Source of the DNA: Gammaproteobacteria bacterium
GTDB taxonomy: Bacteria > Pseudomonadota > Gammaproteobacteria > Pseudomonadales > Pseudohongiellaceae
Reading direction: 5' to 3'
Assembly (NCBI GenBank): GCA_028818225.1
Contig: JAPPOG010000015.1
Location: forward strand, 1-64,000
DNA length: 64,000 nt
Of the stretch, positions 1 through 64,000 are shown piece by piece (position 1 is the stretch's first letter; each line of letters begins with the position of its first letter). Made by a program: the position numbers and the translations under genes. Below the pieces are notes generated by a model, which was not told the origin of the DNA, did no database searches, and saw only the letters and a list, made by a program, of their open reading frames with translations.

Positions 1-1
1 A

Positions 2-823
2 GTTTGGAAATGGGATGAACCCAGTGGCGGAAAGTTCGAAAGCATAAATCGACCTACAGCAGGGGCGCAATTCGAAAAGGAACTACCAGTTGGTAAACAC
101 CCACTACAGTTGTATTCACTCGGTACTCCAAACGGTGTGAAAGTCACTGTGCTGCTGGAAGAATTGTTGGCACTGGGTCACGAAGGTGCAGAGTATGATG
201 CACACTTAATAAAGATTAATGATGGCGAACAATTTGGCAGCGGTTTTGTTGCCATTAATCCCAATTCAAAAATTCCAGCCTTATTGGATGTCAGTACTAA
301 TCCACCGACCCGCGTATTTGAATCCGGTGCAATACTTGTCTACCTGGCAGAAAAGTTTAATGAGTTTATCCCAACGGAGCCAGCGGCAAGAGCCGAGTGT
401 TTCTCCTGGATAATGTGGCAAATGGGCGCGGCACCTTTCCTGGGCGGCGGTTTCGGCCATTTTTATGTGTACTCTCCCGAGCGCTGGGAATACCCGATTA
501 ATCGCTACGCCATGGAAGTAAAACGTCAACTCGATGTATTGGATCAGAATCTGGCGAACAGGCGCTTCATCTGTGGTGATGAATACAATATCGCTGATAT
601 TGCGATTTATGGCTGGTACGGGCCACTAGTAATTCGCACGCTATACAAGGCGCAAGAATTTCTCGATGTGGCTTCTTATACAAACGTTGTACGCTGGGCG
701 AAAGAAGTGGAAGAGCGGCCAGCGGTAATGCGAGGCCGACGAGTAAACCGAACCTGGGGACCGGAAGAATATCAGGTGCCGGAGCGGCATGATGCCAGCG
801 ATCTGGATATACCTGAGTCTTAG
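2..823 (+). CDS. yghU: YghU-type glutathione S-transferase (5' end cut by window)
   Basis: This is a nu-class glutathione transferase / disulfide-bond oxidoreductase of the cytoplasm that acts with glutathione on peroxides and disulfides. The frame is open from base 2 and reads VWKWDEPSGGKFESINRP, which matches the N-terminal region of E. coli YghU as I remember it. Only about ten N-terminal codons should be missing to the left. The thioredoxin-like half carries LYSLGTPNG and NPNSKIPAL, and the helical half carries APFLGGGFGHF, ERPAVMRGR and the late ERHDASD. A start at the TTG at 110 would remove the conserved N-terminus, so it is rejected. Family assignment is firm; the substrate is not known. 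Confidence 0.93.
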   Translation, partial: VWKWDEPSGGKFESINRPTAGAQFEKELPVGKHPLQLYSLGTPNGVKVTVLLEELLALGHEGAEYDAHLIKINDGEQFGSGFVAINPNSKIPALLDVSTNPPTRVFESGAILVYLAEKFNEFIPTEPAARAECFSWIMWQMGAAPFLGGGFGHFYVYSPERWEYPINRYAMEVKRQLDVLDQNLANRRFICGDEYNIADIAIYGWYGPLVIRTLYKAQEFLDVASYTNVVRWAKEVEERPAVMRGRRVNRTWGPEEYQVPERHDASDLDIPES

Positions 824-923
824 CATTGTATTACGCAACCACTAGACTTTTTGTGCCGTAGTTGATTAACTCAACTCCAGAATAATAAAAAAAACAAATG
901 TAACTTTAACGAGAAGGATTACG

Positions 924-1682
924 ATGAAAATTATTAACTTTTTCCTTGCAATTATTTTGCTTGCTGCACCCATACTGGCCAGCGCACAATTGTCGCCGGT
1001 TCAACAGAAGGTGCAGGAGATCATGGCCATGGACCATCGCAGCGATGCCGAGCTGGCCCGGGATGATGACCGCGATCCTGTTAACGCGATCGATTTCATG
1101 GGTATTGAAGCTGACATGACCATTATCGAGTTTATTCCTGCAGGACAGGCCTACTACACGAAAATTCTGGGGCCATTGTTGCGTGATAACGGCCATCTCA
1201 TGGCCATCGACAGTGCCGGCACTTTCGAGCGCTGGGGCGATTGGATCGAAATGCCGGAAATGGGCATGGTACATCCTATTCCCATAGAGATGAGTTACAA
1301 CGGTGCCGAAGGCCGTTACGAGATCGGTGAATTGAATTTTGGTTTACCGGCAGGCACGGCAGACAAGTTCCTATATATCCGTGAGTATCACAACTTTAAT
1401 GCCGAAGATAATGCACGTATCAATGCGGCTGTATTCGATTCCTTAAAGTCAGGTGGTGAATACGTGATCATCGATCATACTCGACGTCATATGCAGGAAG
1501 AGACGCGTGCACTCGGTAGACGTGAAGATCCTGTGACTGTTATTTACCAGGTACAGCAGGCAGGATTTGTATTGGATCGAGTTACCGACATGTTCTTCCA
1601 GGAAAGTGATGATCTCACTAAAGAGGTCGGTGAGATTCCAAATATGACCGATAGGTTCTTCCTGGTTTTCAGAAAGCCTTAA
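924..1682 (+). CDS. Exported methyltransferase-like protein (COG4798 type)
   Basis: This 252-residue protein has a Sec signal peptide (hydrophobic core at residues 4-18, cleavage near ASA-Q). The mature part resembles the COG4798 'predicted methyltransferase' family, which has a class I SAM-dependent methyltransferase fold. The usual glycine-rich SAM loop is replaced by a segment reading FIPAGQAYYTKIL, followed by the acidic LMAIDS strand end. SAM binding is therefore uncertain, and a SAM enzyme outside the cytoplasm would be odd. A good ribosome site (GAGAAGGA) precedes the ATG. The gene stands alone and ends in a strong terminator. The family call is moderately sure; the activity is unknown. 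Confidence 0.7.
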   Translation: MKIINFFLAIILLAAPILASAQLSPVQQKVQEIMAMDHRSDAELARDDDRDPVNAIDFMGIEADMTIIEFIPAGQAYYTKILGPLLRDNGHLMAIDSAGTFERWGDWIEMPEMGMVHPIPIEMSYNGAEGRYEIGELNFGLPAGTADKFLYIREYHNFNAEDNARINAAVFDSLKSGGEYVIIDHTRRHMQEETRALGRREDPVTVIYQVQQAGFVLDRVTDMFFQESDDLTKEVGEIPNMTDRFFLVFRKP

Positions 1683-1704
1683 AAGAAACAGAAGCTCAAA
1701 ATAG

Positions 1705-1731
1705 AAAGCCCCGATTCGTCGGGGCTTTTTT
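1705..1731 (+). terminator. Rho-independent terminator
   Basis: A perfect 10-bp stem (AAAGCCCCGA paired with TCGGGGCTTT) is closed by a TTCG tetraloop and followed by a T run. It lies 22 bases after the stop of the methyltransferase-like gene. The A run on the other side lets it also act on the convergent DUF3604 gene. Confidence 0.95.
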
Positions 1732-1748
1732 GTGTCTGCAGCGCGAAG

Positions 1749-4343
1749 TTAGCGCGAAGATAGTCCACCTATCCAGATTGGGCTGGACCAGGCGATGGCA
1801 TCGTTTGCCTGTTCTACTTTGAAGTAATAGTAGTCTCCCTGGTCAGGAAAGCCTGGGTCTTCAAAGGCAAAGCTCACTTCCCTGCGACCTTCCGTAATCA
1901 CTCTGCGTAAAGTAATAGCATCATCGGGATAGTCTTGTGCTGGCAGAGTTCTGGTAATTTTTCCATCCATCAACTCGCTAAGTGAGAATTCCGTTTGGGT
2001 CGCGGGAATAGTTGCACGTTCGCGATAAAATGGAGGCGCAGAACCGGTCTCAGCCGCTTCTTCCAGATCAATACGAATGCTTGTATCCGCACTTATATCT
2101 GACAGAGACAGTAATATTGAACTGGTATCGCCACGACTAATAGTTCTGAAACTGACTCTGTTGTCTTCGACCATCATTGCCTGGGTAGTCGGGTTGAAAA
2201 AGTCCATGGAATTGGCAGCAACAACCGTTGCGCCATTAACTACCAGGTCACCGCGCCAGTGACGCCAACCTCTGGGTGCATCACCACTATAAAAAGGTGT
2301 CGCAGCAGAGGAAAAGCTGACGAGAATATCCTGCTGATCACTGCCATCTACTTCCAGTAGATACTCCTCTTCCCAGATTATCTCGTCGTTTTTAAGTAAC
2401 TGCACTGACTTGATCGGTGCTGTACCAATAGCACTTCCACTGATAGACCTGTTTACGCTATAAGGAGCTCGCTGGCCCATACCGGTTCCATTGACATCGA
2501 AATCTAAAATGATGCGATCGCCGGTTGTCGCGTAAGTACGTTTTGCTTTCATGCCATCAAAGATAGCATCGCGCGATCGTTCCGGGGCCAGCACCGCGCC
2601 GAGCCCACCGCGTTGAGCCAGGGAATCCCGATGGGGAGCGGAGTAACCAGGGCGTGACAAATGATCATCCGATGCCGCAATCACCCCCACCTCATGACCA
2701 TGGGATAGATAGGCTTGCATGAACCACTGAAACGACCCATGCATGGACATTATCTCGATTAAGGGTTCCAGTTGGGGATCCGATTGACGGTAGTCACCGG
2801 GATTATGGGCGTGGGGAATAATGACAATATTGTTGGGATCATGTCGTTCGTGTAGTTCGGCATAGAGGGAAGACAGCACTGGAAACTCCATGGCCGAAAC
2901 CGGTGTCTGATTTTCGATGTTACGGAACAAGACATTATGGTGGCCGCCAAAACGAGCATGGCGACTCCACTCCCAACCCAAATAAGGAATAAATTTTCCT
3001 GGCTCATCATATTCCGCACTGGTGCGACGGATAAGCTCCCATTCACCCGCATCGAGCCAGATATCGTGTTCAGAGTGAGTCACATAATCCAGCCGCGCAT
3101 CATCGCGAGCAAAGCGCATGAAATAATCGACAGTGCCAATTCCTTCCGAGTAACCCGAGTGTCCATGGGTGTCGCCCCAGTAGATTCGGAACTCTGGGTC
3201 TTCCTCTACAAGAATCGGGTTTCCTCCGCCGGTAATTGAGCCATCAATGCTACGAATAGAGATCCAGTAGGAGCCGGGTTCGTCGATAGCTATTTCCAAA
3301 ACAGTAATGGCATCGATTCCGGCAGCCGTTGTTGCAACTACTTCATCATTTAACAGAACTTCAAATGCAGGTATTTCTCCTGTAGCCCGATTAAAGTATT
3401 GGTCCTGGGCTCGAACCGATAACTCAAACACTTCGCTGGGCTCTACCACGCTCGGTGCAAAACCGTGAACGCCTGCGGTTTCACCACCAACGATTTCAAA
3501 TGGCGTGATAGGCAATGAACGCCATTCGCTGCTTCCATCCAAATCAACATAGAGCGGAAGCGGCATGCGTTCGCTTTCAAATGTTGGAGTCATTAGTCCA
3601 GGGCCACCCTGGCTGCGATCGCCATAGGTAATTGTGACACTTGAACCCCTATCTAATTCGCCCTCAACCAGGCGAAAGGCGATTGCTGGTTGTGGGTTGC
3701 GAAAACCACCATGGGGACCAGAGGCCATAATGGTTTCTCGCTCAAAAACCGCATCATCATCATCGGTAGTGATACTTACAAAACCAGCTGCGCCTGGATC
3801 ATCAGTCTGAAAGCTTCCCCAATTGGCGTTGAAATGTCTTGCTACCCAGAATCCTCCGCCTGTGGTCATCGGGCGAGTGCCGACTCGCCAGGTCTGTCGA
3901 ATCTCAACCATGGAACTGACTTCATGCGGACCAAGCGAGTCGCTCGTTAACAGACCAAGAGAGCCTGCTTCATCCCGCAAGGTAAACTCACGAATAAATC
4001 TATCTACATTACGGGATTGGTTTACAGCTTGCTGACCTGTTGGAGGAATGGTTGCCTGCAAGCGTACTCTTGGAGCATCTATTCCTACCTCGCCGCCGGC
4101 CAAGGCATAGGCATCAACCCAGTCAGCGAGTAAATCAGCTCTTTCCACGATAGTCGATTCGCTGGTGGCTTCAACTGCCAGGTCGGATTTGAGTTGCTCT
4201 ACACGCACCCTTAATTCCGGGGTCATGTAGTCATTTAAGGTTGCCTGTTGTTCATTGTCATTTGAGCAGGCCTGGAGAAAAACCAGTATGGCGGCAGAGA
4301 GAATTATTCTTTTTCCAGACACTACTAGATTTATCGCTGACAT
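1749..4343 (-). CDS. DUF3604 lipoprotein, PHP-like metallohydrolase
   Basis: This is a large (about 864-residue) lipoprotein of the DUF3604 family. The start at 4343 puts a signal peptide directly before the lipobox LQAC; an in-frame ATG at 4370 would add nine poorly fitting residues. The N-terminal 350 residues are beta-rich. A PHP-like metal-dependent hydrolase region follows, with YWGDTHGHSGYSEG near residue 386, THSEHD, GWEWSRHARFGGHHN, IIPHAHNPGDYRQ and AASDDHLSRPGYSA. The histidine/aspartate pattern implies a di- or trinuclear metal site. DUF3604 proteins are common in marine bacteria but have no settled substrate. The gene converges with the methyltransferase-like gene and lies divergent from the amidohydrolase. 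Confidence 0.85.
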   Translation of the reverse strand: MSAINLVVSGKRIILSAAILVFLQACSNDNEQQATLNDYMTPELRVRVEQLKSDLAVEATSESTIVERADLLADWVDAYALAGGEVGIDAPRVRLQATIPPTGQQAVNQSRNVDRFIREFTLRDEAGSLGLLTSDSLGPHEVSSMVEIRQTWRVGTRPMTTGGGFWVARHFNANWGSFQTDDPGAAGFVSITTDDDDAVFERETIMASGPHGGFRNPQPAIAFRLVEGELDRGSSVTITYGDRSQGGPGLMTPTFESERMPLPLYVDLDGSSEWRSLPITPFEIVGGETAGVHGFAPSVVEPSEVFELSVRAQDQYFNRATGEIPAFEVLLNDEVVATTAAGIDAITVLEIAIDEPGSYWISIRSIDGSITGGGNPILVEEDPEFRIYWGDTHGHSGYSEGIGTVDYFMRFARDDARLDYVTHSEHDIWLDAGEWELIRRTSAEYDEPGKFIPYLGWEWSRHARFGGHHNVLFRNIENQTPVSAMEFPVLSSLYAELHERHDPNNIVIIPHAHNPGDYRQSDPQLEPLIEIMSMHGSFQWFMQAYLSHGHEVGVIAASDDHLSRPGYSAPHRDSLAQRGGLGAVLAPERSRDAIFDGMKAKRTYATTGDRIILDFDVNGTGMGQRAPYSVNRSISGSAIGTAPIKSVQLLKNDEIIWEEEYLLEVDGSDQQDILVSFSSAATPFYSGDAPRGWRHWRGDLVVNGATVVAANSMDFFNPTTQAMMVEDNRVSFRTISRGDTSSILLSLSDISADTSIRIDLEEAAETGSAPPFYRERATIPATQTEFSLSELMDGKITRTLPAQDYPDDAITLRRVITEGRREVSFAFEDPGFPDQGDYYYFKVEQANDAIAWSSPIWIGGLSSR

Positions 4344-4486
4344 GGCGTTTAGCTCAATAAAGGGTCGCATTAAAGGCTAAACCGACTGCTGCTTTAGTGC
4401 AACTTATCCATAATTGGTTTGAATTGCACCAGAGAGTGGATAACATCTACTCACTGATCTCAGGCAATTAATAAAAAGAAGCAGCT

Positions 4487-5665
4487 ATGAAACGCAGAAA
4501 ATTTATTCAGGTAAGCGCGGGCGCCGCACTTTTATTCAATCCCTCCAGTCTGTTGGCACAATCTTTCGATTTAGTTGTTCGCGGCGGGCGAGTTATCGAT
4601 CCCTCACTCAATCTCGATATCGTCGCAGACGTCGGTGTTATCGGTGATCGCATCGCGGCAATAGTGCCCAATCTGGGTGAAACCGGCAGCACGGAAATTG
4701 ACGCCAGGAATAGAATCGTCACGCCTGGCCTGCTGGATATTCATGCCCATTACGCCCGGGACTCTGAAGGGCCACACATCTGCCTATCCGATGGTGTCAC
4801 AGGTTGGGTCGATGCCGGCTCAGCGGGCGCCGACAATGTGGACGAGATCGTGGCAGTCGCCAGGTCCGCACCACAACCAGCGCGCATACTCCTGAATATT
4901 GGCAGGCGAGGCGTTATTCCTGAAGGAGATACGGCAGACATATCGCTGGCCAATGTTGAGGTGGCCAAGGCGGCGATAGCCCGCAACCTCGATTATGTGG
5001 TTGGGGTAAAAGCGCGCATGACCGAAGGTGTTACCGCCAACGACATAACAGTTATTCGACGGGCACAGGAAGTGGCCAGTTACTTTAACCTGCCATTAAT
5101 GATTCACATGGGACAGTCCGCCTCTCCCATGGCAGATTTATTGGCAGAGCTGAAGCCCGGTGATGTAGTCACCCATATGTACGCACCACCGCCCAATGCC
5201 ATTATCGATGACAATGGCAACATTTTCCCCGAAGTGTTGGAAGCACGACGACGGGGTATTTTCTTCGACGTAGCAAATGGACGGATTGATCATCTGCGCT
5301 GGGATACCTTCGATGCCATTATGGCAACAGGTTTCTGGCCTGACACTATTTCGACTGATGGGTTTTCTACCAGTCGCAGTGCGCCCAGCGTAAGAGACTA
5401 TCCCAACATCATGTCCAAGTTTCTCAACTTCGGCATGCCATTAAGTGCGGTGGTTAAATCGTCAACGCTGAATCCTTCGCGAGTCTTTCCCTTCTTGCGC
5501 AATAAAGGAACCCTTCATGTTGGCGCTCCTGCAGACATCGCCATTCTGGAATTAAGGCAGGGCAATTTTGAATTCGTTGATAACTACGAAAACATACGAA
5601 TGGGTGCTCAAAGATTATTCCCTTTTGAAACTATCCTGGCAGGAAGAAGGGCGCCAAGAGCTTAA
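4487..5665 (+). CDS. Exported amidohydrolase/deacetylase-family metallohydrolase
   Basis: This TIM-barrel metal-dependent hydrolase (392 residues) has a Tat-like N-terminus (KRRKFIQ followed by a short hydrophobic stretch ending LLAQ). The amidohydrolase signature LDIHAHYARDSEG supplies the HxH metal ligands. The lysine in VVGVKARMTEG fits the carbamylated bridging lysine of the family. IHMG and VVTHMYAPP supply further histidines, and STDGFSTSR fits the late aspartate. The C-terminus carries the usual small beta domain (GAPADIAILEL). Homologues are annotated 'amidohydrolase/deacetylase' with loose links to dihydroorotases. It probably cleaves a cyclic amide or N-acyl compound in the periplasm; the substrate cannot be read from sequence. 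Confidence 0.86.
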   Translation: MKRRKFIQVSAGAALLFNPSSLLAQSFDLVVRGGRVIDPSLNLDIVADVGVIGDRIAAIVPNLGETGSTEIDARNRIVTPGLLDIHAHYARDSEGPHICLSDGVTGWVDAGSAGADNVDEIVAVARSAPQPARILLNIGRRGVIPEGDTADISLANVEVAKAAIARNLDYVVGVKARMTEGVTANDITVIRRAQEVASYFNLPLMIHMGQSASPMADLLAELKPGDVVTHMYAPPPNAIIDDNGNIFPEVLEARRRGIFFDVANGRIDHLRWDTFDAIMATGFWPDTISTDGFSTSRSAPSVRDYPNIMSKFLNFGMPLSAVVKSSTLNPSRVFPFLRNKGTLHVGAPADIAILELRQGNFEFVDNYENIRMGAQRLFPFETILAGRRAPRA

Positions 5666-5674
5666 GGACAGGTA

Positions 5675-7396
5675 TTACTGCGTTTCTCGTTTTCTGGAGA
5701 CCGGCAAGCTCTCGAGATAGTCTTTTAATTGCATATCGATGGCTTCTTCATCGACGTCCAGAATGCCCAGCACCTGACGCGTGATCAGCAAACTGGATTC
5801 CAGCAGTTCCGGAAATACCTGATTCGCGCCAAGAGAGATAAGTTCTTCGTAATGGCCATGATCCTGGCAGCGCACAATTATGGGGACTGTTTCATTTGTC
5901 TGTCGGATTCTGGAGATGGCATTCTTACCTTCCTCTAGTGACTTGAATGTAAGTACCATGAGCTTTGCTGAGGCGAGCCTGCAGTGGCGTAATATTTCAA
6001 TATTATTGCTATTACCGTAAACGATATTGCGTCCATCTTCACGATTCTTCTCTACTGTATCGATATCCACTTCTATAGCAACATAGGGAATAGCATTGTT
6101 TTCCAGAAATCCTGCTAGCAAGTTTCCCAGGCGACCAAATCCGCCGATGATTACATGATTCTCGAGTTGCAGATTTACAGGCAGGCTGCGGGAGGACTCT
6201 GACCCTTGTGGAAAAATCTTCTGACCAATTTCATCGGCATGACGAATCAGGAAAGGGCTTATTATCATGGTGAATATTGCAATGATGATAATGAAAGAAG
6301 CCTGATCCGGCGGTAATACTTCATTTACCAGTGCCAGGGTCAATAGAGCCAGGCCAAATTCCCCGGCCTGCGCCAGGTTTAGTCCGACAGTTGTTGCGTC
6401 GCGAAGAGAAAATCCCAATAGTCTTACTATACTCGTGACGGTAATACTTTTTATTAACACCAGGCCAATTGTAAAAAGAAGAATGCGGGGCCAATAGTCA
6501 AACAGTAAAGCCAGATCCAGGTTCATTCCGATGGTTACAAAGAATAATCCCAGCAAGATATCTTTAAAGGGCCGAATGTCGCTTTCGATCTGGTACTTGG
6601 TAGAACTTTCTCCAAGCATCATGCCGATAATGAATGCACCAAGTGTCATGGATAGATGAAACATATGCGTTAGCCATGCCGCCAGTAAAACCACGACCAA
6701 GGTTGTAAGCAGAAAGATTTCTTCAGAATTCGCCTTGCTAACTTCTTTATAAACCTGAGGTAATACCCATGTTCCGATAGCAAGTAATATGGCAACCAGG
6801 GCTATCGCGCTGCCCGCGGCAGTTAGTAGGGCGCTGCCCAGGTGTTCGCCACTGCCACCGGCAAGTACCGGCACCAGCACCAGAAATACAACAGCTATCA
6901 GATCCTGAAATAGCAGCACGCCAATAGAAAGCTGGCCATGCTGATTGTGTAGTTGACGGAGATTTGAAAGTTCCCTGGTGACAATTGCTGTAGAAGAAAG
7001 AGCGAGACTACCGGCAATGACAATGGCAGCAGGAACATCGTTTTCCCAAAGATATACCGCAGTAAAAAACAGTGCTGTGCAAACCACGACCTGGAATCCG
7101 CCCACACCAAACACGGCAAAGCGCATGTGAATCATCTTCTTGAAGTTGAATTCCAGGCCCAGGGAGAACGAGAGAAAGACGACACCGAATTCAGCGATGA
7201 AACTGAACTGACCCGGATCCCCAATAAATCCGATAGCGGAGGGGCCGATTAGTACACCCACAATCATGTAGGCAACGATGCTTGCCATGCGAACACGACG
7301 TAACAGCAGCACCCCCACCAGGGAAAAGGAAAGGACGATTAGATACTGCTGAAATAGATTCAAAAGCATTGATCTCAATATATGAAACCAATCCAA
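5675..7396 (-). CDS. CPA2-family cation:proton antiporter with TrkA-N domain
   Basis: This inner-membrane monovalent cation/proton antiporter of the KefB/YbaL type has 573 residues. About twelve hydrophobic segments occupy residues 10-385, including the family-typical GEFGLALL and LGAFIIGMMLGES. They are followed by a cytoplasmic RCK/TrkA-N nucleotide-binding domain starting near residue 415 (VIIGGFGRLGN, a Rossmann GxGxxG). It probably exchanges K+ or Na+ for protons under NAD(H) or redox control. It ends nine bases from the convergent amidohydrolase and seems to be a single-gene unit. Confidence 0.93.
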   Translation of the reverse strand: MDWFHILRSMLLNLFQQYLIVLSFSLVGVLLLRRVRMASIVAYMIVGVLIGPSAIGFIGDPGQFSFIAEFGVVFLSFSLGLEFNFKKMIHMRFAVFGVGGFQVVVCTALFFTAVYLWENDVPAAIVIAGSLALSSTAIVTRELSNLRQLHNQHGQLSIGVLLFQDLIAVVFLVLVPVLAGGSGEHLGSALLTAAGSAIALVAILLAIGTWVLPQVYKEVSKANSEEIFLLTTLVVVLLAAWLTHMFHLSMTLGAFIIGMMLGESSTKYQIESDIRPFKDILLGLFFVTIGMNLDLALLFDYWPRILLFTIGLVLIKSITVTSIVRLLGFSLRDATTVGLNLAQAGEFGLALLTLALVNEVLPPDQASFIIIIAIFTMIISPFLIRHADEIGQKIFPQGSESSRSLPVNLQLENHVIIGGFGRLGNLLAGFLENNAIPYVAIEVDIDTVEKNREDGRNIVYGNSNNIEILRHCRLASAKLMVLTFKSLEEGKNAISRIRQTNETVPIIVRCQDHGHYEELISLGANQVFPELLESSLLITRQVLGILDVDEEAIDMQLKDYLESLPVSRKRETQ

Positions 7397-7487
7397 AAAG
7401 TTAATCCAGGAATCTTATTCTACTTGAGTTATCAGTTTATCTTCTATGAATAAAGTAAGAAGACATAGAGAATCAACTTCAGCTATT

Positions 7488-7509
7488 TGATTAGCTGAAT
7501 ACCTTAGGG
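7488..7509. repeat. Short perfect inverted repeat in intergenic region
   Basis: TTCAGCTA and TAGCTGAA pair as an 8-bp stem around a 6-base loop. It lies between the antiporter start (7396) and the end of the cytochrome/monooxygenase gene. No T run follows on the minus strand, so it is a weak terminator candidate. It could instead be an operator for the antiporter. Confidence 0.4.
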
Positions 7510-7565
7510 GTTAAAGTAGTCCAGAGTAAGAATTGGTTGGCTAGCCGTAAGTATTAAGAGAAGAA

Positions 7566-8888
7566 CTAGTCATTTCCACCACCACTGGCACGACGATCAC
7601 TAATGATCTGCTGATAATCTTCGTCGGTCAGGTAGGTGATATTGACATGAGCATGATACATGTCATCGTAACTGCGTTGCCCCCAACCAACCCATTGTGT
7701 CGGATCAGGGTTATGGGGGTTGTCTGCAGTGTTGTCATGCCAGGCGGTAATCTTCAATATCGTTCCTGCTGGCAGCACCGGCGCTGAATTTTCTGAATAC
7801 ACATAGTTTACATGCCAGTTGAAATTGAAATTGTCGACATGACTCAGCATTTGTACCTGGCCGTTAGGCAGAATCGCCTCCATTGACATGGCCTTTCCAC
7901 GAATATGCATGTGGGGTTGATAATTTTCCAGTCTGGCTTGAGTCGCTAGAGGTACGTAGGCATGGTGAGTAGTAATCTTGCCCGGTGGAATATCCAGGGT
8001 ATCCATGGCTTGCATTACGCCAAGAGCCTGGGAGTAAACACGATACTTGGGCACGTAACCTGCGTCGTGAAACCAGATGCCTAATTCAGTTTGTGCAGTA
8101 ATCTCTTGTCCTACGGAGTGATAATGATTGTCGAAAGCGATGCGCGAACCAGCTTTTATTAACTTACCGGTGTTTTCCCTGAACACGTCACCAATCTTGC
8201 CCACTGCGAATTCTGTTAAATAGCTGCCACGACCTGGCACATCCACTGCCGGTGTAAAATCGCCAGGCTCTTCTTCCTGTTGTAAGTAGACTACGGCGTG
8301 GTGTGTAACCGGCCTGGATTCCATGGTTGGTCTCACTTCCATACCGGTAATCCAACGGTCTTCGGTAAGCCCGGTTTCGATTATTGGCGTCCACCACTGG
8401 TCCTGACCCTGTGCCGACTGAGTCCAGGGCGTGGAGCGAATAATTAAATCTGGCTCACGGCCGTATTTTTCCGACAGTCTCCAGATATCATCTGCAGACC
8501 AATCGATGGGAGCAGGTAAGTCTTCCGGATTACCCTGAGGTGCTCCCGCATCTACCCAGGCGGCGATGGTCGCAATTTCATCATCGGTAAGCGAAACATC
8601 ATTATCGTATTCTTGAATACCAACGGTTTTGTCCAGATGCCAGGGTGGCATTTCCCGCGCTTCAACTCGTGCCTTGATTACCGGTGCCCAGGGCCTGACC
8701 TGTTCATAGGTCATCAAGGCCATGGGAGCCATTTGCCCGGGACGATGACAGGTATGACAATTTTCCTGCAGTATGGGAGCGATATCTCGACTAAACGTAA
8801 TTTCTTCTTGTGCGTTTGTAGTGCCTGCTACACCAAACATTAAGATACCAGCCAATAATCCTGTTTGCGTATGCCCAGCTGTTTTCAT
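7566..8888 (-). CDS. Exported cytochrome c / copper monooxygenase-like protein
   Basis: This is a 440-residue exported protein. The ATG at 8888 is chosen because AGGTG lies six bases upstream and a signal peptide follows (ending TTNAQ); the TTG at 8906 is less likely. A class I haem motif CHTCH is at about residue 45, in a small cytochrome c domain ending near residue 115. The rest resembles copper type II, ascorbate-dependent monooxygenases: THHAVVYL, FDNHYHSVG, HHAYVPL, YQPHMHIRGKAMSM and the late WHDNTADNPHNPDP. The histidine clusters suggest copper sites. The haem would feed or drain electrons in the periplasm. The neighbouring gene (8919-9752) is probably a partner. The substrate is unknown. 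Confidence 0.82.
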   Translation of the reverse strand: MKTAGHTQTGLLAGILMFGVAGTTNAQEEITFSRDIAPILQENCHTCHRPGQMAPMALMTYEQVRPWAPVIKARVEAREMPPWHLDKTVGIQEYDNDVSLTDDEIATIAAWVDAGAPQGNPEDLPAPIDWSADDIWRLSEKYGREPDLIIRSTPWTQSAQGQDQWWTPIIETGLTEDRWITGMEVRPTMESRPVTHHAVVYLQQEEEPGDFTPAVDVPGRGSYLTEFAVGKIGDVFRENTGKLIKAGSRIAFDNHYHSVGQEITAQTELGIWFHDAGYVPKYRVYSQALGVMQAMDTLDIPPGKITTHHAYVPLATQARLENYQPHMHIRGKAMSMEAILPNGQVQMLSHVDNFNFNWHVNYVYSENSAPVLPAGTILKITAWHDNTADNPHNPDPTQWVGWGQRSYDDMYHAHVNITYLTDEDYQQIISDRRASGGGND

Positions 8889-8918
8889 GATCTGCACCTG
8901 TATCAATCGAATCGATAT

Positions 8919-9752
8919 TTATTCAACGTTAAGCTTGATGTAGCCGTTGGTCCAACAACAGAAAAAACCACCTGCCATAATAAAAGACTGCCCTCCGGAA
9001 TCATCCCAGGCCAATACGCGTAATACATATTCCCCGGGCATATCGAAAGTGGCTGTGGTTGTTGCTTTACCATTTACAAGGTCCGGTGTTTCGTCGGCAA
9101 ATTCTACCTTGCCTGTGCCTCTATACTTACCCAGTACTAATCCGTTTCTTGCCGCCTGTCCCACAGACCGGGATTTTTTCACGCCGTCATCTACTGACCA
9201 GATAGTCAGTTCAGTATTTGTTCCAGCAGTGGTTGTAATAGTTGGCGAATACACGCCCATAGGTCCCTGGCCGGGCTCACCATTACTGCTGAACCGCACT
9301 AGCGGTGGCGTGTTGCCGCTAGTGATTTCTTCCAGAGCGGTGATTTCCCATTCCGGCCTCAAGTGTCCGGGTATGGCGATGGATTCACTTCCCGAATTGA
9401 GACGCCAGGTCAATTGCTGATCGCCAAACTCAGCGGGCACTTCGATGGCGAAGACACCGGTATGACGTCTGGGATAAAAAAACTCTGGTTGTCCGCGGTC
9501 TTCCGGTCCTGGTTCGAATCGATTGTTCTCACCGATTGGAATGGATAAATGTTCTTCATAATTTCGATTGAAATAGCCAAATACCAGGCTAAAGCTTCCG
9601 TCTGCATTGGGATACCAGCCTTCGAAGGAAGGGGATACGCTCTGCCCCTTACTATGGGGTAATGGGGCATCAATTAAGTTGCCCTGGGAGAGTCCCATTA
9701 GTGGTGCAGCAAGCAGGCAAATAGAGGCAATGATCTGGAACGAGCTTTTCAT
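8919..9752 (-). CDS. Secreted protein of unknown function next to cytochrome/monooxygenase
   Basis: This 277-residue protein has a clear Sec signal peptide (MKSSFQIIASICLLAAPLMG, cleavage near LSQG). The mature part is beta-rich, with VSPSFEGWYPNADGSF, an FGYFNRNYEE motif and a C-terminal immunoglobulin-like segment (ATTTATFDMPGEYVLRVLAWDDS). I recognise no catalytic motif. It sits 30 bases upstream of the cytochrome c/monooxygenase-like gene on the same strand, so the two are probably co-transcribed and act together outside the inner membrane. No function is assigned. Confidence 0.78.
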   Translation of the reverse strand: MKSSFQIIASICLLAAPLMGLSQGNLIDAPLPHSKGQSVSPSFEGWYPNADGSFSLVFGYFNRNYEEHLSIPIGENNRFEPGPEDRGQPEFFYPRRHTGVFAIEVPAEFGDQQLTWRLNSGSESIAIPGHLRPEWEITALEEITSGNTPPLVRFSSNGEPGQGPMGVYSPTITTTAGTNTELTIWSVDDGVKKSRSVGQAARNGLVLGKYRGTGKVEFADETPDLVNGKATTTATFDMPGEYVLRVLAWDDSGGQSFIMAGGFFCCWTNGYIKLNVE

Positions 9753-9898
9753 TATTGGTTCTTTACCGTTCTCAATCTTCCTAGATTGGACCTACCGGAA
9801 GTTACAGTCAAGGCCTAACCGTCTGCAGGGTGCTGGATGCGCTGGTGCCATTTAGCGGTTTTAGCTAGTATGCGGAGAGTTTGTAGAGAGGTTCTGAG

Positions 9899-11338
9899 AT
9901 GGCAATTATCTCTAGAAAGTGGGCGAAAAGAATCGGCATCGGAATCGTAGCTTTCTACATCGCCCTTGTGGTGATATTTGAAACTCTGTTAGGCGTAGCC
10001 CAGCCTCAGGCTGGTGGAACAATTGTCCTGACCTCGTTCAGTGACGAGGGTGAACCTATTGATCGGGTAGTATCACGCCTGGACCGCAACGGTGAATTGT
10101 TTGTAGCCGTAAATCATTGGCCACGTGCCTGGGCTCGAAGAATCCAGCGCAATCCTGACGTCCAAATTACTGCTGATGGTGAAACCTGGAATTACACTGC
10201 GGTAGTTTTGGAAGGTAGTGCCCATGATCAGGCGGCAATCGATTTTTCGGTACCTATTGCATTCCGCTTTCTCACGGGATTTCCGCCACGCTATTTTTTC
10301 CGATTTGATCCTAAAGCTGATTTGAGCGAGGTGAATGACATAGATAGTCGAACGATTGAACTGGCAGCACAGTATGGTGCCAATGTTCGCAACATTGAGA
10401 GTAATGGAATAAATCTTCGTATAGTTGAAGCTGGTGACGGGCCATTAGTGGTATTAGTGCATGGCTGGCCAGAGTCCTGGTATTCCTGGCGACACCAGTT
10501 TCCCGCTTTAAGTGCAGCAGGATATCGAGTGGTCGCACCTGATATGCGTGGCTATGGTGGTTCGACAATTCCTGAAGCAATCGATGATTACAATATTAAA
10601 GAGCTGACAGGCGATATAGCAGGATTGATTGCCGCACTGGGTGAAGAGAGTGCCGTCCTGGTTGGACACGATTGGGGTGCACCTATTGTTTGGCAAACAG
10701 CCTTGTTGTATCCGGAAAAAGTGAGTGCGGTTGTTGGACTCAGTGTTATTTATCGCGGCCGCTCGCAAACTCGACCGAACCTGCCTTTGCGGCAAGATCC
10801 CGATGAGGATTTTTTCTATACCAGGTATTTCCAGGAACCCGGAATCGCTGAAGCTGAATTTGATGCTCACCCCCGTGCACTGATCGCGAGACTTTATACT
10901 TCCCGTTCCCCTGGCACTCCGACTCATCCACCGGAAGTCACTGATACCAGAGCCAGCGCAGGAGGATGGTTAAACCGTTTGGGAGAACCGGTTCGATTGC
11001 CTGATTGGTTAAGCGAAGAAGATCTTAACTATTACACTGAAGAATTTAAGCACGCAGGCTTTAGAGGTGGCATTAACTATTATCGCAACGGTGCCCTAAA
11101 CTGGGATCTAACACCAGAACTGGCTGGCGCAAAAGTTTCGCAACCTGCACTCTTTATTGCCGGTGAACTGGACATCGTAAATCGCGGTGCTACGGCTGCA
11201 GAATTACAAGCCGCGGCAGATCCTCATTTTGCTGATCTCAGGGGAGTGATTTTGCAACCCGGTATCGGTCATCGTAATCAACAACAGGCACCGGATGATA
11301 CGAATCGACTTTTATTAGAGTTTTTGGAATCTTTATAG
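9899..11338 (+). CDS. Quinone-reductase-like domain fused to epoxide-hydrolase-type alpha/beta hydrolase
   Basis: This two-domain protein has 479 residues. An N-terminal membrane anchor (about residues 11-33) leads into a region of about 100 residues (SFSDEGEPIDRVVSRLDRNG, NHWPRAWARRIQRNPDVQI) that resembles the split-barrel F420/FMN-dependent nitroreductase/quinone reductase family. From about residue 180 it is an alpha/beta hydrolase of the epoxide hydrolase/haloalkane dehalogenase type: oxyanion segment VHGWPESWYSWRHQ, nucleophile elbow GHDWGAP with an aspartate near residue 257, and the catalytic histidine in GIGHRNQQ near residue 456. The hydrolase call is strong. The N-terminal call is by resemblance only and could be wrong. 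Confidence 0.85.
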   Translation: MAIISRKWAKRIGIGIVAFYIALVVIFETLLGVAQPQAGGTIVLTSFSDEGEPIDRVVSRLDRNGELFVAVNHWPRAWARRIQRNPDVQITADGETWNYTAVVLEGSAHDQAAIDFSVPIAFRFLTGFPPRYFFRFDPKADLSEVNDIDSRTIELAAQYGANVRNIESNGINLRIVEAGDGPLVVLVHGWPESWYSWRHQFPALSAAGYRVVAPDMRGYGGSTIPEAIDDYNIKELTGDIAGLIAALGEESAVLVGHDWGAPIVWQTALLYPEKVSAVVGLSVIYRGRSQTRPNLPLRQDPDEDFFYTRYFQEPGIAEAEFDAHPRALIARLYTSRSPGTPTHPPEVTDTRASAGGWLNRLGEPVRLPDWLSEEDLNYYTEEFKHAGFRGGINYYRNGALNWDLTPELAGAKVSQPALFIAGELDIVNRGATAAELQAAADPHFADLRGVILQPGIGHRNQQQAPDDTNRLLLEFLESL

Positions 11339-11364
11339 ATTAGTTATAGAAAGAGGAAACAAAA

Positions 11365-12387
11365 ATGAGACTAAAACAAAGCGTTCTTCTCTCTTTATTT
11401 TATGCAGCCTGCTTTTTTTCACAAACGATTTTGGCACAGGGCTCCTATCCGGCACAGTCAGAAGCATGTGATCCAGACAGCGATACCTTCTTCGTTTGCG
11501 GTTTGATCAATCCCGAGGACTTGTATCAGGTTCCTGGCACTGACTGGGTAATTGCATCAGGTAGAATCTCTGATTATGCGGGTCCCATCTATGCGGTAAA
11601 TATAAACAACCATCAGGTTGAGGAAATATATCCGCATAACGCAGCTATTCCAGATTTTAATCAAAACATTTACTCGGAATGTCCTGGACCTATTCTTGTG
11701 TTTCAACCTCACGGGCTCACGCTGCGAGAAGGCAATAATGGTAATCACACGCTTTACGTGGTTGGTCACGGGGAACGGGAAGCTATTGAAGTATTTAATC
11801 TCGATATGAGCAGCGAGATTCCAGGCCTGAGTTGGACTGGTTGTATCCCTGCACCGGAAGGAACTCGCCGAATAAATTCCATTACTGCTTTGCCGGGCGG
11901 CTATCTGGGCGCAACCAACTTCGATACTGCAGGCGGCCAGTTGTGGGAATGGCATCCCTCAACAGACTGGATAGAAGTACCGGGTTCATCAATGCCAGGA
12001 CCCAACGGGTTAGTGTCGTCTGCAGATGGTGAGTGGTATTACGTAGGTGGATGGAGTGATCGCGCTTTAGTGCGAGTATCCAGAGGCAAGTCGCCAGTGG
12101 AAGTTAACCTTATTCCCGTGGGTTTTAATGTGGACAACGTGCGTTGGGGTAATGATGGAAGGGTCATTGCTGCAGGGCACATTACCCGCTGCCCTGATGT
12201 AAACCCCTGCGAGCTCTCCGCTGCTCGCGTTGCTAAAGTTCACCCTTCGACCTTTGCAGTAGAACAGCTTGTTGACTACAAAGGCAATGGTTTTTTCAAT
12301 GTCGGTACCGTGGCGATCGATGCAGACGATGAGATCTGGATCGGTGGTATCTATGGCAGTTTTGGTATTGCCAGGTTTCCGCAGTAA
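11365..12387 (+). CDS. Secreted beta-propeller-like protein (SMP-30/gluconolactonase-like fold)
   Basis: This secreted 340-residue protein has a Sec signal peptide (cleavage after TILAQ). Repeated strands of the type NGLVSSADGEWYYVGGWSDRA and NVRWGNDGRVIAAGH suggest a six-bladed propeller like SMP-30/gluconolactonase proteins. Several cysteines (ACDPDSDTFFVCG, CPDVNPCE) probably form periplasmic disulfides. It starts 26 bases after the fusion hydrolase with its own AGAGGAAA ribosome site, so the two are likely co-transcribed. A lactone or ester substrate is a guess from the fold. Confidence 0.72.
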   Translation: MRLKQSVLLSLFYAACFFSQTILAQGSYPAQSEACDPDSDTFFVCGLINPEDLYQVPGTDWVIASGRISDYAGPIYAVNINNHQVEEIYPHNAAIPDFNQNIYSECPGPILVFQPHGLTLREGNNGNHTLYVVGHGEREAIEVFNLDMSSEIPGLSWTGCIPAPEGTRRINSITALPGGYLGATNFDTAGGQLWEWHPSTDWIEVPGSSMPGPNGLVSSADGEWYYVGGWSDRALVRVSRGKSPVEVNLIPVGFNVDNVRWGNDGRVIAAGHITRCPDVNPCELSAARVAKVHPSTFAVEQLVDYKGNGFFNVGTVAIDADDEIWIGGIYGSFGIARFPQ

Positions 12388-12602
12388 AACCTTGATCACT
12401 AATATGCGCTGTTTTTCCCGGGATAATTCGATTTAGCAACAAACTAAAGATCTGTATGGGTAACCTGTTTGTGATTCTTGTGCATGAATTGCTTGAAGAA
12501 TTTTCGTTGGGCGCTTTTTTAGTACAGCAACATTCCCGGTGCAAACCGAGCGGGATTGTAGAGCTGGGTTGCCTGTTATGACCGCAGGCATGTTGAAATT
12601 GA
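12388..12602. other. Convergent intergenic region without recognised gene
   Basis: These 215 bases lie between the ends of the propeller gene and the PQQ dehydrogenase gene. I see no convincing open frame, no clear terminator and no repeat shared with other gaps. Confidence 0.5.
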
Positions 12603-14606
12603 TTAAGGATTGATAGCCAGGGCTACCCACTCTGGATCCGTCGCTCGCGATGACACTGCTACTACAATGTATTGTTTGCCCTCGTGCATGTAAGTCATCG
12701 GGGCGCCAGTGGTTCCTTTTTCCAGGTCAAACTCAGCAACTACATTTCCGCTTGCTTTGTCATAAGCCCGGAAGATTGTTCCCCACCGCCAGGATTCATC
12801 GTAGCCAGAGCCGCTGGGATCATAGGCGCCACCACCGGGCACTACACCAATAACCGCATCACTTCCCTCGCCAACAAACAACAAACTGCTGGTTACTAAT
12901 GGAGCAGGGCGATTGGGTATCCCCAAGGGAGGAAGGCCCAGATCCCTTAACAGTGGATGGTTTCGGGGGCCATCACCATTAGCGACCGACCACTCCAGTT
13001 CACCGGTATTCATGTTCAATGCGGTGACACGACCATAAGGTGGCTTAACAATAGGTAGCCCCTGAATGTTTGGTGCATCCGGAGATCCCTGTGCAGTTGT
13101 ATGAGTCATGGTTGCTGAGGCTGAAGTAGTCGGTGCTATTCCTAAGTTACCTGGATTGGTATAGGAGACAGCAAAGTACAAACCTGTATCCGGATCAAAG
13201 GCACCGGTGTTCCAATTGCCCGATCCCCAGGCATCAGGTTGGGTAATCGTTCCCTGATTACCATCTTCAATCCACGGTGATGGGGGCGTATACAAAGGCC
13301 CCAAGGTAAAGTCAGCGACTAGTTCAAGTGCTTGTTCGCGTAGCGCCGGAGTAAAGTCGATCAGGTCTTCTTCGCTAATCCCTTGCCGGTCAAAAGCAGG
13401 GGGCCTGGACGGTATTGGTTGGGTCGCCGAAGTAGCTTCCCCTTCAACTATTGACTGAGGCACTGCGGTTTCAATTATTGGCCAGACTGGTTCGCCATTA
13501 GTTCTATCGAACACATAAACGAATCCATTCTTGTTAGCTTGCATTACTGCTTTAATCTCACGTCCATCAACATTGATGTCGCCCAGAATTGGCGGACTGG
13601 AATTGTCATACTCCCACAGGTCATGATGAATCATCTGGAAGTGCCAGAGTCTTTCACCGGATTCCGCATCCAACGCAACCAGGCTGTTTGCGAACAGATT
13701 GTCGCCAGGACGATGCCCCCCATAATAGGCAGAAGTTGGAGCGCCTAAGGGAACGTAAACAATTCCGAGTTCATTATCAGCGGATAAACAACACCAGGAA
13801 CCGAGATCTCCGGACCATTCTGCTGAACCATCCTCCCAGGTGTCGTAACCGAATTCTCCTGGTCTTGGAACGACATTAAATTCCCATTTGAGTTCGCCGG
13901 ATCGCACGTCGAAGCCGCGAATATTTTCTGGTGCTGCTTCTTTTATAGAACCACCGTCGCCGGCACCATTAAGAAAACCACCGATTATCGCCGTGTCACC
14001 AACTACAAGAGGTGAAGTCGTGAGCGCGAAGTTGTTAGCATCTTCTGAATTGTAAGTAAGATTTACCCGGCCAGGTTCTTCGCGACCGAAATCTGGAAAA
14101 GGTTCTCCAGTCTGCGGATTCAGTGCATAGAGATAGTTTCCTCTTACCGACAAGATGCGTTGATCAATGCCCTGTTCCCAGTGCGCAACACCTCTGGCAC
14201 TAATTCCTGCTGCCTCCAAAAGAGTGGCCTCATAGGGATCCTGTGTCCAGATAGTTTCACCTGTTGCCGGATCGAAGGCTTCTACTAATCCGAAAACATT
14301 GTGAGCATAAAGAACACCATCAATCAGCAAGGGAGTGGAGCGGAGATTTTTCGTGCCAGCCAACCCCTCGTAGCGTTCTCTCAACCAGGCTGCTGTGCCA
14401 TCACGACGCCAGGCTATTTCCAGATCAGCCACATTTTCTGCATTAATCTGATCCAGTGGTGAGTAACGCTGAAAATTATTGTCACCCCCAAAATAGCTCC
14501 AGCCACCGTCTTCCAATGGTTGTCCATTAGCAAGCAGCGGCAGGTATAAAAATGAAAAAAAACAAATTGCGCATCTTCGGTAAATGCAATCTCTGATTAT
14601 TAGCAT
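12603..14606 (-). CDS. PQQ-dependent quinoprotein dehydrogenase (copy 1)
   Basis: This is an exported dehydrogenase of the PQQ-binding eight-bladed propeller class (667 residues), the type that oxidises alcohols or sugars in the periplasm and passes electrons to cytochrome c or quinone. It shows an N-terminal signal (cleavage near LLANGQ) and WSYFGGDNNFQRYSPLDQIN, the usual first-blade opening. PQQ-propeller repeats follow, such as FDPATGETIW, LDAESGERLWHFQMIHHDLW and FDRTNGEPVWPI. Adjacent cysteines occur at about residues 272-273 (SWCCLSAD). It is close in sequence to copy 2 (24926-26854). It ends an apparent operon of VOC, aldolase and PQQ dehydrogenase. The substrate is unknown. Confidence 0.92.
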   Translation of the reverse strand: MLIIRDCIYRRCAICFFSFLYLPLLANGQPLEDGGWSYFGGDNNFQRYSPLDQINAENVADLEIAWRRDGTAAWLRERYEGLAGTKNLRSTPLLIDGVLYAHNVFGLVEAFDPATGETIWTQDPYEATLLEAAGISARGVAHWEQGIDQRILSVRGNYLYALNPQTGEPFPDFGREEPGRVNLTYNSEDANNFALTTSPLVVGDTAIIGGFLNGAGDGGSIKEAAPENIRGFDVRSGELKWEFNVVPRPGEFGYDTWEDGSAEWSGDLGSWCCLSADNELGIVYVPLGAPTSAYYGGHRPGDNLFANSLVALDAESGERLWHFQMIHHDLWEYDNSSPPILGDINVDGREIKAVMQANKNGFVYVFDRTNGEPVWPIIETAVPQSIVEGEATSATQPIPSRPPAFDRQGISEEDLIDFTPALREQALELVADFTLGPLYTPPSPWIEDGNQGTITQPDAWGSGNWNTGAFDPDTGLYFAVSYTNPGNLGIAPTTSASATMTHTTAQGSPDAPNIQGLPIVKPPYGRVTALNMNTGELEWSVANGDGPRNHPLLRDLGLPPLGIPNRPAPLVTSSLLFVGEGSDAVIGVVPGGGAYDPSGSGYDESWRWGTIFRAYDKASGNVVAEFDLEKGTTGAPMTYMHEGKQYIVVAVSSRATDPEWVALAINP

Positions 14607-14652
14607 GGCGCAGTCCTGGCTGGATCAGCTCATATTTTTATAGGTACTTAAT

Positions 14653-15399
14653 CTAGCGGGCTCTGGTCATTACCGCGAGCACTTTAAATCCCTGCCGCAA
14701 ACGATTCGACGTTTGTTGTTGCGCGTCTGCAGGGCTGGAAGCAACGATAGGATAGCCGCAGGCTATGTTTCTATCGAGGCATACTGCCAAGACTTCCTGC
14801 ACCATCGCTTCTACCTCTGGCGCGTTAGGACCCTCTGCATCGATATAGCTTGCCATATCAGTCGGTCCAACAAATAACACGCTGACTCCAGGAACTTCGA
14901 CGATTTCGTGCAGGTTGGCGATTCCTTCCGGTGATTCGATCATTATCATGGCGACCAATACGCCATAGTCTGCCGAGCCCCAAACTTCATCTCTATCCCG
15001 GCGCATCGCAGCTATTGCTGCTTCAGCCTGGCTTTTGTTTTCTATGTCTGGAAATAGAATTCCATAGGCGCCCGCTTCTATTATTCCTGGTATTACTTGT
15101 TCTGGTGTATCTCTCATATTCAGCGGAGGCCGCACCACCGGTGCGGCTACTGGTGAGCCATCACCATCGCTTAGGTCATAGATCATTCTTCGCAATAAAC
15201 TGTCATTAATATCACCATACTGTTCATCGATTACAACGAAGTCTAAATCGAAGCGAGGATCGCGGGTAAAGGTACCAATGGCTGCTTCACCCGCATTGAG
15301 TTTATTAATGATGGGGTTTAAATTTTCTTGTGAAAATGCGAATGAACTTATTGCATAGCAAAAATAGATTGTCAGTGCCTTTAATAAGTTCATTCGCAT
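14653..15399 (-). CDS. Exported HpcH/HpaI-family aldolase-like protein
   Basis: This is a HpcH/HpaI (class II, metal-dependent 2-oxo-acid aldolase) family protein with a signal peptide. Family members are normally cytoplasmic. Motifs are GAYGILFPDIENKSQAEAA, MIESPEGIANLHEIVEVPG and VLFVGPTDMASY (the GPxDLS-like stretch). The usual metal-site glutamate/aspartate pair is plausibly E in MIESPEG and D in FPDIEN. Starts are possible at 15408 (TTG), 15399 (ATG) and 15393 (ATG). I use 15399, but no clear ribosome site separates them. It lies 23 bases after the VOC gene and 46 bases before PQQ copy 1. Confidence 0.82.
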   Translation of the reverse strand: MRMNLLKALTIYFCYAISSFAFSQENLNPIINKLNAGEAAIGTFTRDPRFDLDFVVIDEQYGDINDSLLRRMIYDLSDGDGSPVAAPVVRPPLNMRDTPEQVIPGIIEAGAYGILFPDIENKSQAEAAIAAMRRDRDEVWGSADYGVLVAMIMIESPEGIANLHEIVEVPGVSVLFVGPTDMASYIDAEGPNAPEVEAMVQEVLAVCLDRNIACGYPIVASSPADAQQQTSNRLRQGFKVLAVMTRAR

Positions 15400-15422
15400 A
15401 ACGATCAAGTTTGCGCTTTTAG

Positions 15423-15809
15423 CTACTCGGATGGCATACGATGTAGCGCACAGATTTTGTTGCCGGCAGGATCACGTAAATAGGCGATATACATTTTCAT
15501 CCCACCACCTTCACGTATTCCAGGTGGATCTTCAATTGCCACCCCGCCATTTCCCAGTCCGGCTGCATGCCAGGCATCACATTGATCAGTGCTCTCTGCC
15601 GCAAATCCAATTGTGCCACCATTAGCATAAGTAGCAGGTTCGCCATCGATTGGCACTGATACTCCAAACACTCCAGTGGCGGTGCGATAAAACACGCGAC
15701 CCTTGTCATCCATAAATCCCGGTTCTATGCCCAGGGCCCCTAGTGCTGCATCGTAAAATGCTTTTGCTGCTTCGACGTCATCTGCGCCGACCATGACATG
15801 GCTATACAA
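15423..15809 (-). CDS. VOC (glyoxalase/bleomycin-resistance) family protein
   Basis: This 128-residue vicinal-oxygen-chelate protein opens with YSHVMVGADDVEAAKAFYDA and closes with AYLRDPAGNKICALHR, both typical of one VOC module pair. It would bind a divalent metal through a histidine near the N-terminus and a late histidine or glutamate. The start is the TTG at 15809: AGAGGA lies eight bases upstream and the frame is closed just above it. It is first in an operon with the exported aldolase and PQQ dehydrogenase copy 1. The substrate is unknown; candidates range from glyoxal adducts to small aromatic compounds. Confidence 0.85.
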   Translation of the reverse strand: MYSHVMVGADDVEAAKAFYDAALGALGIEPGFMDDKGRVFYRTATGVFGVSVPIDGEPATYANGGTIGFAAESTDQCDAWHAAGLGNGGVAIEDPPGIREGGGMKMYIAYLRDPAGNKICALHRMPSE

Positions 15810-15894
15810 GATTACATTCCTCTAATTAGTTCATAAAAACGAGTCTGGCAGAGTATCAGATGATTAGGGCCGAAGTCATCGCAAATACATTCGG

Positions 15895-15999
15895 CTTGAT
15901 TCAGGAGTTTGATTGAGTGACTGTCGCCCGCAGGGAGCGGGCGCCAAGCCTGCAGGGATGTATTTACGGCGTGTCACGAAAACAAACTCGTGGATCAAG
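15895..15999. repeat. Structured intergenic repeat A, copy 1
   Basis: Imperfect inverted arms (15895-15921 and 15973-15999, 22 of 27 positions paired) enclose a core. The core has a perfect stem CGCCCGC-AGGGA-GCGGGCG at 15925-15943, followed by GCAGGGATG. The same plan (GTGACT, CGCCC, CAGGGAG, then CAGGGATG, then CGAAAACA) recurs at 59918-60022. There the arms differ in sequence but are again self-complementary. Confidence 0.75.
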
Positions 16000-16040
16000 T
16001 GTGCACTGCTGCTTTATGTAAGTGCAGACTAGCGGGATGC

Positions 16041-16152
16041 ATTACTGCAGCAGCTTGCAGCCCTCCAGGCTTCCCTCCCCCGGTAGGAAGCCCTGCTATG
16101 CGGTCTTCCTAAGTCGGTCGGTGCTTCGCTTTTATTGCTGAAATAATCAGCT
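16041..16152. repeat. Structured intergenic repeat B, copy 1
   Basis: This region of about 110 bases aligns at roughly 70 percent by eye with 59729-59847 over CTTGCAGCC ... GGCTTCCCTCC ... GCCCTG ... CGGTCT ... TCGGTCGGTGCT ... GCTGAAATAA. It contains the stem GGCTTCC/GGAAGCC and the terminal stem GCTGA/TCAGC. The minus strand reads KSEAPTDLGRP..RGREA..AA, matching the copy 2 reading KSAAPTEEERP..RGREA..AA. Confidence 0.72.
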
Positions 16153-16207
16153 CTACTCGACTGTAGCTTGCAGAACAGTCGCGTTACTTCTTCTTTATTG
16201 CTAGTAA

Positions 16208-17914
16208 TTACTGATCCCGGTAACGGGGAGTCGAGACATCCACAGAAGAGTTTTGTGAAGGATCAGGATAGGGTAGCCAGCTCCAGAAAGGCAGCATCTG
16301 TATTTCCATGCTGGCTGGATCAAAATTCTCTTCCATCCACTGGTCACGGGTGGCAACGGCTTGAATCTGGTCAGCCCTGGTTTGTAGGCAGTCATAGCAA
16401 ACCGAACCCGGCACAAAATGTTCTTCTCCCTGGGTATCCATACCTCTTGCCAGCATCAGTTCTTCCATGCGCTCGGCAGTATGAAGTTGTGCTTTATAGA
16501 AGTCGGTGTAACTAAAGCCTCGTGCAATCGCTAATGGAGACCAGCCATCATCGGTCAGTGCACTTAAGTCCGCGCCTCTTTCTACCAGGTAATCTACAAC
16601 CAGATTAACACCACGGAATCCAACACCATGTAAAGCTGTCTCGCCACGATAGTTGCGTGCGTTTACATCATTGCCCTGAGCTACACAGATACGAACTGCT
16701 TCCAGTACCTCTTCTTCCTGACCAGTGAAGGAGCCACCATCTTCACCGGGATTCCAGATATGCAAACCAGCAGCGACCATCAGGGGAGTTGTACCATCGG
16801 CAGTAGGAATATTGGCATCAGCACCGTATTCGAGGAGTAAGCGCATGGCTTCTACATCAGTTACTTTTGCTGCCAACATGAAAGCAGTGGCACCCAGGCG
16901 ATTGAACCGATTACGCTGGCCATCACGGATGCCATTGCGAGTCATGCGCGCGTTTACATCAATGCCCGAGTCCAATAATTTTTTCATCAGTTCGATGCTA
17001 TCAACTGTACCGGCTGCGAACGGGCCCGGTGTGCCAAATGCCAGATTCATTCTTCGCGTACGCACTGTTTGATGAAGGGCATTCCAGCCGGCATTGGCCT
17101 GATTAACATCAGCACCGCGATCGATTAGAAGCGAGGCTAATTCCCAGTTGGCATTCGCTGCTGCTATTACTAAAGCACTTTGGCCATCGGATACAAAATC
17201 ATTAATGTTTGCTCCCGCATCCAATAAGGCTATTACCGCTTGCATGTGACCAGCGCGCACCGCAAACAACAGCGCTGAAAAACCAGTCGGAGGTGGGTAA
17301 ACAAATGGGCGTGTAGATCCACGGGAAGGATTATTGGTTTTAATATGAATATCGGCGCCGTATTCAGTTAAAACGCGAATAGCGTCAGCATTATTTTCTG
17401 CGGCTGCCCACATCAGGGCATTCTGTCCACGAGAATTTTCACGCTGATTAGGATTGGCACCATGCTCAAGCAAGACTCGAACCGTATCGGCGTCGCCGGT
17501 GCGAGCAGCCGTCATAATTAATGATTCGCCTTCCGGCATGGCCTGATTGGCATCGATACCTGCAGCGAGTAACTGCGACATTATTTCACTATTACCGTTT
17601 TCAGCAGCAAGTGCCCCGGCGGTTACACCATAGCGATTAGAAGCGTTAGCATCAGCACCGTTGCCCAATAGTAAGCGAACAATATCACTGTTATTGCTGA
17701 GGGTTGCCCATTGCAATGCAGAGGTAGAGTCTGCTGAAGTGGAGTTAGCCGAGACACCAGATTCCAATGCGGCACTCACTGAATCAATTCGGCCTTCGTT
17801 AATCGCCTTAATTAACTCGCTTTCCGTTGCGGCAAAACTGCTAAATGAAAATGCAAGTGGAATGCTAATGCAAACAAGTCGGTTGAGTATGCGAAAAGCA
17901 AGAGAAGCGAGCAT
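16208..17914 (-). CDS. Exported ankyrin-repeat protein
   Basis: This 568-residue protein has a signal peptide (cleavage near SSFAATE) followed by about a dozen ankyrin repeats of the pattern LLLGNGADANASNRYGVTAG and VLLEHGANPNQRENSRGQNA. A C-terminal tail of about 80 residues holds the pair CYDC. Ankyrin repeats bind protein partners, so a scaffold role outside the cytoplasm is likely. It is third in an operon, five bases after the DUF1552 gene, which makes the DUF1592/DUF1552 proteins its most likely partners. The exact function is unknown. Confidence 0.88.
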   Translation of the reverse strand: MLASLAFRILNRLVCISIPLAFSFSSFAATESELIKAINEGRIDSVSAALESGVSANSTSADSTSALQWATLSNNSDIVRLLLGNGADANASNRYGVTAGALAAENGNSEIMSQLLAAGIDANQAMPEGESLIMTAARTGDADTVRVLLEHGANPNQRENSRGQNALMWAAAENNADAIRVLTEYGADIHIKTNNPSRGSTRPFVYPPPTGFSALLFAVRAGHMQAVIALLDAGANINDFVSDGQSALVIAAANANWELASLLIDRGADVNQANAGWNALHQTVRTRRMNLAFGTPGPFAAGTVDSIELMKKLLDSGIDVNARMTRNGIRDGQRNRFNRLGATAFMLAAKVTDVEAMRLLLEYGADANIPTADGTTPLMVAAGLHIWNPGEDGGSFTGQEEEVLEAVRICVAQGNDVNARNYRGETALHGVGFRGVNLVVDYLVERGADLSALTDDGWSPLAIARGFSYTDFYKAQLHTAERMEELMLARGMDTQGEEHFVPGSVCYDCLQTRADQIQAVATRDQWMEENFDPASMEIQMLPFWSWLPYPDPSQNSSVDVSTPRYRDQ

Positions 17915-17919
17915 TATTA

Positions 17920-19266
17920 CTAGAGATCGCTTAAAGGTTCGGTACTATCGGAAATGCTGGCTACCTGCACATCAACCTTATCTAATAATGATAGACCAAG
18001 GTTCATAAACGGTGTGTGCATTGGATACTTCAGGTGACGTCCGCCTTCCAGTTTGCCACGTCCTCCACCAACCAGGATGACCGGTAAGTTATACGGTGTA
18101 TGGTGGTCACCATCACCCATCCCAGTACCATAGAGCAGTATGCTGTGATCAAGAAGGGTGCCATCGCCATCCTGGGTATTAGCAAGTCGATCTACAAATT
18201 TTGTGAATAGCGACACATGGTGAGTATTAATTCGCGTATATTGCTGAATGTTATGGGGATTCAATTGATGATGTGAGACCGTATGGTGTCCTTCAGGTAC
18301 ACCTATATCAGGATAGGCTCTTCCACTTAATTCCCGTGCCATTTGTAATACACTTACTCGAGTTACATCTGCCTGATAGGCAAGCGCTAACATTTCAAAT
18401 AAAGTATCGACATGCTCTTCGTAGGTTTCGGGAACACCATCCGGTTGTTCTACCGCAGGCAAAGGGCGACTCGCGTTGTTTTGTTCCGTACGCTGAATGC
18501 GCCTTTCGATTTCCCTGACAGCAGTCAGGTATTCGTCCACTACAATTTTATCCCCTTGTCCCAGTTCGTTCTCCAGTTTGCTAATGCTGTCGGAAACTGA
18601 ATCAAGAATACTGCGGTCGGTTTTCATTTGGGCCATGCGAGCTTCGACACTACCACCATCGCCAAATAATCGCTGGAAAACAACCCGTGGATCCCGTTCA
18701 TGGGGTAAAGGTGTAGTAGGAGAACTCCAGGAAGTTGAATTCTGATAGGTACAGCTATAACCGTTTTCACAATTACCAACGGTATAGTTTGAATCGGTAG
18801 TAAGTTGTAATGAACGTAATGAAGTCTCTTGACCTAAAACATCGGCAGCATATTGATCGATAGTCTTTCCTGCTTCTATGTCGGCACCCTCTGTACGTTT
18901 CGGAAGTACGCCACTGAGCCAACCACCGTGGGCACGGGTATGCACACCACCACCTTCGTTTGGACTTACTAATGAACTGTTACTTAGCCCGCTTACCACA
19001 ACCATCTTTTCCCGATAGGATTCCAGTGGCTTAAGTATTGGCGTTATCTGATAGTTTTTTCCACCATCTCCTTGCGGATGAAAGTTGGGGAGAAACATGC
19101 CATTGGGTGCATAGAAGAATCCCAGCCGTGGCGAAGGGCTTGCCGGGGTATTGGCAATGGCAGTCATAGCCGGCACCATAGCGCCGAGAAGTGGCAGAGT
19201 CATCATGGTGCCCATACCGCGCAGCACAGTCCGTCGGGGCAAGGCTTTCTTGGTAATAAAGGTCAT
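17920..19266 (-). CDS. DUF1552 protein with Tat-like signal
   Basis: This is a 448-residue DUF1552-family protein. The N-terminus (PRRTVLRGMG followed by a hydrophobic run) looks like a twin-arginine signal, suggesting export in folded form. Family features visible are the early LGFFYAPNGMFLPNF, HTRAHGGWLSG, VSHHQLNPHN and the late LYGTGMGDGDHHTPYNLPVILVGG, which resembles the alkaline-phosphatase/sulfatase-like fold of the related DUF1501 family. Its start overlaps the stop of the DUF1592 gene by four bases (ATGA), so the two are translationally coupled. The biochemical role is not known. Confidence 0.9.
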   Translation of the reverse strand: MTFITKKALPRRTVLRGMGTMMTLPLLGAMVPAMTAIANTPASPSPRLGFFYAPNGMFLPNFHPQGDGGKNYQITPILKPLESYREKMVVVSGLSNSSLVSPNEGGGVHTRAHGGWLSGVLPKRTEGADIEAGKTIDQYAADVLGQETSLRSLQLTTDSNYTVGNCENGYSCTYQNSTSWSSPTTPLPHERDPRVVFQRLFGDGGSVEARMAQMKTDRSILDSVSDSISKLENELGQGDKIVVDEYLTAVREIERRIQRTEQNNASRPLPAVEQPDGVPETYEEHVDTLFEMLALAYQADVTRVSVLQMARELSGRAYPDIGVPEGHHTVSHHQLNPHNIQQYTRINTHHVSLFTKFVDRLANTQDGDGTLLDHSILLYGTGMGDGDHHTPYNLPVILVGGGRGKLEGGRHLKYPMHTPFMNLGLSLLDKVDVQVASISDSTEPLSDL

Positions 19267-21668
19267 GATTCCGCTCTCCTATGGAGGAAAGGATAGCTGA
19301 CTACTATACCGGTAATAATAGCCTGCATTCCATAATTATTGGCCTCGGCGTCTCGCACAATTTTCCTGACTGCTGGCATATCATAGTACTCCAGGCCACG
19401 GCCCAGGGCATAAGTCATGAGCTTCTCAGTAAAGGTGCTGACGAATCTCTCCGGTTGGGCCACCAGGGCTTGCCGCAGTTCCGCGGCTCCATCAAACGAA
19501 GTCCCATCAGGCAGCACTCCTGAAGTATCGATGCGGTTAAACCATTCGTCTACCTGTCGGTAGCGACCGATAGCATCGAATCCTTCCAGGGCAAATCCGG
19601 CTGGATCGATCATGGTATGGCAGGCAGCACAAACAGGATTAGAGCGGTGAGCCGCCATGCGTTCACGCATAGTCGCGACTCTTGCTGATGTTTTCCTGTC
19701 GTCTAGCGCGGGAATATTCGGTGGCGGATCCGGTGGGGGAGTACCCAAAATATTATCCAGGATCCATTTTCCTCTCAGCACCGGCGATGTGCGAATAGCA
19801 TGGGACGTGAGGGTAAGAATACTGCCATGCCCTAAAAGGCCTTTTCTCGGGCTGTCTTCAGTTAGCTCGACTTTTCGAAAATGGGTGCCCTTGATATTGG
19901 CAATGTCATAGTGGCCGGCAAGCCGTTCATTGAGATAGGTGTAGTCAGCTGTTAACAATTCCAGCACACCTCGGTCTTCTCGCACAACACTGTCGAAAAA
20001 CATTTCTGTTTCGGTAATCATTGCCTGTCGCAGGGTTTCATCGAACGCAACCGCATAGGGCTCGCCGGGTCGTACGATAGTTGCCAGGTTTCTAAGTTGC
20101 AGCCATTGGCCGGCGAAGTTTTGCGTTAATGCCTGCGAGCGCGGATCCGCAACCATGCGTGCAACTTGTTTCTCCAGTTCTGCCGGATTACTTAGTTCGC
20201 CGCGCTCGGCCAGCGCTAATAATTCTTCATCGGGGATAGAAGACCATATAAAGAAAGATAGGCGTGATGCCAATTCAATGTCGGATACCGGATAGGGTGC
20301 CCCCTGCTCAATATCACCAGGGTCGGTTTCTATTCTTACCAGAAATTCCGGACTAACCAGCAGTCTGCGTAAGGCCAACTCAATGCCATCTTCAAAACTT
20401 CCTCCGTCATCACGAGCCATTGAATAAAAGTCTAACAATATCGCAATTTCATATTCGCTTATCGGTCGTTTGTAGGCTTGCCGCGCGAGGTCTGAAAGAA
20501 TCTGTTCGGCACAGTTTGATTCCTCACTGGGATTGGCGGGAGTACAGGTAAATATTTTTGTGCGACTCGGTGTGTTGCCTGTGCTGCGAAAATTAAAAGG
20601 CCCTTCAATCGTTACGCTGCTAACGAATGGCATTGTTCCTAATGGCCCACCTGAATTCCCAGAAGTTCGCGGATTTTCAAACCGTTCGCGAACCTGCTCG
20701 ACTAATGCCGGTGGTCTTCGATAAAAGGCAACACCAACATCCCGGGGTCCGGCAGCTACAGGTACACGCAGATCGATTGTAGATGCGTTGCCAACCTCAA
20801 TTGTTTCAACAGGTACACCGTCGATTGTTATCTCCAGCCTGTGAGTATCTACAACTCCACGCGTTCCACTTAATTGGACAGTAAATTCATAGTCCGCTTC
20901 GACAGGAAACTGATAGGAAACCAACATACCACCACGAGTACCGATTGGAAGGCCGCTTCTGCGGGCATGTTGTTGCTCATCTTGCTGAGTACGAAATGTT
21001 TGAGAGACTGGTGCCGGTGGAGGACTGCCGACAGCAAGTCTGCTAATGGTGCGACTCGCTTCAAGATAACGTTCCATTAAAGATTGCGACATCCGCAATA
21101 CACCACCGATGTTATCGAAGCCATAACTGGCATCGTCGGCTGGCAGAAAGTTATCGACCTCAATATCCAGTGCCAGCAGATCGCGAATGGCATTTTTATA
21201 TTCAGCGCGGTTGAGTCTGTGGAGGGTAGCTTTGCGACCGGGGTTTGGATTAACGGTCGCGGCTATATCCAATTCAGATTGGAGCCACAACCTGAATTGT
21301 TCTAGCTCGGCATCGTTGGGTCTTGGCATGCCAGCAGGTGGCATTAAACCGGCACGCAGTTTCCTCACTACTTTTTCCCAGTGGTCAGCATTTCCGGGAA
21401 CGTCGTTCACATCCAGCGTATCCAGCGCCAGCCCCAGTGCCCGCAGCTGGCTACCGAGCGGGTCGGTTATGGCATCGGGATCGGCATCAATAGTGCGCTG
21501 GTTATGGCAAACCACACAGTACTGATCCACCAGCTGGCGATATTCCTGGCCGCTTTGTGTTTCTGGCTGGGCGCTGCTTGGATTACTGGCAAGAATTAGC
21601 CCGAGCGTTGCAAACGCAGCAATATTGCGGGCTGCAGAGGAAGGACATGATTTAATTTCTAGTGCCAT
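19263..21668 (-). CDS. DUF1592/DUF1588-type exported cytochrome-like protein
   Basis: This 801-residue protein has the modular set DUF1587, DUF1595, DUF1592, DUF1588 and DUF1585, typical of large exported proteins in planctomycetes and marine gammaproteobacteria. The start at 21668 is chosen over the one at 21761 because a signal peptide begins there (ending NPSSAQ) and AGGT lies upstream. A haem-binding motif CVVCH is near residue 53 and a second CxxCH (CAACHTMIDPAG) near residue 678. Other landmarks are LHRLNRAEYKNAIRDLL, SRLSFFIWSSIPDEEL and FAGQWLQLRNL. It heads an operon with the DUF1552 and ankyrin genes. A redox role is likely; the substrate is unknown. Confidence 0.92.
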   Translation of the reverse strand: MALEIKSCPSSAARNIAAFATLGLILASNPSSAQPETQSGQEYRQLVDQYCVVCHNQRTIDADPDAITDPLGSQLRALGLALDTLDVNDVPGNADHWEKVVRKLRAGLMPPAGMPRPNDAELEQFRLWLQSELDIAATVNPNPGRKATLHRLNRAEYKNAIRDLLALDIEVDNFLPADDASYGFDNIGGVLRMSQSLMERYLEASRTISRLAVGSPPPAPVSQTFRTQQDEQQHARRSGLPIGTRGGMLVSYQFPVEADYEFTVQLSGTRGVVDTHRLEITIDGVPVETIEVGNASTIDLRVPVAAGPRDVGVAFYRRPPALVEQVRERFENPRTSGNSGGPLGTMPFVSSVTIEGPFNFRSTGNTPSRTKIFTCTPANPSEESNCAEQILSDLARQAYKRPISEYEIAILLDFYSMARDDGGSFEDGIELALRRLLVSPEFLVRIETDPGDIEQGAPYPVSDIELASRLSFFIWSSIPDEELLALAERGELSNPAELEKQVARMVADPRSQALTQNFAGQWLQLRNLATIVRPGEPYAVAFDETLRQAMITETEMFFDSVVREDRGVLELLTADYTYLNERLAGHYDIANIKGTHFRKVELTEDSPRKGLLGHGSILTLTSHAIRTSPVLRGKWILDNILGTPPPDPPPNIPALDDRKTSARVATMRERMAAHRSNPVCAACHTMIDPAGFALEGFDAIGRYRQVDEWFNRIDTSGVLPDGTSFDGAAELRQALVAQPERFVSTFTEKLMTYALGRGLEYYDMPAVRKIVRDAEANNYGMQAIITGIVVSYPFLHRRAES

Positions 21669-21849
21669 TTTAAGACCTGATTTGGCTTGCCAAGCGGACT
21701 TTACAGGACTTCTTATTCTGCAGAAAACCTTAACAAATTCAGGGTGGTGAAGCATCAACAATTAGCCTTCTGAATTGTGAGAATTTGCAACTTGGCTAGC
21801 TCGTTACTAATCGCAATAGGGTATAGTTAGTGGAACAAGAGCCCACTCC

Positions 21850-22377
21850 ATGAAAATTCTCATATCACTTGCCCAGGTCTTGGGTTTGTTCATCCTGGTA
21901 CCGGCGGTAGTCATCGTAACCCTGTGGCTCGATGCCAGAGGTGGCGACGGGCCTTCTGTCATTTTTCGTGGTGGTGTATTTACTGCCGGGGAAATTTATC
22001 AAGGACCCGAACCGGATTGGAGCTTTACCGATGAAATTCGCCTGATCGAACTTCAACTCAATGCCACCAGAGATTCACGCACAACTTTTATCATCGAAAG
22101 CAATGGCCGAATCTTTGTAACTTCGGATTACATGGGTACGGTATTAGGCAGACTATGGAAGAAGTGGGCAGTGGAAGCAGCAGAGGGCGATGGGGCCGCC
22201 GAGATCCGCATCGGCGATACCCGTTATCTGCGCACCATGCGAAGAATCACTGAAGGGCCTGAACTTGACTGGGTAATCGAAGCGAAAATCGCCAAGTACG
22301 GAGGCATACTCACACAGGAAATGATTGGTTCTGGTGAAACCTGGGTTTTTGAGTTTGAACCGCGAGGTCAAGGTTAA
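21850..22377 (+). CDS. Small membrane-anchored protein of unknown function
   Basis: This 175-residue protein has one N-terminal hydrophobic segment (about residues 5-25, ISLAQVLGLFILVPAVVIVT). The remainder is soluble and beta-rich: GPEPDWSFTDEIRLIELQL, TTFIIESNGRIFVTSDYMG and RLWKKWAVEAAEGDGAAEIR. It is likely anchored in the inner membrane with the bulk in the periplasm. The pattern of a short anchored protein with a split-barrel-like core loosely recalls FMN/F420-binding families, but no motif proves this. It is a single gene, divergent from the DUF1592 operon. Confidence 0.7.
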   Translation: MKILISLAQVLGLFILVPAVVIVTLWLDARGGDGPSVIFRGGVFTAGEIYQGPEPDWSFTDEIRLIELQLNATRDSRTTFIIESNGRIFVTSDYMGTVLGRLWKKWAVEAAEGDGAAEIRIGDTRYLRTMRRITEGPELDWVIEAKIAKYGGILTQEMIGSGETWVFEFEPRGQG

Positions 22378-22512
22378 GTTTGCGAAGTTATTTTGCATTC
22401 GAACTTACTTAAGGAAAAGCCCGATTGATGAGCAGGCTAAGAACACTACCTACTTCGTTTTGCTGGAATGCTCGTAAAAAATAAAAGTGCGAACCCAAAC
22501 ATACTCTAACTA

Positions 22513-22839
22513 TTACCAATCCGATCCATCATAATAGCGTGTCCCGCGATGCCCTTTGCGAGCCACCACTTTCTTGATCTTCTCACCAGGACACTTAACC
22601 ATTATTAGCGTGCGCGGTCGGCCTGATTTGGGATTAGTCGCACCGGGAATGAGTTCGGTAATCTTTAGTCGACCCCGCAGTTCGTCATTAAAAATCGTAT
22701 AAACAAAATCACCGACTTTCAATTTGGATGGATTGCCTGCCATATGGAATTCAAACTCTTTGATTGACCCATCGAAGAGTTTGTTAATTCCTTCATCGCC
22801 ACGTGTCGCAGGAATTGTTTTGGTAATTCCAAAACTCAC
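22513..22839 (-). CDS. Small basic protein of unknown function, PUA-like
   Basis: This 108-residue cytoplasmic protein has no signal. The GTG start at 22839 has AGGAGAG just upstream. The middle (NPSKLKVGDFVYTIFNDELRG, then LKITELIPGA) looks like a small beta-barrel of the PUA/ASCH kind, and the end is lysine/arginine-rich (KKVVARKGHRGTRYYDG). Binding to RNA or another polyanion is therefore possible but unproven. It is last in the minus-strand run headed by the candidate selenoprotein, 21 bases after the amidohydrolase. Confidence 0.68.
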   Translation of the reverse strand: MSFGITKTIPATRGDEGINKLFDGSIKEFEFHMAGNPSKLKVGDFVYTIFNDELRGRLKITELIPGATNPKSGRPRTLIMVKCPGEKIKKVVARKGHRGTRYYDGSDW

Positions 22840-22860
22840 TCATCTCTCCTTTCCTGGTTC

Positions 22861-24582
22861 TTAGTTGACTGGTGCTGGCTGACTGCCTCTAACCAGTCGA
22901 CCTGGTCTCGCACCGGTTGCCTTGCCGTTGCGGTAAATAGTCTCACCACTGACGATGGTTGCCACATAGCCGTCAGCATATTGCATTAAGCGTCGCCCTC
23001 CGGCAGGCAAATCGTAATGCACTTCCGGTTTATGTAGTTTCAGCTTTTCCATATCGATAACATTTATATCAGCCTTGTAGCCTGCAGCGATGACACCACG
23101 ATCATAAAGTCCAACGGCGTGAGCGGTGTCATGGCAATGGGCTTTTATTACCCATGGCAGTGGGAGTTTTTCTCCACGGCTACGATCACGTACCCAGTGG
23201 GTGAGCATATGGGTCGTAAAACTGCCATCACAGATTGAACCGCAATGAGCTCCACCGTCACCTAACCCGAGAATGGTATCGGGATGCTCCATCATTTCCC
23301 TGGCAGGATCCAGGCTGCCTTCGCCATAATTGAGAAAGCAATAGTAGATCATATTGCGGCCATCGCCTTCTGTAAGAATTTCCCAACAGAGTTCCAGCGG
23401 ATGGATTCCCCGTTTAGCGGCAAGCGCGGCGATACTTTTGGCGGGAGATGGCTCGTAATCTGGTTCGTCCGCCATCAAATACATATCTTGATAACGCTTG
23501 TGAACCTGTCGCATAAACGCATTGGTTTCTACTTGGGGCTCTTCATTCAAGAGTGTTTCTTTGAATGCAGAGTCGCGAAGCTTTGCCAGTTTTTCCGCCA
23601 ATGGCAAATGATCAATCGCCTGATAGGAAGGGTGAGCACCAAAGGGATTGTTAGTCAGTTCCAAGCCGAACAACACACCAACCGGCCGACCACATACCTG
23701 GGCTTTTAAATTGATGCCTTCCTTATTCGCCTGCTCTATTGTTCCTAATATACTTCGCCAGCCATCGGTAACCCGATGATGTTGCGCTACGGAGACAGAC
23801 AATGGACGATCTGATTGCTGAACCATCTGCCGCAGTATTTCAAATTCACTGTCACTGCCTTTAAAGTCGGTAACCACCTGCATAACACCGGAATTGGTCG
23901 CGCCAACCCCTTTGGCTATGCCCACCATTTCATTTATTTCCGCTGACAGCGTCGGCGTGGGATCGCCGTCGGCGGTTTGATGGTTGAGTGTTCTTGAAGT
24001 TGAAAAACCTAATGCACCGGCTTCGATAGCTTCGGTAGTGAGTTCCGCCATCTTAGCGATATCTTCGTTCGTTGCTGTTTCACGATTAGCGCCGCGATCT
24101 CCCATCACGTAAACCCGCAAGGGTCCATGGGGGACTTGCGCTGCAAAATCGATGTCGTATTGACGTTTGGAAAGGCTATCCAGATATTCGGGAAAGGTTT
24201 CCCAGTTCCAGGGCAGGCCTTCTGCCAGAACCGGATGAGGTATATCTTCCACACCTTCCATTAACGAGATGAGTCGTTCTTTATCGGCCGGCCGACAGGG
24301 AGCGAAACCAACGCCGCAATTACCCATTACTGCTGTGGTCACACCGTGATTGGATGACGGTGTTAACTCTTCACACCAGGTGACCTGGCCATCGTAATGA
24401 GTATGAATATCAACGAAACCTGGCGTAACGATCAAACCGCTGGCGTCTATGCTTTGCGTGGCTTCTTCTCTAATGGTGCCGACTTCAGCTATTACACCAT
24501 CTTGAATTGCAATGTCTGCATGAAAAGGTTCTGCTCCGCTACCGTCGACGACCAGCCCATTTTTTATTAACAAGTCATACAT
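22861..24582 (-). CDS. N-acyl-D-amino-acid deacylase-like amidohydrolase
   Basis: This cytoplasmic amidohydrolase of the D-aminoacylase/D-glutamate deacylase type has 573 residues. It opens with the composite beta domain ([19 protein letters not shown]) and the metal motif [10 protein letters not shown] near residue 60. [12 protein letters not shown] carries the cysteine seen as a metal ligand in D-aminoacylases. [18 protein letters not shown] supplies the late aspartate. It closes with the typical [19 protein letters not shown]. It would remove an acyl group from D-amino acids or related amides. Its start is two bases after the DUF1330 stop, so the two are tightly coupled. Confidence 0.9.
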
Positions 24583-24584
24583 TA

Positions 24585-24881
24585 TCAGGCGGGCGGTTGA
24601 AACTCGTCAGCGAAGATTAGCCCGCCTTCTGAATTATCTGTTCGCAAATGAATGATTTCCTGATACTCAGCTGAGTGATACCAGCCTTCCAGGGCTTCAC
24701 GTGTGGGGAATTCCAATACAACAGTAATCGCCCCTGGATTTCCCTCGATTTGTGTACTGTTTGGGCCAGCTACTAAAATTTTGCCACCATGTGACATGAT
24801 GGTAGGACCTACAACCGCCAGGTACTGGTTGTAGCCTTCCTCATTAGTAACATTGTAATTGGCCACTAGATAACTTTTCAT
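24585..24881 (-). CDS. DUF1330 family protein
   Basis: This DUF1330 (dimeric alpha/beta-barrel fold) protein has 98 residues. The ATG at 24881 with GGAG seven bases upstream is preferred over the TTG at 24893. Motifs are YLVANYNVTNEEGYNQYL, GGKILVAGPNSTQIEG and VVLEFPTREALEGWYHSAEY. Such proteins resemble small ferredoxin-like monooxygenase or isomerase folds, but no reaction is established. It lies between PQQ dehydrogenase copy 2 and the D-aminoacylase-like gene in the same run. Confidence 0.88.
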   Translation of the reverse strand: MKSYLVANYNVTNEEGYNQYLAVVGPTIMSHGGKILVAGPNSTQIEGNPGAITVVLEFPTREALEGWYHSAEYQEIIHLRTDNSEGGLIFADEFQPPA

Positions 24882-24925
24882 GCAAATCTCCAATTAAGTT
24901 TTAGGCTTAACGACTTTCTATAGCA

Positions 24926-26854
24926 TTAAGGCAAAGCCAGCGCAATAAACTCTGCTGGATCACCATAGCTACCCACCGCAACGACTATAAATTGCTTGCC
25001 ATCATGCAGGTAACTCATGGGACCGCCAGTCGTTCCGGATGGCAGTTCCATTTGCCACACCACCTCGCCGTTGGATTTATCGTAGGCTCGAAAATTGGTC
25101 CCCCACATATTCGGCATTGTACCGCCATGGAGATTACTGCCTTCGCCGATAAACAGCAGTGTTTTGGTTACCAGCGCCACCGGTCTGCTGGCAATCCCAA
25201 GCGATTGCAGATCGAGGTTTTCCAGGGAGGGGTGATCACCGAGCGAATCGCCATTGGCAACTTGCCAGACATGCTCTCCCCGGTTCATATCGATTGCGGT
25301 AATTCTGCCCCAGGGAGGTTTGGTAAGAGGAATACCATCTATATAAGGTGCTTCCCGATTTGGGCTCCAGTATTCCATCTCGGTATCTTCCTGCTCGGCA
25401 GGTTCCAGTCGATAGACCCGCGGAATATCATTGGCAAAACCGAAGTAGTAACCGCTATCGGGATCAAAGGCGCCAGTGTTCCAGTTTGCTGATCCCCAGG
25501 AACCGGGCAGGGTGAGAGTGCCCTGAGTACCACCCACTTCATTACTTATTAGAGTTGGCGGTGTGAAAATAGGGCCGATAACAAAGTTGGCAACTTCTGC
25601 CCGGGCAATCTGTCCGATTTCTGGAAAATCGATTATGTCGTCGGGAGTAATTCCCTGGGTTGCAATCGGTGCCGGTTTGGTTGGAAATGGTTGAGTCGCG
25701 GAAAGCATTTCCCCCGGCACGTCGGATACTGGCACAGGCCTTTCTACTATGGGCCAGACGGGTTCACCAGTGGCGCGATCGAAGACATAAATAAAACCGG
25801 TCTTATTGGCTTGCATAACAGCCCGTATTGGTCTGCCATCAACAACGATGTTGCCCAGAACCGGTGGCCCGACATTGTCATATTCCCACACATCATGATG
25901 CACCATCTGGAAATGCCAGACCCGTTCGCCGGTTTCGATATCGATTGCAACCAGACTATTGGAAAATAAATTGTCTCCTCCCCGATGCCCACCATAATAA
26001 GCTGCGGTGGGTGCGGTAAAAGGAACGTAGACGATTCCCAATTGAGGATCGGCGCTTAAACAACACCAGGCACCAAGATCTCCTGATTCCCGTGCTGAAT
26101 CGTTCGCCCAGGTGTCGTAGCCAAATTCACCTTCCTGCGGAACTGCGTGAAAGGTCCAGAGATGCTCTCCAGTTCTGACGTCATATCCCCGAACATCTTC
26201 GGAGGCAACACCGCGCCAGCGAGTACCGCTATCGCCGGCACCGTCGATAGTTCCCGCAATGACGATTACATCATTGACAACAATTGGACCACCGGATACA
26301 TAACTGAAGTTGTTTGCAGTTTCCGGTACCAGGTTGATCCGCCCGTCATTAGCGAATGACGAAATGATTGCTCCGCTTTTGGGATCTAGCGCAAGCAAGC
26401 TGCCTTTGCGAATTACAAATAAAGCTTCTTCCCTGCCATCGCTCCAATATTCAACTCCCCGCGAGCTTTGTCCTTGCACTTCCGCCATGGAATTTTCATC
26501 GGGCTGCTGTACCCAGAGTGTTGCACCTGTGGCCGGATCGAAGGCTTCGACCAGTCCTATGCCATTTGAAGAATACAAAACACCATTGATATAAATCGGT
26601 GTCGCACGCAGGTTTCCCGATACCCGTAAACCGGGAAAAGCGTCAGTAATTGATTGATCGACGGCAGGACGTCGCCAGACGATCTCCAACTCAGCAACAT
26701 TACCTGCGTTAATTTGTGCTGCAGATGAATAGCGTTGGAAGAAATGACTGGATCCCCAATAGGACCAATCGGATTGCTGAGCAGTCAGCACTCCGGGAAC
26801 AAAGAAAAATACAGTTAGTAAACAACACAGCTTTTTCCGACTTCTTATTGTCAT
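24926..26854 (-). CDS. PQQ-dependent quinoprotein dehydrogenase (copy 2)
   Basis: This exported PQQ-propeller dehydrogenase (642 residues) is closely related to copy 1 at 12603-14606. It has a signal peptide ending VLTAQQ, the opening WSYWGSSHFFQRYSSAAQIN, and repeated blades such as FDPATGATLWVQ, IDIETGERVWHFQMVHHDVW and FDRATGEPVWPI. Adjacent cysteines occur in AWCCLSADPQLG at the same place as in copy 1. It starts 48 bases after the candidate AhpD-like selenoprotein and ends 44 bases before the DUF1330 start, so it is probably part of that operon. It oxidises an unknown alcohol, sugar or amino-alcohol in the periplasm. Confidence 0.92.
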   Translation of the reverse strand: MTIRSRKKLCCLLTVFFFVPGVLTAQQSDWSYWGSSHFFQRYSSAAQINAGNVAELEIVWRRPAVDQSITDAFPGLRVSGNLRATPIYINGVLYSSNGIGLVEAFDPATGATLWVQQPDENSMAEVQGQSSRGVEYWSDGREEALFVIRKGSLLALDPKSGAIISSFANDGRINLVPETANNFSYVSGGPIVVNDVIVIAGTIDGAGDSGTRWRGVASEDVRGYDVRTGEHLWTFHAVPQEGEFGYDTWANDSARESGDLGAWCCLSADPQLGIVYVPFTAPTAAYYGGHRGGDNLFSNSLVAIDIETGERVWHFQMVHHDVWEYDNVGPPVLGNIVVDGRPIRAVMQANKTGFIYVFDRATGEPVWPIVERPVPVSDVPGEMLSATQPFPTKPAPIATQGITPDDIIDFPEIGQIARAEVANFVIGPIFTPPTLISNEVGGTQGTLTLPGSWGSANWNTGAFDPDSGYYFGFANDIPRVYRLEPAEQEDTEMEYWSPNREAPYIDGIPLTKPPWGRITAIDMNRGEHVWQVANGDSLGDHPSLENLDLQSLGIASRPVALVTKTLLFIGEGSNLHGGTMPNMWGTNFRAYDKSNGEVVWQMELPSGTTGGPMSYLHDGKQFIVVAVGSYGDPAEFIALALP

Positions 26855-26902
26855 GGTTTTTCCGGAGTCTATGGCGGTGGTTAATTGTTAGTATACAGTA
26901 GC

Positions 26903-28024
26903 CTATGCCTGCAATGTATTCGCCGCAGAGGCAAAACGGGTCAGGTCTAATTCTGATCTCACTGATTTACCTAAATCACTCTCCATGTCATCTACAGGTA
27001 TTCCCATCGAATCTGCAATACGTACCATGCGCTGGAAATTGGCCGCTACCCCGGCAGCATCAACTAACACGCTAGCGCCAGCTTGATGCACTAGATTCTG
27101 GCGAGTTTCTTTCAGTAACTCCTGATTGCCCGTAGCGACTGCCTCAGCCAATAACATAAGTTCTTTGCCATAGGGTATTCCCACTGTTGCCGCTTCCTGG
27201 TCGCCATTAACTCCTTGTAGATCTACATCGGTTTTTGTTGTCATTGAGCTCGCACGGAGCATCGAAGAATGTGCGTTAGTTCAGTAAAAGCATTCATTAA
27301 TCGCTGAAACCCTTGCAGCAATGAGTTCCATTTGCATGCGATTGATTGCGCGATCTTCCTGACCAACCAGGTTGGCCATGCCCTCAACCGACAGATAGAT
27401 AGCAGAGCCCAAAGCCAACCAGTCCCGCACAGCTTCTGGTACGAGGGAAAGCGCGCGAATGACATTGGCGTTACGACCATTGGGCCATAAATTTTCCTCC
27501 GGTCCGGTTAATCCTTCTCTTGGTAGCATTGGTACAAAACCAGTACCGGGCTCAGCCTGGGCTGGTCGATAGTTGGACGGCGCTCCTGCAACTGCTTCTG
27601 GTAGGTTTTCCAAATCCAGGCCCAGTGTGCGATGGAATTCATCGATACTGAATACGCACACCACGATGCCGGCTAGTTCTACATAGGCTTCAGTGCTAAT
27701 GCCTGACTGGGGAAGGCTTTCTACCCAGGCTCGAGTAATACGATTCTGGTCGGTAATGATACGATGCACGGCATCAACAGCCGCTGTATCCAATTGTGAA
27801 TCACTATCATGCTCACCAAGAACGTTATAGGGTGAAAGCGCCTGCTTGCGCTCAGCGCAAAAGCTGCAACTTATAGCTGACCGGGTTTCCCTGGCAATGG
27901 CAATTCGTTCCGCGCCAGTCCACCAGGATCCGGGCTGCGCGAGTCGCTGCCAGAATTTAGTAAACTCAGTCTTAATGTCCTCCCGAATCGGGTAAGGAGA
28001 ATCGAGGTATTCAAAAAAGCTCAC
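26903..28024 (-). CDS. AhpD-like (carboxymuconolactone decarboxylase family) candidate selenoprotein, in-frame TGA
   Basis: One frame of 373 codons runs from the GTG at 28024 to 26903, interrupted only by a TGA at 27281-27283 (codon 248). Around it the protein reads MELIAARVSAINECFY-TGA-TNAHSS, which fits the AhpD-family redox site (RVS..N.C.YC...H) with TGA where the second cysteine belongs. The codons after the TGA keep the family look (AHSSMLRASS, then a helical tail to residue 373). An N-terminal half-domain carries another CxxC (C53 and C56). Read as C-F-Y-Sec with H252, it would be a thiol/selenol peroxidase-type protein. It heads the minus-strand operon. Alternatives are a nonsense mutation or sequencing error; two separate genes are unlikely. 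Confidence 0.83.
27242..27271 (-). promoter_or_regulatory. Bacterial-SECIS-like hairpin after the in-frame TGA
   Basis: On the minus strand, counting the T of TGA as 1, CATT (13-16) pairs with AATG (39-42), GA (21-22) with TC (37-38), and GCTC (24-27) with GAGC (33-36). One T is bulged and a CTTC bulge lies on the 5' side. The five-base loop is CGTGC, with G in its second position, starting 24 bases after the TGA. This fits published bacterial SECIS rules (guanine among the first two loop bases, 16-37 bases from the UGA). Folding was done by eye. Confidence 0.6.
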
Positions 28025-28193
28025 TGTTAAATCTCTCTTATAGTTTGATCTCTAGTTTGCCCCTTTCCTCGAAATAAATCTTCATTTTATTGCAGGAAAA
28101 TGGTCGGAGAACCTGCAGATGCAACAAGAACTGCGATCATGGGGATCGATAGTATAGAATACCGCTCGATTCTAATTAACAGAGGAAAATCTC

Positions 28194-29159
28194 GTGTCTA
28201 TTCCTGATTGTATGCAAGGACGCTTGTCGATTCCTGCAGTGGGTGCACCGCTATTTATTATTTCTAACCCTGATCTGGTTATTGCCCAATGTAAGGCAGG
28301 GGTAGTGGGGTCATTTCCTGCATTAAATGCCCGGCCAGTTGAGGTGCTGGAGGAGTGGCTGATTCGCATCAACGAAGAACTGGATGCGCACAATCAGGCA
28401 AATCCGGACAATCCCGCGGCGCCTTACGCTGTTAATCAAATAGTCCATGGGTCCAATGACAGGCTTATGCATGATGTTGAACTCTGTGTTAAATATAAAG
28501 TGCCAGTTGTCATTACATCTTTGGGAGCAAGACCGGAAGTATTCGATGCCATTCATTCCTATGGCGGCATTTGTTTACATGATGTCATCAATAATCGTTT
28601 TGCCCACAAGGCCATAGAGAAAGGCGCAGATGGATTAATCTGCGTTGCTGCCGGAGCAGGAGGGCATGCCGGGACGCTTTCACCAATGGCCTTTATTCAG
28701 GAAGTGAGGGAATGGTTTGACGGGCCAATACTTTTATCCGGTGCAATTTCGACCGGCGATGGCGTCCTTGCTGCGCTCGCTATGGGAGCTGATCTTGCCT
28801 ATATAGGCTCGGCCTTTATTGCCACGGAAGAAGCCAATGCGGATCCCAGGTATAAACAGGCGTTGGTAGATTATGCGGCATCGGATATTGTTTACACCAA
28901 TCTTTTTACTGGTGTACATGGAAACTACTTAAAACCCTCTATTGAGGCTGCCGGACTTGACCCCAATGATTTGCCGGAAAGCGATCCTTCGAAAATGCAG
29001 TTTGGCTCCGGAGGCAGCAGTAAATCCAAAGCCTGGAAGGATATCTGGGGTTGCGGACAGGGAATTAATGCAATCAAGTCGGTAGTGCCAGCAGGCGAAT
29101 TGGTTGAACGATTGAGAAAGGAGTATGAGGCAGCACAGCGTCGGGTGCTTGCCGCCTGA
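28194..29159 (+). CDS. Nitronate monooxygenase (2-nitropropane dioxygenase family)
   Basis: This FMN-dependent TIM-barrel enzyme of the nitronate monooxygenase family has 321 residues and no signal, so it is cytoplasmic. The GTG start has AGAGGA eight bases upstream. Family motifs are the early APLFIISNPDLVIAQCKAG, AGAGGHAG (the glycine/histidine loop at the FMN/active site), PILLSGAISTGDGVLAALAMGAD and IGSAF. It oxidises alkyl nitronates or related toxic nitro compounds. A role as an enoyl-ACP reductase of the FabK type is possible but less likely. It is transcribed away from the candidate selenoprotein operon and shares the 170-base divergent promoter region with it. Confidence 0.92.
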   Translation: MSIPDCMQGRLSIPAVGAPLFIISNPDLVIAQCKAGVVGSFPALNARPVEVLEEWLIRINEELDAHNQANPDNPAAPYAVNQIVHGSNDRLMHDVELCVKYKVPVVITSLGARPEVFDAIHSYGGICLHDVINNRFAHKAIEKGADGLICVAAGAGGHAGTLSPMAFIQEVREWFDGPILLSGAISTGDGVLAALAMGADLAYIGSAFIATEEANADPRYKQALVDYAASDIVYTNLFTGVHGNYLKPSIEAAGLDPNDLPESDPSKMQFGSGGSSKSKAWKDIWGCGQGINAIKSVVPAGELVERLRKEYEAAQRRVLAA

Positions 29160-29244
29160 GCTGCAAAGGTTGTTTACTCAGTCGATGGACCGCGCTACAG
29201 TGCTAAAGTTGGCTCCAAAACAATGCTATGAAGAGATGGTCGCT

Positions 29245-30135
29245 ATGACATATAAAAGAATGAAGAATCTACTCGCAGTAATCCTATTTGGGTTTCTAAT
29301 TATACCCATTCAGGGCATGGCTCAGGACTTTGACAATATCGAAATTACTACTAACCACGTAAAAGATAATATTTATTACCTGGAGGGCAGTGGTGGAAAT
29401 ATCGGAGTCATCGTCGGCGACGATGGTGTATTGATTGTTGACGATCAGTTCGCGCCATTAACTAACAAGATCGAAGCTGCAATCACAGATTTGACAAAGT
29501 TGCCGGTAACTTTTGTCGTTAACTCCCACTTTCATTACGACCATACAGACGGTAATGAAAATTTTGGCAGAGCTGGGGCTTTCATCGTTGCCCAGGATAA
29601 TGCCCGGCGTCGCATGGAATCGACACAGGTATTAGCCAGTGGGCGAGCACAGGAAGCTTATGATGATATCGGCCTGCCGAAGATTACTTTCTTCGATACC
29701 ATGCGTTTCTATTTTAATGATGAACCGATTGAGCTAATTCACACTGGCCCGGGCCATACCGATGGAGATGCCCAGGTCTATTTTATGGAATCCAATGTTA
29801 TTCATACCGGCGATATGTTTGTTCGCTACGTGCTTCCTTTTATTGATCAGAACAATGGCGGATCGCTTGATGGAATGATTGAGGCAACCGATAGATTGGC
29901 CAGCATCATTAACGACGAAACAATAATTATTCCCGGTCATGGACAATTATCGAACCGTGATGATCTGCTTAACTATCGCAATATGCTGGTTACGATTAGA
30001 GGAAATCTTGCTCGTGCAAAAGTTCAGGGTCTCTCACCAGCAGAAATGCTGGAAACAGAACCAGCTGACGGCTTCGCGCCTGCGGGCGATGGAACCAATC
30101 AGTGGCTACTTCGTGCTTATGATGAATACCGGTAA
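29245..30135 (+). CDS. Exported metallo-beta-lactamase-fold hydrolase
   Basis: This exported MBL-fold protein has about 296 residues. The ATG at 29245 directly precedes a signal peptide (LLAVILFGFLIIPIQGMAQ); the frame's upstream ATG at 29125 would overlap the nitronate monooxygenase gene and is rejected. Zinc ligands are visible in NSHFHYDHTDG (HxHxDH, near residue 95), GPGHTDGDAQ and IIPGHG. The pattern is that of general MBL hydrolases (subclass B3-like or quinoprotein-relay-associated) rather than a proven lactamase. The gene is followed by a strong terminator. Confidence 0.9.
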   Translation: MTYKRMKNLLAVILFGFLIIPIQGMAQDFDNIEITTNHVKDNIYYLEGSGGNIGVIVGDDGVLIVDDQFAPLTNKIEAAITDLTKLPVTFVVNSHFHYDHTDGNENFGRAGAFIVAQDNARRRMESTQVLASGRAQEAYDDIGLPKITFFDTMRFYFNDEPIELIHTGPGHTDGDAQVYFMESNVIHTGDMFVRYVLPFIDQNNGGSLDGMIEATDRLASIINDETIIIPGHGQLSNRDDLLNYRNMLVTIRGNLARAKVQGLSPAEMLETEPADGFAPAGDGTNQWLLRAYDEYR

Positions 30136-30162
30136 TTACACAGCAAAGCGAATTTAGGCATG

Positions 30163-30197
30163 AAAAGCAGGGTTACGACTAACCCTGCTTTTTTTTT
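30163..30197 (+). terminator. Strong terminator ending at the ribosome site of the next gene
   Basis: A 13-bp stem (AAAAGCAGGGTTA with TAACCCTGCTTTT) closed by CGAC is followed by a T run up to 30197. The next bases, GGAG (30198-30201), are the ribosome site of the NTF2-like gene. No room remains for a promoter after it. Confidence 0.93.
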
Positions 30198-30209
30198 GGA
30201 GAAATGAAA

Positions 30210-30575
30210 ATGTCAGACCAGGAAGCAATTCAACAAACTATTCAAACTTACTTTGATTGCATGTATGAATCTGCTGGAGCAAAAGCTTATGAAGCCTTTC
30301 ATCCTGCTGCCAAGATTACCGGTTACACGAAAGATGGTTTGCAACAAATGAGTGTTGATGATTTTGCAAGATTCGTTGATTCCAAGTCACCATCACACAA
30401 AGAGAATGGCGATCCTATTGTCCTTGAAACACTGTCATTGGATATTGCTGGTGATACTGCTGTGGCCAGAGTAAGAGATGATTATATTGGCTTAACTTTT
30501 CTCGATACTCTTTCGTTTATAAAAGTCGATGGCAAATGGTTAATTTATAACAAGCTGTTTCATGTTGAATCATGA
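30210..30575 (+). CDS. NTF2-like (SnoaL/lumazine-binding type) protein
   Basis: This small cytoplasmic protein (121 residues) has the NTF2-like cone fold of the putative lumazine-binding/SnoaL group. Motifs are AIQQTIQTYFDCMYES near the start, KITGYTKDGLQQMSVDDFARF, and the C-terminal strands DTAVARVRDDY, FLDTLSFIKVDGKWLIYNKLFH. The ATG at 30210 is preferred to that at 30204 because GGAG is then eight rather than two bases away. It sits immediately behind a strong terminator, so its expression probably needs readthrough. It ends 14 bases from the convergent esterase-like gene. The ligand or reaction is unknown. Confidence 0.85.
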   Translation: MSDQEAIQQTIQTYFDCMYESAGAKAYEAFHPAAKITGYTKDGLQQMSVDDFARFVDSKSPSHKENGDPIVLETLSLDIAGDTAVARVRDDYIGLTFLDTLSFIKVDGKWLIYNKLFHVES

Positions 30576-30589
30576 CGAGAATAACGCGA

Positions 30590-31357
30590 CTACAAACGCT
30601 GTTCAAACAACCAGCTAATTAATTCCCCATCGCTGTAGGCAGCATCCCAGGAATTATGATTAATACCCGGAAGTTCTGAATAGTGAACTTCAGCTCCCAC
30701 CGCTTTTAATGCTTCTGCCATGTTTCTGGATTGTTCGACGGGAACAACTACATCTGCATCACCATGAACTATCCATACAGGTTTGTTAACAAGATCTTCA
30801 GCCAATGCCGCAAACGAATTTGCACTACTTCCCAGAAAATTGGGAAAGCGACCGTCTAAATCCACAAAGCCGCAAACAGCAACCAGGGCAGCAAAGCGCT
30901 CCGTATGGTGGTAACCAAGATACCAGGTACCATTGCCGCCCAGAGATAAACCTGTCAAGTATTGCCGGTTTGGGTCTGTTGAAAACTCATTGAGTGTTTT
31001 ATCAAGCGCCGCTATTGCTACATCGGCTGAAGTTCCCTGCCATGATTCACCTGCGGGCACCTGTGGAAATACGACAATAGCAGGCCAACTCTCCCAGTCG
31101 AAGCGAATAGCCCGGCCCAGTCCAACATGGGTTGGCGCTAATCCATCCTGACCACGTTCTCCGGCCCCATGCAGAAATAGGATAACCGGCCAGCGCATGC
31201 CGGGGTCGTAATTTGCTGGAAGATAGACCTGGTAGCGATGCTCTTCGCCGGCTACAGAAATTGTTCGATCCAGGAAGCCAGTTTCATTTTGGGTAATGGT
31301 AGTACAGCCGGATAAGGCCAGCATGCCGGCAAGAAGTAATGAGATTAGAATTTTCAT
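30590..31357 (-). CDS. Lipoprotein alpha/beta hydrolase (phospholipase/carboxylesterase-like)
   Basis: This 255-residue lipoprotein hydrolase starts at the ATG at 31357, with AGAGGA about ten bases upstream and the lipobox LSGC next. The upstream extension to 31483 lacks a signal and would overlap the divergent Gfo/Idh gene's leader. The alpha/beta-hydrolase triad is visible: Ser in TGLSLGGNG (near residue 136), Asp in VHGDADVVVP and His in GINHNSWD. The oxyanion strand is VILFLHGAGERG. The pattern fits the prolyl-oligopeptidase-like/PHB-depolymerase-type esterases of the LpqC kind. It probably cleaves esters at the cell envelope. Confidence 0.9.
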   Translation of the reverse strand: MKILISLLLAGMLALSGCTTITQNETGFLDRTISVAGEEHRYQVYLPANYDPGMRWPVILFLHGAGERGQDGLAPTHVGLGRAIRFDWESWPAIVVFPQVPAGESWQGTSADVAIAALDKTLNEFSTDPNRQYLTGLSLGGNGTWYLGYHHTERFAALVAVCGFVDLDGRFPNFLGSSANSFAALAEDLVNKPVWIVHGDADVVVPVEQSRNMAEALKAVGAEVHYSELPGINHNSWDAAYSDGELISWLFEQRL

Positions 31358-31497
31358 CGTTAACAAATTCCTCTGAATGTAACTACGGTATGAAATCCAC
31401 CTGCGAAAGTAAATTAGAACTGACTTGATCTTCACTCCGGTAATCGTCCAACATGTCACTTCCAGCTCAGGCTGGCAGAGCAAAACAAGGAGAAAAA

Positions 31498-32574
31498 ATG
31501 GGCAATAAGTGGCGCATTGCGGGTATAGATTTCGAACATTTCCACATGGGTGACAATTTACGCATGGCCCAGGAACATCCAGCGGTAGACATCGTTGGAA
31601 TTTGTGATGACAACCGCGAAAGAATGGAATGGAGCATTAGCAATTTCAACATTGCCGAAGACAGAATCTACTCCGATATCAAAGCCTGCATGGAAGAAAC
31701 CAAGCCAGATATCGTAATTCTCTGTCCGGCGACAGGACGACATGCAGAAGCATGTGAAGAAATTGCGAGCTATGGAACCCACATCATCATGGAAAAACCC
31801 TTTGCTTCGAGCCTGGCGGAAGCAGATCGCATGATTGCTGCAATGGGAGCTGAACAAAGACTGGCCATTAACTGGCCATTGGCCTGGCATCAATCTCACA
31901 TTACTGCCAAGCGACTCATCGACGAAGGGACAATTGGGGAAGTCATTGAAGTGCATTATTACGACGGTAATCGTGGACCGCTCTGGCATGTTGCTGATAA
32001 GGAAGAAACTACCGCCGAACAAGTTGAAGCGGGAAAACCCCATAGCTGGTTCTACAAGGCCGAGTTGGGTGGTGGTTCATTGCTGGACTACCTGGGTTAT
32101 GGCACCACCCTGGGAACCTGGTTTCATGGAGGCAAGGCACCTATCGATGTGACCGCAATGATGCATGTTCCGGGTGGGCTGGAAGTGGACGAACACAGCA
32201 TAACTATTGCCCGCTATGAAAAAGCGCTTTCCAAATTTGAAACGCGTTGGGGTACATTCTCCGATCCCTGGACAAATCAACCGCAACCCAAGTGCGGATT
32301 TGTAGTTGTTGGTACTGAAGGCACAATCGCCAATTACGATTATCAGTCATCGATTAATGTACAAACTCGGGAAAAACCGGAGGGATTTGAAATTGCCTGC
32401 GATATTATCGAACCGCCTTTTCAGAATCCGGTGCAATATGTCATTCACTGTATTGAAAATGAGCTGCCCATAGAGGGTCCTTTGTCACCGGAAATCAGTA
32501 GAATTGGTCAGCAAATCGTTGATACCGCTTTCCAGAGTGCAAAAGAAGGGCGCTGCATAGAATTAATTAAATAG
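31498..32574 (+). CDS. Gfo/Idh/MocA-family oxidoreductase
   Basis: This cytoplasmic NAD(P)-dependent oxidoreductase has 358 residues. The ATG at 31498 has AAGGAG nine bases upstream, while the earlier in-frame ATG at 31453 adds an unlikely leader. The family motif IMEKPFA lies near residue 100, and NWPLAWHQSH and HSWFYKAELGGGSLLDYLGYG follow in the C-terminal substrate domain. Such enzymes oxidise or epimerise sugars, inositols and related polyols. It leads a five-gene plus-strand run with cytochrome c, PQQ dehydrogenase, PIG-L and a nucleoside-type transporter, suggesting uptake and oxidation of a sugar or nucleoside-like compound. Confidence 0.9.
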   Translation: MGNKWRIAGIDFEHFHMGDNLRMAQEHPAVDIVGICDDNRERMEWSISNFNIAEDRIYSDIKACMEETKPDIVILCPATGRHAEACEEIASYGTHIIMEKPFASSLAEADRMIAAMGAEQRLAINWPLAWHQSHITAKRLIDEGTIGEVIEVHYYDGNRGPLWHVADKEETTAEQVEAGKPHSWFYKAELGGGSLLDYLGYGTTLGTWFHGGKAPIDVTAMMHVPGGLEVDEHSITIARYEKALSKFETRWGTFSDPWTNQPQPKCGFVVVGTEGTIANYDYQSSINVQTREKPEGFEIACDIIEPPFQNPVQYVIHCIENELPIEGPLSPEISRIGQQIVDTAFQSAKEGRCIELIK

Positions 32575-32585
32575 AGAACGCGCAA

Positions 32586-33428
32586 ATGAGAAAAAGACTA
32601 ATAATTCCTTCAATTGTATTTTTGCTTGCCAGTGTCCATGTGGCCGCACAGGATGCCCGGCCAGAAATTGAAATCGCCAATCCGAACGCAATGTTTTTGC
32701 AGCAGCAGAGGGCCTTACCGCCAGCGGAAGTCATTGAGCGGGGCGAGACTCTGTACCAGGTGAACTGCCGACTCTGTCATGGGCCAGACTTGAGAGGTGG
32801 TGACCAGGGAGGGTCAAATCTGTTGCGTTCAGATGTAGTGCTGGTAGATATAGCCGGTGAATCCATTGGTCAGGTGATCACGGAAGGCCAGGGTAGCATG
32901 CCGACTTTTAATCAATTCAGTAGCGATGATATCGCTGCCATCGCAGGCTACATTCATTCAATCAAATTCGATTCGGAAGGCCAGGGCAGCACGCCCCCTG
33001 TTGACTTCGATCTCGACATACTGGTTGGAAATGCTGATGCCGGTGAACGATTTTTCAACCAGGAATGTGCCAGTTGCCATTCTGTGACCGGGGACCTCAG
33101 TGGCATCGCTACTCGGATTCCGGATGATTACATCATGCAGAATACCTGGGTTGCAGGGGGAAGAAGGCAGGCCGGGCGAGGCGGTGCTCAGTCTACTGTT
33201 ACGGTATCAACAGCTGCTGGCGAAACTATCTCCGGCCGTTTGCTGCGCTATGACGATTTTTTTGTAAGTTTACGAACCGAAGAAGGTGCTTATCGCAGTT
33301 TTACCCGACGTGGAGATTCACCAGCGGTGGAACTGGATGATCCACTTTATCGCCATAGGGAGCTTTGGTCAGAATTGAGTGATAGCACCATTCACGATGT
33401 AACAGCCTACCTGGAGACAATAAAATGA
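32586..33428 (+). CDS. Exported dihaem cytochrome c
   Basis: This 280-residue periplasmic cytochrome has a signal peptide (cleavage near HVAAQ) and two haem c motifs: CRLCH near residue 60 and CASCH near residue 160. Axial methionine candidates are in QGSMPTFNQFSSDDIAAIAGY and later methionines. A C-terminal stretch (TVTVSTAAGETISGRLLRYDDFFVSL) is a beta domain seen in cytochromes that partner PQQ dehydrogenases. Its stop overlaps the start of the PQQ dehydrogenase by four bases (ATGA). It is therefore probably the direct electron acceptor of that enzyme. Confidence 0.93.
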   Translation: MRKRLIIPSIVFLLASVHVAAQDARPEIEIANPNAMFLQQQRALPPAEVIERGETLYQVNCRLCHGPDLRGGDQGGSNLLRSDVVLVDIAGESIGQVITEGQGSMPTFNQFSSDDIAAIAGYIHSIKFDSEGQGSTPPVDFDLDILVGNADAGERFFNQECASCHSVTGDLSGIATRIPDDYIMQNTWVAGGRRQAGRGGAQSTVTVSTAAGETISGRLLRYDDFFVSLRTEEGAYRSFTRRGDSPAVELDDPLYRHRELWSELSDSTIHDVTAYLETIK

Positions 33429-35077
33429 GATATCTGACCCTTTTTATTGCGCAACTGTTTATTGCAACTGTATCAATTGCACAGGTTGTTGATCCGGCGG
33501 ATATAGCCAATGCCCTGGATGGAGATTGGGATACTTATTCAGGGGATTATTCAGGAAGGCGTTTCAGCAGTCTAACTCAAGTACATAAAGAAAACGTTTC
33601 GGACTTAACCCTGGCCTGGACTACCGAAGTTAATTTCAATGTGCGAAGGGGAAACATAGCCGGCACTGGCATAGTTACTCAAATGGGCGGCGAAGGCCGC
33701 GGCGATATTGATATTAGGAGTGGCTCAATCAAAGGATCCATTCTCGAAGTTAATGGCATTCTCTTTGTCACTGCGCCGGACCATGTCTGGGCCATGGATG
33801 CGCGGGATGGCAGTGAAATCTGGCATTACCATTGGGAAACTCGCGGTGGAACTCACATCGCTAATCGCGGTGTGGCCATCTGGAATGATTCGGTAATCTT
33901 CGAAACGCCGGACAATTATCTCGTATCTTTAGATGCGTACACCGGCGAAGAAAACTGGCACAGCGAAATCGCCCCATTTGAGTTGCAATATTTTTCAACC
34001 ATGGCGCCTATCACCATACGTGATCGTGTCATTGTTGGTACCGGCAATGATCTCGATCAGCCTGGATTCCTGCAGGCATTCGATGCAGCAACAGGTGAAC
34101 TCATCTGGCGTTTTTATACGGTTCCCATGAGTGAAGATGATCCCGGCATCGAAACCTGGCCAAACCTGGATGCTGCTAGTCACGGTGGCGGCAATGCCTG
34201 GGTGCCGGGTGTCTATGATCCGGAAACGGATCTTTATATTTTTGGTACTGGCAATCCAACGCCGGGATACACCGGTGTTGCCAGGAGAGGAGATAACCTG
34301 TTCACCTGTTCACTGGTTGCGGTCAATGTAACAACCGGAGAATTGGAGTGGTACTTCCAGACCTCACCCCATGACACTCATGATTGGGATTCGGCGCAAA
34401 CACCAATCCTCATCGATGGTGTGATAGATGGACAACCGCGCAAACTGGTTTCTACCGCTGCCCGCAATGGTTTCTTCTTTACTGTCGACCGAGTTACCGG
34501 TGAGCACATCGTTACCAATAAATATTCCCGCACCGCTAATTGGTATTCCCATGTCAGGGAAACAGGCGAGCCGGAACCGAATCCTGATAAAGAAGCACTG
34601 ATTCCCGGCACCCTGGTTTCCCCAGTAGAAGGCGGTGTCGCTAACTGGCAACCACCGGCATTTAATCCTGAGTATGGGCTTTTCTACACCCAGGAAAACA
34701 ATGGTTTTAATATGCTCTACCTGTCTGATCCTGATCCAAGAGGATCAATGGGACTGGGTGGAAAGATTCGTGCCGAAGTAGGCTCCATAGACAGTGCCTT
34801 TCAGGCCATCGACTATCGAACCGGCGAAGCGGTTTGGCGTCACGAATGGCCTGGAGGGGGTGGCGTAAATGCCGGCGTACTAACAACTGCGACTGGTCTG
34901 GTCTTTACTGGTGACGGACGCAACAACCTGGTGGCCTTTGATGGAGTCAATGGTGATCTACTGTGGCATACCCGCATCGGTAACATAAGTAATGCACCTC
35001 AAACCTTTATGGTAGATGGTCGGCAGTATTTACTGGTTGCAGTCAGAGAAAGATTGTTTGCATTCGTCATGTATTAA
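33425..35077 (+). CDS. PQQ-dependent quinoprotein dehydrogenase (copy 3, short form)
   Basis: This PQQ-propeller dehydrogenase (550 residues) has a signal peptide ending TVSIAQ, the opening WDTYSGDYSGRRFSSLTQVH, and blades such as MDARDGSEIWHYHW, FDAATGELIWRFYTVP and DTHDWDSAQTPIL. It lacks the adjacent cysteines of copies 1 and 2 and is about 100 residues shorter, so it forms a different subfamily from the others here. It is translationally coupled to the dihaem cytochrome c, which suggests an alcohol- or sugar-dehydrogenase/cytochrome pair in the periplasm. The substrate is unknown, though the Gfo/Idh and transporter neighbours point to a polyol or sugar derivative. Confidence 0.92.
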   Translation: MRYLTLFIAQLFIATVSIAQVVDPADIANALDGDWDTYSGDYSGRRFSSLTQVHKENVSDLTLAWTTEVNFNVRRGNIAGTGIVTQMGGEGRGDIDIRSGSIKGSILEVNGILFVTAPDHVWAMDARDGSEIWHYHWETRGGTHIANRGVAIWNDSVIFETPDNYLVSLDAYTGEENWHSEIAPFELQYFSTMAPITIRDRVIVGTGNDLDQPGFLQAFDAATGELIWRFYTVPMSEDDPGIETWPNLDAASHGGGNAWVPGVYDPETDLYIFGTGNPTPGYTGVARRGDNLFTCSLVAVNVTTGELEWYFQTSPHDTHDWDSAQTPILIDGVIDGQPRKLVSTAARNGFFFTVDRVTGEHIVTNKYSRTANWYSHVRETGEPEPNPDKEALIPGTLVSPVEGGVANWQPPAFNPEYGLFYTQENNGFNMLYLSDPDPRGSMGLGGKIRAEVGSIDSAFQAIDYRTGEAVWRHEWPGGGGVNAGVLTTATGLVFTGDGRNNLVAFDGVNGDLLWHTRIGNISNAPQTFMVDGRQYLLVAVRERLFAFVMY

Positions 35078-35107
35078 GGTCGAAATGGAATTGCAGGTCA
35101 AATTGGT

Positions 35108-36457
35108 GTGGGATTGAAAGTGATTTTTCGAAATAGCTGCTTACTAGGCATTGTTCTGCTGTTGTCGTCCTGTGCGACTACGGATATGCAGAATGAACTG
35201 GAGCCATTCGATCGCCAGGACGACTACAACTATTTTCTTTCTTTTTTGCAGAACGCTTCACTTATTGCAATTAACCTGAATGATAATGGCTTCACCTGGC
35301 CCAGTGATGTTCCAACTGCAGACACCGTGTTACTGGAATTTCGCTTATGTGAAACTCAGGGCGAAAATCCTGCCATTCGTGTCAACTTTGAATCATCGTC
35401 ATTTGTTCAGTACTTTGAAGAAGGCGGTAGCGGAATACGCTACCTCGACCTTTCTCCACTAATTCCCACGAATGTCTCCGCGGGCGATTTCGTTAGCATT
35501 AGATCAGAAGGAGCGGCCTGGGAATCAGGAGAAGCGACTCTTGCTACTTTCGATAATCAAATTAGCCAGAACAGTAGAACGCTTGTTATAGCTCCGCACC
35601 CCGATGATGCGGAAATCGCAGCTTATGGTTTATACCTGACGACACAAGCAGATGTGGTAACGATAACAGCGGGTGATGCCGGGGGCTCAAACTTTGCTGC
35701 GGTGTGGCCGGATTCTGGCGAGCAATATCGTGCCAAAGGCAGAATCAGAACTCTTGATAGTTTAACTGTACCCTTACTGGCAGGTCTTCGCGCGGAACAG
35801 ATCAGGAATCTCGGTTATTACGATGCTACTCTGCGTCAGTTATACCAACAACGCCCCGCTATCGTTCCAGCTCCGCTGGCTGACCTGGAAGATCCTGCTT
35901 ACTTTCGCCAGTTTAATTTCGACGCAGAGTTAAGTGTGAGACCGTTTACTTCGAATTGGCCTGCACTGGTCAATGACCTCGAGACGGAGCTGGAAAAAGT
36001 ACAAGCAGATATCATTGTTGCCCCTCATCCATTTCTTGACCGACATGGCGATCATCAGTACGCAGCTATCGCCTTATTCGAAGCTCTGCAAAATTGGGGT
36101 CGTGAAGTAACCATCTTACTTTATACCAATCATGCCGTTGGCAATGAAGCATTTCCGCTTGGGCCCAGGGATGGATTGGCGGGGCTTCCCCCATGGAACG
36201 AAAATAATCTTTACCTCACTGGCATCTATTCTCATCAACTCGATAGGGAAGCGCAGCGACAAAAACTTATCGCTCTGGAAGCCATGCATGATTTGCGACC
36301 TTTCGATCCGCGAGATGGCTCGCTGGTTGAACCAATAAACCCGCTGTTCGATTATTTTCGACGGGGGCCACGTCCGAATGAAGTCTTTCTGGTTACTAAT
36401 TTATCGGGAGTAGGGCTAATTCGAGAGGCGTTCTTGCAGGCAAACACGCAACAATAA
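35108..36457 (+). CDS. PIG-L-family deacetylase lipoprotein
   Basis: This envelope lipoprotein (lipobox LSSC) of the PIG-L/LmbE deacetylase family has 449 residues. An N-terminal domain of about 150 residues of unknown fold precedes the catalytic domain. That domain has the zinc motif APHPDDAEI near residue 163, TAGDAGGSN and the late histidine pair in APHPFLDRHGDHQ. Such enzymes remove acetyl groups from N-acetylglucosamine-type compounds. GTG at 35108 is the likely start; the TTG at 35114 is an alternative. It follows PQQ copy 3 by 30 bases in the same run. Confidence 0.88.
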   Translation: MGLKVIFRNSCLLGIVLLLSSCATTDMQNELEPFDRQDDYNYFLSFLQNASLIAINLNDNGFTWPSDVPTADTVLLEFRLCETQGENPAIRVNFESSSFVQYFEEGGSGIRYLDLSPLIPTNVSAGDFVSIRSEGAAWESGEATLATFDNQISQNSRTLVIAPHPDDAEIAAYGLYLTTQADVVTITAGDAGGSNFAAVWPDSGEQYRAKGRIRTLDSLTVPLLAGLRAEQIRNLGYYDATLRQLYQQRPAIVPAPLADLEDPAYFRQFNFDAELSVRPFTSNWPALVNDLETELEKVQADIIVAPHPFLDRHGDHQYAAIALFEALQNWGREVTILLYTNHAVGNEAFPLGPRDGLAGLPPWNENNLYLTGIYSHQLDREAQRQKLIALEAMHDLRPFDPRDGSLVEPINPLFDYFRRGPRPNEVFLVTNLSGVGLIREAFLQANTQQ

Positions 36458-36555
36458 TTAATGATTGGCATGTGAACAAAGGTTTAATTAGAGCTACACT
36501 TGCGCGATTAAAAAATATACTCAGAAAAATTTTGAGATGATTGGGAGAAAGTAGA

Positions 36556-37893
36556 ATGAGTTCCATAAAGAGCCGTCTGGGCATGATGATGTTTCTTCAG
36601 TATTCAGTCTGGGGAATCTGGTTGCCGGTATTGGCCACTTACCTGCAATCGCCTGTCGTAGAAGGAGGACTGGGATTCACATCAGGGCAAGTGGGGTGGA
36701 TCATCGGTATTGCCGCATCAGCCGGTGCAATCTCGGCTCCCTTTATTGCCGGCCAATTTGCCGATCGCTATTTCTCCACGGAAAAATTTCTCGCATTGCT
36801 TTTAGTATGTGGTGGCATTGTAAAGATCACGCTTTCTTTTCAGGAAACGTTTAATGCATGGCTAATGCTGTCTATTGTCTACAGTGTCCTATACATGCCA
36901 ACGCTGTCGCTGACTAATTCCATGGCCTTTGCTCATCTCAAGAATCCAGACAGTGAATGGCCTCGCATCCGCGTTATGGGAACCTTTGGCTGGATTGCGG
37001 CAAGCTGGTTATTTCCGATGGTCTGGTTACAGACCAATCTGGAGTTTCAGATACTGCCACCATTTTTTGTTGGTACCGAAGTGCCCGATGCTACTGCGCG
37101 ACTGGCAGACACGCTAATTGTTTCCGGTACGATCTCAATTCTCTATGCAGGATTCTGTTTTCTACTGCCAAACACGCCACCAAAGAAAGAGGGCGTGGAA
37201 AAACTGGCATTCAAGAAAGCCTTCAGTTTGCTTTCCCACAGGTCATTTGCAATTCTGGTCGCTGCAAGTTTGCCGATCGCAGTAATCCACCAGATCTACT
37301 TTATGCAAACTGGCCCATTCTTCGAAAACCAATTGGGTTTACTGGTTACTTATATTGCACCGGCAATGACAGTTGGGCAGTTTGCTGAAATTGGTGTCAT
37401 GGCATTTCTTGGCTTGTTCCTGGTGAAGTTAGGATTTCGCTGGACCATAACGATAGGAGCGCTTGCTTACTGCGCCCGTTATGCAATCTGGGGTTTGATC
37501 AGTATGCAGGAAGCGTCTGGTCCGTCGGTTGATGCGGCGGGTCAATTCGTCTGGACTACCCCCTTGATGATTGGCATTTTTAGCCAGATCTTGCACGGTA
37601 TTTGTTATGCCTGCTTCTTTGCCTCCGCATACATGTATGTCGATCGTATCGCCGATGATGATATCCGCAATTCTGCCCAGACTGTTTTTGGCATAATAAT
37701 TCTCGGCCTGGGTCCAATGTTGGCAGGACCTTTCCTGGGAATTCTGGGAGCTGTATTTGGTGAGGCAGGGGTAGTAACAGATTTTGCTGGAATGTGGTTC
37801 ACCTTGTCAGTAATCGCATTGTTAACGGCGGCACTGGTTGCATTTGCGTTTGAGGATGAGACTCAGGGAGAGATCGCGCCGCAACCAGCGTAA
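36556..37893 (+). CDS. Nucleoside:H+ symporter-family MFS transporter
   Basis: This inner-membrane major facilitator with about twelve membrane segments (445 residues) resembles the nucleoside:proton symporter family (NupG/XapB). The N-terminus is the recognisable LQYSVWGIWLPVLATYL, with GQVGWIIGIAASAGAISAPF, and FADRYFSTEKFL stands in the loop after helix 2. The ATG at 36556 follows GGGAGAAAG; the TTG at 36541 is upstream of the natural start. It ends the plus-strand run and would import the compound that the Gfo/Idh, PIG-L and PQQ enzymes handle. Nucleosides or sugar-like nucleoside analogues are possible cargo. Confidence 0.9.
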   Translation: MSSIKSRLGMMMFLQYSVWGIWLPVLATYLQSPVVEGGLGFTSGQVGWIIGIAASAGAISAPFIAGQFADRYFSTEKFLALLLVCGGIVKITLSFQETFNAWLMLSIVYSVLYMPTLSLTNSMAFAHLKNPDSEWPRIRVMGTFGWIAASWLFPMVWLQTNLEFQILPPFFVGTEVPDATARLADTLIVSGTISILYAGFCFLLPNTPPKKEGVEKLAFKKAFSLLSHRSFAILVAASLPIAVIHQIYFMQTGPFFENQLGLLVTYIAPAMTVGQFAEIGVMAFLGLFLVKLGFRWTITIGALAYCARYAIWGLISMQEASGPSVDAAGQFVWTTPLMIGIFSQILHGICYACFFASAYMYVDRIADDDIRNSAQTVFGIIILGLGPMLAGPFLGILGAVFGEAGVVTDFAGMWFTLSVIALLTAALVAFAFEDETQGEIAPQPA

Positions 37894-37943
37894 GCTGAGA
37901 AGAAGTTGGATTTGGAATAATAGAGTTTTATTTCTGGCTTACG

Positions 37944-39290
37944 TCACTCAGATTCGATAAGCATAAACTCAAGTTGACGCCCATCGATGTAGTAGGTGTT
38001 TTCTCCATCGAAGTAAGCATCTTCTTCCAGCATGAAGCGCACATCCTGGCCATCCCATTCCGGAATGCTTACAGTGGAATTCAATTCAATGGAATGGGCA
38101 GTATTCTCATAAAGAGGGTAATCACCTCTTCCGACTGTATCGCCCTGGTTATCCCACATGCCGATAGTAGGTCCGGCGCCGTGTCCGTGATAGCCAATCG
38201 GATGGGTATAAATAGAAGGACGAATATCTTCTTCAATGGCCTGGGCACGAGCGGCACGAAGTATTTCATTTCCGGTACGACCCAGAACAAAATTATTAGT
38301 GAGAATATCCTGCAACCTGTTACTGGTAGCCAGTCCGACCCTCAGTCCCGCCGGCGCCTGCGTCTCACCTGGCCTCAAGACATAGGCATGCTGCTGGGTG
38401 TCTGTATTCAAGCGCAGGTATTTGATACCAAAATCCACATGCAATAAATCACCGGGCAGAATTACGCCTTGTCGTTCCGTATCGGTAAACAGATCCATGA
38501 ACTCACCAACATCCTGCTGATGTCGCTGAATGCTAACGGAGGGATGAAACCAGGCTAATAATCCCAATCCACGAATCCGATCTTCATACCACCACATCAG
38601 ATCTTCCGTCGTGGTTTCTCCGGGCGTGATTACTTCATTAGAAAAGCCTTCGCGAATAATGTCGTGGGCGATCTCGACAATGGATGGATAGAGTTCCATC
38701 TCCTCAGGTGTGCGGGTTTCCAACCAGGCGATAGCGAGTTTTTCCGCAGAAACCAATCTGGCTTCCTGCTCATTAGTTAAAGCGCCAACCAATCCTTCGT
38801 ATTCACCGTGGGTAAGACCATCGGCCAAAGCAAAATCAGAAGAAACATTAATGCCGATAGATTGGGGGTTTTTCTCGGTAATGAGATCGGAAAGTGCCTG
38901 CCATTGATCCGGTTGTTCCTCGGGATTCCATCTGGCTTGAAAGTAATCGCCAACAGCATAGCGGGAAACTGCGTAGCCTTTTACGCCATCGCTGCCTTCA
39001 TCTGAAAATACCAGGATGGTTCGTCTTCTTGCCGCATGGGCATCACCGGGAAGCATGGTCATAACGACGGGATCTTCGTTATATTCTCTGGCCACCAGAA
39101 TCCACATATCGATGCCTTGCCTGCGCATAAGTTGGGCAGGAAGCGTTTCCAGGCGCACGGCTAACAGGCGATCGATAGTTTCCGCCCGCTCCTTCATGGG
39201 AAGAATTGAATCTCCGGTTGCAGCCATAACAGAAGTGCAAAACAGAGCTGAACTAATGGAAAAGAAAAGAAATTTAACTGTTCTCAACAT
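37944..39290 (-). CDS. Exported M24-family metallopeptidase (Xaa-Pro dipeptidase-like)
   Basis: This exported peptidase of the M24 (pita-bread) fold has 448 residues. The ATG at 39290, with GGGGA upstream, gives a signal peptide (ending SVMAAT); the ATG at 39329 adds 13 residues before it. Metal ligands are present in order: HVDFGIKYLRLNTDTQQ (two aspartates), GYHGHGAG (histidine), HSIELNSTV (glutamate) and MLEEDAYF (last glutamate). This fits an Xaa-Pro aminopeptidase or dipeptidase acting on peptides in the periplasm. It is a lone gene on the minus strand between two plus-strand units. Confidence 0.9.
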   Translation of the reverse strand: MLRTVKFLFFSISSALFCTSVMAATGDSILPMKERAETIDRLLAVRLETLPAQLMRRQGIDMWILVAREYNEDPVVMTMLPGDAHAARRRTILVFSDEGSDGVKGYAVSRYAVGDYFQARWNPEEQPDQWQALSDLITEKNPQSIGINVSSDFALADGLTHGEYEGLVGALTNEQEARLVSAEKLAIAWLETRTPEEMELYPSIVEIAHDIIREGFSNEVITPGETTTEDLMWWYEDRIRGLGLLAWFHPSVSIQRHQQDVGEFMDLFTDTERQGVILPGDLLHVDFGIKYLRLNTDTQQHAYVLRPGETQAPAGLRVGLATSNRLQDILTNNFVLGRTGNEILRAARAQAIEEDIRPSIYTHPIGYHGHGAGPTIGMWDNQGDTVGRGDYPLYENTAHSIELNSTVSIPEWDGQDVRFMLEEDAYFDGENTYYIDGRQLEFMLIESE

Positions 39291-39382
39291 GGTGTTCCCC
39301 GATAATTCGATACTTAAAGGTACCATCATTTTTATATTCAGTGTAAAAACTACCGTAATTCCCTTTTGCCCGGAGGATTGAG

Positions 39383-40117
39383 ATGAAAGCCAGAGGTCTT
39401 GTGTTAATCGTTCTAGTTGGCATCGTCGCGCCGCTGTCGTTGATAACAGTCATGAGCGAATCAAGAGTTCATCGCGAAACTATTGCAATCATCGGTACTG
39501 GAAACGTTGCTTCAACGCTTGGAAAAATCTGGGCGGCAAAGGGTCACGAAATTATCTACGGATCTCGTTCGCCTACCTCCAATCGAGTAAAGCAGTTAGT
39601 CAGGGCTACAGGGACGAATGCCATGTCAACCACTCAGCCCGATGCAGCTCGGCGTGCCGAAATCGTCATGCTTCCGATTCCGCCTACCGCGATTTCTGAA
39701 GTTATGGCTACTCTCGGCAATCTCGATGGCAAGCTAATCATCGATACAACTAACTGGTGGGATTTTGAAAATAATTGGGCAATCTCGCCCCGGGATCCAC
39801 GAGATTCACTGGCACAACAGGTTCAGGCCCTGGCACCTGGCGCAGATGTGGTGAAGGCGTTTAACACAATGAATGTTGCAGTGATGCAAGATCCAGCAAT
39901 TAGCGATGGGCCAGTTTCCGTGCCAATAGCTGGTGATAATCGCGCTGCCAAGCTCAGGGTCGCGGCGCTGGCAAGGGAAGTTGGTCTGGAGCCAATAGAC
40001 GTTGGCCCACTGGCAGCGGCGGAATATCTGGAAGAAATGTTGAGGCTGGCGATCGGATTCCGTGAAATTAATCCCGGTACTGCCTTCGATTATCACTTGA
40101 GATTGAGAGATAACTAG
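39383..40117 (+). CDS. Membrane-anchored Rossmann protein (NADPH:F420-reductase-like)
   Basis: This 244-residue protein has an N-terminal hydrophobic anchor or signal (LVLIVLVGIVAPLSLITV). It then has a dinucleotide-binding fold of the coenzyme F420-dependent NADP reductase type: IAIIGTGNVASTLGKIWAAKG near residue 35, YGSRSPTSNRV, and IIDTTNWWDF. The C-terminus (GPLAAAEYLEEMLRLAI) matches the family's substrate segment. Family members are cytoplasmic, so the anchor is unusual; the domain could face either side of the membrane. GAGGATT precedes the ATG. The substrate and cofactor are unknown. Confidence 0.82.
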   Translation: MKARGLVLIVLVGIVAPLSLITVMSESRVHRETIAIIGTGNVASTLGKIWAAKGHEIIYGSRSPTSNRVKQLVRATGTNAMSTTQPDAARRAEIVMLPIPPTAISEVMATLGNLDGKLIIDTTNWWDFENNWAISPRDPRDSLAQQVQALAPGADVVKAFNTMNVAVMQDPAISDGPVSVPIAGDNRAAKLRVAALAREVGLEPIDVGPLAAAEYLEEMLRLAIGFREINPGTAFDYHLRLRDN

Positions 40118-40187
40118 GAACAGATTTGTTTTTTCAGATTTTTTCTTTCGTTACCGCAGTACGGTTGAATAAAAATAAATCTGTCCC
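40117..40187. repeat. MITE/REP-like imperfect inverted repeat
   Basis: GGAACAGATTTGTTTTTTC (40117 onward) is inverted as GAATAAAAATAAATCTGTCCC (40167-40187, written here as 5' part GAATAAAAATAA and end ATCTGTCCC). A small stem ACCG/CGGT lies in the centre. The end motif AAATCTGTCCC is one I associate with repeats spread by REP-associated tyrosine transposases in gammaproteobacteria. It begins on the last base of the Rossmann gene and lies between two convergent genes, so it may also serve as a terminator. Confidence 0.65.
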
Positions 40188-40195
40188 TATTTTCA

Positions 40196-41200
40196 CTATG
40201 GCTCCAGCGCTTCCTGCTCTAATACTCGAGCCCCCATCAAAATATCCATGACTGCCCGATTACCTTCATGACAGGCGGATTCGTATAGTTTTTGTCCAGC
40301 AGGCATGCGCGTGAATGGCAGCTCTGCCACTATAGGTTCAGTATAAGTAATCGGATCGTTAATGGTGTAGGAATAGAGTAGTTCGTTTTCTGATACCGCC
40401 GTAATTCGTTCTGTCACTTCGAATGCTTCCGAAGTCGCGATCTGGCTTACGGTATGTTCGGGTCTGAAACTATTGGTATGAACTACCAGTGTTTCGTTTT
40501 CCCAGTGTCCGATAGAATCACCCATCCATCTTTGTATAGGATATTCCGGATGTGATTTATTGAGTTTTACGATACGAGTCTGTATTGCCTCTTCGCTGTA
40601 GATAATCACATAGTCTTCTGTTTGTACTATTTGCAAATGGGTGCCATCAAAGTTTGTCATGGTGGGCAACGGTGGTCCGAGATGAAGGCAGCGTTCACCG
40701 GGAGGGCGCGCTTCCGGTCCATCGAAATTATTATTCATCATTTCGAAATAACGAGTCCTAAACTCCATGTTTTCGTTTCTAATTGGTAAGCGACCATTTT
40801 CCGGTTCAATGATTAGTGACGTCCGTAACTCACCGTTGATACGCGCGACTTCGACAGGTAAGTCAGGCAAGAAATTGGTATCAGTACGAAATTCTATGAT
40901 GCCGCCTATCTCCGGGGCACTACGGTCTGGGTCTACCGGCGCCTCTCGAGCAATTCTGCGCTGAATAGCTAATTGCTCAAATTGTGCTGCCTCTTCCTCG
41001 GTGTAGGCGCGCTTGTCACCAAGCGCCTCGGGTCTCTCAACTGGCGTGGCGAACCGTTTTTCCCACAAGCCTTGTATATCCGGTACGCCGTATTCAGTGC
41101 GTGGCGCACGGTAATCAGTAGTCTGGGCGAGAACCAGTGCCGGGAAAATCGCGATAGTAAGAATAAGGACGGTTAACGCACCGGGGGATTGCTTGTACAT
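40196..41200 (-). CDS. Secreted protein of unknown function, paralogue of 52275-53276
   Basis: This 334-residue secreted protein has a signal peptide from the ATG at 41200 (ending LVLAQ); the in-frame start at 41227 is less likely. The mature part begins PRTEYGVPDIQGLWEKRFATPVE and ends with a segment holding CHEGN (SACHEGNRAVMDILMG). It shares this plan with the protein at 52275-53276: DIQGLW versus NITGMW near the start, ERCLHLG versus DRCLSRG, DSIGHWENETLVVHT versus DARGRWEGNTLIIES, and the same CHEGN end. This is a conserved family of oceanic and soil bacteria without a known role. It is a single gene. Confidence 0.8.
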   Translation of the reverse strand: MYKQSPGALTVLILTIAIFPALVLAQTTDYRAPRTEYGVPDIQGLWEKRFATPVERPEALGDKRAYTEEEAAQFEQLAIQRRIAREAPVDPDRSAPEIGGIIEFRTDTNFLPDLPVEVARINGELRTSLIIEPENGRLPIRNENMEFRTRYFEMMNNNFDGPEARPPGERCLHLGPPLPTMTNFDGTHLQIVQTEDYVIIYSEEAIQTRIVKLNKSHPEYPIQRWMGDSIGHWENETLVVHTNSFRPEHTVSQIATSEAFEVTERITAVSENELLYSYTINDPITYTEPIVAELPFTRMPAGQKLYESACHEGNRAVMDILMGARVLEQEALEP

Positions 41201-41257
41201 AGTCAGAGCTCTTTGGCAATGGGTCAAATCATGCCATTGAGTGCTACGCTAACTCAA

Positions 41258-43198
41258 CTAGCTTGCCTGAAATTTATCTGAGCAGTTTCGGAATGATTCT
41301 TCCATTTCCAACAGAGCCTGGTCCTGATCCACTGAAAATCGTTTTAGCATGTAGGCCTGCAAGAATTCCCGCACTATTTCCTGATTCGTTTCGGACCAGT
41401 TCATTGGCAGGCAGTCCGAATACATAGTTGCAGTCCAGGATGAATTGGCCGGCAGTTTGGTGAGTGCCAGGAATCGCTGCCATAGTTTTTGCCAGCGTTG
41501 TTTACGTGTATCTGGCTCTGCCTGCTGGCCACGAATTCTTCTGTATTCCCTGATAAACAGGAATGCCAGGATCAACAATCCACCATAGCGCACCAGATTG
41601 GCTGTTAACTCATCTTCCAGAATTCGATCGATAAATAGCTGCCACTGACCTGCCAGCCGGTGATAAAGGATGCTGAGGCTTGAGGACTGGTAGCCACCGA
41701 AGAATGCAGAAATACTTGGTGGCGTGGGATCGATAGTGTGCCAGTAACCTTCGGCATCTTGCCATTCAACCCAGCTATGGGCATCACGCTGCCGCACTAA
41801 CCAGAGTTCTGAAGAAATTCGTTCATGCAAGGCATAGCCACCCACCAGGCGACTCGGAATGCCATTGGCCCTTAGCGCCAGAGACGCACCGGTAGCAAAC
41901 CAGAAACAATAGGCCGGTTTGTCGTTCAGGTAAAAATCATGAAAAGGTGCGTCGGCATCGAAGTTTGTTTCCAGCGAATACTGTCGGCCTACAAAATAGC
42001 TGATAATATTGTCTACGGTTTCCTGTTGTGTTTCCGCAGCAAACTGCTCGCTTCTTACTTGTAACTCCGCGTCCCAAAAATCGGGCATCAATAAATGCTG
42101 CGGATAAGCTTCTTCAGGGAAAGGTTGATTGTCTAATTCAACTTCCCAGCGTCGATCAGAGCCACGAACAAAATCCAGTGTCCAGACATCCGCCGCATTC
42201 TTGTTCATTGTGGAAAAACGTCCAGTAACAGAACTGGTTCCTGGTGGAACAAAAATATAGTTTTCATTGGTCAGTCCATATATGGTCATATTTTGTGACT
42301 GATAAGCACTATTAACCGCATGGCTGTTATCAATCGGGTAGCGTAATTCCCCATTAGCCAAACTTTCAGCATCGATCGCGCTCAATGAATGCAGTGCTCG
42401 CGGTGCAGGTTGCCACACAAGATTTTCATCGAGATAGACCATTCTATTCCCAGCCAGGTATTGGCTTGGTTGTTGTTCTGACTCGATACGCATAACCGCG
42501 CGGTTAGAGGGTTGTAAAAAAACTGATGCGCGTAATTGCTGGTATGGAGAAAATCCAGTTTGTGAAAAGCCATCACCCTGGGGAAACATGTTCGACAGGG
42601 CTGCTATGACTGGCCTCTGGCCTATACCGAGCACAATAAGCATCGCAGGAACAATGATTACCAGCGGAAGTAAAAGAAGAATCCTATTATAAAAGTATCC
42701 GCCAACCCGATCAGCCAGCAGTGCCATGCTTGCCAGCAGAATTCCCGCTAGGGAAATTGGTGCAATAGGGATTTCGCCCAGCATATAGATAGTGCTGTCA
42801 GGTGGTCCAAGCAATAGGATTACAATGAGCCCCCACACCAGGATGGTTTGGGTATCTTTATCTATGACAGTTTGCGAATCCTGTTCCTTGTTTACTGCAA
42901 ACAACCAGAGTAGATAGAGTAACAAGCTTAAAGTTAGACCGGCCCCCAGGCTGTTGGTCTGTGCCCAGGATCCTTCTATAGCCCAATCTTCAAGAATCTG
43001 GTTACCCAGAAAGCCTCCGGTGGCAAATAGCACAAACAGTAATCCCCAGGTTGGACGAGCAGCATTAACAATACCGGTCGAAACTATGCAACTCGCTCCA
43101 CCGCCAATCCAGTATACAAGCGGAAGCTCCATAGCGATTCCGAGGTGCAGGGATAAGAGCACGAGGAATCCGGCAATTAAAAATCGACTGGGAGACAT
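41258..43198 (-). CDS. TgpA-like transglutaminase-domain membrane protein
   Basis: This inner-membrane protein (646 residues) has about seven hydrophobic segments in the first 200 residues (DUF3488/TgpA N-terminal region), a periplasmic transglutaminase-like domain and one more membrane segment near residue 545. The transglutaminase triad is visible: Cys in KPAYCFWFATGASLALRANG, His in QRDAHSWVEW and Asp in HTIDPTPPS. Its start overlaps the stop of the DUF58 gene by one base. In many bacteria a MoxR ATPase, a DUF58 protein and a TgpA protein form one functional set; the moxR gene here lies 3.8 kb away. Its function is probably envelope quality control or protein modification. Confidence 0.92.
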   Translation of the reverse strand: MSPSRFLIAGFLVLLSLHLGIAMELPLVYWIGGGASCIVSTGIVNAARPTWGLLFVLFATGGFLGNQILEDWAIEGSWAQTNSLGAGLTLSLLLYLLWLFAVNKEQDSQTVIDKDTQTILVWGLIVILLLGPPDSTIYMLGEIPIAPISLAGILLASMALLADRVGGYFYNRILLLLPLVIIVPAMLIVLGIGQRPVIAALSNMFPQGDGFSQTGFSPYQQLRASVFLQPSNRAVMRIESEQQPSQYLAGNRMVYLDENLVWQPAPRALHSLSAIDAESLANGELRYPIDNSHAVNSAYQSQNMTIYGLTNENYIFVPPGTSSVTGRFSTMNKNAADVWTLDFVRGSDRRWEVELDNQPFPEEAYPQHLLMPDFWDAELQVRSEQFAAETQQETVDNIISYFVGRQYSLETNFDADAPFHDFYLNDKPAYCFWFATGASLALRANGIPSRLVGGYALHERISSELWLVRQRDAHSWVEWQDAEGYWHTIDPTPPSISAFFGGYQSSSLSILYHRLAGQWQLFIDRILEDELTANLVRYGGLLILAFLFIREYRRIRGQQAEPDTRKQRWQKLWQRFLALTKLPANSSWTATMYSDCLPMNWSETNQEIVREFLQAYMLKRFSVDQDQALLEMEESFRNCSDKFQAS

Positions 43199-44541
43199 TA
43201 GTTTGTGTCTCCTTCATCAGCATGATTTTGAATCTCTATAAAATTTGATCCAATCGGTAAACTGTCTATATCCTCTTTTGATTCAGGAACGAGGAATACC
43301 AGTACCAAAATTCCTTTGCTCTGCCAGCGCTCAACCAGTGATCGTGCTTCTTCAGTCCAGCGACCGATAACCAGTATTTGCAAGCCATTGTCTTCTAAAG
43401 CCTGCTGCGGAAAAACTTTGCCCTCAGATAAACAGGCTCGCTGTGGTTCACAGATTGCTATTTGCTTATAAAAATCGAGAAGGGATTCCACACCATGCCA
43501 TTTATTACCAGTTGCCAGAGCAGTCAGGGTAAAACCTTCATTCTGCGCCGACAATCCAATTTCTACAGCCAATGCCAGACGCTCATCCAATGGTGTATCG
43601 TCTACGGGCCGACGCTGCCAAGGTAAAAAATCTTTCAGAGTCAGATCGACAATGATGTGAACCCGATCGCGGCGAATCTCTTCTGCACCTTCGAATACTT
43701 TACTCATGGGCTTGCCGAGGCGACTTCCGGCACGATGATCCAGGCGCCTCAGGGAATCTCCCATCTGGCACTGTCTCGAATAGGCATATTCGAGGGACGG
43801 ACCCTTGCGGGAATTGTCGGCTCCCAGCGCAAGTTTTTTCGTTGCCTGATCCGCTATGTGTCGAAGCGAGGGAATCGAAACTTTCAAGGTCGGCGGTAAA
43901 ACATAGACATTACTCTTTTCGGCAATCCGCCTGGTAAAACGCGTAAGAAAGAATGGAAAATAAGTTTGCACTGCCACGCCGGATAATTTCAGCAAGCCTC
44001 TTCGCTGCGGTTCGAAACTTATGGCCTGAGTAATCTGTTGATCCGGAGCGAGTGCTATTTGATGCGGTAAAAACCATTCACGAGGCCAGTGACCATAAGG
44101 CACGAAAAGCTCTCTGACGGAAAAGTTGTAGAGAGTAAATCTGCCGCTATTACGAATACTAATCTGGGAGGTAAGTGCTTCGCCCGCAACAGCAGTAGCA
44201 GGTGTATCACGGCGCAGACTAATTTTTGGTCTGAAAACGAATACTAAAATTAGGCTCCAGGCTAATAGGCCAATTCCAAATGCTGCAGTAAACGATAAAT
44301 AGTCACTGGTCACCCGATAACTAAAAATAAAAATGAAGAAGGAGCACAACAAGACTACTTTGCCCGCTCGGGTAAAAGTGTCGTAATAAAATAGCCTCAG
44401 GAATCGGGTCAATAACCTTGCGCGAAGTTCAAATCGCCTTGGTACCAGTCGCAGATTAGCGAACCAGCGTAACACTCTCCACCAATGGATGAGAATAATT
44501 TCTTCGGGTACGCGTACCGGTCTATCAGCGAGCTCATTCAT
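43198..44541 (-). CDS. DUF58 domain protein
   Basis: This 447-residue membrane-associated protein has two hydrophobic segments near residues 55-95 and a C-terminal DUF58 domain of the von Willebrand A-like type. The DUF58 signature stretch is GPSLEYAYSRQCQMGDSLRRLDHRAGSR, seen in the two parts GPSLEYAYSR and GDSLRRLDHRAGSR, followed by VHIIVDLT. DUF58 proteins work with MoxR ATPases. It overlaps the stop of rarA by eight bases and the start of the TgpA gene by one base, so it is the middle gene of a tightly coupled operon. Confidence 0.9.
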   Translation of the reverse strand: MNELADRPVRVPEEIILIHWWRVLRWFANLRLVPRRFELRARLLTRFLRLFYYDTFTRAGKVVLLCSFFIFIFSYRVTSDYLSFTAAFGIGLLAWSLILVFVFRPKISLRRDTPATAVAGEALTSQISIRNSGRFTLYNFSVRELFVPYGHWPREWFLPHQIALAPDQQITQAISFEPQRRGLLKLSGVAVQTYFPFFLTRFTRRIAEKSNVYVLPPTLKVSIPSLRHIADQATKKLALGADNSRKGPSLEYAYSRQCQMGDSLRRLDHRAGSRLGKPMSKVFEGAEEIRRDRVHIIVDLTLKDFLPWQRRPVDDTPLDERLALAVEIGLSAQNEGFTLTALATGNKWHGVESLLDFYKQIAICEPQRACLSEGKVFPQQALEDNGLQILVIGRWTEEARSLVERWQSKGILVLVFLVPESKEDIDSLPIGSNFIEIQNHADEGDTN

Positions 44542-45883
44542 ACCGCTTGTTTTTCGCCTGCTGATTCAATTGGCGAAACTGCTCCATCTTTTCTTTTATA
44601 CGAATTTCCAAACCGCTCTCTTTAGGATAATAGTACTGCTCTTCATGAATTTCTTCCGGTAAATAATTCTCGCCCGCTGCAAAGGCATTATCCTCATCAT
44701 GCGCGTAACGATATTCATCGCCGTAACCCAGATCCTTGCTCAAGTTGGTGGTGGCATTACGTAGATGCAGCGGGACTTCCAGGCTACCATGTTCGGCGAT
44801 CGCTTTGCGGGCCAAGCCAAAAGCTTCATATAGGGCATTACTTTTTGGTGCGCTGGCAAGGTAGACCGCAGCCTGGGCCAGAGCAAGATCACCTTCGGGA
44901 CTTCCAAGTCGGGTATAGGAATCCCAGGCATTCAAAGTCACCTGCAGTGCACGGGGATCCGCCAACCCAATGTCTTCAGTTGCCATGCGATTAAGGCGAC
45001 GGGCGATGTAAACCGGATCGCATCCACCGTCTAACATTCGCGTTAACCAGTAAAGTGTCGCATCGGGTGACGAACCACGTACCGATTTATGCAGGGCAGA
45101 AATCTGCTCATAAAAACTGTCACCACCCTTGTCGAAGCGCCGATAGGATTCTTCTACCACTTGCGCGATATGTTCATCGCTTATCTGACATTTGCCATCT
45201 ACCAGTTCCGCCATATCACTTAGCACTTCGAGATAATTTAAAGTGCGGCGCGCATCTCCGTCGCCGGTTCTGGCCAGGGCAAGTTTCTGTTCATCGGTCA
45301 GTTGCAGATTTAGTCGACCCAGGCCTTTGTCAGAATCACCAACTGCCTTATCGATGACCCCGAGTAAATCTGCTTCAGTTAATGCCTTGAGCAAGTAAAC
45401 ACGAGCACGGGAAAGCAAGGCGTTGTTAAGTTCAAATGAAGGGTTCTCGGTCGTTGCACCGATAAACAAAATTGTACCGTCTTCGATGTGGGGTAGAAAC
45501 GCATCTTGTTGCGCCTTATTAAATCGATGTACTTCATCAACAAAAAGCAATGTTTTTCGCGCGCTGTTTGATTGTTGAAACTTTGCCTGCTCGATAGTGG
45601 CGCGAATTTCCTTAACACCGGCAAGTACGGCTGATATGGATTCGAAATGGCAATCACAGGTAGTTGCGATGATTCTTGCCAGGGTAGTTTTACCCACACC
45701 TGGAGGCCCCCATAGAATCATGGAATGGGGTTGTTGATTGGTGATGGCTTCGTAGATGGATTTTCCCGGACTCAACAGGTGAGCTTGACCAACAAAGTCT
45801 TCGAGAGTTCCCGGGCGCAAGCGTGCCGCCAGTGGCTGGTAGACCGAATTACTGGATTCTTCATTAAGCAATAAGGAGTCCAT
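44534..45883 (-). CDS. rarA: Replication-associated recombination protein RarA (MgsA)
   Basis: This is a cytoplasmic AAA+ ATPase acting at stalled replication forks, 449 residues from the ATG at 45883. It opens with the family segment PLAARLRPGTLEDFVGQAHLL. Walker A is GPPGVGKTTLARIIA and Walker B is LLFVDEVHRFNKAQQDAF. Sensor 1 lies in FIGATTENPSFELNNALLSRA, and the C-terminal RarA tetramerisation region follows. The 12-residue extension to a GTG at 45919 is not typical of the family. TATAAT lies six bases before the chosen ATG, so a leaderless or alternative start is possible. It heads the rarA-DUF58-TgpA operon. Confidence 0.95.
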   Translation of the reverse strand: MDSLLLNEESSNSVYQPLAARLRPGTLEDFVGQAHLLSPGKSIYEAITNQQPHSMILWGPPGVGKTTLARIIATTCDCHFESISAVLAGVKEIRATIEQAKFQQSNSARKTLLFVDEVHRFNKAQQDAFLPHIEDGTILFIGATTENPSFELNNALLSRARVYLLKALTEADLLGVIDKAVGDSDKGLGRLNLQLTDEQKLALARTGDGDARRTLNYLEVLSDMAELVDGKCQISDEHIAQVVEESYRRFDKGGDSFYEQISALHKSVRGSSPDATLYWLTRMLDGGCDPVYIARRLNRMATEDIGLADPRALQVTLNAWDSYTRLGSPEGDLALAQAAVYLASAPKSNALYEAFGLARKAIAEHGSLEVPLHLRNATTNLSKDLGYGDEYRYAHDEDNAFAAGENYLPEEIHEEQYYYPKESGLEIRIKEKMEQFRQLNQQAKNKRYE

Positions 45884-45923
45884 GGCTCGATTATAAGTGC
45901 AAGCGAAAAAAGGCTGCACCCTT

Positions 45924-45929
45924 TATAAT
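45924..45929 (+). promoter_or_regulatory. Candidate -10 element of maoC-like gene
   Basis: TATAAT on the plus strand lies about 40 bases before the MaoC start. A second TATAAT on the minus strand overlaps this region ahead of rarA, so the two divergent genes may have interlocked promoters. No convincing -35 box was found for either. Confidence 0.35.
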
Positions 45930-45971
45930 CCTTCCCCGCAGAAATGTACTGATTCAGGGAGAAACACCGCG

Positions 45972-46442
45972 ATGGCTAGTCCGGCATATTTTGAAGATTT
46001 TCAGGCAGGTATGACTTATGAGTTCGGTAAATACCATGTAACTGAAGAAGAAATTTTGCAGTTCGCATCCATGTACGATCCCCAGCCATTTCATCTATCT
46101 GATGAAGCAGGCAAGAAAACACTTTTTGGCGGCTTGTGCGCTTCCGGCTGGCATACCTGTTCTATGGCGATGCGCATGATCGTTGACAATATGCCAAAGG
46201 GGGATACGGGTACGATGGGCTCACCCGGAATCGATGAGTTGCGCTGGATTAAGCCGGTATTTCCCGGTGACACATTGCGCATGAAAACAACAATTCTCGA
46301 CAAGAGAGAATCCCGCTCCCGTCCCGAAATGGGTTCCGTGTTTATGCTTAACGAAATGTTTAACCAGAATGATGAACTGGTAATGAGCAATAAACCCATC
46401 GTATTGTGCAGGAAGAAGAGTATCCAGGAAGGAATAAAGTAG
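45972..46442 (+). CDS. MaoC-family dehydratase/hydratase
   Basis: This 156-residue hot-dog-fold protein of the MaoC hydratase family starts at the ATG at 45972 (MASPAYFEDFQAGM). The active-site pattern MYDPQPFHLSDEAGKKTLFGG followed by SGWHTCS corresponds to the (R)-specific enoyl-CoA hydratase loop with a D..P.H arrangement. It is probably a hydratase on a CoA thioester, or a close relative acting on a fatty-acid or aromatic CoA. It is divergent from rarA, with start sites 88 bases apart, and convergent with the VOC gene. Confidence 0.92.
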   Translation: MASPAYFEDFQAGMTYEFGKYHVTEEEILQFASMYDPQPFHLSDEAGKKTLFGGLCASGWHTCSMAMRMIVDNMPKGDTGTMGSPGIDELRWIKPVFPGDTLRMKTTILDKRESRSRPEMGSVFMLNEMFNQNDELVMSNKPIVLCRKKSIQEGIK

Positions 46443-46510
46443 AGAAGATTAATTTTTTCTCTAGTTGCCTGGATAAGGATGAGCCAGGCCGCCAAACAAT
46501 AAAGCTGCCC

Positions 46511-46993
46511 CTAGTCGCCGGTATGTTTGTTGGACTGCCAGTCGGCTAGCTGGGCGTGGGCTTCAGCGCTATCGAAGGAGGATGTCCCTTCTGCAGTTTT
46601 TGCGGTGAGCTCGATAACGTAGCCGTTGGGATCCCGGAAGTAAATTGAATGGATAAATCCATGATCGGCAACGCCTCGAGTTTCAATGCCGGCTTCTTCA
46701 CCTTGCGCCTTCATGGCAAGCATATGCTGATAGTCAACTTCCAGTGCTATGTGTAAATCAAAATCATGCTGTGATTTGAATTCGAATGGCTCACTGGGTG
46801 CTTCGAAGAATGCCAGGTAAGAACCATCTCCCATCTCGAAGAAACTGTGTAATACATTACTGGCTCGACCAGTTTTAGTAGTCTTTATTTCCAGCACATG
46901 CATTAGCTTGAGCCCGAGAAAGTCTTCATAGAACTGGCGCGTCTCTTCCGTATCACGACAGCGGTAGGCATTGTGGTGCAAACCCTTGATCAT
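46511..46993 (-). CDS. VOC-family dioxygenase/lyase
   Basis: This 160-residue vicinal-oxygen-chelate protein has HHNAYRCRDTEETRQFYEDFLGLKLMH at the N-terminus (metal histidine), DLHIALEVDYQ in the middle and HGFIHSIYFRDPNGYVIEL at the C-terminus (metal histidine and glutamate). This spacing resembles glyoxalase/catechol dioxygenase-like two-module proteins. Its start overlaps the stop of the moxR gene by four bases (ATGA), so it is co-translated with MoxR. Ring cleavage, glyoxal detoxification and isomerase activity are all possible. Confidence 0.88.
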   Translation of the reverse strand: MIKGLHHNAYRCRDTEETRQFYEDFLGLKLMHVLEIKTTKTGRASNVLHSFFEMGDGSYLAFFEAPSEPFEFKSQHDFDLHIALEVDYQHMLAMKAQGEEAGIETRGVADHGFIHSIYFRDPNGYVIELTAKTAEGTSSFDSAEAHAQLADWQSNKHTGD

Positions 46994-47946
46994 CTTGGTA
47001 CCGCAGTGTGCTTGATAATATTTTGCAATAATTCATGGGCATGAGAGCTATCGCTGTCACGGCCATGTCGTGGCAGAACACGATGATCCCAAACTGGTGG
47101 AATTAATTTTTGGATATCTTCCAGAAGTACCTGGTTACGTCCTTTCACTAAGGCATAGGCTTTACAGGCTGTGGCTAAATGCATGGAGCCTCGTGGCGAG
47201 ATACCAAGTTTGATACCCTGGTCTTCTCTCGTTGCACGAGATAACTCGATGATGTACCGGGCCAGATCCTCATGCAGAAAAACGTCTTCACAATTTCTGC
47301 GAAGTGCGCGCACGTAGTCTGCAGTTAGCACCGGCGCAGGATCATGCCGGGTTGCATCACCATAATCTCCCAATAAGTGAAGCTCTGATTCGAGATTGGG
47401 ATAGCCGAGACTGATGGACGTTAGAAATCTATCCAGCTGCGCTTCCGGCAAGGGATTTGTGCTATCGAAATCGATCGGGTTCTGCGTGGCGATTACGGTA
47501 AACAAATCTGACAGTGGGTAGTTCACTCCATCGGCAGCAACGAAACCTTCTTCCATGGCTTGTAAGAAAGCAGACTGACTACGAGTTGGCGCACGATTAA
47601 TTTCATCTGCCAGGAGGAAGTCTGTAAATATAGGGCCGGGTGAAAATTCAAACTTTGTTTCTGTTTGATTGTATACCGCGCCACCTAAAACATCGGCGGG
47701 CAAAATGTCGTTGGTAAACTGGATACGATTGAAGTCTAGCCCAAGAATTTGCGCCATGCTCTTGGCTAGAGTGGTCTTACCAACACCGGGTACATCAACC
47801 ACCAGCACGTGACCCTTGGCGATAACACTCGCCAATAAAAGCTCGATCACAAAGTCATCCCCTAACCAGTGTTTGGCCAGGGATTTATGCGCTTGATCAA
47901 GCAGCGATAACAGCTCGGTTAGTTCGTCTTGCGATGTATCAGGCAT
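46990..47946 (-). CDS. MoxR-family AAA+ ATPase
   Basis: This 318-residue MoxR AAA+ ATPase has Walker A VPGVGKTTLAKSMA, Walker B in FLLADEINRAPTRSQSAFLQAMEE, the sensor stretch ATQNPIDFDSTNPLPEAQLDRF (in two parts ATQNPID and PLPEAQLDRF), and sensor 2 in GISPRGSMHLA. It works as a chaperone-like remodelling ATPase on membrane or periplasmic partners, often DUF58 and TgpA proteins. Those genes are near (41258-44541) but in another transcription unit, separated by rarA and maoC. It carries its own downstream VOC gene. Confidence 0.93.
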   Translation of the reverse strand: MPDTSQDELTELLSLLDQAHKSLAKHWLGDDFVIELLLASVIAKGHVLVVDVPGVGKTTLAKSMAQILGLDFNRIQFTNDILPADVLGGAVYNQTETKFEFSPGPIFTDFLLADEINRAPTRSQSAFLQAMEEGFVAADGVNYPLSDLFTVIATQNPIDFDSTNPLPEAQLDRFLTSISLGYPNLESELHLLGDYGDATRHDPAPVLTADYVRALRRNCEDVFLHEDLARYIIELSRATREDQGIKLGISPRGSMHLATACKAYALVKGRNQVLLEDIQKLIPPVWDHRVLPRHGRDSDSSHAHELLQNIIKHTAVPR

Positions 47947-48036
47947 TTAATCTTGGTATTGCTAAAAAAGCACATCCTAGCAGTACTCATGGTACTGTTG
48001 TGCGTTGTTTTCTACAAAATTACGCCAATTTTGGGG

Positions 48037-49347
48037 CTATCTGGGGCTTTTGTCAGTTGTCAGGAAATAAAACAATAATCCTGAAGCGATTACGCCAAGG
48101 CTAAACAGTCCCTCAACCGGTCGCATGAGCAGGGTAAAAGTCAGCGTCCATCCGGTAAGCGCAAGAAAGATAATAGGCGTTAGTGGATAGAGAAATGCTT
48201 TATATGGCCGCTGGGCGTCTGGATGGCGAAAACGCATAACGAATAATCCAAGCACTGTTACGAAAGTATTCAGTGCCATGGTGAAACCAGCGAATACCAG
48301 TATGGATTCAAAAGTCGAAGAAAGAATAAATAGAATGGCGATTGAGGATTGGATATAAATTGCCGTTGTTGGAATTCCGGAAGAGTTTACTTTGCCGAGA
48401 AACTTCAAGCGCGGAAAGTCTTCACCTATTACCTGGATAACTCTCGGGCCGGCCATAGTCATTGCGCTTACTGTCGAAATCAGGAGCAATGCCAGGGCAA
48501 CACCAAATGCACTACCGGCAACTTCTCCGAAAGCAACTTGCGCAGCAATTGCTCCGACTTCAACTTCGCCAACCATGGCATCCATCGGAGCGGTGTACAG
48601 GAATGCAAAATTTAATGCCAGATACAGGACTGTGACGATACTTGTTCCGGTTATTAATACCCAGGGTAAAGTTTTTTTCGGATTCTCAATTTCACTGGAG
48701 AGATAAGTTGCCGCATTCCAACCGGAGTAGGCAAAGCTTACATAGATTAAGGCGACCGCAAAGGTGCCGCTTGTAATGACACTAAAATCACCAGTTACTG
48801 GCGCAAACGTTACTGGCTGCGGTGAGTCTACAACCACCAATGTTGCCAGAATGAAGACCAGGATCACCACAACCTTAAGCACGGTAAAGATTACCTGCGT
48901 ACCGCCACTGTAACGATGATTGGTTCCATGCACAGCGGCCAGGACAATAAGCAGGGCGATGGCAAATCCCTTTTCGACAGTATCACTAGCACCTCCAAAC
49001 AGCGAAGAAGTGAAATAAGCGGCGAAGGTCATGGCAGCTAACGCGGTGGGCGCAGCAAAACCAACAGCTGCAGAAATCCAGCCTGATACAAATCCGGCTG
49101 CCGGGTGATAAATTCGCGACAGAAAATTGTACTCGCCACCGGAGCGTGGAAAGGTTGCTCCTAATTCAGCGTAGGAGATTGCCCCGCAAAGCGCGGCAAG
49201 CCCGCCCACTGCCCATAACAGTAAAAGAGCAAACCCAGAGCGTATGTCTACCAGTTGAAAACCAAGACTGGTGAACACCCCGGTGCCAATCATGTTGGCA
49301 ACAATGACAGCCGTAATAGTGATGTAGCGAAATTTACCCAATGCCAT
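48037..49347 (-). CDS. APC-family amino acid permease
   Basis: This inner-membrane permease of the APC/LAT-like type has 436 residues and about twelve membrane segments. Family signatures are VANMIGTGVFTSLG at the N-terminus and GGEYNFLSRIYHPAAGFVSG in the second helix region. SFAYSGWNAATYLSSEIENPKKTLPWVL is the characteristic helix 6 stretch, seen here as FAYSGWNAATYL and EIENPKKTLP. It would import or exchange amino acids or polyamines by proton- or cation-coupled transport. It is a single gene with no catabolic neighbour that identifies the substrate. Confidence 0.93.
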   Translation of the reverse strand: MALGKFRYITITAVIVANMIGTGVFTSLGFQLVDIRSGFALLLLWAVGGLAALCGAISYAELGATFPRSGGEYNFLSRIYHPAAGFVSGWISAAVGFAAPTALAAMTFAAYFTSSLFGGASDTVEKGFAIALLIVLAAVHGTNHRYSGGTQVIFTVLKVVVILVFILATLVVVDSPQPVTFAPVTGDFSVITSGTFAVALIYVSFAYSGWNAATYLSSEIENPKKTLPWVLITGTSIVTVLYLALNFAFLYTAPMDAMVGEVEVGAIAAQVAFGEVAGSAFGVALALLLISTVSAMTMAGPRVIQVIGEDFPRLKFLGKVNSSGIPTTAIYIQSSIAILFILSSTFESILVFAGFTMALNTFVTVLGLFVMRFRHPDAQRPYKAFLYPLTPIIFLALTGWTLTFTLLMRPVEGLFSLGVIASGLLFYFLTTDKSPR

Positions 49348-49374
49348 CGACTTATTGCTCTTCTTTAATTAGGC

Positions 49375-50214
49375 CTAGTTTGCAGGTATGGGGCGGGTTT
49401 CCCCCGGGGTAAGGAAAATATCCTGGCCTCGAAGTTCCGGTGGTCTTTGAATTGGATCTGTGGGAATCGTATCTGGAACATGAACACCAACATTGCGGAG
49501 TGCTTTGATGCGATTATCCAAAATGTCTCGTCCGGCAGCAGTACTTAAAAACCAGTAAGGCGGAAACGCCATATGTGGCGTGCGTTCATCCCAGTATTCT
49601 GCATCGTTAGCGAAGTGATCGTCTCTTGGGTCCGCATCTCCCAGGTGTAAGACGGTTGAGTTGTTATTTAGCGTCACTCGCCAGGCAATATTTTCCACAT
49701 CCATCATCCGCATCGGATAACCGGAATGGGGAATACGAACAGCTTCCACCAGCAAGTCATTTTCGGTAAACCTTACGGGCGCATCATCGAATGCCAGGAT
49801 TACGGAATTAACTCGACCAAACACCGCTGAACCGCTGTCCCCGGCGGCCGAACGCATGGCGATAATGGCCTGGTTGGGCGCATACAGCTGGATGCCCGGT
49901 TGTGCTTCCATAAGCTGGTAAATTTCTTCGGGAGAAAAGTGATCGCCGTGATAGTGACTGATAAAAATGGCATCGACGCCATCGAAAGGAATCTCTCCGG
50001 CAAAAATGGCCGCTTTCATTTCTTCTGGGGGTAATAAGTACTGGCCATAGGTGTTGGGAAAAAGGGGATCAAACAGAATCTTGGTTTCGCCATCGCTGAC
50101 CATAACCCCTTCATTAGCGATATAGAATGCAGAAGGATTCTGTGCGTTTACCAGGCCAGCCAGAAAGCTGGAAATTAGCAACAAACATGTTCTGATTCTT
50201 TTACTAATAGTCAT
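49375..50214 (-). CDS. Exported MBL-fold metallohydrolase
   Basis: This 279-residue metallo-beta-lactamase-fold protein has a signal peptide (ending GLVNAQN). The start at 50214 is supported by GAGGA about eight bases upstream and avoids overlap with the M1 peptidase gene. Zinc ligands are visible in ISHYHGDHFSPEE (HxHxDH), in the later IPHSGYP and in HLGDADPRDDH. The arrangement resembles lactonase/phosphodiesterase-like MBL proteins of the UlaG/YcbL group. It lies 13 bases downstream of the M1 peptidase stop and is probably co-transcribed with it. The substrate is not known. Confidence 0.85.
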   Translation of the reverse strand: MTISKRIRTCLLLISSFLAGLVNAQNPSAFYIANEGVMVSDGETKILFDPLFPNTYGQYLLPPEEMKAAIFAGEIPFDGVDAIFISHYHGDHFSPEEIYQLMEAQPGIQLYAPNQAIIAMRSAAGDSGSAVFGRVNSVILAFDDAPVRFTENDLLVEAVRIPHSGYPMRMMDVENIAWRVTLNNNSTVLHLGDADPRDDHFANDAEYWDERTPHMAFPPYWFLSTAAGRDILDNRIKALRNVGVHVPDTIPTDPIQRPPELRGQDIFLTPGETRPIPAN

Positions 50215-50227
50215 GGAAAATCCTCGT

Positions 50228-51895
50228 TTAGTCGGAGGTGCAGGCTTCTGAAGTGCCAAAGTTTCGAAATACTTTTGTGTCTGGATCAATGACCAGAGAG
50301 GCGTCAGCAGCGATGGGGTAGAAGCTGCCGTCAGTGGGAATAGTAACCATTCTACTGCGTCCACCCTCAACAATTTCAACCGGCATATCAAATAGCAAAT
50401 CCGGGTAATTTTCGAACGATATACGAATACCGCTGTCCAGTCTTTCTTCTTTTAATACCGGCAAGTCTTTCTTCTTTATATAAATATCGAAAAACCAGTT
50501 CAGGTCTTCGCCATGTTCCTCGCTGGCGATACGAATAAAATCTTCAGTGCTGCGTCGGGTTGGGGTAATTGGATAATGCAAAGACCAGGGATCTGCAGTG
50601 TCGTAGATCAAGCGGCGAATTGATCGCCAGAATTTTTCATCGCCCATTAACCAGCGCAGTGTATGCAATGACCAGCTGCCTTTGTAGTAGGGATCGTTGG
50701 TATCATGATAGCTTTGCGAGACGAGTCCTTCAGGTACAACCGGTTTGCAATTCTGAATTTCGTTGTAGTTATCCCACATCCTGCTCCAGTAGCCAGCCTC
50801 GCCTATAACATCACGGGCATAGAGAGGTTGCATATGTGCCGCCATGCCTTCATGCAGCCAGAAATCACGACTTTCTTCCTGGGTCATCAGGTTGCCAAAC
50901 CACTCATGGGCAAACTCATGTTGCATTAGCCAATCAAAACCATGGGGATCTAAAGTAAAACCATTGCCGTAACCATTCATGGTTTGATGTTCCATTCCCA
51001 AATAGGGAATTTCGACGATACCAATTTTTTCTTCTCCCCATGGGTATGGACCCAACACTCTCTCAAACCAGGCGAGCTGTTCTACGAAATCATCCGCTAT
51101 CAATTTCTCAATCTTCTCCATGTCATCTGTTACATGGTAGAAGATGATAGGTATAACGTTGTTTCCGCTTATTCCGTTACGGTGCTCAAGTTCGAATTTT
51201 TCAAACGGACCGATATTGATTGCCAGGTGGTAAGTAGAAATAGGATTTGTGGTACGCCAGTGGTAAGTCGTTCGATCGCCAGTAATTTGTTCCGATACCA
51301 GTAAGCCATTCATTACTGCCACAAGATTCGAAGGAACCGTTATGTGCATGTCGGCACCTTCTTCTGGCTTATCGGATATATGATCCTTGCAGGGCCAATA
51401 GAGATCGCAACCCCGTCCTTGCACTGCCGTGGCAATCCAGTGTTCTCCGCTGTCGGTTCTGTCGAATACGAAGCCACCGTCCCATGGAGGGTTCTCCGCA
51501 ATATACGGACGCCCACTGTAACTTACGGAGGTAGTAAAAGAGGAAGCTGATCTTACATTCTGACCTGACAAGAGCAGTTTGCCACCCCGTTTTTCAAACA
51601 CAGCAGGGTTGTTGTTAATTGCAACCGATTCAATGGTAAAGCGGGGATCAAAATCAAGTTCTATTTCGTCGAGAGACTCAATAGCCACAGCGCGCATTTG
51701 TACATCACCAGTGATAAACCGCCGATCAGGATCGATCTCGATACTTAATGTGTAATGTTTTACGTCGTACGCCGTTTGCAGAGCACTGAGCTCACCGCTG
51801 GAAATTTCCGTCTGTGGGTGCAGAGGCGGATTGGAACTGCATCCAGACAAGATAAGAAAGCCAGCAATCCATGCAACCTGTGGTTCGATTTTCAT
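50228..51895 (-). CDS. M1-family metallopeptidase lipoprotein
   Basis: This 555-residue aminopeptidase-N-like zinc peptidase is anchored as a lipoprotein (lipobox ILSGC). The zinc site is HEFAHEWFGNLMT (HExxH near residue 326) with the downstream glutamate in WLHEGMAAH. The family exopeptidase motif is altered here to YLGMEHQTMNGYGNG in place of the GAMEN-type loop. It probably trims peptides at the outer leaflet of the inner membrane or in the outer membrane. It precedes the MBL-fold gene in an apparent two-gene unit. The start at 51895 is the only good signal-peptide start. Confidence 0.9.
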   Translation of the reverse strand: MKIEPQVAWIAGFLILSGCSSNPPLHPQTEISSGELSALQTAYDVKHYTLSIEIDPDRRFITGDVQMRAVAIESLDEIELDFDPRFTIESVAINNNPAVFEKRGGKLLLSGQNVRSASSFTTSVSYSGRPYIAENPPWDGGFVFDRTDSGEHWIATAVQGRGCDLYWPCKDHISDKPEEGADMHITVPSNLVAVMNGLLVSEQITGDRTTYHWRTTNPISTYHLAINIGPFEKFELEHRNGISGNNVIPIIFYHVTDDMEKIEKLIADDFVEQLAWFERVLGPYPWGEEKIGIVEIPYLGMEHQTMNGYGNGFTLDPHGFDWLMQHEFAHEWFGNLMTQEESRDFWLHEGMAAHMQPLYARDVIGEAGYWSRMWDNYNEIQNCKPVVPEGLVSQSYHDTNDPYYKGSWSLHTLRWLMGDEKFWRSIRRLIYDTADPWSLHYPITPTRRSTEDFIRIASEEHGEDLNWFFDIYIKKKDLPVLKEERLDSGIRISFENYPDLLFDMPVEIVEGGRSRMVTIPTDGSFYPIAADASLVIDPDTKVFRNFGTSEACTSD

Positions 51896-52274
51896 GGGCG
51901 CAGTGTAGCCTTTGCCATTAGGAAACTAAACTGCTGAATGTTCCGGCAAAGGCTATAGTCTCGCTTATTCAGATTTTGCGGGGGAGTGTTGACTCGTCTT
52001 CATACAGCAAACATATGTATTGCATCGTGTTCTTGCTTGGATACAGGTAATCAGAATCCCCATACTGGCTATTACTTACAGCGTGTAATTGCAGTATGAA
52101 TTCCCGGCGCGAGCCAATCCCAGTGCCTCAATTCCTGGACGAATTAGCGAGAGCTAATGGGACACTGACTGGCTTGGAGCTTCCGGAACTTGCAGCCATG
52201 GGCCCATAGCTTCTGCTATAGTAAGCCCATAGCTCGGCAAATACAGAGAAAAGCCGGGACAGCGGAGGCGAACA
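51896..52274. other. Divergent intergenic region with a 10-bp direct repeat
   Basis: These 379 bases separate the M1 peptidase from the secreted protein at 52275. GCCCATAGCT occurs twice (52202-52211 and 52225-52234), 23 bases apart start to start, near the right end. A frame of 37 residues (52096-52209) exists but has no ribosome site and is not called. No clear promoter with both boxes was seen. Confidence 0.6.
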
Positions 52275-53276
52275 ATGAAAAGAAACCCAGCTGAATTTAC
52301 CAGAAGTCTTACAAGTACAGCAGTTGTGGCAGTCTGCACCCTTGCTCTAACTACGATTGCCAGTGCCCAGGATTGGCAGCCCGAAATCCTTTCCGACGGC
52401 CAGCCCAATATTACTGGCATGTGGAACAATGTCGGAGCCACGGCAACTCCCGTGGAAATGCCCGATGAGTTTGAAGGCAGGGTACCAACCGCGGAGGAGT
52501 TAGCCGAGTTTATTGCTCGCCGAGACGAGGCGCGCAAAGGCAATGTCTGGCAAGGATTTGAAAACAGCACTGGCGTAGGCGCCTACGAAAATTACTGGTT
52601 CGACTGGTACTGGTCCGACGCCGTAGCCGATGCGCCAGCGCTTGTGGTTGATCCCCCCAATGGTCGTATTCCCGCCTATACCGCTGCAGCACAGGAAGCA
52701 ATTCGACTCAACGTCGTGGAAGAACATGACTCAGCAGCCACCGTCGAATCCGGTGATCGTTGTTTGTCCCGCGGCGTATTCGGCATGATGATGCCCACCG
52801 CCTATAACAACGGTAAGCTGATCATACAATCCCCCGGTTATGTAATGATCCACAGTGAAATGATTCATAACGCCCGAATCATTCCTATCGATGCTGGCGA
52901 TCATATCGATGACAAGATAAAACTCTGGGAAGGAGATGCCCGCGGTCGTTGGGAAGGCAATACGCTTATTATTGAATCAACTAATTTCAAGTATGTGCGC
53001 AACATGCGTGCGCCCGGTAGAGGTAATCCTCCCCAAAACGAAGGGCGCAAGATGATCGAAACTTTTACCTTCGAGGATGAGAATACCTTACGTTACACAT
53101 TAACCGTTGATGATCCCCTCACCTACGAGGCGCCCTGGACAGTTGCCTTTCCTTATTTGAAAGACGATGACTACACGCAATATGAATATGCCTGCCATGA
53201 AGGCAACTATGCAATGGAAACCCGGCTGAGTGGTGCTCGTGTCGAAGAACGTGGATTTGCAGAATCTGGAAGATAA
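52275..53276 (+). CDS. Secreted protein of unknown function, paralogue of 40196-41200
   Basis: This 333-residue secreted protein has a signal peptide (ending TIASAQD) and ribosome site GGAGGC just upstream. The mature part starts QPNITGMWNNVG and ends with YACHEGNYAMETRLSGARVEERG, the same CHEGN end as its paralogue at 40196. Shared stretches are DRCLSRG, the WEGNTLIIEST block and the strand-rich TLRYTLTVDDPLTYEAPW. No catalytic motif is recognised. It lies 20 bases before a PQQ dehydrogenase lipoprotein and is probably co-transcribed with it, so it may be a periplasmic partner. Confidence 0.82.
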   Translation: MKRNPAEFTRSLTSTAVVAVCTLALTTIASAQDWQPEILSDGQPNITGMWNNVGATATPVEMPDEFEGRVPTAEELAEFIARRDEARKGNVWQGFENSTGVGAYENYWFDWYWSDAVADAPALVVDPPNGRIPAYTAAAQEAIRLNVVEEHDSAATVESGDRCLSRGVFGMMMPTAYNNGKLIIQSPGYVMIHSEMIHNARIIPIDAGDHIDDKIKLWEGDARGRWEGNTLIIESTNFKYVRNMRAPGRGNPPQNEGRKMIETFTFEDENTLRYTLTVDDPLTYEAPWTVAFPYLKDDDYTQYEYACHEGNYAMETRLSGARVEERGFAESGR

Positions 53277-53296
53277 CTTGGTAGGAGTTTTTCCAA

Positions 53297-55243
53297 TTGA
53301 AAAAATTGTTATCACTTTTTGTTGCTGCACATTTCCTTGTCGCTTGTGCACCAGAAGAAACTGATACCGAAGAAGCAATTGGTGAATGGCGTCACCACGG
53401 TGCGAATCATCGCGGTGAAAAATACGTAGCACTTGATCAAATCGACGCCAGCAATTTTGAACAACTGGAAGTAGCCTGGCGCTATCGCAGTCCCGATCTC
53501 GATCTGCCGGAAGAACTTGCCTATCCAACCGGTGACTACCGTGCCGTGCCGTTAGTTATCGACGGTGTGATGTACGTCAACAGTAATCACGGATTAATCT
53601 CTGCTCTCGACCCGGCTACAGGCGAAGAGCACTGGATATTCGATCCCAAAAGCTACGAATACGGCCCACCGCTTTTTTCACCGCTGCAAACTCGCGGCAT
53701 TGAGTACTGGACCGACGGCGATATCGAACGTCTTTTTATTGCAACCAATGGTAAGCAACTGGTTTCTGTTGATATTGAAACTGGTCAACCTGATCCGAAT
53801 TTTGGCGATGATGGTTACGTCGACTTGAGACAGGATTTTGGTCGTCTCGAATTTGAAATGAATAACATCACCCATGGAGCGCCACCGATCGCCGTAGGTT
53901 CAACCGTGGTCGTTGGTTCAAAGATTTATGACTTCTCCATGTTTAACAGAAGCCCGCCGGGACATGTTCGTGCCTACGACGCTTACACCGGTCAGTTCAA
54001 ATGGCGCTTCAATACCATTCCGCAGGAGGGAGAGTTTGGCAATGACACCTGGGAAAACGATTCCTGGCGAGTGACCGGCAACACTAATGTATGGACTTAC
54101 ATGTCAGCCGATGAAGAAGCGGGAATAGTTTATTTGCCAACTTCAACACCGACTAACGATTACTGGGGCGGATTTCGTTTAGGCGAGAACCTGTTTGCCG
54201 AATCTATCGTTGCGCTGGATATAGAAACCGGTGAAAGAATCTGGCATTTCCAGACTGTGCATCATGGTGTGTGGGATTACGATGTTGCGTCTGCACCGAA
54301 TCTGGTTGACATAGTTGTTGATGGCGAACCAATCAAGGCCGTTGCCCAGGTTTCCAAAACTGCGTTCACTTATGTTTTCGATCGCATTACTGGTGAACCG
54401 GTTTGGCCAATCGAGGAACGTCCGGTTGCTCCGAGTGCAATTCCAGGGGAAAGATTACATCCAACCCAGCCATTTCCTACCAAGCCCGCACCTTTTGATC
54501 GTCAGGGTGTAAGCGAAGATGATCTGATTGATTTCACCCCGGAGATTGCCGCAGCAGCAAGAGAGCTGGCAGAGGAGTTTGTACTAGGTCCGATTTTTAC
54601 CCCGCCAATTGTCCGTGGCAGCAATGGCAAACGTTCGACTTTTGTTGTTCCCGGAGCAGGGGGTGGTGCAAATTTTCCTGGTGCAACTGTCGATCCGGAA
54701 ACCGGAATAATTTACATACCGTCAGCAACGCGACCTCATGGTATGTCGCTGGTACCTCCACCGGATGACACTTCGGATTGGCCTTATGTGATTCAGATGG
54801 ATCGCCAGGTGGGGCCCTTCGGTTTGCCGTTGTTAAAACCACCCTATAGGCGCATTACTGCAATCGATCTAAATACCGGTGAGCATGTCTGGCAGATTCC
54901 GTTTGGTCGAGGCCCCAACAATCATCCAATGCTGGAACATCTGGATCTTCCTCCATTAGGCAGTCTTTTCACCGATGTTGTTGCGGAAGGTGGGGTTCTG
55001 ATCACCAAGACCCTGTTGATTTCCTATCTGGCCCAGAAAGATGAAATCGATCCTGAAGCCCATGGTTCCATACTGGTCGCTCATGACAAGATGACTGGAG
55101 AACTGTTAGGGGAAGTCATGGTAGATCAGCGACTCCACGGACCTCCCATGAGCTATCAGGTTGATGGCAGGCAATACATTGCAGTTGCCGGTGGTGGTCG
55201 CGACGACGACAACGAACTGCTGGTGTTTGCTCTGCCAAACTAA
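53297..55243 (+). CDS. PQQ-dependent dehydrogenase lipoprotein (copy 4)
   Basis: This 648-residue PQQ-propeller dehydrogenase is carried as a lipoprotein (LVAC near residue 17). The start is the TTG at 53297, nine bases after AGGAG. It opens WRHHGANHRGEKYVALDQID and has blades such as LDPATGEEHWIFDP, YDAYTGQFKWRFNTIP and LDIETGERIWHFQTVHHGVWDYD. The adjacent cysteines of copies 1 and 2 are replaced by NVWTYMSAD at the same position. It is closely related to copies 5 and 6, so the gene has duplicated locally. It follows the secreted CHEGN protein and precedes a palindrome and a DUF3300 gene. Confidence 0.93.
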   Translation: MKKLLSLFVAAHFLVACAPEETDTEEAIGEWRHHGANHRGEKYVALDQIDASNFEQLEVAWRYRSPDLDLPEELAYPTGDYRAVPLVIDGVMYVNSNHGLISALDPATGEEHWIFDPKSYEYGPPLFSPLQTRGIEYWTDGDIERLFIATNGKQLVSVDIETGQPDPNFGDDGYVDLRQDFGRLEFEMNNITHGAPPIAVGSTVVVGSKIYDFSMFNRSPPGHVRAYDAYTGQFKWRFNTIPQEGEFGNDTWENDSWRVTGNTNVWTYMSADEEAGIVYLPTSTPTNDYWGGFRLGENLFAESIVALDIETGERIWHFQTVHHGVWDYDVASAPNLVDIVVDGEPIKAVAQVSKTAFTYVFDRITGEPVWPIEERPVAPSAIPGERLHPTQPFPTKPAPFDRQGVSEDDLIDFTPEIAAAARELAEEFVLGPIFTPPIVRGSNGKRSTFVVPGAGGGANFPGATVDPETGIIYIPSATRPHGMSLVPPPDDTSDWPYVIQMDRQVGPFGLPLLKPPYRRITAIDLNTGEHVWQIPFGRGPNNHPMLEHLDLPPLGSLFTDVVAEGGVLITKTLLISYLAQKDEIDPEAHGSILVAHDKMTGELLGEVMVDQRLHGPPMSYQVDGRQYIAVAGGGRDDDNELLVFALPN

Positions 55244-55287
55244 AGATATAGCCACAGGAGAAACGCGGTTTTCTCGACTGGCTATCT
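55244..55287. repeat. Two-tier stem-loop after PQQ copy 4
   Basis: An outer stem (AGATATAGCCA with TGGCTATCT, one bulge) encloses GAGAAA-CGCGGT-TTTCTC (55258-55275). It starts on the base after the stop codon. No T run follows, so it may protect the mRNA 3' end or act as a weak terminator. Confidence 0.5.
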
Positions 55288-55298
55288 GCCCTCAAATC

Positions 55299-55318
55299 TC
55301 GTTCAGGTACCTGAACGA
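55299..55318. promoter_or_regulatory. Perfect 20-bp palindrome, probable operator
   Basis: TCGTTCAGGTACCTGAACGA is its own reverse complement, with no spacer. It lies 112 bases before the DUF3300 start and 56 bases after the PQQ copy 4 stop. A site of this kind suits a homodimeric regulator such as a TetR-type protein. No regulator gene is nearby, and a one-off palindrome by chance is possible. Confidence 0.55.
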
Positions 55319-55430
55319 ACGATAAATAAATCTTTAGACCTCTTAAGCAACTATTCATTTTGGCTGTTGTAATCTGATACTCGCGAATCCCCGCCGACTC
55401 GCTGCGGTTCACCATAAACAGGGGGCTACA

Positions 55431-57617
55431 ATGATTACAACACGCAATTTTTCGAGTTTGCTAAAACCTTACTTTTTCCTGGCAGGATTGAGTGTGGCGT
55501 CCTGCCACGCTGTATCGGCCCAGGATGCTGACACCGACACCACTTCCTCCGGCGCCATCGACGCCAGCGCATCGCTAATTACTGATAGCGCCACTGATAC
55601 AGCCGAACTGCAGCAAGCTACAGCTCCAGAGCTCGGCGGCTTGCCCGCTGAAGAAGCGCTTTATACACAGGATCAACTCCAGACGCTGGTTGGACCCTAT
55701 GCGCTATACCCGGATGATCTTCTGGCCATTGTGCTTCCTGCCGCGACTTATCCCCTTGAGATCGTGTTAGCTGCACGTTTTCTCGAGCAGTTACAGGCAG
55801 ATGATTCCTTGCAGCCTGAAGAATCATGGGATGATTCCATTGTGGCCTTGCTCAATTACCCTGAAGTTATTGAGATGATGAATGACAATATCGATGACAC
55901 CTGGCAACTCGGTGAAGCGGTAATCAGTCAGCAATCAGATGTGTTACAGGCCATCGAAGATTTTCGTCAGCTAGCTTACGACGCAGGCAATCTCGAAAGC
56001 GATGAACGACAAACCATAGAAGTTGTACAGGAAGATGAGCAAGAAGCAATCGTTATTACCCAGGTTGAAAAAGAAGTCGTTTACGTACCCAGGTACATCG
56101 TCGAAGAAGTCATCGTCGAACAACAGGTTCCGGTATATCACTATCACTCAATACCGCGGCCGGTTTACTACTACCCTTATCCGGTTGGACATAGATTTCA
56201 TTCCGGGTTTTTCTGGGGAGTAACGACAGCATTCTCCATTGGCTGGTCAGATTATTTTTTACATGTCTACCATCCAAGCTATCGTTACCATCCTTACTAC
56301 GGTCGACGCTATTACTATAACGACTATCACTATCGACGCCCGAGCATAAATATTTTTAATAATTATTATGTTGATAATAGCTTTCGTCGCATAAGCGATC
56401 GTCATCGTTATGGTAGTTACTGGCGACCGCAGCGACATTTCGGTTCCCGGCCCTATGATTATCGCTATAACAACTACTATGTCGGTGGTCGCGATGTTGG
56501 AGACCGCAATTACAACCGGGCAAGGGGAGGCCAACGCACTGTTGCCGATTTTGCCGATGATCGTCGCCGCTCACAATTGAATGGAACGCAGATCGCCAAC
56601 TCGATTCGGGCCAGTGGTTTTGGGGCTGAAACCAACCGACGTCCTGGCGATCGTCGCGGTGGTGGCAGGTTGAGCGGTCAACAACTGACCAGCCCCGGCA
56701 CTGATGCCAATGCATTAAGCGCAGGGCGCGGAGCCCGTGGTGAGCGAACAGCACAAAGCACTTCACCAATCCCCCGCGGCACGCGAAGAGAAAACGGCAG
56801 AAATGCAGAGAGTTTTAATGCATTGAGAAACGGCGCAACACAAACTGCTCGTACGCAATCCTCTGATCGGTCTGCGCTAAGCCAGGAAAACCCCCGGGAG
56901 AATTCACGAGCGAACACGCGGCAAAACACGCAACGGAACTTACGAGAAAGGTCTCCGGAAAACGCTCAGGAAAACAGGGGTGCGACCTTTGATGCCTTTC
57001 GCAATCGTTCCCGCAATCGAAATGTCACTACCAGAAGCAATACTCGAAGTATTACGCCGCGAGAAAACAGTTCATCCCTGGTGGCGCCTTCAAACCGGAC
57101 CACAACGACCACACAAACTCGCAGGCCAACTCGCGAAAGCGCAAGACCGCGAATTAGTTCTGACCGGGAACGGCGTAGTGTTACGACTAACTCCCGTAGC
57201 CGGCCGACTCAAATCCAGCGGCAGCCACAACGGCAAGCACAAACTACCAGGCCTTCAAATAATGTTAGCCGCTTCAATAATCAGCGTTCCCAGCGCAGTG
57301 CTTCCGGTCAGAGCACGAGACGCTCGACAATTCAGAGTCAGCCTTCCAATCGCTCACGGGCTCAAATCTCAAGGCCTTCAACACAACCGAGTATTCGCTC
57401 CAATAGCAGCAGGAGTTCCAGTTCCTTCAATTCCAGCAGGCGCGGAGCTTCCTCGATGCAACGTCCACAGCGATCGCGACCACAAGCTTCAGGACCGCAA
57501 GCCAGAAGCCAACCAGCGCCGCGCTCCAATCGATCGGCTTCCTCTTTTTCAAGCCGCCGGTCTCCAGCCGCAGGTGGAGGAGGTGGTCGCGAAAGAGCCA
57601 ATCGGCGCAACCTCTAG
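55431..57617 (+). CDS. DUF3300 protein with basic low-complexity tail
   Basis: This 728-residue exported protein has a signal peptide (ending AVSAQD). A DUF3300 domain spans roughly residues 75-225 (TQDQLQTLVGPYALYPDDLLAIVLPAATYP). A middle stretch rich in tyrosine and histidine follows (residues 230-360, with many YY and HY pairs). A long tail of arginine, serine, glutamine and asparagine with no clear fold runs from about residue 365 to the end. It is strongly basic. DUF3300 proteins have no known function; the tail could bind nucleic acid or anionic polymers. It is a single gene between two PQQ lipoprotein genes. Confidence 0.88.
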   Translation: MITTRNFSSLLKPYFFLAGLSVASCHAVSAQDADTDTTSSGAIDASASLITDSATDTAELQQATAPELGGLPAEEALYTQDQLQTLVGPYALYPDDLLAIVLPAATYPLEIVLAARFLEQLQADDSLQPEESWDDSIVALLNYPEVIEMMNDNIDDTWQLGEAVISQQSDVLQAIEDFRQLAYDAGNLESDERQTIEVVQEDEQEAIVITQVEKEVVYVPRYIVEEVIVEQQVPVYHYHSIPRPVYYYPYPVGHRFHSGFFWGVTTAFSIGWSDYFLHVYHPSYRYHPYYGRRYYYNDYHYRRPSINIFNNYYVDNSFRRISDRHRYGSYWRPQRHFGSRPYDYRYNNYYVGGRDVGDRNYNRARGGQRTVADFADDRRRSQLNGTQIANSIRASGFGAETNRRPGDRRGGGRLSGQQLTSPGTDANALSAGRGARGERTAQSTSPIPRGTRRENGRNAESFNALRNGATQTARTQSSDRSALSQENPRENSRANTRQNTQRNLRERSPENAQENRGATFDAFRNRSRNRNVTTRSNTRSITPRENSSSLVAPSNRTTTTTQTRRPTRESARPRISSDRERRSVTTNSRSRPTQIQRQPQRQAQTTRPSNNVSRFNNQRSQRSASGQSTRRSTIQSQPSNRSRAQISRPSTQPSIRSNSSRSSSSFNSSRRGASSMQRPQRSRPQASGPQARSQPAPRSNRSASSFSSRRSPAAGGGGGRERANRRNL

Positions 57618-57699
57618 CGCTGCAGTGTCGGTAACTTTCATATCTGCCAGTTAGTGGTTTTGGTACACTGACCGAAACCATTCTGGCGAAACAAAAACA

Positions 57700-59661
57700 A
57701 TGAAAATTGCCGCTCATTTATTTTTCTTTCTTGGGGTTTGTTCAATCCTGGCCAGCTGCAGTTCTGAGGATCTGGAGCAACAAATCGAATCAGCCGTCGA
57801 CTGGCGCCATGCTGGTGGTGACCACAGTCAGGCTAAATACGCCCCACTTGATCAAATCAATGCTGACAACTTTGCCGAGCTGGAATTAGCCTGGCGCTGG
57901 CAGTCTGCGGACTTGCGCTTACCAGAAGGAGTGGGCTATGGCACTGCAGACTACCGTGCAGTTCCCTTGGTAGTGAATGGCACCATGTATGTGAATACCA
58001 ATCACGGCATGGTCGTTGCCCTCGATCCAGCAAGCGGGGAAGAGTTGTGGTTGATCGACCCGGAAAGTTATCGCTACGGTCCGCCTATTCAAACCAATAT
58101 TATGATTCGTGGTATCGAGTACTGGACCGATGGTGACATCGAACGAATCTTTGTCGCGACCCTTGGTAAACAGTTGTTATCTATCGATGCACAAACTGGG
58201 CAACCGGACCTTAACTTTGGTGAAGACGGCTACATCGACCTGAGTCAGAATCTGGGTCGGCTGGAGTTCGAATCTAATTTTATTACCGCCGGTGCAGCAC
58301 CTATTGCCGTTGGCAATTCCCTGATCGTCGGCTCAAAGATCTTTGATTACGGCATGTATAACCGCTCCCCGCCGGGTCATGTTCGTGCCTACGATACTTA
58401 TACCGGCGAATTAAAGTGGCGGTTCAATACCATCCCCCAGGAAGGTGAAGAATTTACCGAAACCTGGGAAAACGATTCCTGGCGCACAGCAGGAAACACG
58501 AACGTCTGGACTTTCATGGCTGCAGACGATGAGGCAGGCATAGTCTATTTGCCGACATCGACACCAACCAATGATTACTGGGGAGGCATGCGCCTTGGTG
58601 AAAATCTTTTTGCCGAAGCGCTGGTTGCACTGGATGTGGAAACCGGCGAACGCTTATGGCATTTTCAAACTGTTCACCACGGTCTGTGGGATTACGATAT
58701 TGGATCGGCACCAAATCTTGTCGACATCGTTGTCGATGGCGAACCAATCAAAGCCGTAGCACAGGTTTCTAAAACCGCTTTTACCTACGTGTTCGATCGT
58801 GTAACCGGTGAGCCGGTGTGGCCCATCGAAGAACTACCCGTTGCGCCCAGCACAGTGCCCGGCGAACGCGCGCATCCAACCCAACCCTTTCCCACCAGGC
58901 CGGCGCCATTTGATCGACAAGGTGTGAGCGAAGAAGACCTGATTGACTTCACTCCGGAGATCGCAGCGGAAGCCCGGGAGATTGCCAGCAACTTTGTGTT
59001 AGGACCAATCTTTACACCGCCAATTGTGCGTGGTGACAATGATAAACTTGCAACCTTTGTCGTTCCCGGTGCCGGTGGCGGGGCCAACTTTCCTGGTGCG
59101 AGTATTGATCCTGAAACGGGGGTTCTCTATATACCGTCCGCAACAAGACCCCATGGTATGTCTTTGATCGAACCACCACAGGGTACTTCCGACTGGCCCT
59201 ATGTGATTCAAATGGAAAGACAGGTTGGACCATTTGGTTTGCCATTGCTGAAGCCACCTTATCGCCGAATTACTGCTATCGATTTAAATACTGGCGATCA
59301 CCTATGGCAGGTTCCTTTCGGCATGGGACCGGCAAATCATCCATTGCTAGAGCATCTCAATCTGCCGCCACTTGGCAGTGTCTACGATGATGTAGTGGCT
59401 GAAGGCGGCATCCTGGTTACCAAATCACTTTTGATTTCTTTCCTTGCCCAGAAAGATGAGATCGATCCTGAAGCTCATGGCTCCATACTGGTGGCTCTGG
59501 ACAAGATGACCGGGGAAACTGTCGGTGAAATTCTGGTGGAGCAACGACTACACGGCCCGCCAATGAGTTACATGGTTGATGGCAGGCAATACATTGCCGT
59601 AGCCGGTGGCGGTAGAGATAACGACGACGAGCTATTGGTTTTTACCTTACCAGGCTTGTAG
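57700..59661 (+). CDS. PQQ-dependent dehydrogenase lipoprotein (copy 5)
   Basis: This 653-residue PQQ-propeller lipoprotein (lipobox LASC near residue 19) is very similar to copy 4. The opening is WRHAGGDHSQAKYAPLDQIN, and blades include LDPASGEELWLIDPESY, YDTYTGELKWRFNTIP and LDVETGERLWHFQTVHHGLWDYD. It shares near-identical blocks with copy 4 such as PPLGS and the C-terminal HGPPMSY.VDGRQYIAVAGGGRD. Like copy 4 it has NVWTFMAAD in place of adjacent cysteines. A separate substrate range is likely but not shown. It stands alone, with long gaps on both sides. Confidence 0.93.
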   Translation: MKIAAHLFFFLGVCSILASCSSEDLEQQIESAVDWRHAGGDHSQAKYAPLDQINADNFAELELAWRWQSADLRLPEGVGYGTADYRAVPLVVNGTMYVNTNHGMVVALDPASGEELWLIDPESYRYGPPIQTNIMIRGIEYWTDGDIERIFVATLGKQLLSIDAQTGQPDLNFGEDGYIDLSQNLGRLEFESNFITAGAAPIAVGNSLIVGSKIFDYGMYNRSPPGHVRAYDTYTGELKWRFNTIPQEGEEFTETWENDSWRTAGNTNVWTFMAADDEAGIVYLPTSTPTNDYWGGMRLGENLFAEALVALDVETGERLWHFQTVHHGLWDYDIGSAPNLVDIVVDGEPIKAVAQVSKTAFTYVFDRVTGEPVWPIEELPVAPSTVPGERAHPTQPFPTRPAPFDRQGVSEEDLIDFTPEIAAEAREIASNFVLGPIFTPPIVRGDNDKLATFVVPGAGGGANFPGASIDPETGVLYIPSATRPHGMSLIEPPQGTSDWPYVIQMERQVGPFGLPLLKPPYRRITAIDLNTGDHLWQVPFGMGPANHPLLEHLNLPPLGSVYDDVVAEGGILVTKSLLISFLAQKDEIDPEAHGSILVALDKMTGETVGEILVEQRLHGPPMSYMVDGRQYIAVAGGGRDNDDELLVFTLPGL

Positions 59662-59728
59662 CAGTAAAAAAGCAGGGATAAGTAAATCTACCTGGTAAGA
59701 GTCGTAAACCAGAACCGCACTGGGCAAC

Positions 59729-59847
59729 CCATTACTTTGTTTCAGCGCTTGCAGCCATTCTGGCTTCCCTCCCTCGTTTGCGAGCCCTGAAATACGGTCT
59801 CTCTTCTTCGGTCGGTGCTGCGCTCTTATGCTGAAGTAAAGTAATGG
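59729..59847. repeat. Structured intergenic repeat B, copy 2
   Basis: Terminal arms CCATTACTTTGTTTCAGC (59729-59746) and GCTGAAGTAAAGTAATGG (59830-59847) pair at 16 of 18 positions. Internal stems include CTCG/CGAG around TTTG. Aligned with copy 1 (16041-16152), the interior is roughly 70 percent identical by eye and in the same orientation. On the minus strand a 28-codon frame stays open in both copies. Confidence 0.75.
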
Positions 59848-59917
59848 CTTACCCATCGCTTGTGCCAAGCCTCTTACAATCGTGTTCTTATGTTTTAATC
59901 AAGCACTGCAGCTTAAT

Positions 59918-60022
59918 GGCAAGGGTGGAGTATTGTGTTTTTGTGACTAGCGCCCAGGGAGGGAAGCGCGGGAGGGCCAGGGATGGCCCAATGGAACGAA
60001 AACACAATACTCCACCCTGGCC
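59918..60022. repeat. Structured intergenic repeat A, copy 2
   Basis: Arms of 24 bases (59918-59941 and 59999-60022) are inverted and pair at 23 of 24 positions, spaced by 57 bases. The core includes GGGCC-AGGGAT-GGCCC at 59974-59989. The arm sequence differs from copy 1 while the pairing is kept, and the CAGGGA-bearing core is shared. Confidence 0.8.
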
Positions 60023-60188
60023 GTAGCACGGATTAAACTAGTCAAACTTATACTTATTCTCGAAAATCTTAGATAGTGTTCAAATTGGCTCACAGTGCAA
60101 CATCAACCATTTCGGAGTTCACCAGCGTCGCAAAATAGACTAAAGTGAATATCCGCATAAAAACCAGAGAAAAGCTGGAGCCAACCTC

Positions 60189-62030
60189 ATGAGAGGACCA
60201 AGAACAAGAGCCCTGCAGGGCCTGAGCGCAGCGGTTTTACTACTTGTCAGTACCGTGTTCACTCAGCAAGCGTTCGCCCAGGATGGCATCGATTCCTGGC
60301 AAGATGACCTGGCGCCTATTGCCAATATTGACTGGAACTATGATCGCGCTGCCCATTTACTAGAAAGAGCTGGATTTGGTGGCACGCCTGATGACATCGA
60401 GCGACTCGCTGCCATGTCTCCCCGGGAGGCAGTGCGCAGTCTGGTGTATTTTGATCCAGCAGCTAACAGTCATCTGCGGCCTTTTGATCATTCCGGAATT
60501 CACGATCCCGGGTTGGAGCCTTTCCCTCCGAGTCGACCTGCGACGACTGATCTTGCCAGGGAAACCGGTGAAGCACTGGGCGTAAAGGTAAAACCTACGG
60601 GTAATCGTCGCCTGCAACCGGTGGTGAACAAATTTTTCTACTGGCTTCGGGCCAGCGTGTTGGAAACCAATCGTGTGGCCTATTGGTGGGCAAACCGAAT
60701 GGTGGCCTCTAACAATCCATTGCAGGAAAAAATGGCACTATTCTGGCACGGTCATTACGCCGTGAATGAAAGTAAAGTGCGCGACTATCGCAAGTTGTTA
60801 ATGGAACTGGAATTGTTTCATGAAATGGGCACCGGAAACTTTCGTGACCTGATGGTTGCAGTCGCACAGGACCCAGCCATGCTTTCTTTTCTCGATGCAG
60901 GTGTAAATGTAAAAGGTGCACCAAACGAAAACTTCGCGCGGGAAATCATGGAATTATTCACAATGGGCGTAGGCAACTATAGCGAAACAGATATTCGTGA
61001 AGCCGCTCGTGCCTTTACTGGATGGAATTATGTCGATCTTGAATTTGTTATCAATGAAGAACAACACGATGATGGGGTAAAAAAGTTTCTCGGTCGCAGT
61101 GGCGATTTCGATGGTATAGAGGTCATCGATATCATCATGGAGCAACCAGTTACTGCTGAGTACATTGCAGGCAAGATGTATCGCTTTTTCGCCAGAGATG
61201 AATTGAGTGCAGAGCTGCAAGCTGACCTTGGCAATGTATTTCGCGATAACGACTACGAGGTAACTGCTTTATTGGAAACAATTTTTCTTTCCAAAGATTT
61301 TTACAGTGCAGCGACCGTTGGTACGCACATAAAGAGTCCAGTTGAATTGGCAGTATCGACCTACATAAAGCTTGGCCTGGATGATGCGCCAGGTGTGCCC
61401 GATTTTAATTCAGCAACCGGAGCATTGGGACAGACCCTGTTCAGGCCTCCCACTGTCGCTGGATGGGCCGGTGGCCGCAGCTGGATCACCCCGGGCTTAT
61501 TATTGGAGCGGGGCAATTTTGCCCGGGACGTATTGTTTCCGGATATAAATTTTATTCCTTCCGATCGACGTAACGGCAGCCGCGAGATTCAAAGCGTCGC
61601 GCAACGTATTCGTGAGGGAATGGATATAACCTCAGCCACGCAGCCTTCAAGTATTGGCGAAGGGCAGGTAATGGCGGAATCAAACATGCTGGCGGATAGG
61701 GACGAAGACTTTAATACACGCTATGGTAGTTTTCGCGGTTGGCAGATGGCGATTGAGAGGGTCAAGCCTATTTCGCGGCACACGGCGCGTTTAAATCTCA
61801 GCAAGATGGTGTTGGATCAACAACTTACCAGTACCTCAGAGGTAGTTGATTATTTTATTGCAAGATTTATGCGTGTAGCGCCCGGTGCCGATGCCAGAAA
61901 CATGTTGATAGATTTTTTGAGCAACGAAATCGGCACAACAAATATAGTAGAAGCAGAATCCTATATGGAAGATTCTTTGCGCATGACATTACATTTATTG
62001 TTTAGTCAGCCTGAGTATCAATTAAGTTAA
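60189..62030 (+). CDS. DUF1800 exported protein
   Basis: This 613-residue DUF1800-family protein has a signal peptide (ending FAQDG). It opens with AAHLLERAGFGGTPDDIERLA, the family's hallmark N-terminal motif. The middle holds EKMALFWHGHYAVNESKVRD and NENFAREIMELFTMGVGNYSETDIREAARAFTGW, the latter seen here as REIMELFTMG and EAARAFTGW. DUF1800 proteins nearly always sit beside a DUF1501 gene, as here (28 bases before it). Both are probably exported partners of unknown function. The ATG at 60189 has AAGCTGGAG upstream. Confidence 0.93.
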   Translation: MRGPRTRALQGLSAAVLLLVSTVFTQQAFAQDGIDSWQDDLAPIANIDWNYDRAAHLLERAGFGGTPDDIERLAAMSPREAVRSLVYFDPAANSHLRPFDHSGIHDPGLEPFPPSRPATTDLARETGEALGVKVKPTGNRRLQPVVNKFFYWLRASVLETNRVAYWWANRMVASNNPLQEKMALFWHGHYAVNESKVRDYRKLLMELELFHEMGTGNFRDLMVAVAQDPAMLSFLDAGVNVKGAPNENFAREIMELFTMGVGNYSETDIREAARAFTGWNYVDLEFVINEEQHDDGVKKFLGRSGDFDGIEVIDIIMEQPVTAEYIAGKMYRFFARDELSAELQADLGNVFRDNDYEVTALLETIFLSKDFYSAATVGTHIKSPVELAVSTYIKLGLDDAPGVPDFNSATGALGQTLFRPPTVAGWAGGRSWITPGLLLERGNFARDVLFPDINFIPSDRRNGSREIQSVAQRIREGMDITSATQPSSIGEGQVMAESNMLADRDEDFNTRYGSFRGWQMAIERVKPISRHTARLNLSKMVLDQQLTSTSEVVDYFIARFMRVAPGADARNMLIDFLSNEIGTTNIVEAESYMEDSLRMTLHLLFSQPEYQLS

Positions 62031-62058
62031 TTGCAGGATAAATCCCAAGAAGAATCTT

Positions 62059-63306
62059 ATGAAAACAAAAGACCTGTTTAAGAACAAAATGAAGCGTCGG
62101 GATGTGCTGGGCAAAGGCCTGGGAGCACTCGGTGTTGCCGGGCTAACTGGATCAGCATTGGCTCCATCCATGTTTGGCCGCGTTGCCGAAGCAGCTGCGA
62201 CTGCAGCTGCTAATGGCAAGATTCTGGTTATCCTGGAATTGTCAGGTGGTAATGATGGTTTGAATACAGTCGTGCCTTATGGTGATGATGCTTACTATCG
62301 CCATCGTCCGGAAATTGGTTTGCCGCAAAACGGACTGCGAATTCTCGATGACCATTTTGGTTTGAATCCGGGTATGGCGGGATTCGAGAGCCTTTATAAA
62401 GACGGCAAGATGGCCATCGTCCATGGCTGTGGTTACGAGAACCCATCCTATTCACACTTTACTTCCATGGCCTACTGGCACACCGCTGCACCTAACAGCG
62501 GTGAGGAGTATGGGTGGGTCGGGCGACTTGCCGATGACATGGAACCGGCGGCGCCGTCAAATTATGTAGTGAACGTGGCGGCACGCCAATCGCTGGCGGT
62601 GCGCAGTGAACGCCATGTACCAGTGGTTTTTGATCAACCAAATCGATTCATGCGCGAAGCATTCCATGAGGAAAGAGATGCGCTGGATAGAGTGCCGGAT
62701 GTTGGTAATGTAGATAATCCTTCCCGGCGGTATCTCCTGAACATTGCCCGCAGTGCCAATGATGCATCTGCATTAGTAAGACAGGCCTGGTCAAACTACA
62801 GCTCGCCAGTCGATTACGGAGTAAACAGCCTCGACTTACCAAAAGTCGTTTCTTTAATCGATGCCGGCATGCCAACTAAGCTTTATTACGTCTCTTATAG
62901 AAATAATGCTTTCGATACGCATGTGTTCCAGAACAACGTGCACCGACGACTCTTGACCTATACCTCTGATGCGGTGGCGGCATTCATCAGAGATCTGGAA
63001 AGAATCGGCCGAGCGGACGATGTGGCTCTCATGATCTTTTCTGAATTCGGTCGCCGCGTTCCTGAAAATGTTAGCCTGGGAACCGATCATGGTGCTGCCA
63101 ATGTCATGTTCGTCATAGGTAATCAGGTGAAGGGTGGCCACTACGGTGATATTCCAAGCCTCACCAATCTGAATCCGGAGGATAACCTGGCTTATACCAC
63201 GGACTTCAGACAGGTTTATCAGACCATGATCCAGGGTTGGTTAGGCCATGACGCCGGGTCAGGATTATTGAATGGTCGATTTGAACCGTTCGACATGTTT
63301 GCTTAG
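62059..63306 (+). CDS. DUF1501 protein with Tat-like signal
   Basis: This 415-residue DUF1501-family protein has a Tat-like N-terminus (KRRDVLGKGLGALGVAGL). The fold belongs to the alkaline phosphatase/sulfatase-like group, with VILELSGGNDGLNTVVPYGD near residue 60 and MIFSEFGRRVPENVSLGTDHGAANVMFVIG near the C-terminus (seen as FSEFGRRVPEN and GTDHGAAN). These hold the metal-ligand-like aspartate and histidine residues. It is translated 28 bases after the DUF1800 stop and is very likely co-transcribed. The pair resembles the DUF1592/DUF1552 pair at 17920-21668 in layout. Confidence 0.93.
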   Translation: MKTKDLFKNKMKRRDVLGKGLGALGVAGLTGSALAPSMFGRVAEAAATAAANGKILVILELSGGNDGLNTVVPYGDDAYYRHRPEIGLPQNGLRILDDHFGLNPGMAGFESLYKDGKMAIVHGCGYENPSYSHFTSMAYWHTAAPNSGEEYGWVGRLADDMEPAAPSNYVVNVAARQSLAVRSERHVPVVFDQPNRFMREAFHEERDALDRVPDVGNVDNPSRRYLLNIARSANDASALVRQAWSNYSSPVDYGVNSLDLPKVVSLIDAGMPTKLYYVSYRNNAFDTHVFQNNVHRRLLTYTSDAVAAFIRDLERIGRADDVALMIFSEFGRRVPENVSLGTDHGAANVMFVIGNQVKGGHYGDIPSLTNLNPEDNLAYTTDFRQVYQTMIQGWLGHDAGSGLLNGRFEPFDMFA

Positions 63307-63392
63307 CAGGTATCAAGCAATCTTGATTGGAGTTCCGTCTGTTTTTTACGGTAGATTGTCCTACCGGACGATTCAGGGAAGGAATAGCAATA

Positions 63393-64000
63393 ATGAAGCA
63401 ACTGAGTAGTTCATTCTGTCTTGTATGCTTAATTCACGCCTGTTCTCCCGCAGTTGAAGAGACTGCTGTTGCAGACATTGGTGAATGGCACCATGCTGGC
63501 GGTAGTCATTTTTCCGATAAATACGCACCCCTCGATCAGATAAACCGAGACAATTTCAATGACCTGGAAATTGCCTGGCGCTGGCAGTCGATTGATGTAA
63601 ACCTGCCAAGAAACCTCGCCTATGCAACGGGACATTTTCGTGCGGTACCTCTTTATATAGACGGAGTGATGTACACCAACACTAACCATGGCCAGGTAGT
63701 TGCGCTAAATCCCGCCAGTGGTGAACTCATCTGGAGCTTCGATCCGGAAAGCTATGCCTATGGCAGACCAGTTTTCTCGCCCGCCCAAACCCGTGGCATC
63801 GAATATTGGACTGATGGCGAGATCGAAAGAATATTTATCGCCACGCTTGGTAAGCAACTCGTTTCGATTGATATACATACTGGGCAGCCCGATCCGAATT
63901 TTGGCGATAACGGCTATGTCGATCTTCGTGGTGATTTTGGCAAACTGGAATTTGAGATCGATAACATCACTCATGGTGCGCCACCAATTGCAGTTGGGAA
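63393..64000 (+). CDS. PQQ-dependent dehydrogenase lipoprotein (copy 6, cut by window end)
   Basis: The frame is open from the ATG at 63393 to the window end (202 codons read). It starts with a lipoprotein signal (lipobox HAC near residue 17), then EWHHAGGSHFSDKYAPLDQIN and blades such as LNPASGELIWSFDPESYAYG. It matches copies 4 and 5 closely, including RGIEYWTDGEIERIFIATLGKQ (visible in the parts RGIEYWTDG and IFIATLGKQ) and GAPPIAVG. GGAAGGAA sits upstream of the ATG. The C-terminal two thirds lie beyond the window. Confidence 0.93.
   Translation, partial: MKQLSSSFCLVCLIHACSPAVEETAVADIGEWHHAGGSHFSDKYAPLDQINRDNFNDLEIAWRWQSIDVNLPRNLAYATGHFRAVPLYIDGVMYTNTNHGQVVALNPASGELIWSFDPESYAYGRPVFSPAQTRGIEYWTDGEIERIFIATLGKQLVSIDIHTGQPDPNFGDNGYVDLRGDFGKLEFEIDNITHGAPPIAVG

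Follow-up and report, generated by a model that had tools for sequence, protein, structure and literature searches.

The gene at 26903..28024 on the minus strand of the window (the whole 64,000-nucleotide stretch of DNA that we analysed) very likely encodes a real selenoprotein, judging from its sequence, and is a member of the NCBIfam family NF041238. Our full reading, to which we assign a probability of about 95%, is of a 373-residue NF041238 selenoprotein in which UGA at codon 248 would be decoded as selenocysteine (Sec) by SelB and tRNA-Sec, aided by a short hairpin in the coding sequence just downstream, and whose chain most likely consists of two AhpD-like units joined together. The sequences establish the Sec machinery, a conserved UGA, codon constraint that coincides with a hairpin, and conserved motifs. 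The case illustrates that reading raw sequence can reveal a very likely selenoprotein where plain ORF calling gives two separate pieces.

Reading frame and family

26903..28024, minus strand: whole gene of the very likely selenoprotein, with a GTG start, a single in-frame TGA read as Sec and a TAG stop; 373 aa; NF041238 match of 464 bits
27281..27283, minus strand: predicted Sec codon TGA, residue 248, in CFYU; from the frame reading and the conservation of the TGA in relatives
27269..27292, minus strand: C-terminal motif C245-F-Y-U248-T-N-A-H252; C245, Y247, U248 and H252 in 38/38 proteins; aligns with the CxxC...H of solved AhpD-like proteins
27857..27868, minus strand: N-terminal CxxC (C53, C56); in 38/38 proteins

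The GTG start is plausible because several relatives start at the same place (L022 with VTFFDY, L040 with MTFFDY and L026 with MSIFSY). After the TGA at codon 248 there are 125 sense codons before a TAG at 26903-26905 (minus strand), and the read-through translation has U at position 248 within NECFYUTNAH. An earlier note on this DNA had described a single TGA at 27281-27283 with the frame open for 125 more codons to 26903, and had held that plain gene calling would yield pieces of 247 and 119 residues. The frame reading bears out the first statement, and the ORF list the second, with one ORF of 247 aa (28024-27281) and another of 119 aa (27262-26903). This division speaks for a rival reading in which translation ends at the TGA, either as a normal stop codon or through gene decay, so that the product is cut short at 247 residues and the remainder is dead sequence. 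A random stretch of 125 codons would be open with a chance of about 0.0009 at the given base composition; we consider homology to be far stronger evidence for read-through than this open-frame probability.

In an hmmscan search of NCBIfam, the read-through protein matches NF041238 (AhpD_rel_CFYUT, 'alkylhydroperoxidase-related (seleno)protein') with an E-value of 3.1e-139 and 464.2 bits (cut-off 175), spanning model positions 1-357 of 357, and it carries the CFYUT motif of that family as C245-F-Y-U248-T. The piece before the TGA alone matches positions 1-238 (E 1.1e-93) and the piece after it alone matches positions 246-357 (E 1.2e-32), so that the two adjoin on the model and the residues downstream of the TGA are family-like, as had been noticed from the sequence. 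The Pfam CMD domain (PF02627) scores 26.5 bits over a cut-off of 23 and is seen only when the TGA is read through, and the AhpD core domain (TIGR00778) scores 29.0 bits over a cut-off of 27.8. The original proposal of an AhpD-like selenoprotein is thus supported and can be refined: the protein belongs to NF041238, which NCBIfam already names a (seleno)protein, and not to AhpD proper (TIGR00777), for which it scores 21.1 bits against a cut-off of 191.95. Membership in the peroxidase-related enzymes of TIGR01926 was also rejected (40.9 bits, under the cut-off of 81.8).

A 2026 review (PMC13188914) gives NF041238 as 'AhpD-related protein (hypothetical protein 1, Sargasso Sea metagenome)' with CxxU, and PMC9312934 lists hypothetical protein 1 with CxxU. 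The Sargasso Sea paper of 2005 (PMC1088965) bases hypothetical protein 1 on four sequences that carry a CXXU motif, includes its name in a figure on predicted SECIS elements, and tabulates Cys homologues of it according to the paper's own definition. The window's protein has the same full-model match, CFYUT motif and CxxU, and we found no feature that distinguishes this copy from the rest of NF041238. The selenoprotein reading of the family is already established computationally, and the gene is a further member, not a new kind. A limited literature search found no bench proof of Sec in the NF041238 family, and 'CFYUT' was not found in the literature searched.

Conservation of the TGA and selenocysteine machinery

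A scan of genome contigs fetched 21 loci. All 20 relatives that cover the site have TGA there, at identities down to 55%; two of the 20 (L023 and L024) come from a single assembly, on separate contigs. Among 390 genomes of the order, 17 carry the family, with 19 matches over the cut-off, the window's gene included; two of the genomes (G643 and G440) have two such copies each. All 19 matches are full-length or nearly so and have exactly one TGA, at identities down to 33%, and no full-length form of the family without the TGA was found in the 390 genomes. Relaxing the threshold to 1e-10 adds 27 matches of 42-57 bits, which start at model position 136 or later and have no stop. One of these weaker matches, the one whose site residue was read, is a paralogue in the window's own genome that has Cys there (HCIYCVVAH). 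Together with the aligned solved proteins 6k40, 3c1l and 2pfx, it confirms the expectation of a cysteine at this position in related AhpD-type proteins.

Across 38 aligned proteins, C53, C56 and H252 are invariant. C245, Y247 and the TGA at 248 are also present in 38/38, a count to be read in the light of the genes having been located via the pattern C-[FY]-Y-TGA, which was absent from none of the 39 loci tried. The 38 take in both contigs of the one assembly (L023 and L024) and a pair with identical site sequence (L035 and L045). The remaining locus, L039, was left out by the length limit owing to an additional in-frame TGA at its codon 147, a position at which glycine is the usual residue among relatives; its Sec site reads NECFYUTSAH. 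The extra TGA is perhaps an error or the mark of a damaged copy.

The L039 case is the other point in favour of an ordinary stop or decay. Against that reading, the TGA sits at the same codon in the 20/20 site-covering relatives and in full-length matches down to 33% identity, the protein is conserved on either side of it, His252 is kept downstream, and synonymous sites are frozen just after it. We regard a stop or decay event as very improbable. Sequencing or assembly error at 27281-27283 might be suspected in a genome that is an 89-contig assembly; the same TGA occurs in other assemblies, and error is very unlikely because the TGA is found in all 20 site-covering relatives and all 19 over-cut-off matches (one of which is the window's gene), which leaves this explanation more remote still.

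The earlier note had asked for selA, selB, selC and selD in the genome, and all are found. The tRNA-Sec (selC) is on contig C28, with 62.4 bits against a gathering score of 47 and the anticodon tca by ARAGORN; selB (398 bits) and selA (582 bits) are on contig C17, and selD (281 bits) is on contig C28 inside a longer frame, all three over their cut-offs. The tRNA-Sec search at E 0.001 fires in 14/14 control genomes and exceeds the cut-off in 5; because it fires in all of the controls, we count rows below the cut-off as no evidence. The longer frame has 788 residues (L018, 1393-3759, minus strand), selD being its C-terminal part, and its N-terminal region looks NADH dehydrogenase-like by eye; PMC2398784 makes mention of Ndh-SelD fusions.

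Genomes of the order with the gene have both SelA and SelB in 17/17 cases. Among 20 compared genomes without it, SelB is present in 11 and SelA in 10 (Fisher p 0.0015 for SelB and 0.0006 for SelA, kinship ignored); these 20 are related genomes, those listed out of 373, and not a random draw. At the level of E 1e-30 or better, the family is found in 1 of 369 genomes sampled from the class and 1 of 398 sampled from the phylum, in both cases the window's own. None of the other close genomes listed, 7 from the same genus and 9 from the same family, carries the gene, and its distribution near the window's genome is therefore patchy. SelB is present in 11 of these 16 genomes, and all 7 of the same genus have SelB yet no gene.

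A last alternative is an altered genetic code or a suppressor tRNA that would have the TGA read as a different amino acid, for example Trp. It would also leave the frame open, and is about as remote as sequencing error given a genome with tRNA-Sec, SelA, SelB and SelD and given the Cys at the site in relatives outside the family.

A SECIS-like hairpin after the TGA

27248..27260, minus strand: SECIS-like hairpin GCUC-CGUGC-GAGC; from RNAalifold, pairing conservation and the synonymous freeze of codons 256-259

The codons just after the TGA are unusually constrained at synonymous sites. We scored codon identity in 20 aligned genes at 232 columns with a shared degenerate residue, ignoring kinship. 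Codons 256-259 are four of the five most constrained columns, with z from 12.6 to 20.3; the codons are CTC at 256 (19/20), CGT at 257 (19/19), GCG at 258 (13/13) and AGC at 259 (19/20). The remaining one of the five is Tyr247, directly before the TGA, with TAC in 19/20 (z 12.1). The best window of 14 codons has a mean z of 9.4, compared with 0.56 for the median window.

The only helix that RNAalifold finds, on 20 and on 38 sequences alike, is GCUC/GAGC with a 5-nt loop, and it overlies codons 256-259. Across 37 distinct rows, pairing holds in 98.6% of cells, compared with 28-62% when the partners are slid, and the outer pair is broken in 2 of the 37 rows. Covariation is slight, consisting of a single compensatory pair in one sequence; the pairing and change counts are equalled in 23/500 shuffles and the covariation score in 303/500. 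The smaller set of 20 has no double change in the hairpin.

The bSECIS model of PMC13188914 has a loop of 3-9 nt, a stem of 4-16 bp, a G in the first two loop positions and 16-37 nt from the UGA, together with a minimum free energy of at most -7.5 kcal/mol. The hairpin has a 5-nt loop (CGUGC), a 4-bp stem, a G at loop position 2 and 24 nt from the UGA to the apical loop, and so agrees in loop, stem, G and spacing with three of the four constraints; the energy does not clearly reach the limit. The 48 nt from the TGA have a folding energy of -7.1 kcal/mol, which falls just short of -7.5 and is not unusually low relative to synonymous resamples (z +0.43); over 21 sequences the mean energy z is -0.37, and 1/21 falls below 5%. 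The lowest-energy folds of the first 48 and 60 nt (-7.1) and of 80 nt (-10.6) use another pairing. The hairpin does form when 90 nt are folded from a point 30 nt ahead of the TGA (-12.5 kcal/mol). By itself it has -3.3 to -5.7 kcal/mol, the lower value with two flanking pairs. We weigh the codon constraint above the energy because a 4-bp hairpin contributes little energy. An Rfam scan of the window returned no match at the gathering threshold. The gene adds a member to NF041238 with two handles for the bench: this short, highly conserved SECIS-like hairpin, and the further CxxC, likewise invariant, of an apparent fused AhpD-like unit.

Two probable AhpD-type units and possible chemistry

27503..28024, minus strand: N-terminal half, a probable helical unit of divergent AhpD-like type; model of the half alone with pLDDT 84.3, and Foldseek
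26906..27502, minus strand: C-terminal half, AhpD/CMD-type unit with the predicted Sec; PF02627 and TIGR00778 over cut-off, and solved AhpD-like proteins by sequence and fold

Judging from models and motifs, two AhpD-type units are probably fused in this chain, and the second of them has the Sec site. The AlphaFold2 model of the whole chain, built from 20 sequences, has pLDDT 87.4 and pTM 0.89. Its best PDB matches by Foldseek are AhpD-like (2prr, 6k40, 3c1l and Bmp8), with probability 1.00 and E from 0.02 to 0.09. For the N-terminal half alone, ranks 1-15 are all AhpD-like or peroxidase-related, with E from 0.010 to 0.27, TM of about 0.5 and rmsd of 8-9. Neither Foldseek search has a match at E 0.001 or better, the best being 0.019 for the whole chain and 0.010 for the N-terminal half.

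That the N-terminal half has its own CxxC had been seen in the sequence, and C53 and C56 are indeed present. A profile comparison of the halves pairs the two CxxC sites in register, weakly (E 0.039, probability 1.3%). In the model, with short helices omitted, the N-terminal unit has helices at 15-28, 37-52, 54-62, 80-91, 98-107 and 111-134, with the CxxC at 53, and the C-terminal unit has helices at 196-209, 229-242, 246-263, 286-298, 301-315 and 317-340, with the CxxU at 245; the order of helices around the two sites is parallel. The His position of the C-terminal unit is Lys in the N-terminal unit in 31/38 proteins.

The C-terminal half aligns with solved proteins of TIGR01926 and TIGR00778 (6k40, 3c1l, 2prr and 2pfx), the CxxC...H included, which bears out the assignment of the TGA in CFY-U-TNAH to the second redox position of an AhpD-type CxxC...H. 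Those proteins, unlike the window's, are single units of about 190 residues, and the three that were aligned (6k40, 3c1l and 2pfx) have Cys at the site. The Bmp8 debrominase (6ohi, 6ohj) has the AhpD-like fold in common with the window's protein (Foldseek rank 7, E 0.069) in a shorter chain of 187 residues, and the likeness concerns the fold. Sestrins are two fused AhpD-like units with the active motif in the N-terminal one. Among the best 50 of 160 matches, those to Sestrin2 (5t0n, 9lvj), at ranks 13, 14 and 18, cover the greater part of the two-unit chain, but the scores are weak (E 0.2 to 0.6, TM 0.38-0.44, rmsd 11.6-14.4), and sestrin is a eukaryotic regulator.

The presence of CxxU...H in a unit of AhpD type suggests that peroxides or related substrates are reduced by thiol/selenol chemistry. 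The C-terminal Cys-x-x-Sec...His site would probably use its selenol to reduce a small molecule, either a peroxide or some other oxidised or halogenated compound, a Cys-Sec bond would form there after the reduction, and the invariant N-terminal CxxC dithiol would probably hand electrons to that bond or make a second site. A more specific version, a sestrin-like fused double-AhpD selenoenzyme in which the N-terminal dithiol reduces the Cys-Sec bond of its own chain and Cys could not take the place of Sec, we offer tentatively and hold to be rather unlikely as a whole; its last element is suggested because the TGA is in all 19 full-length matches in the 390 genomes and SelA and SelB are in all 17 holders.

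The neighbours indicate no clear substrate: they are nitronate-monooxygenase-like, metallo-beta-lactamase superfamily, PQQ-type dehydrogenase and amidohydrolase genes. We compared ORFs of at least 110 aa in flanks of at most 3 kb (about 1.5 kb for L043-L060, with L045 excluded) and found no conserved operon. The divergent neighbour at 28194-29159 (plus strand), nitronate-monooxygenase-like (PF03060), is kept near the gene in L022-L025, and we draw no functional link to it because it is common only to these. In one genome (G379, contig 321, 378-5150), a single case, about 350 bases separate the family gene from selA downstream of it; selB comes next, and the three genes share a strand. Contig C5 of the window's genome encodes an ordinary Cys-type peroxidase-related protein (TIGR01926, 203 bits). 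Elsewhere in the window, 19263-21761 (minus strand) encodes a protein of 832 residues that carries PSD2-5 and PSCyt3, domains whose function is unknown, and 33425-35077 (plus strand) encodes a member of the 'acido-empty-quinoprotein group A' (TIGR04528), with 700 bits, over the cut-off.
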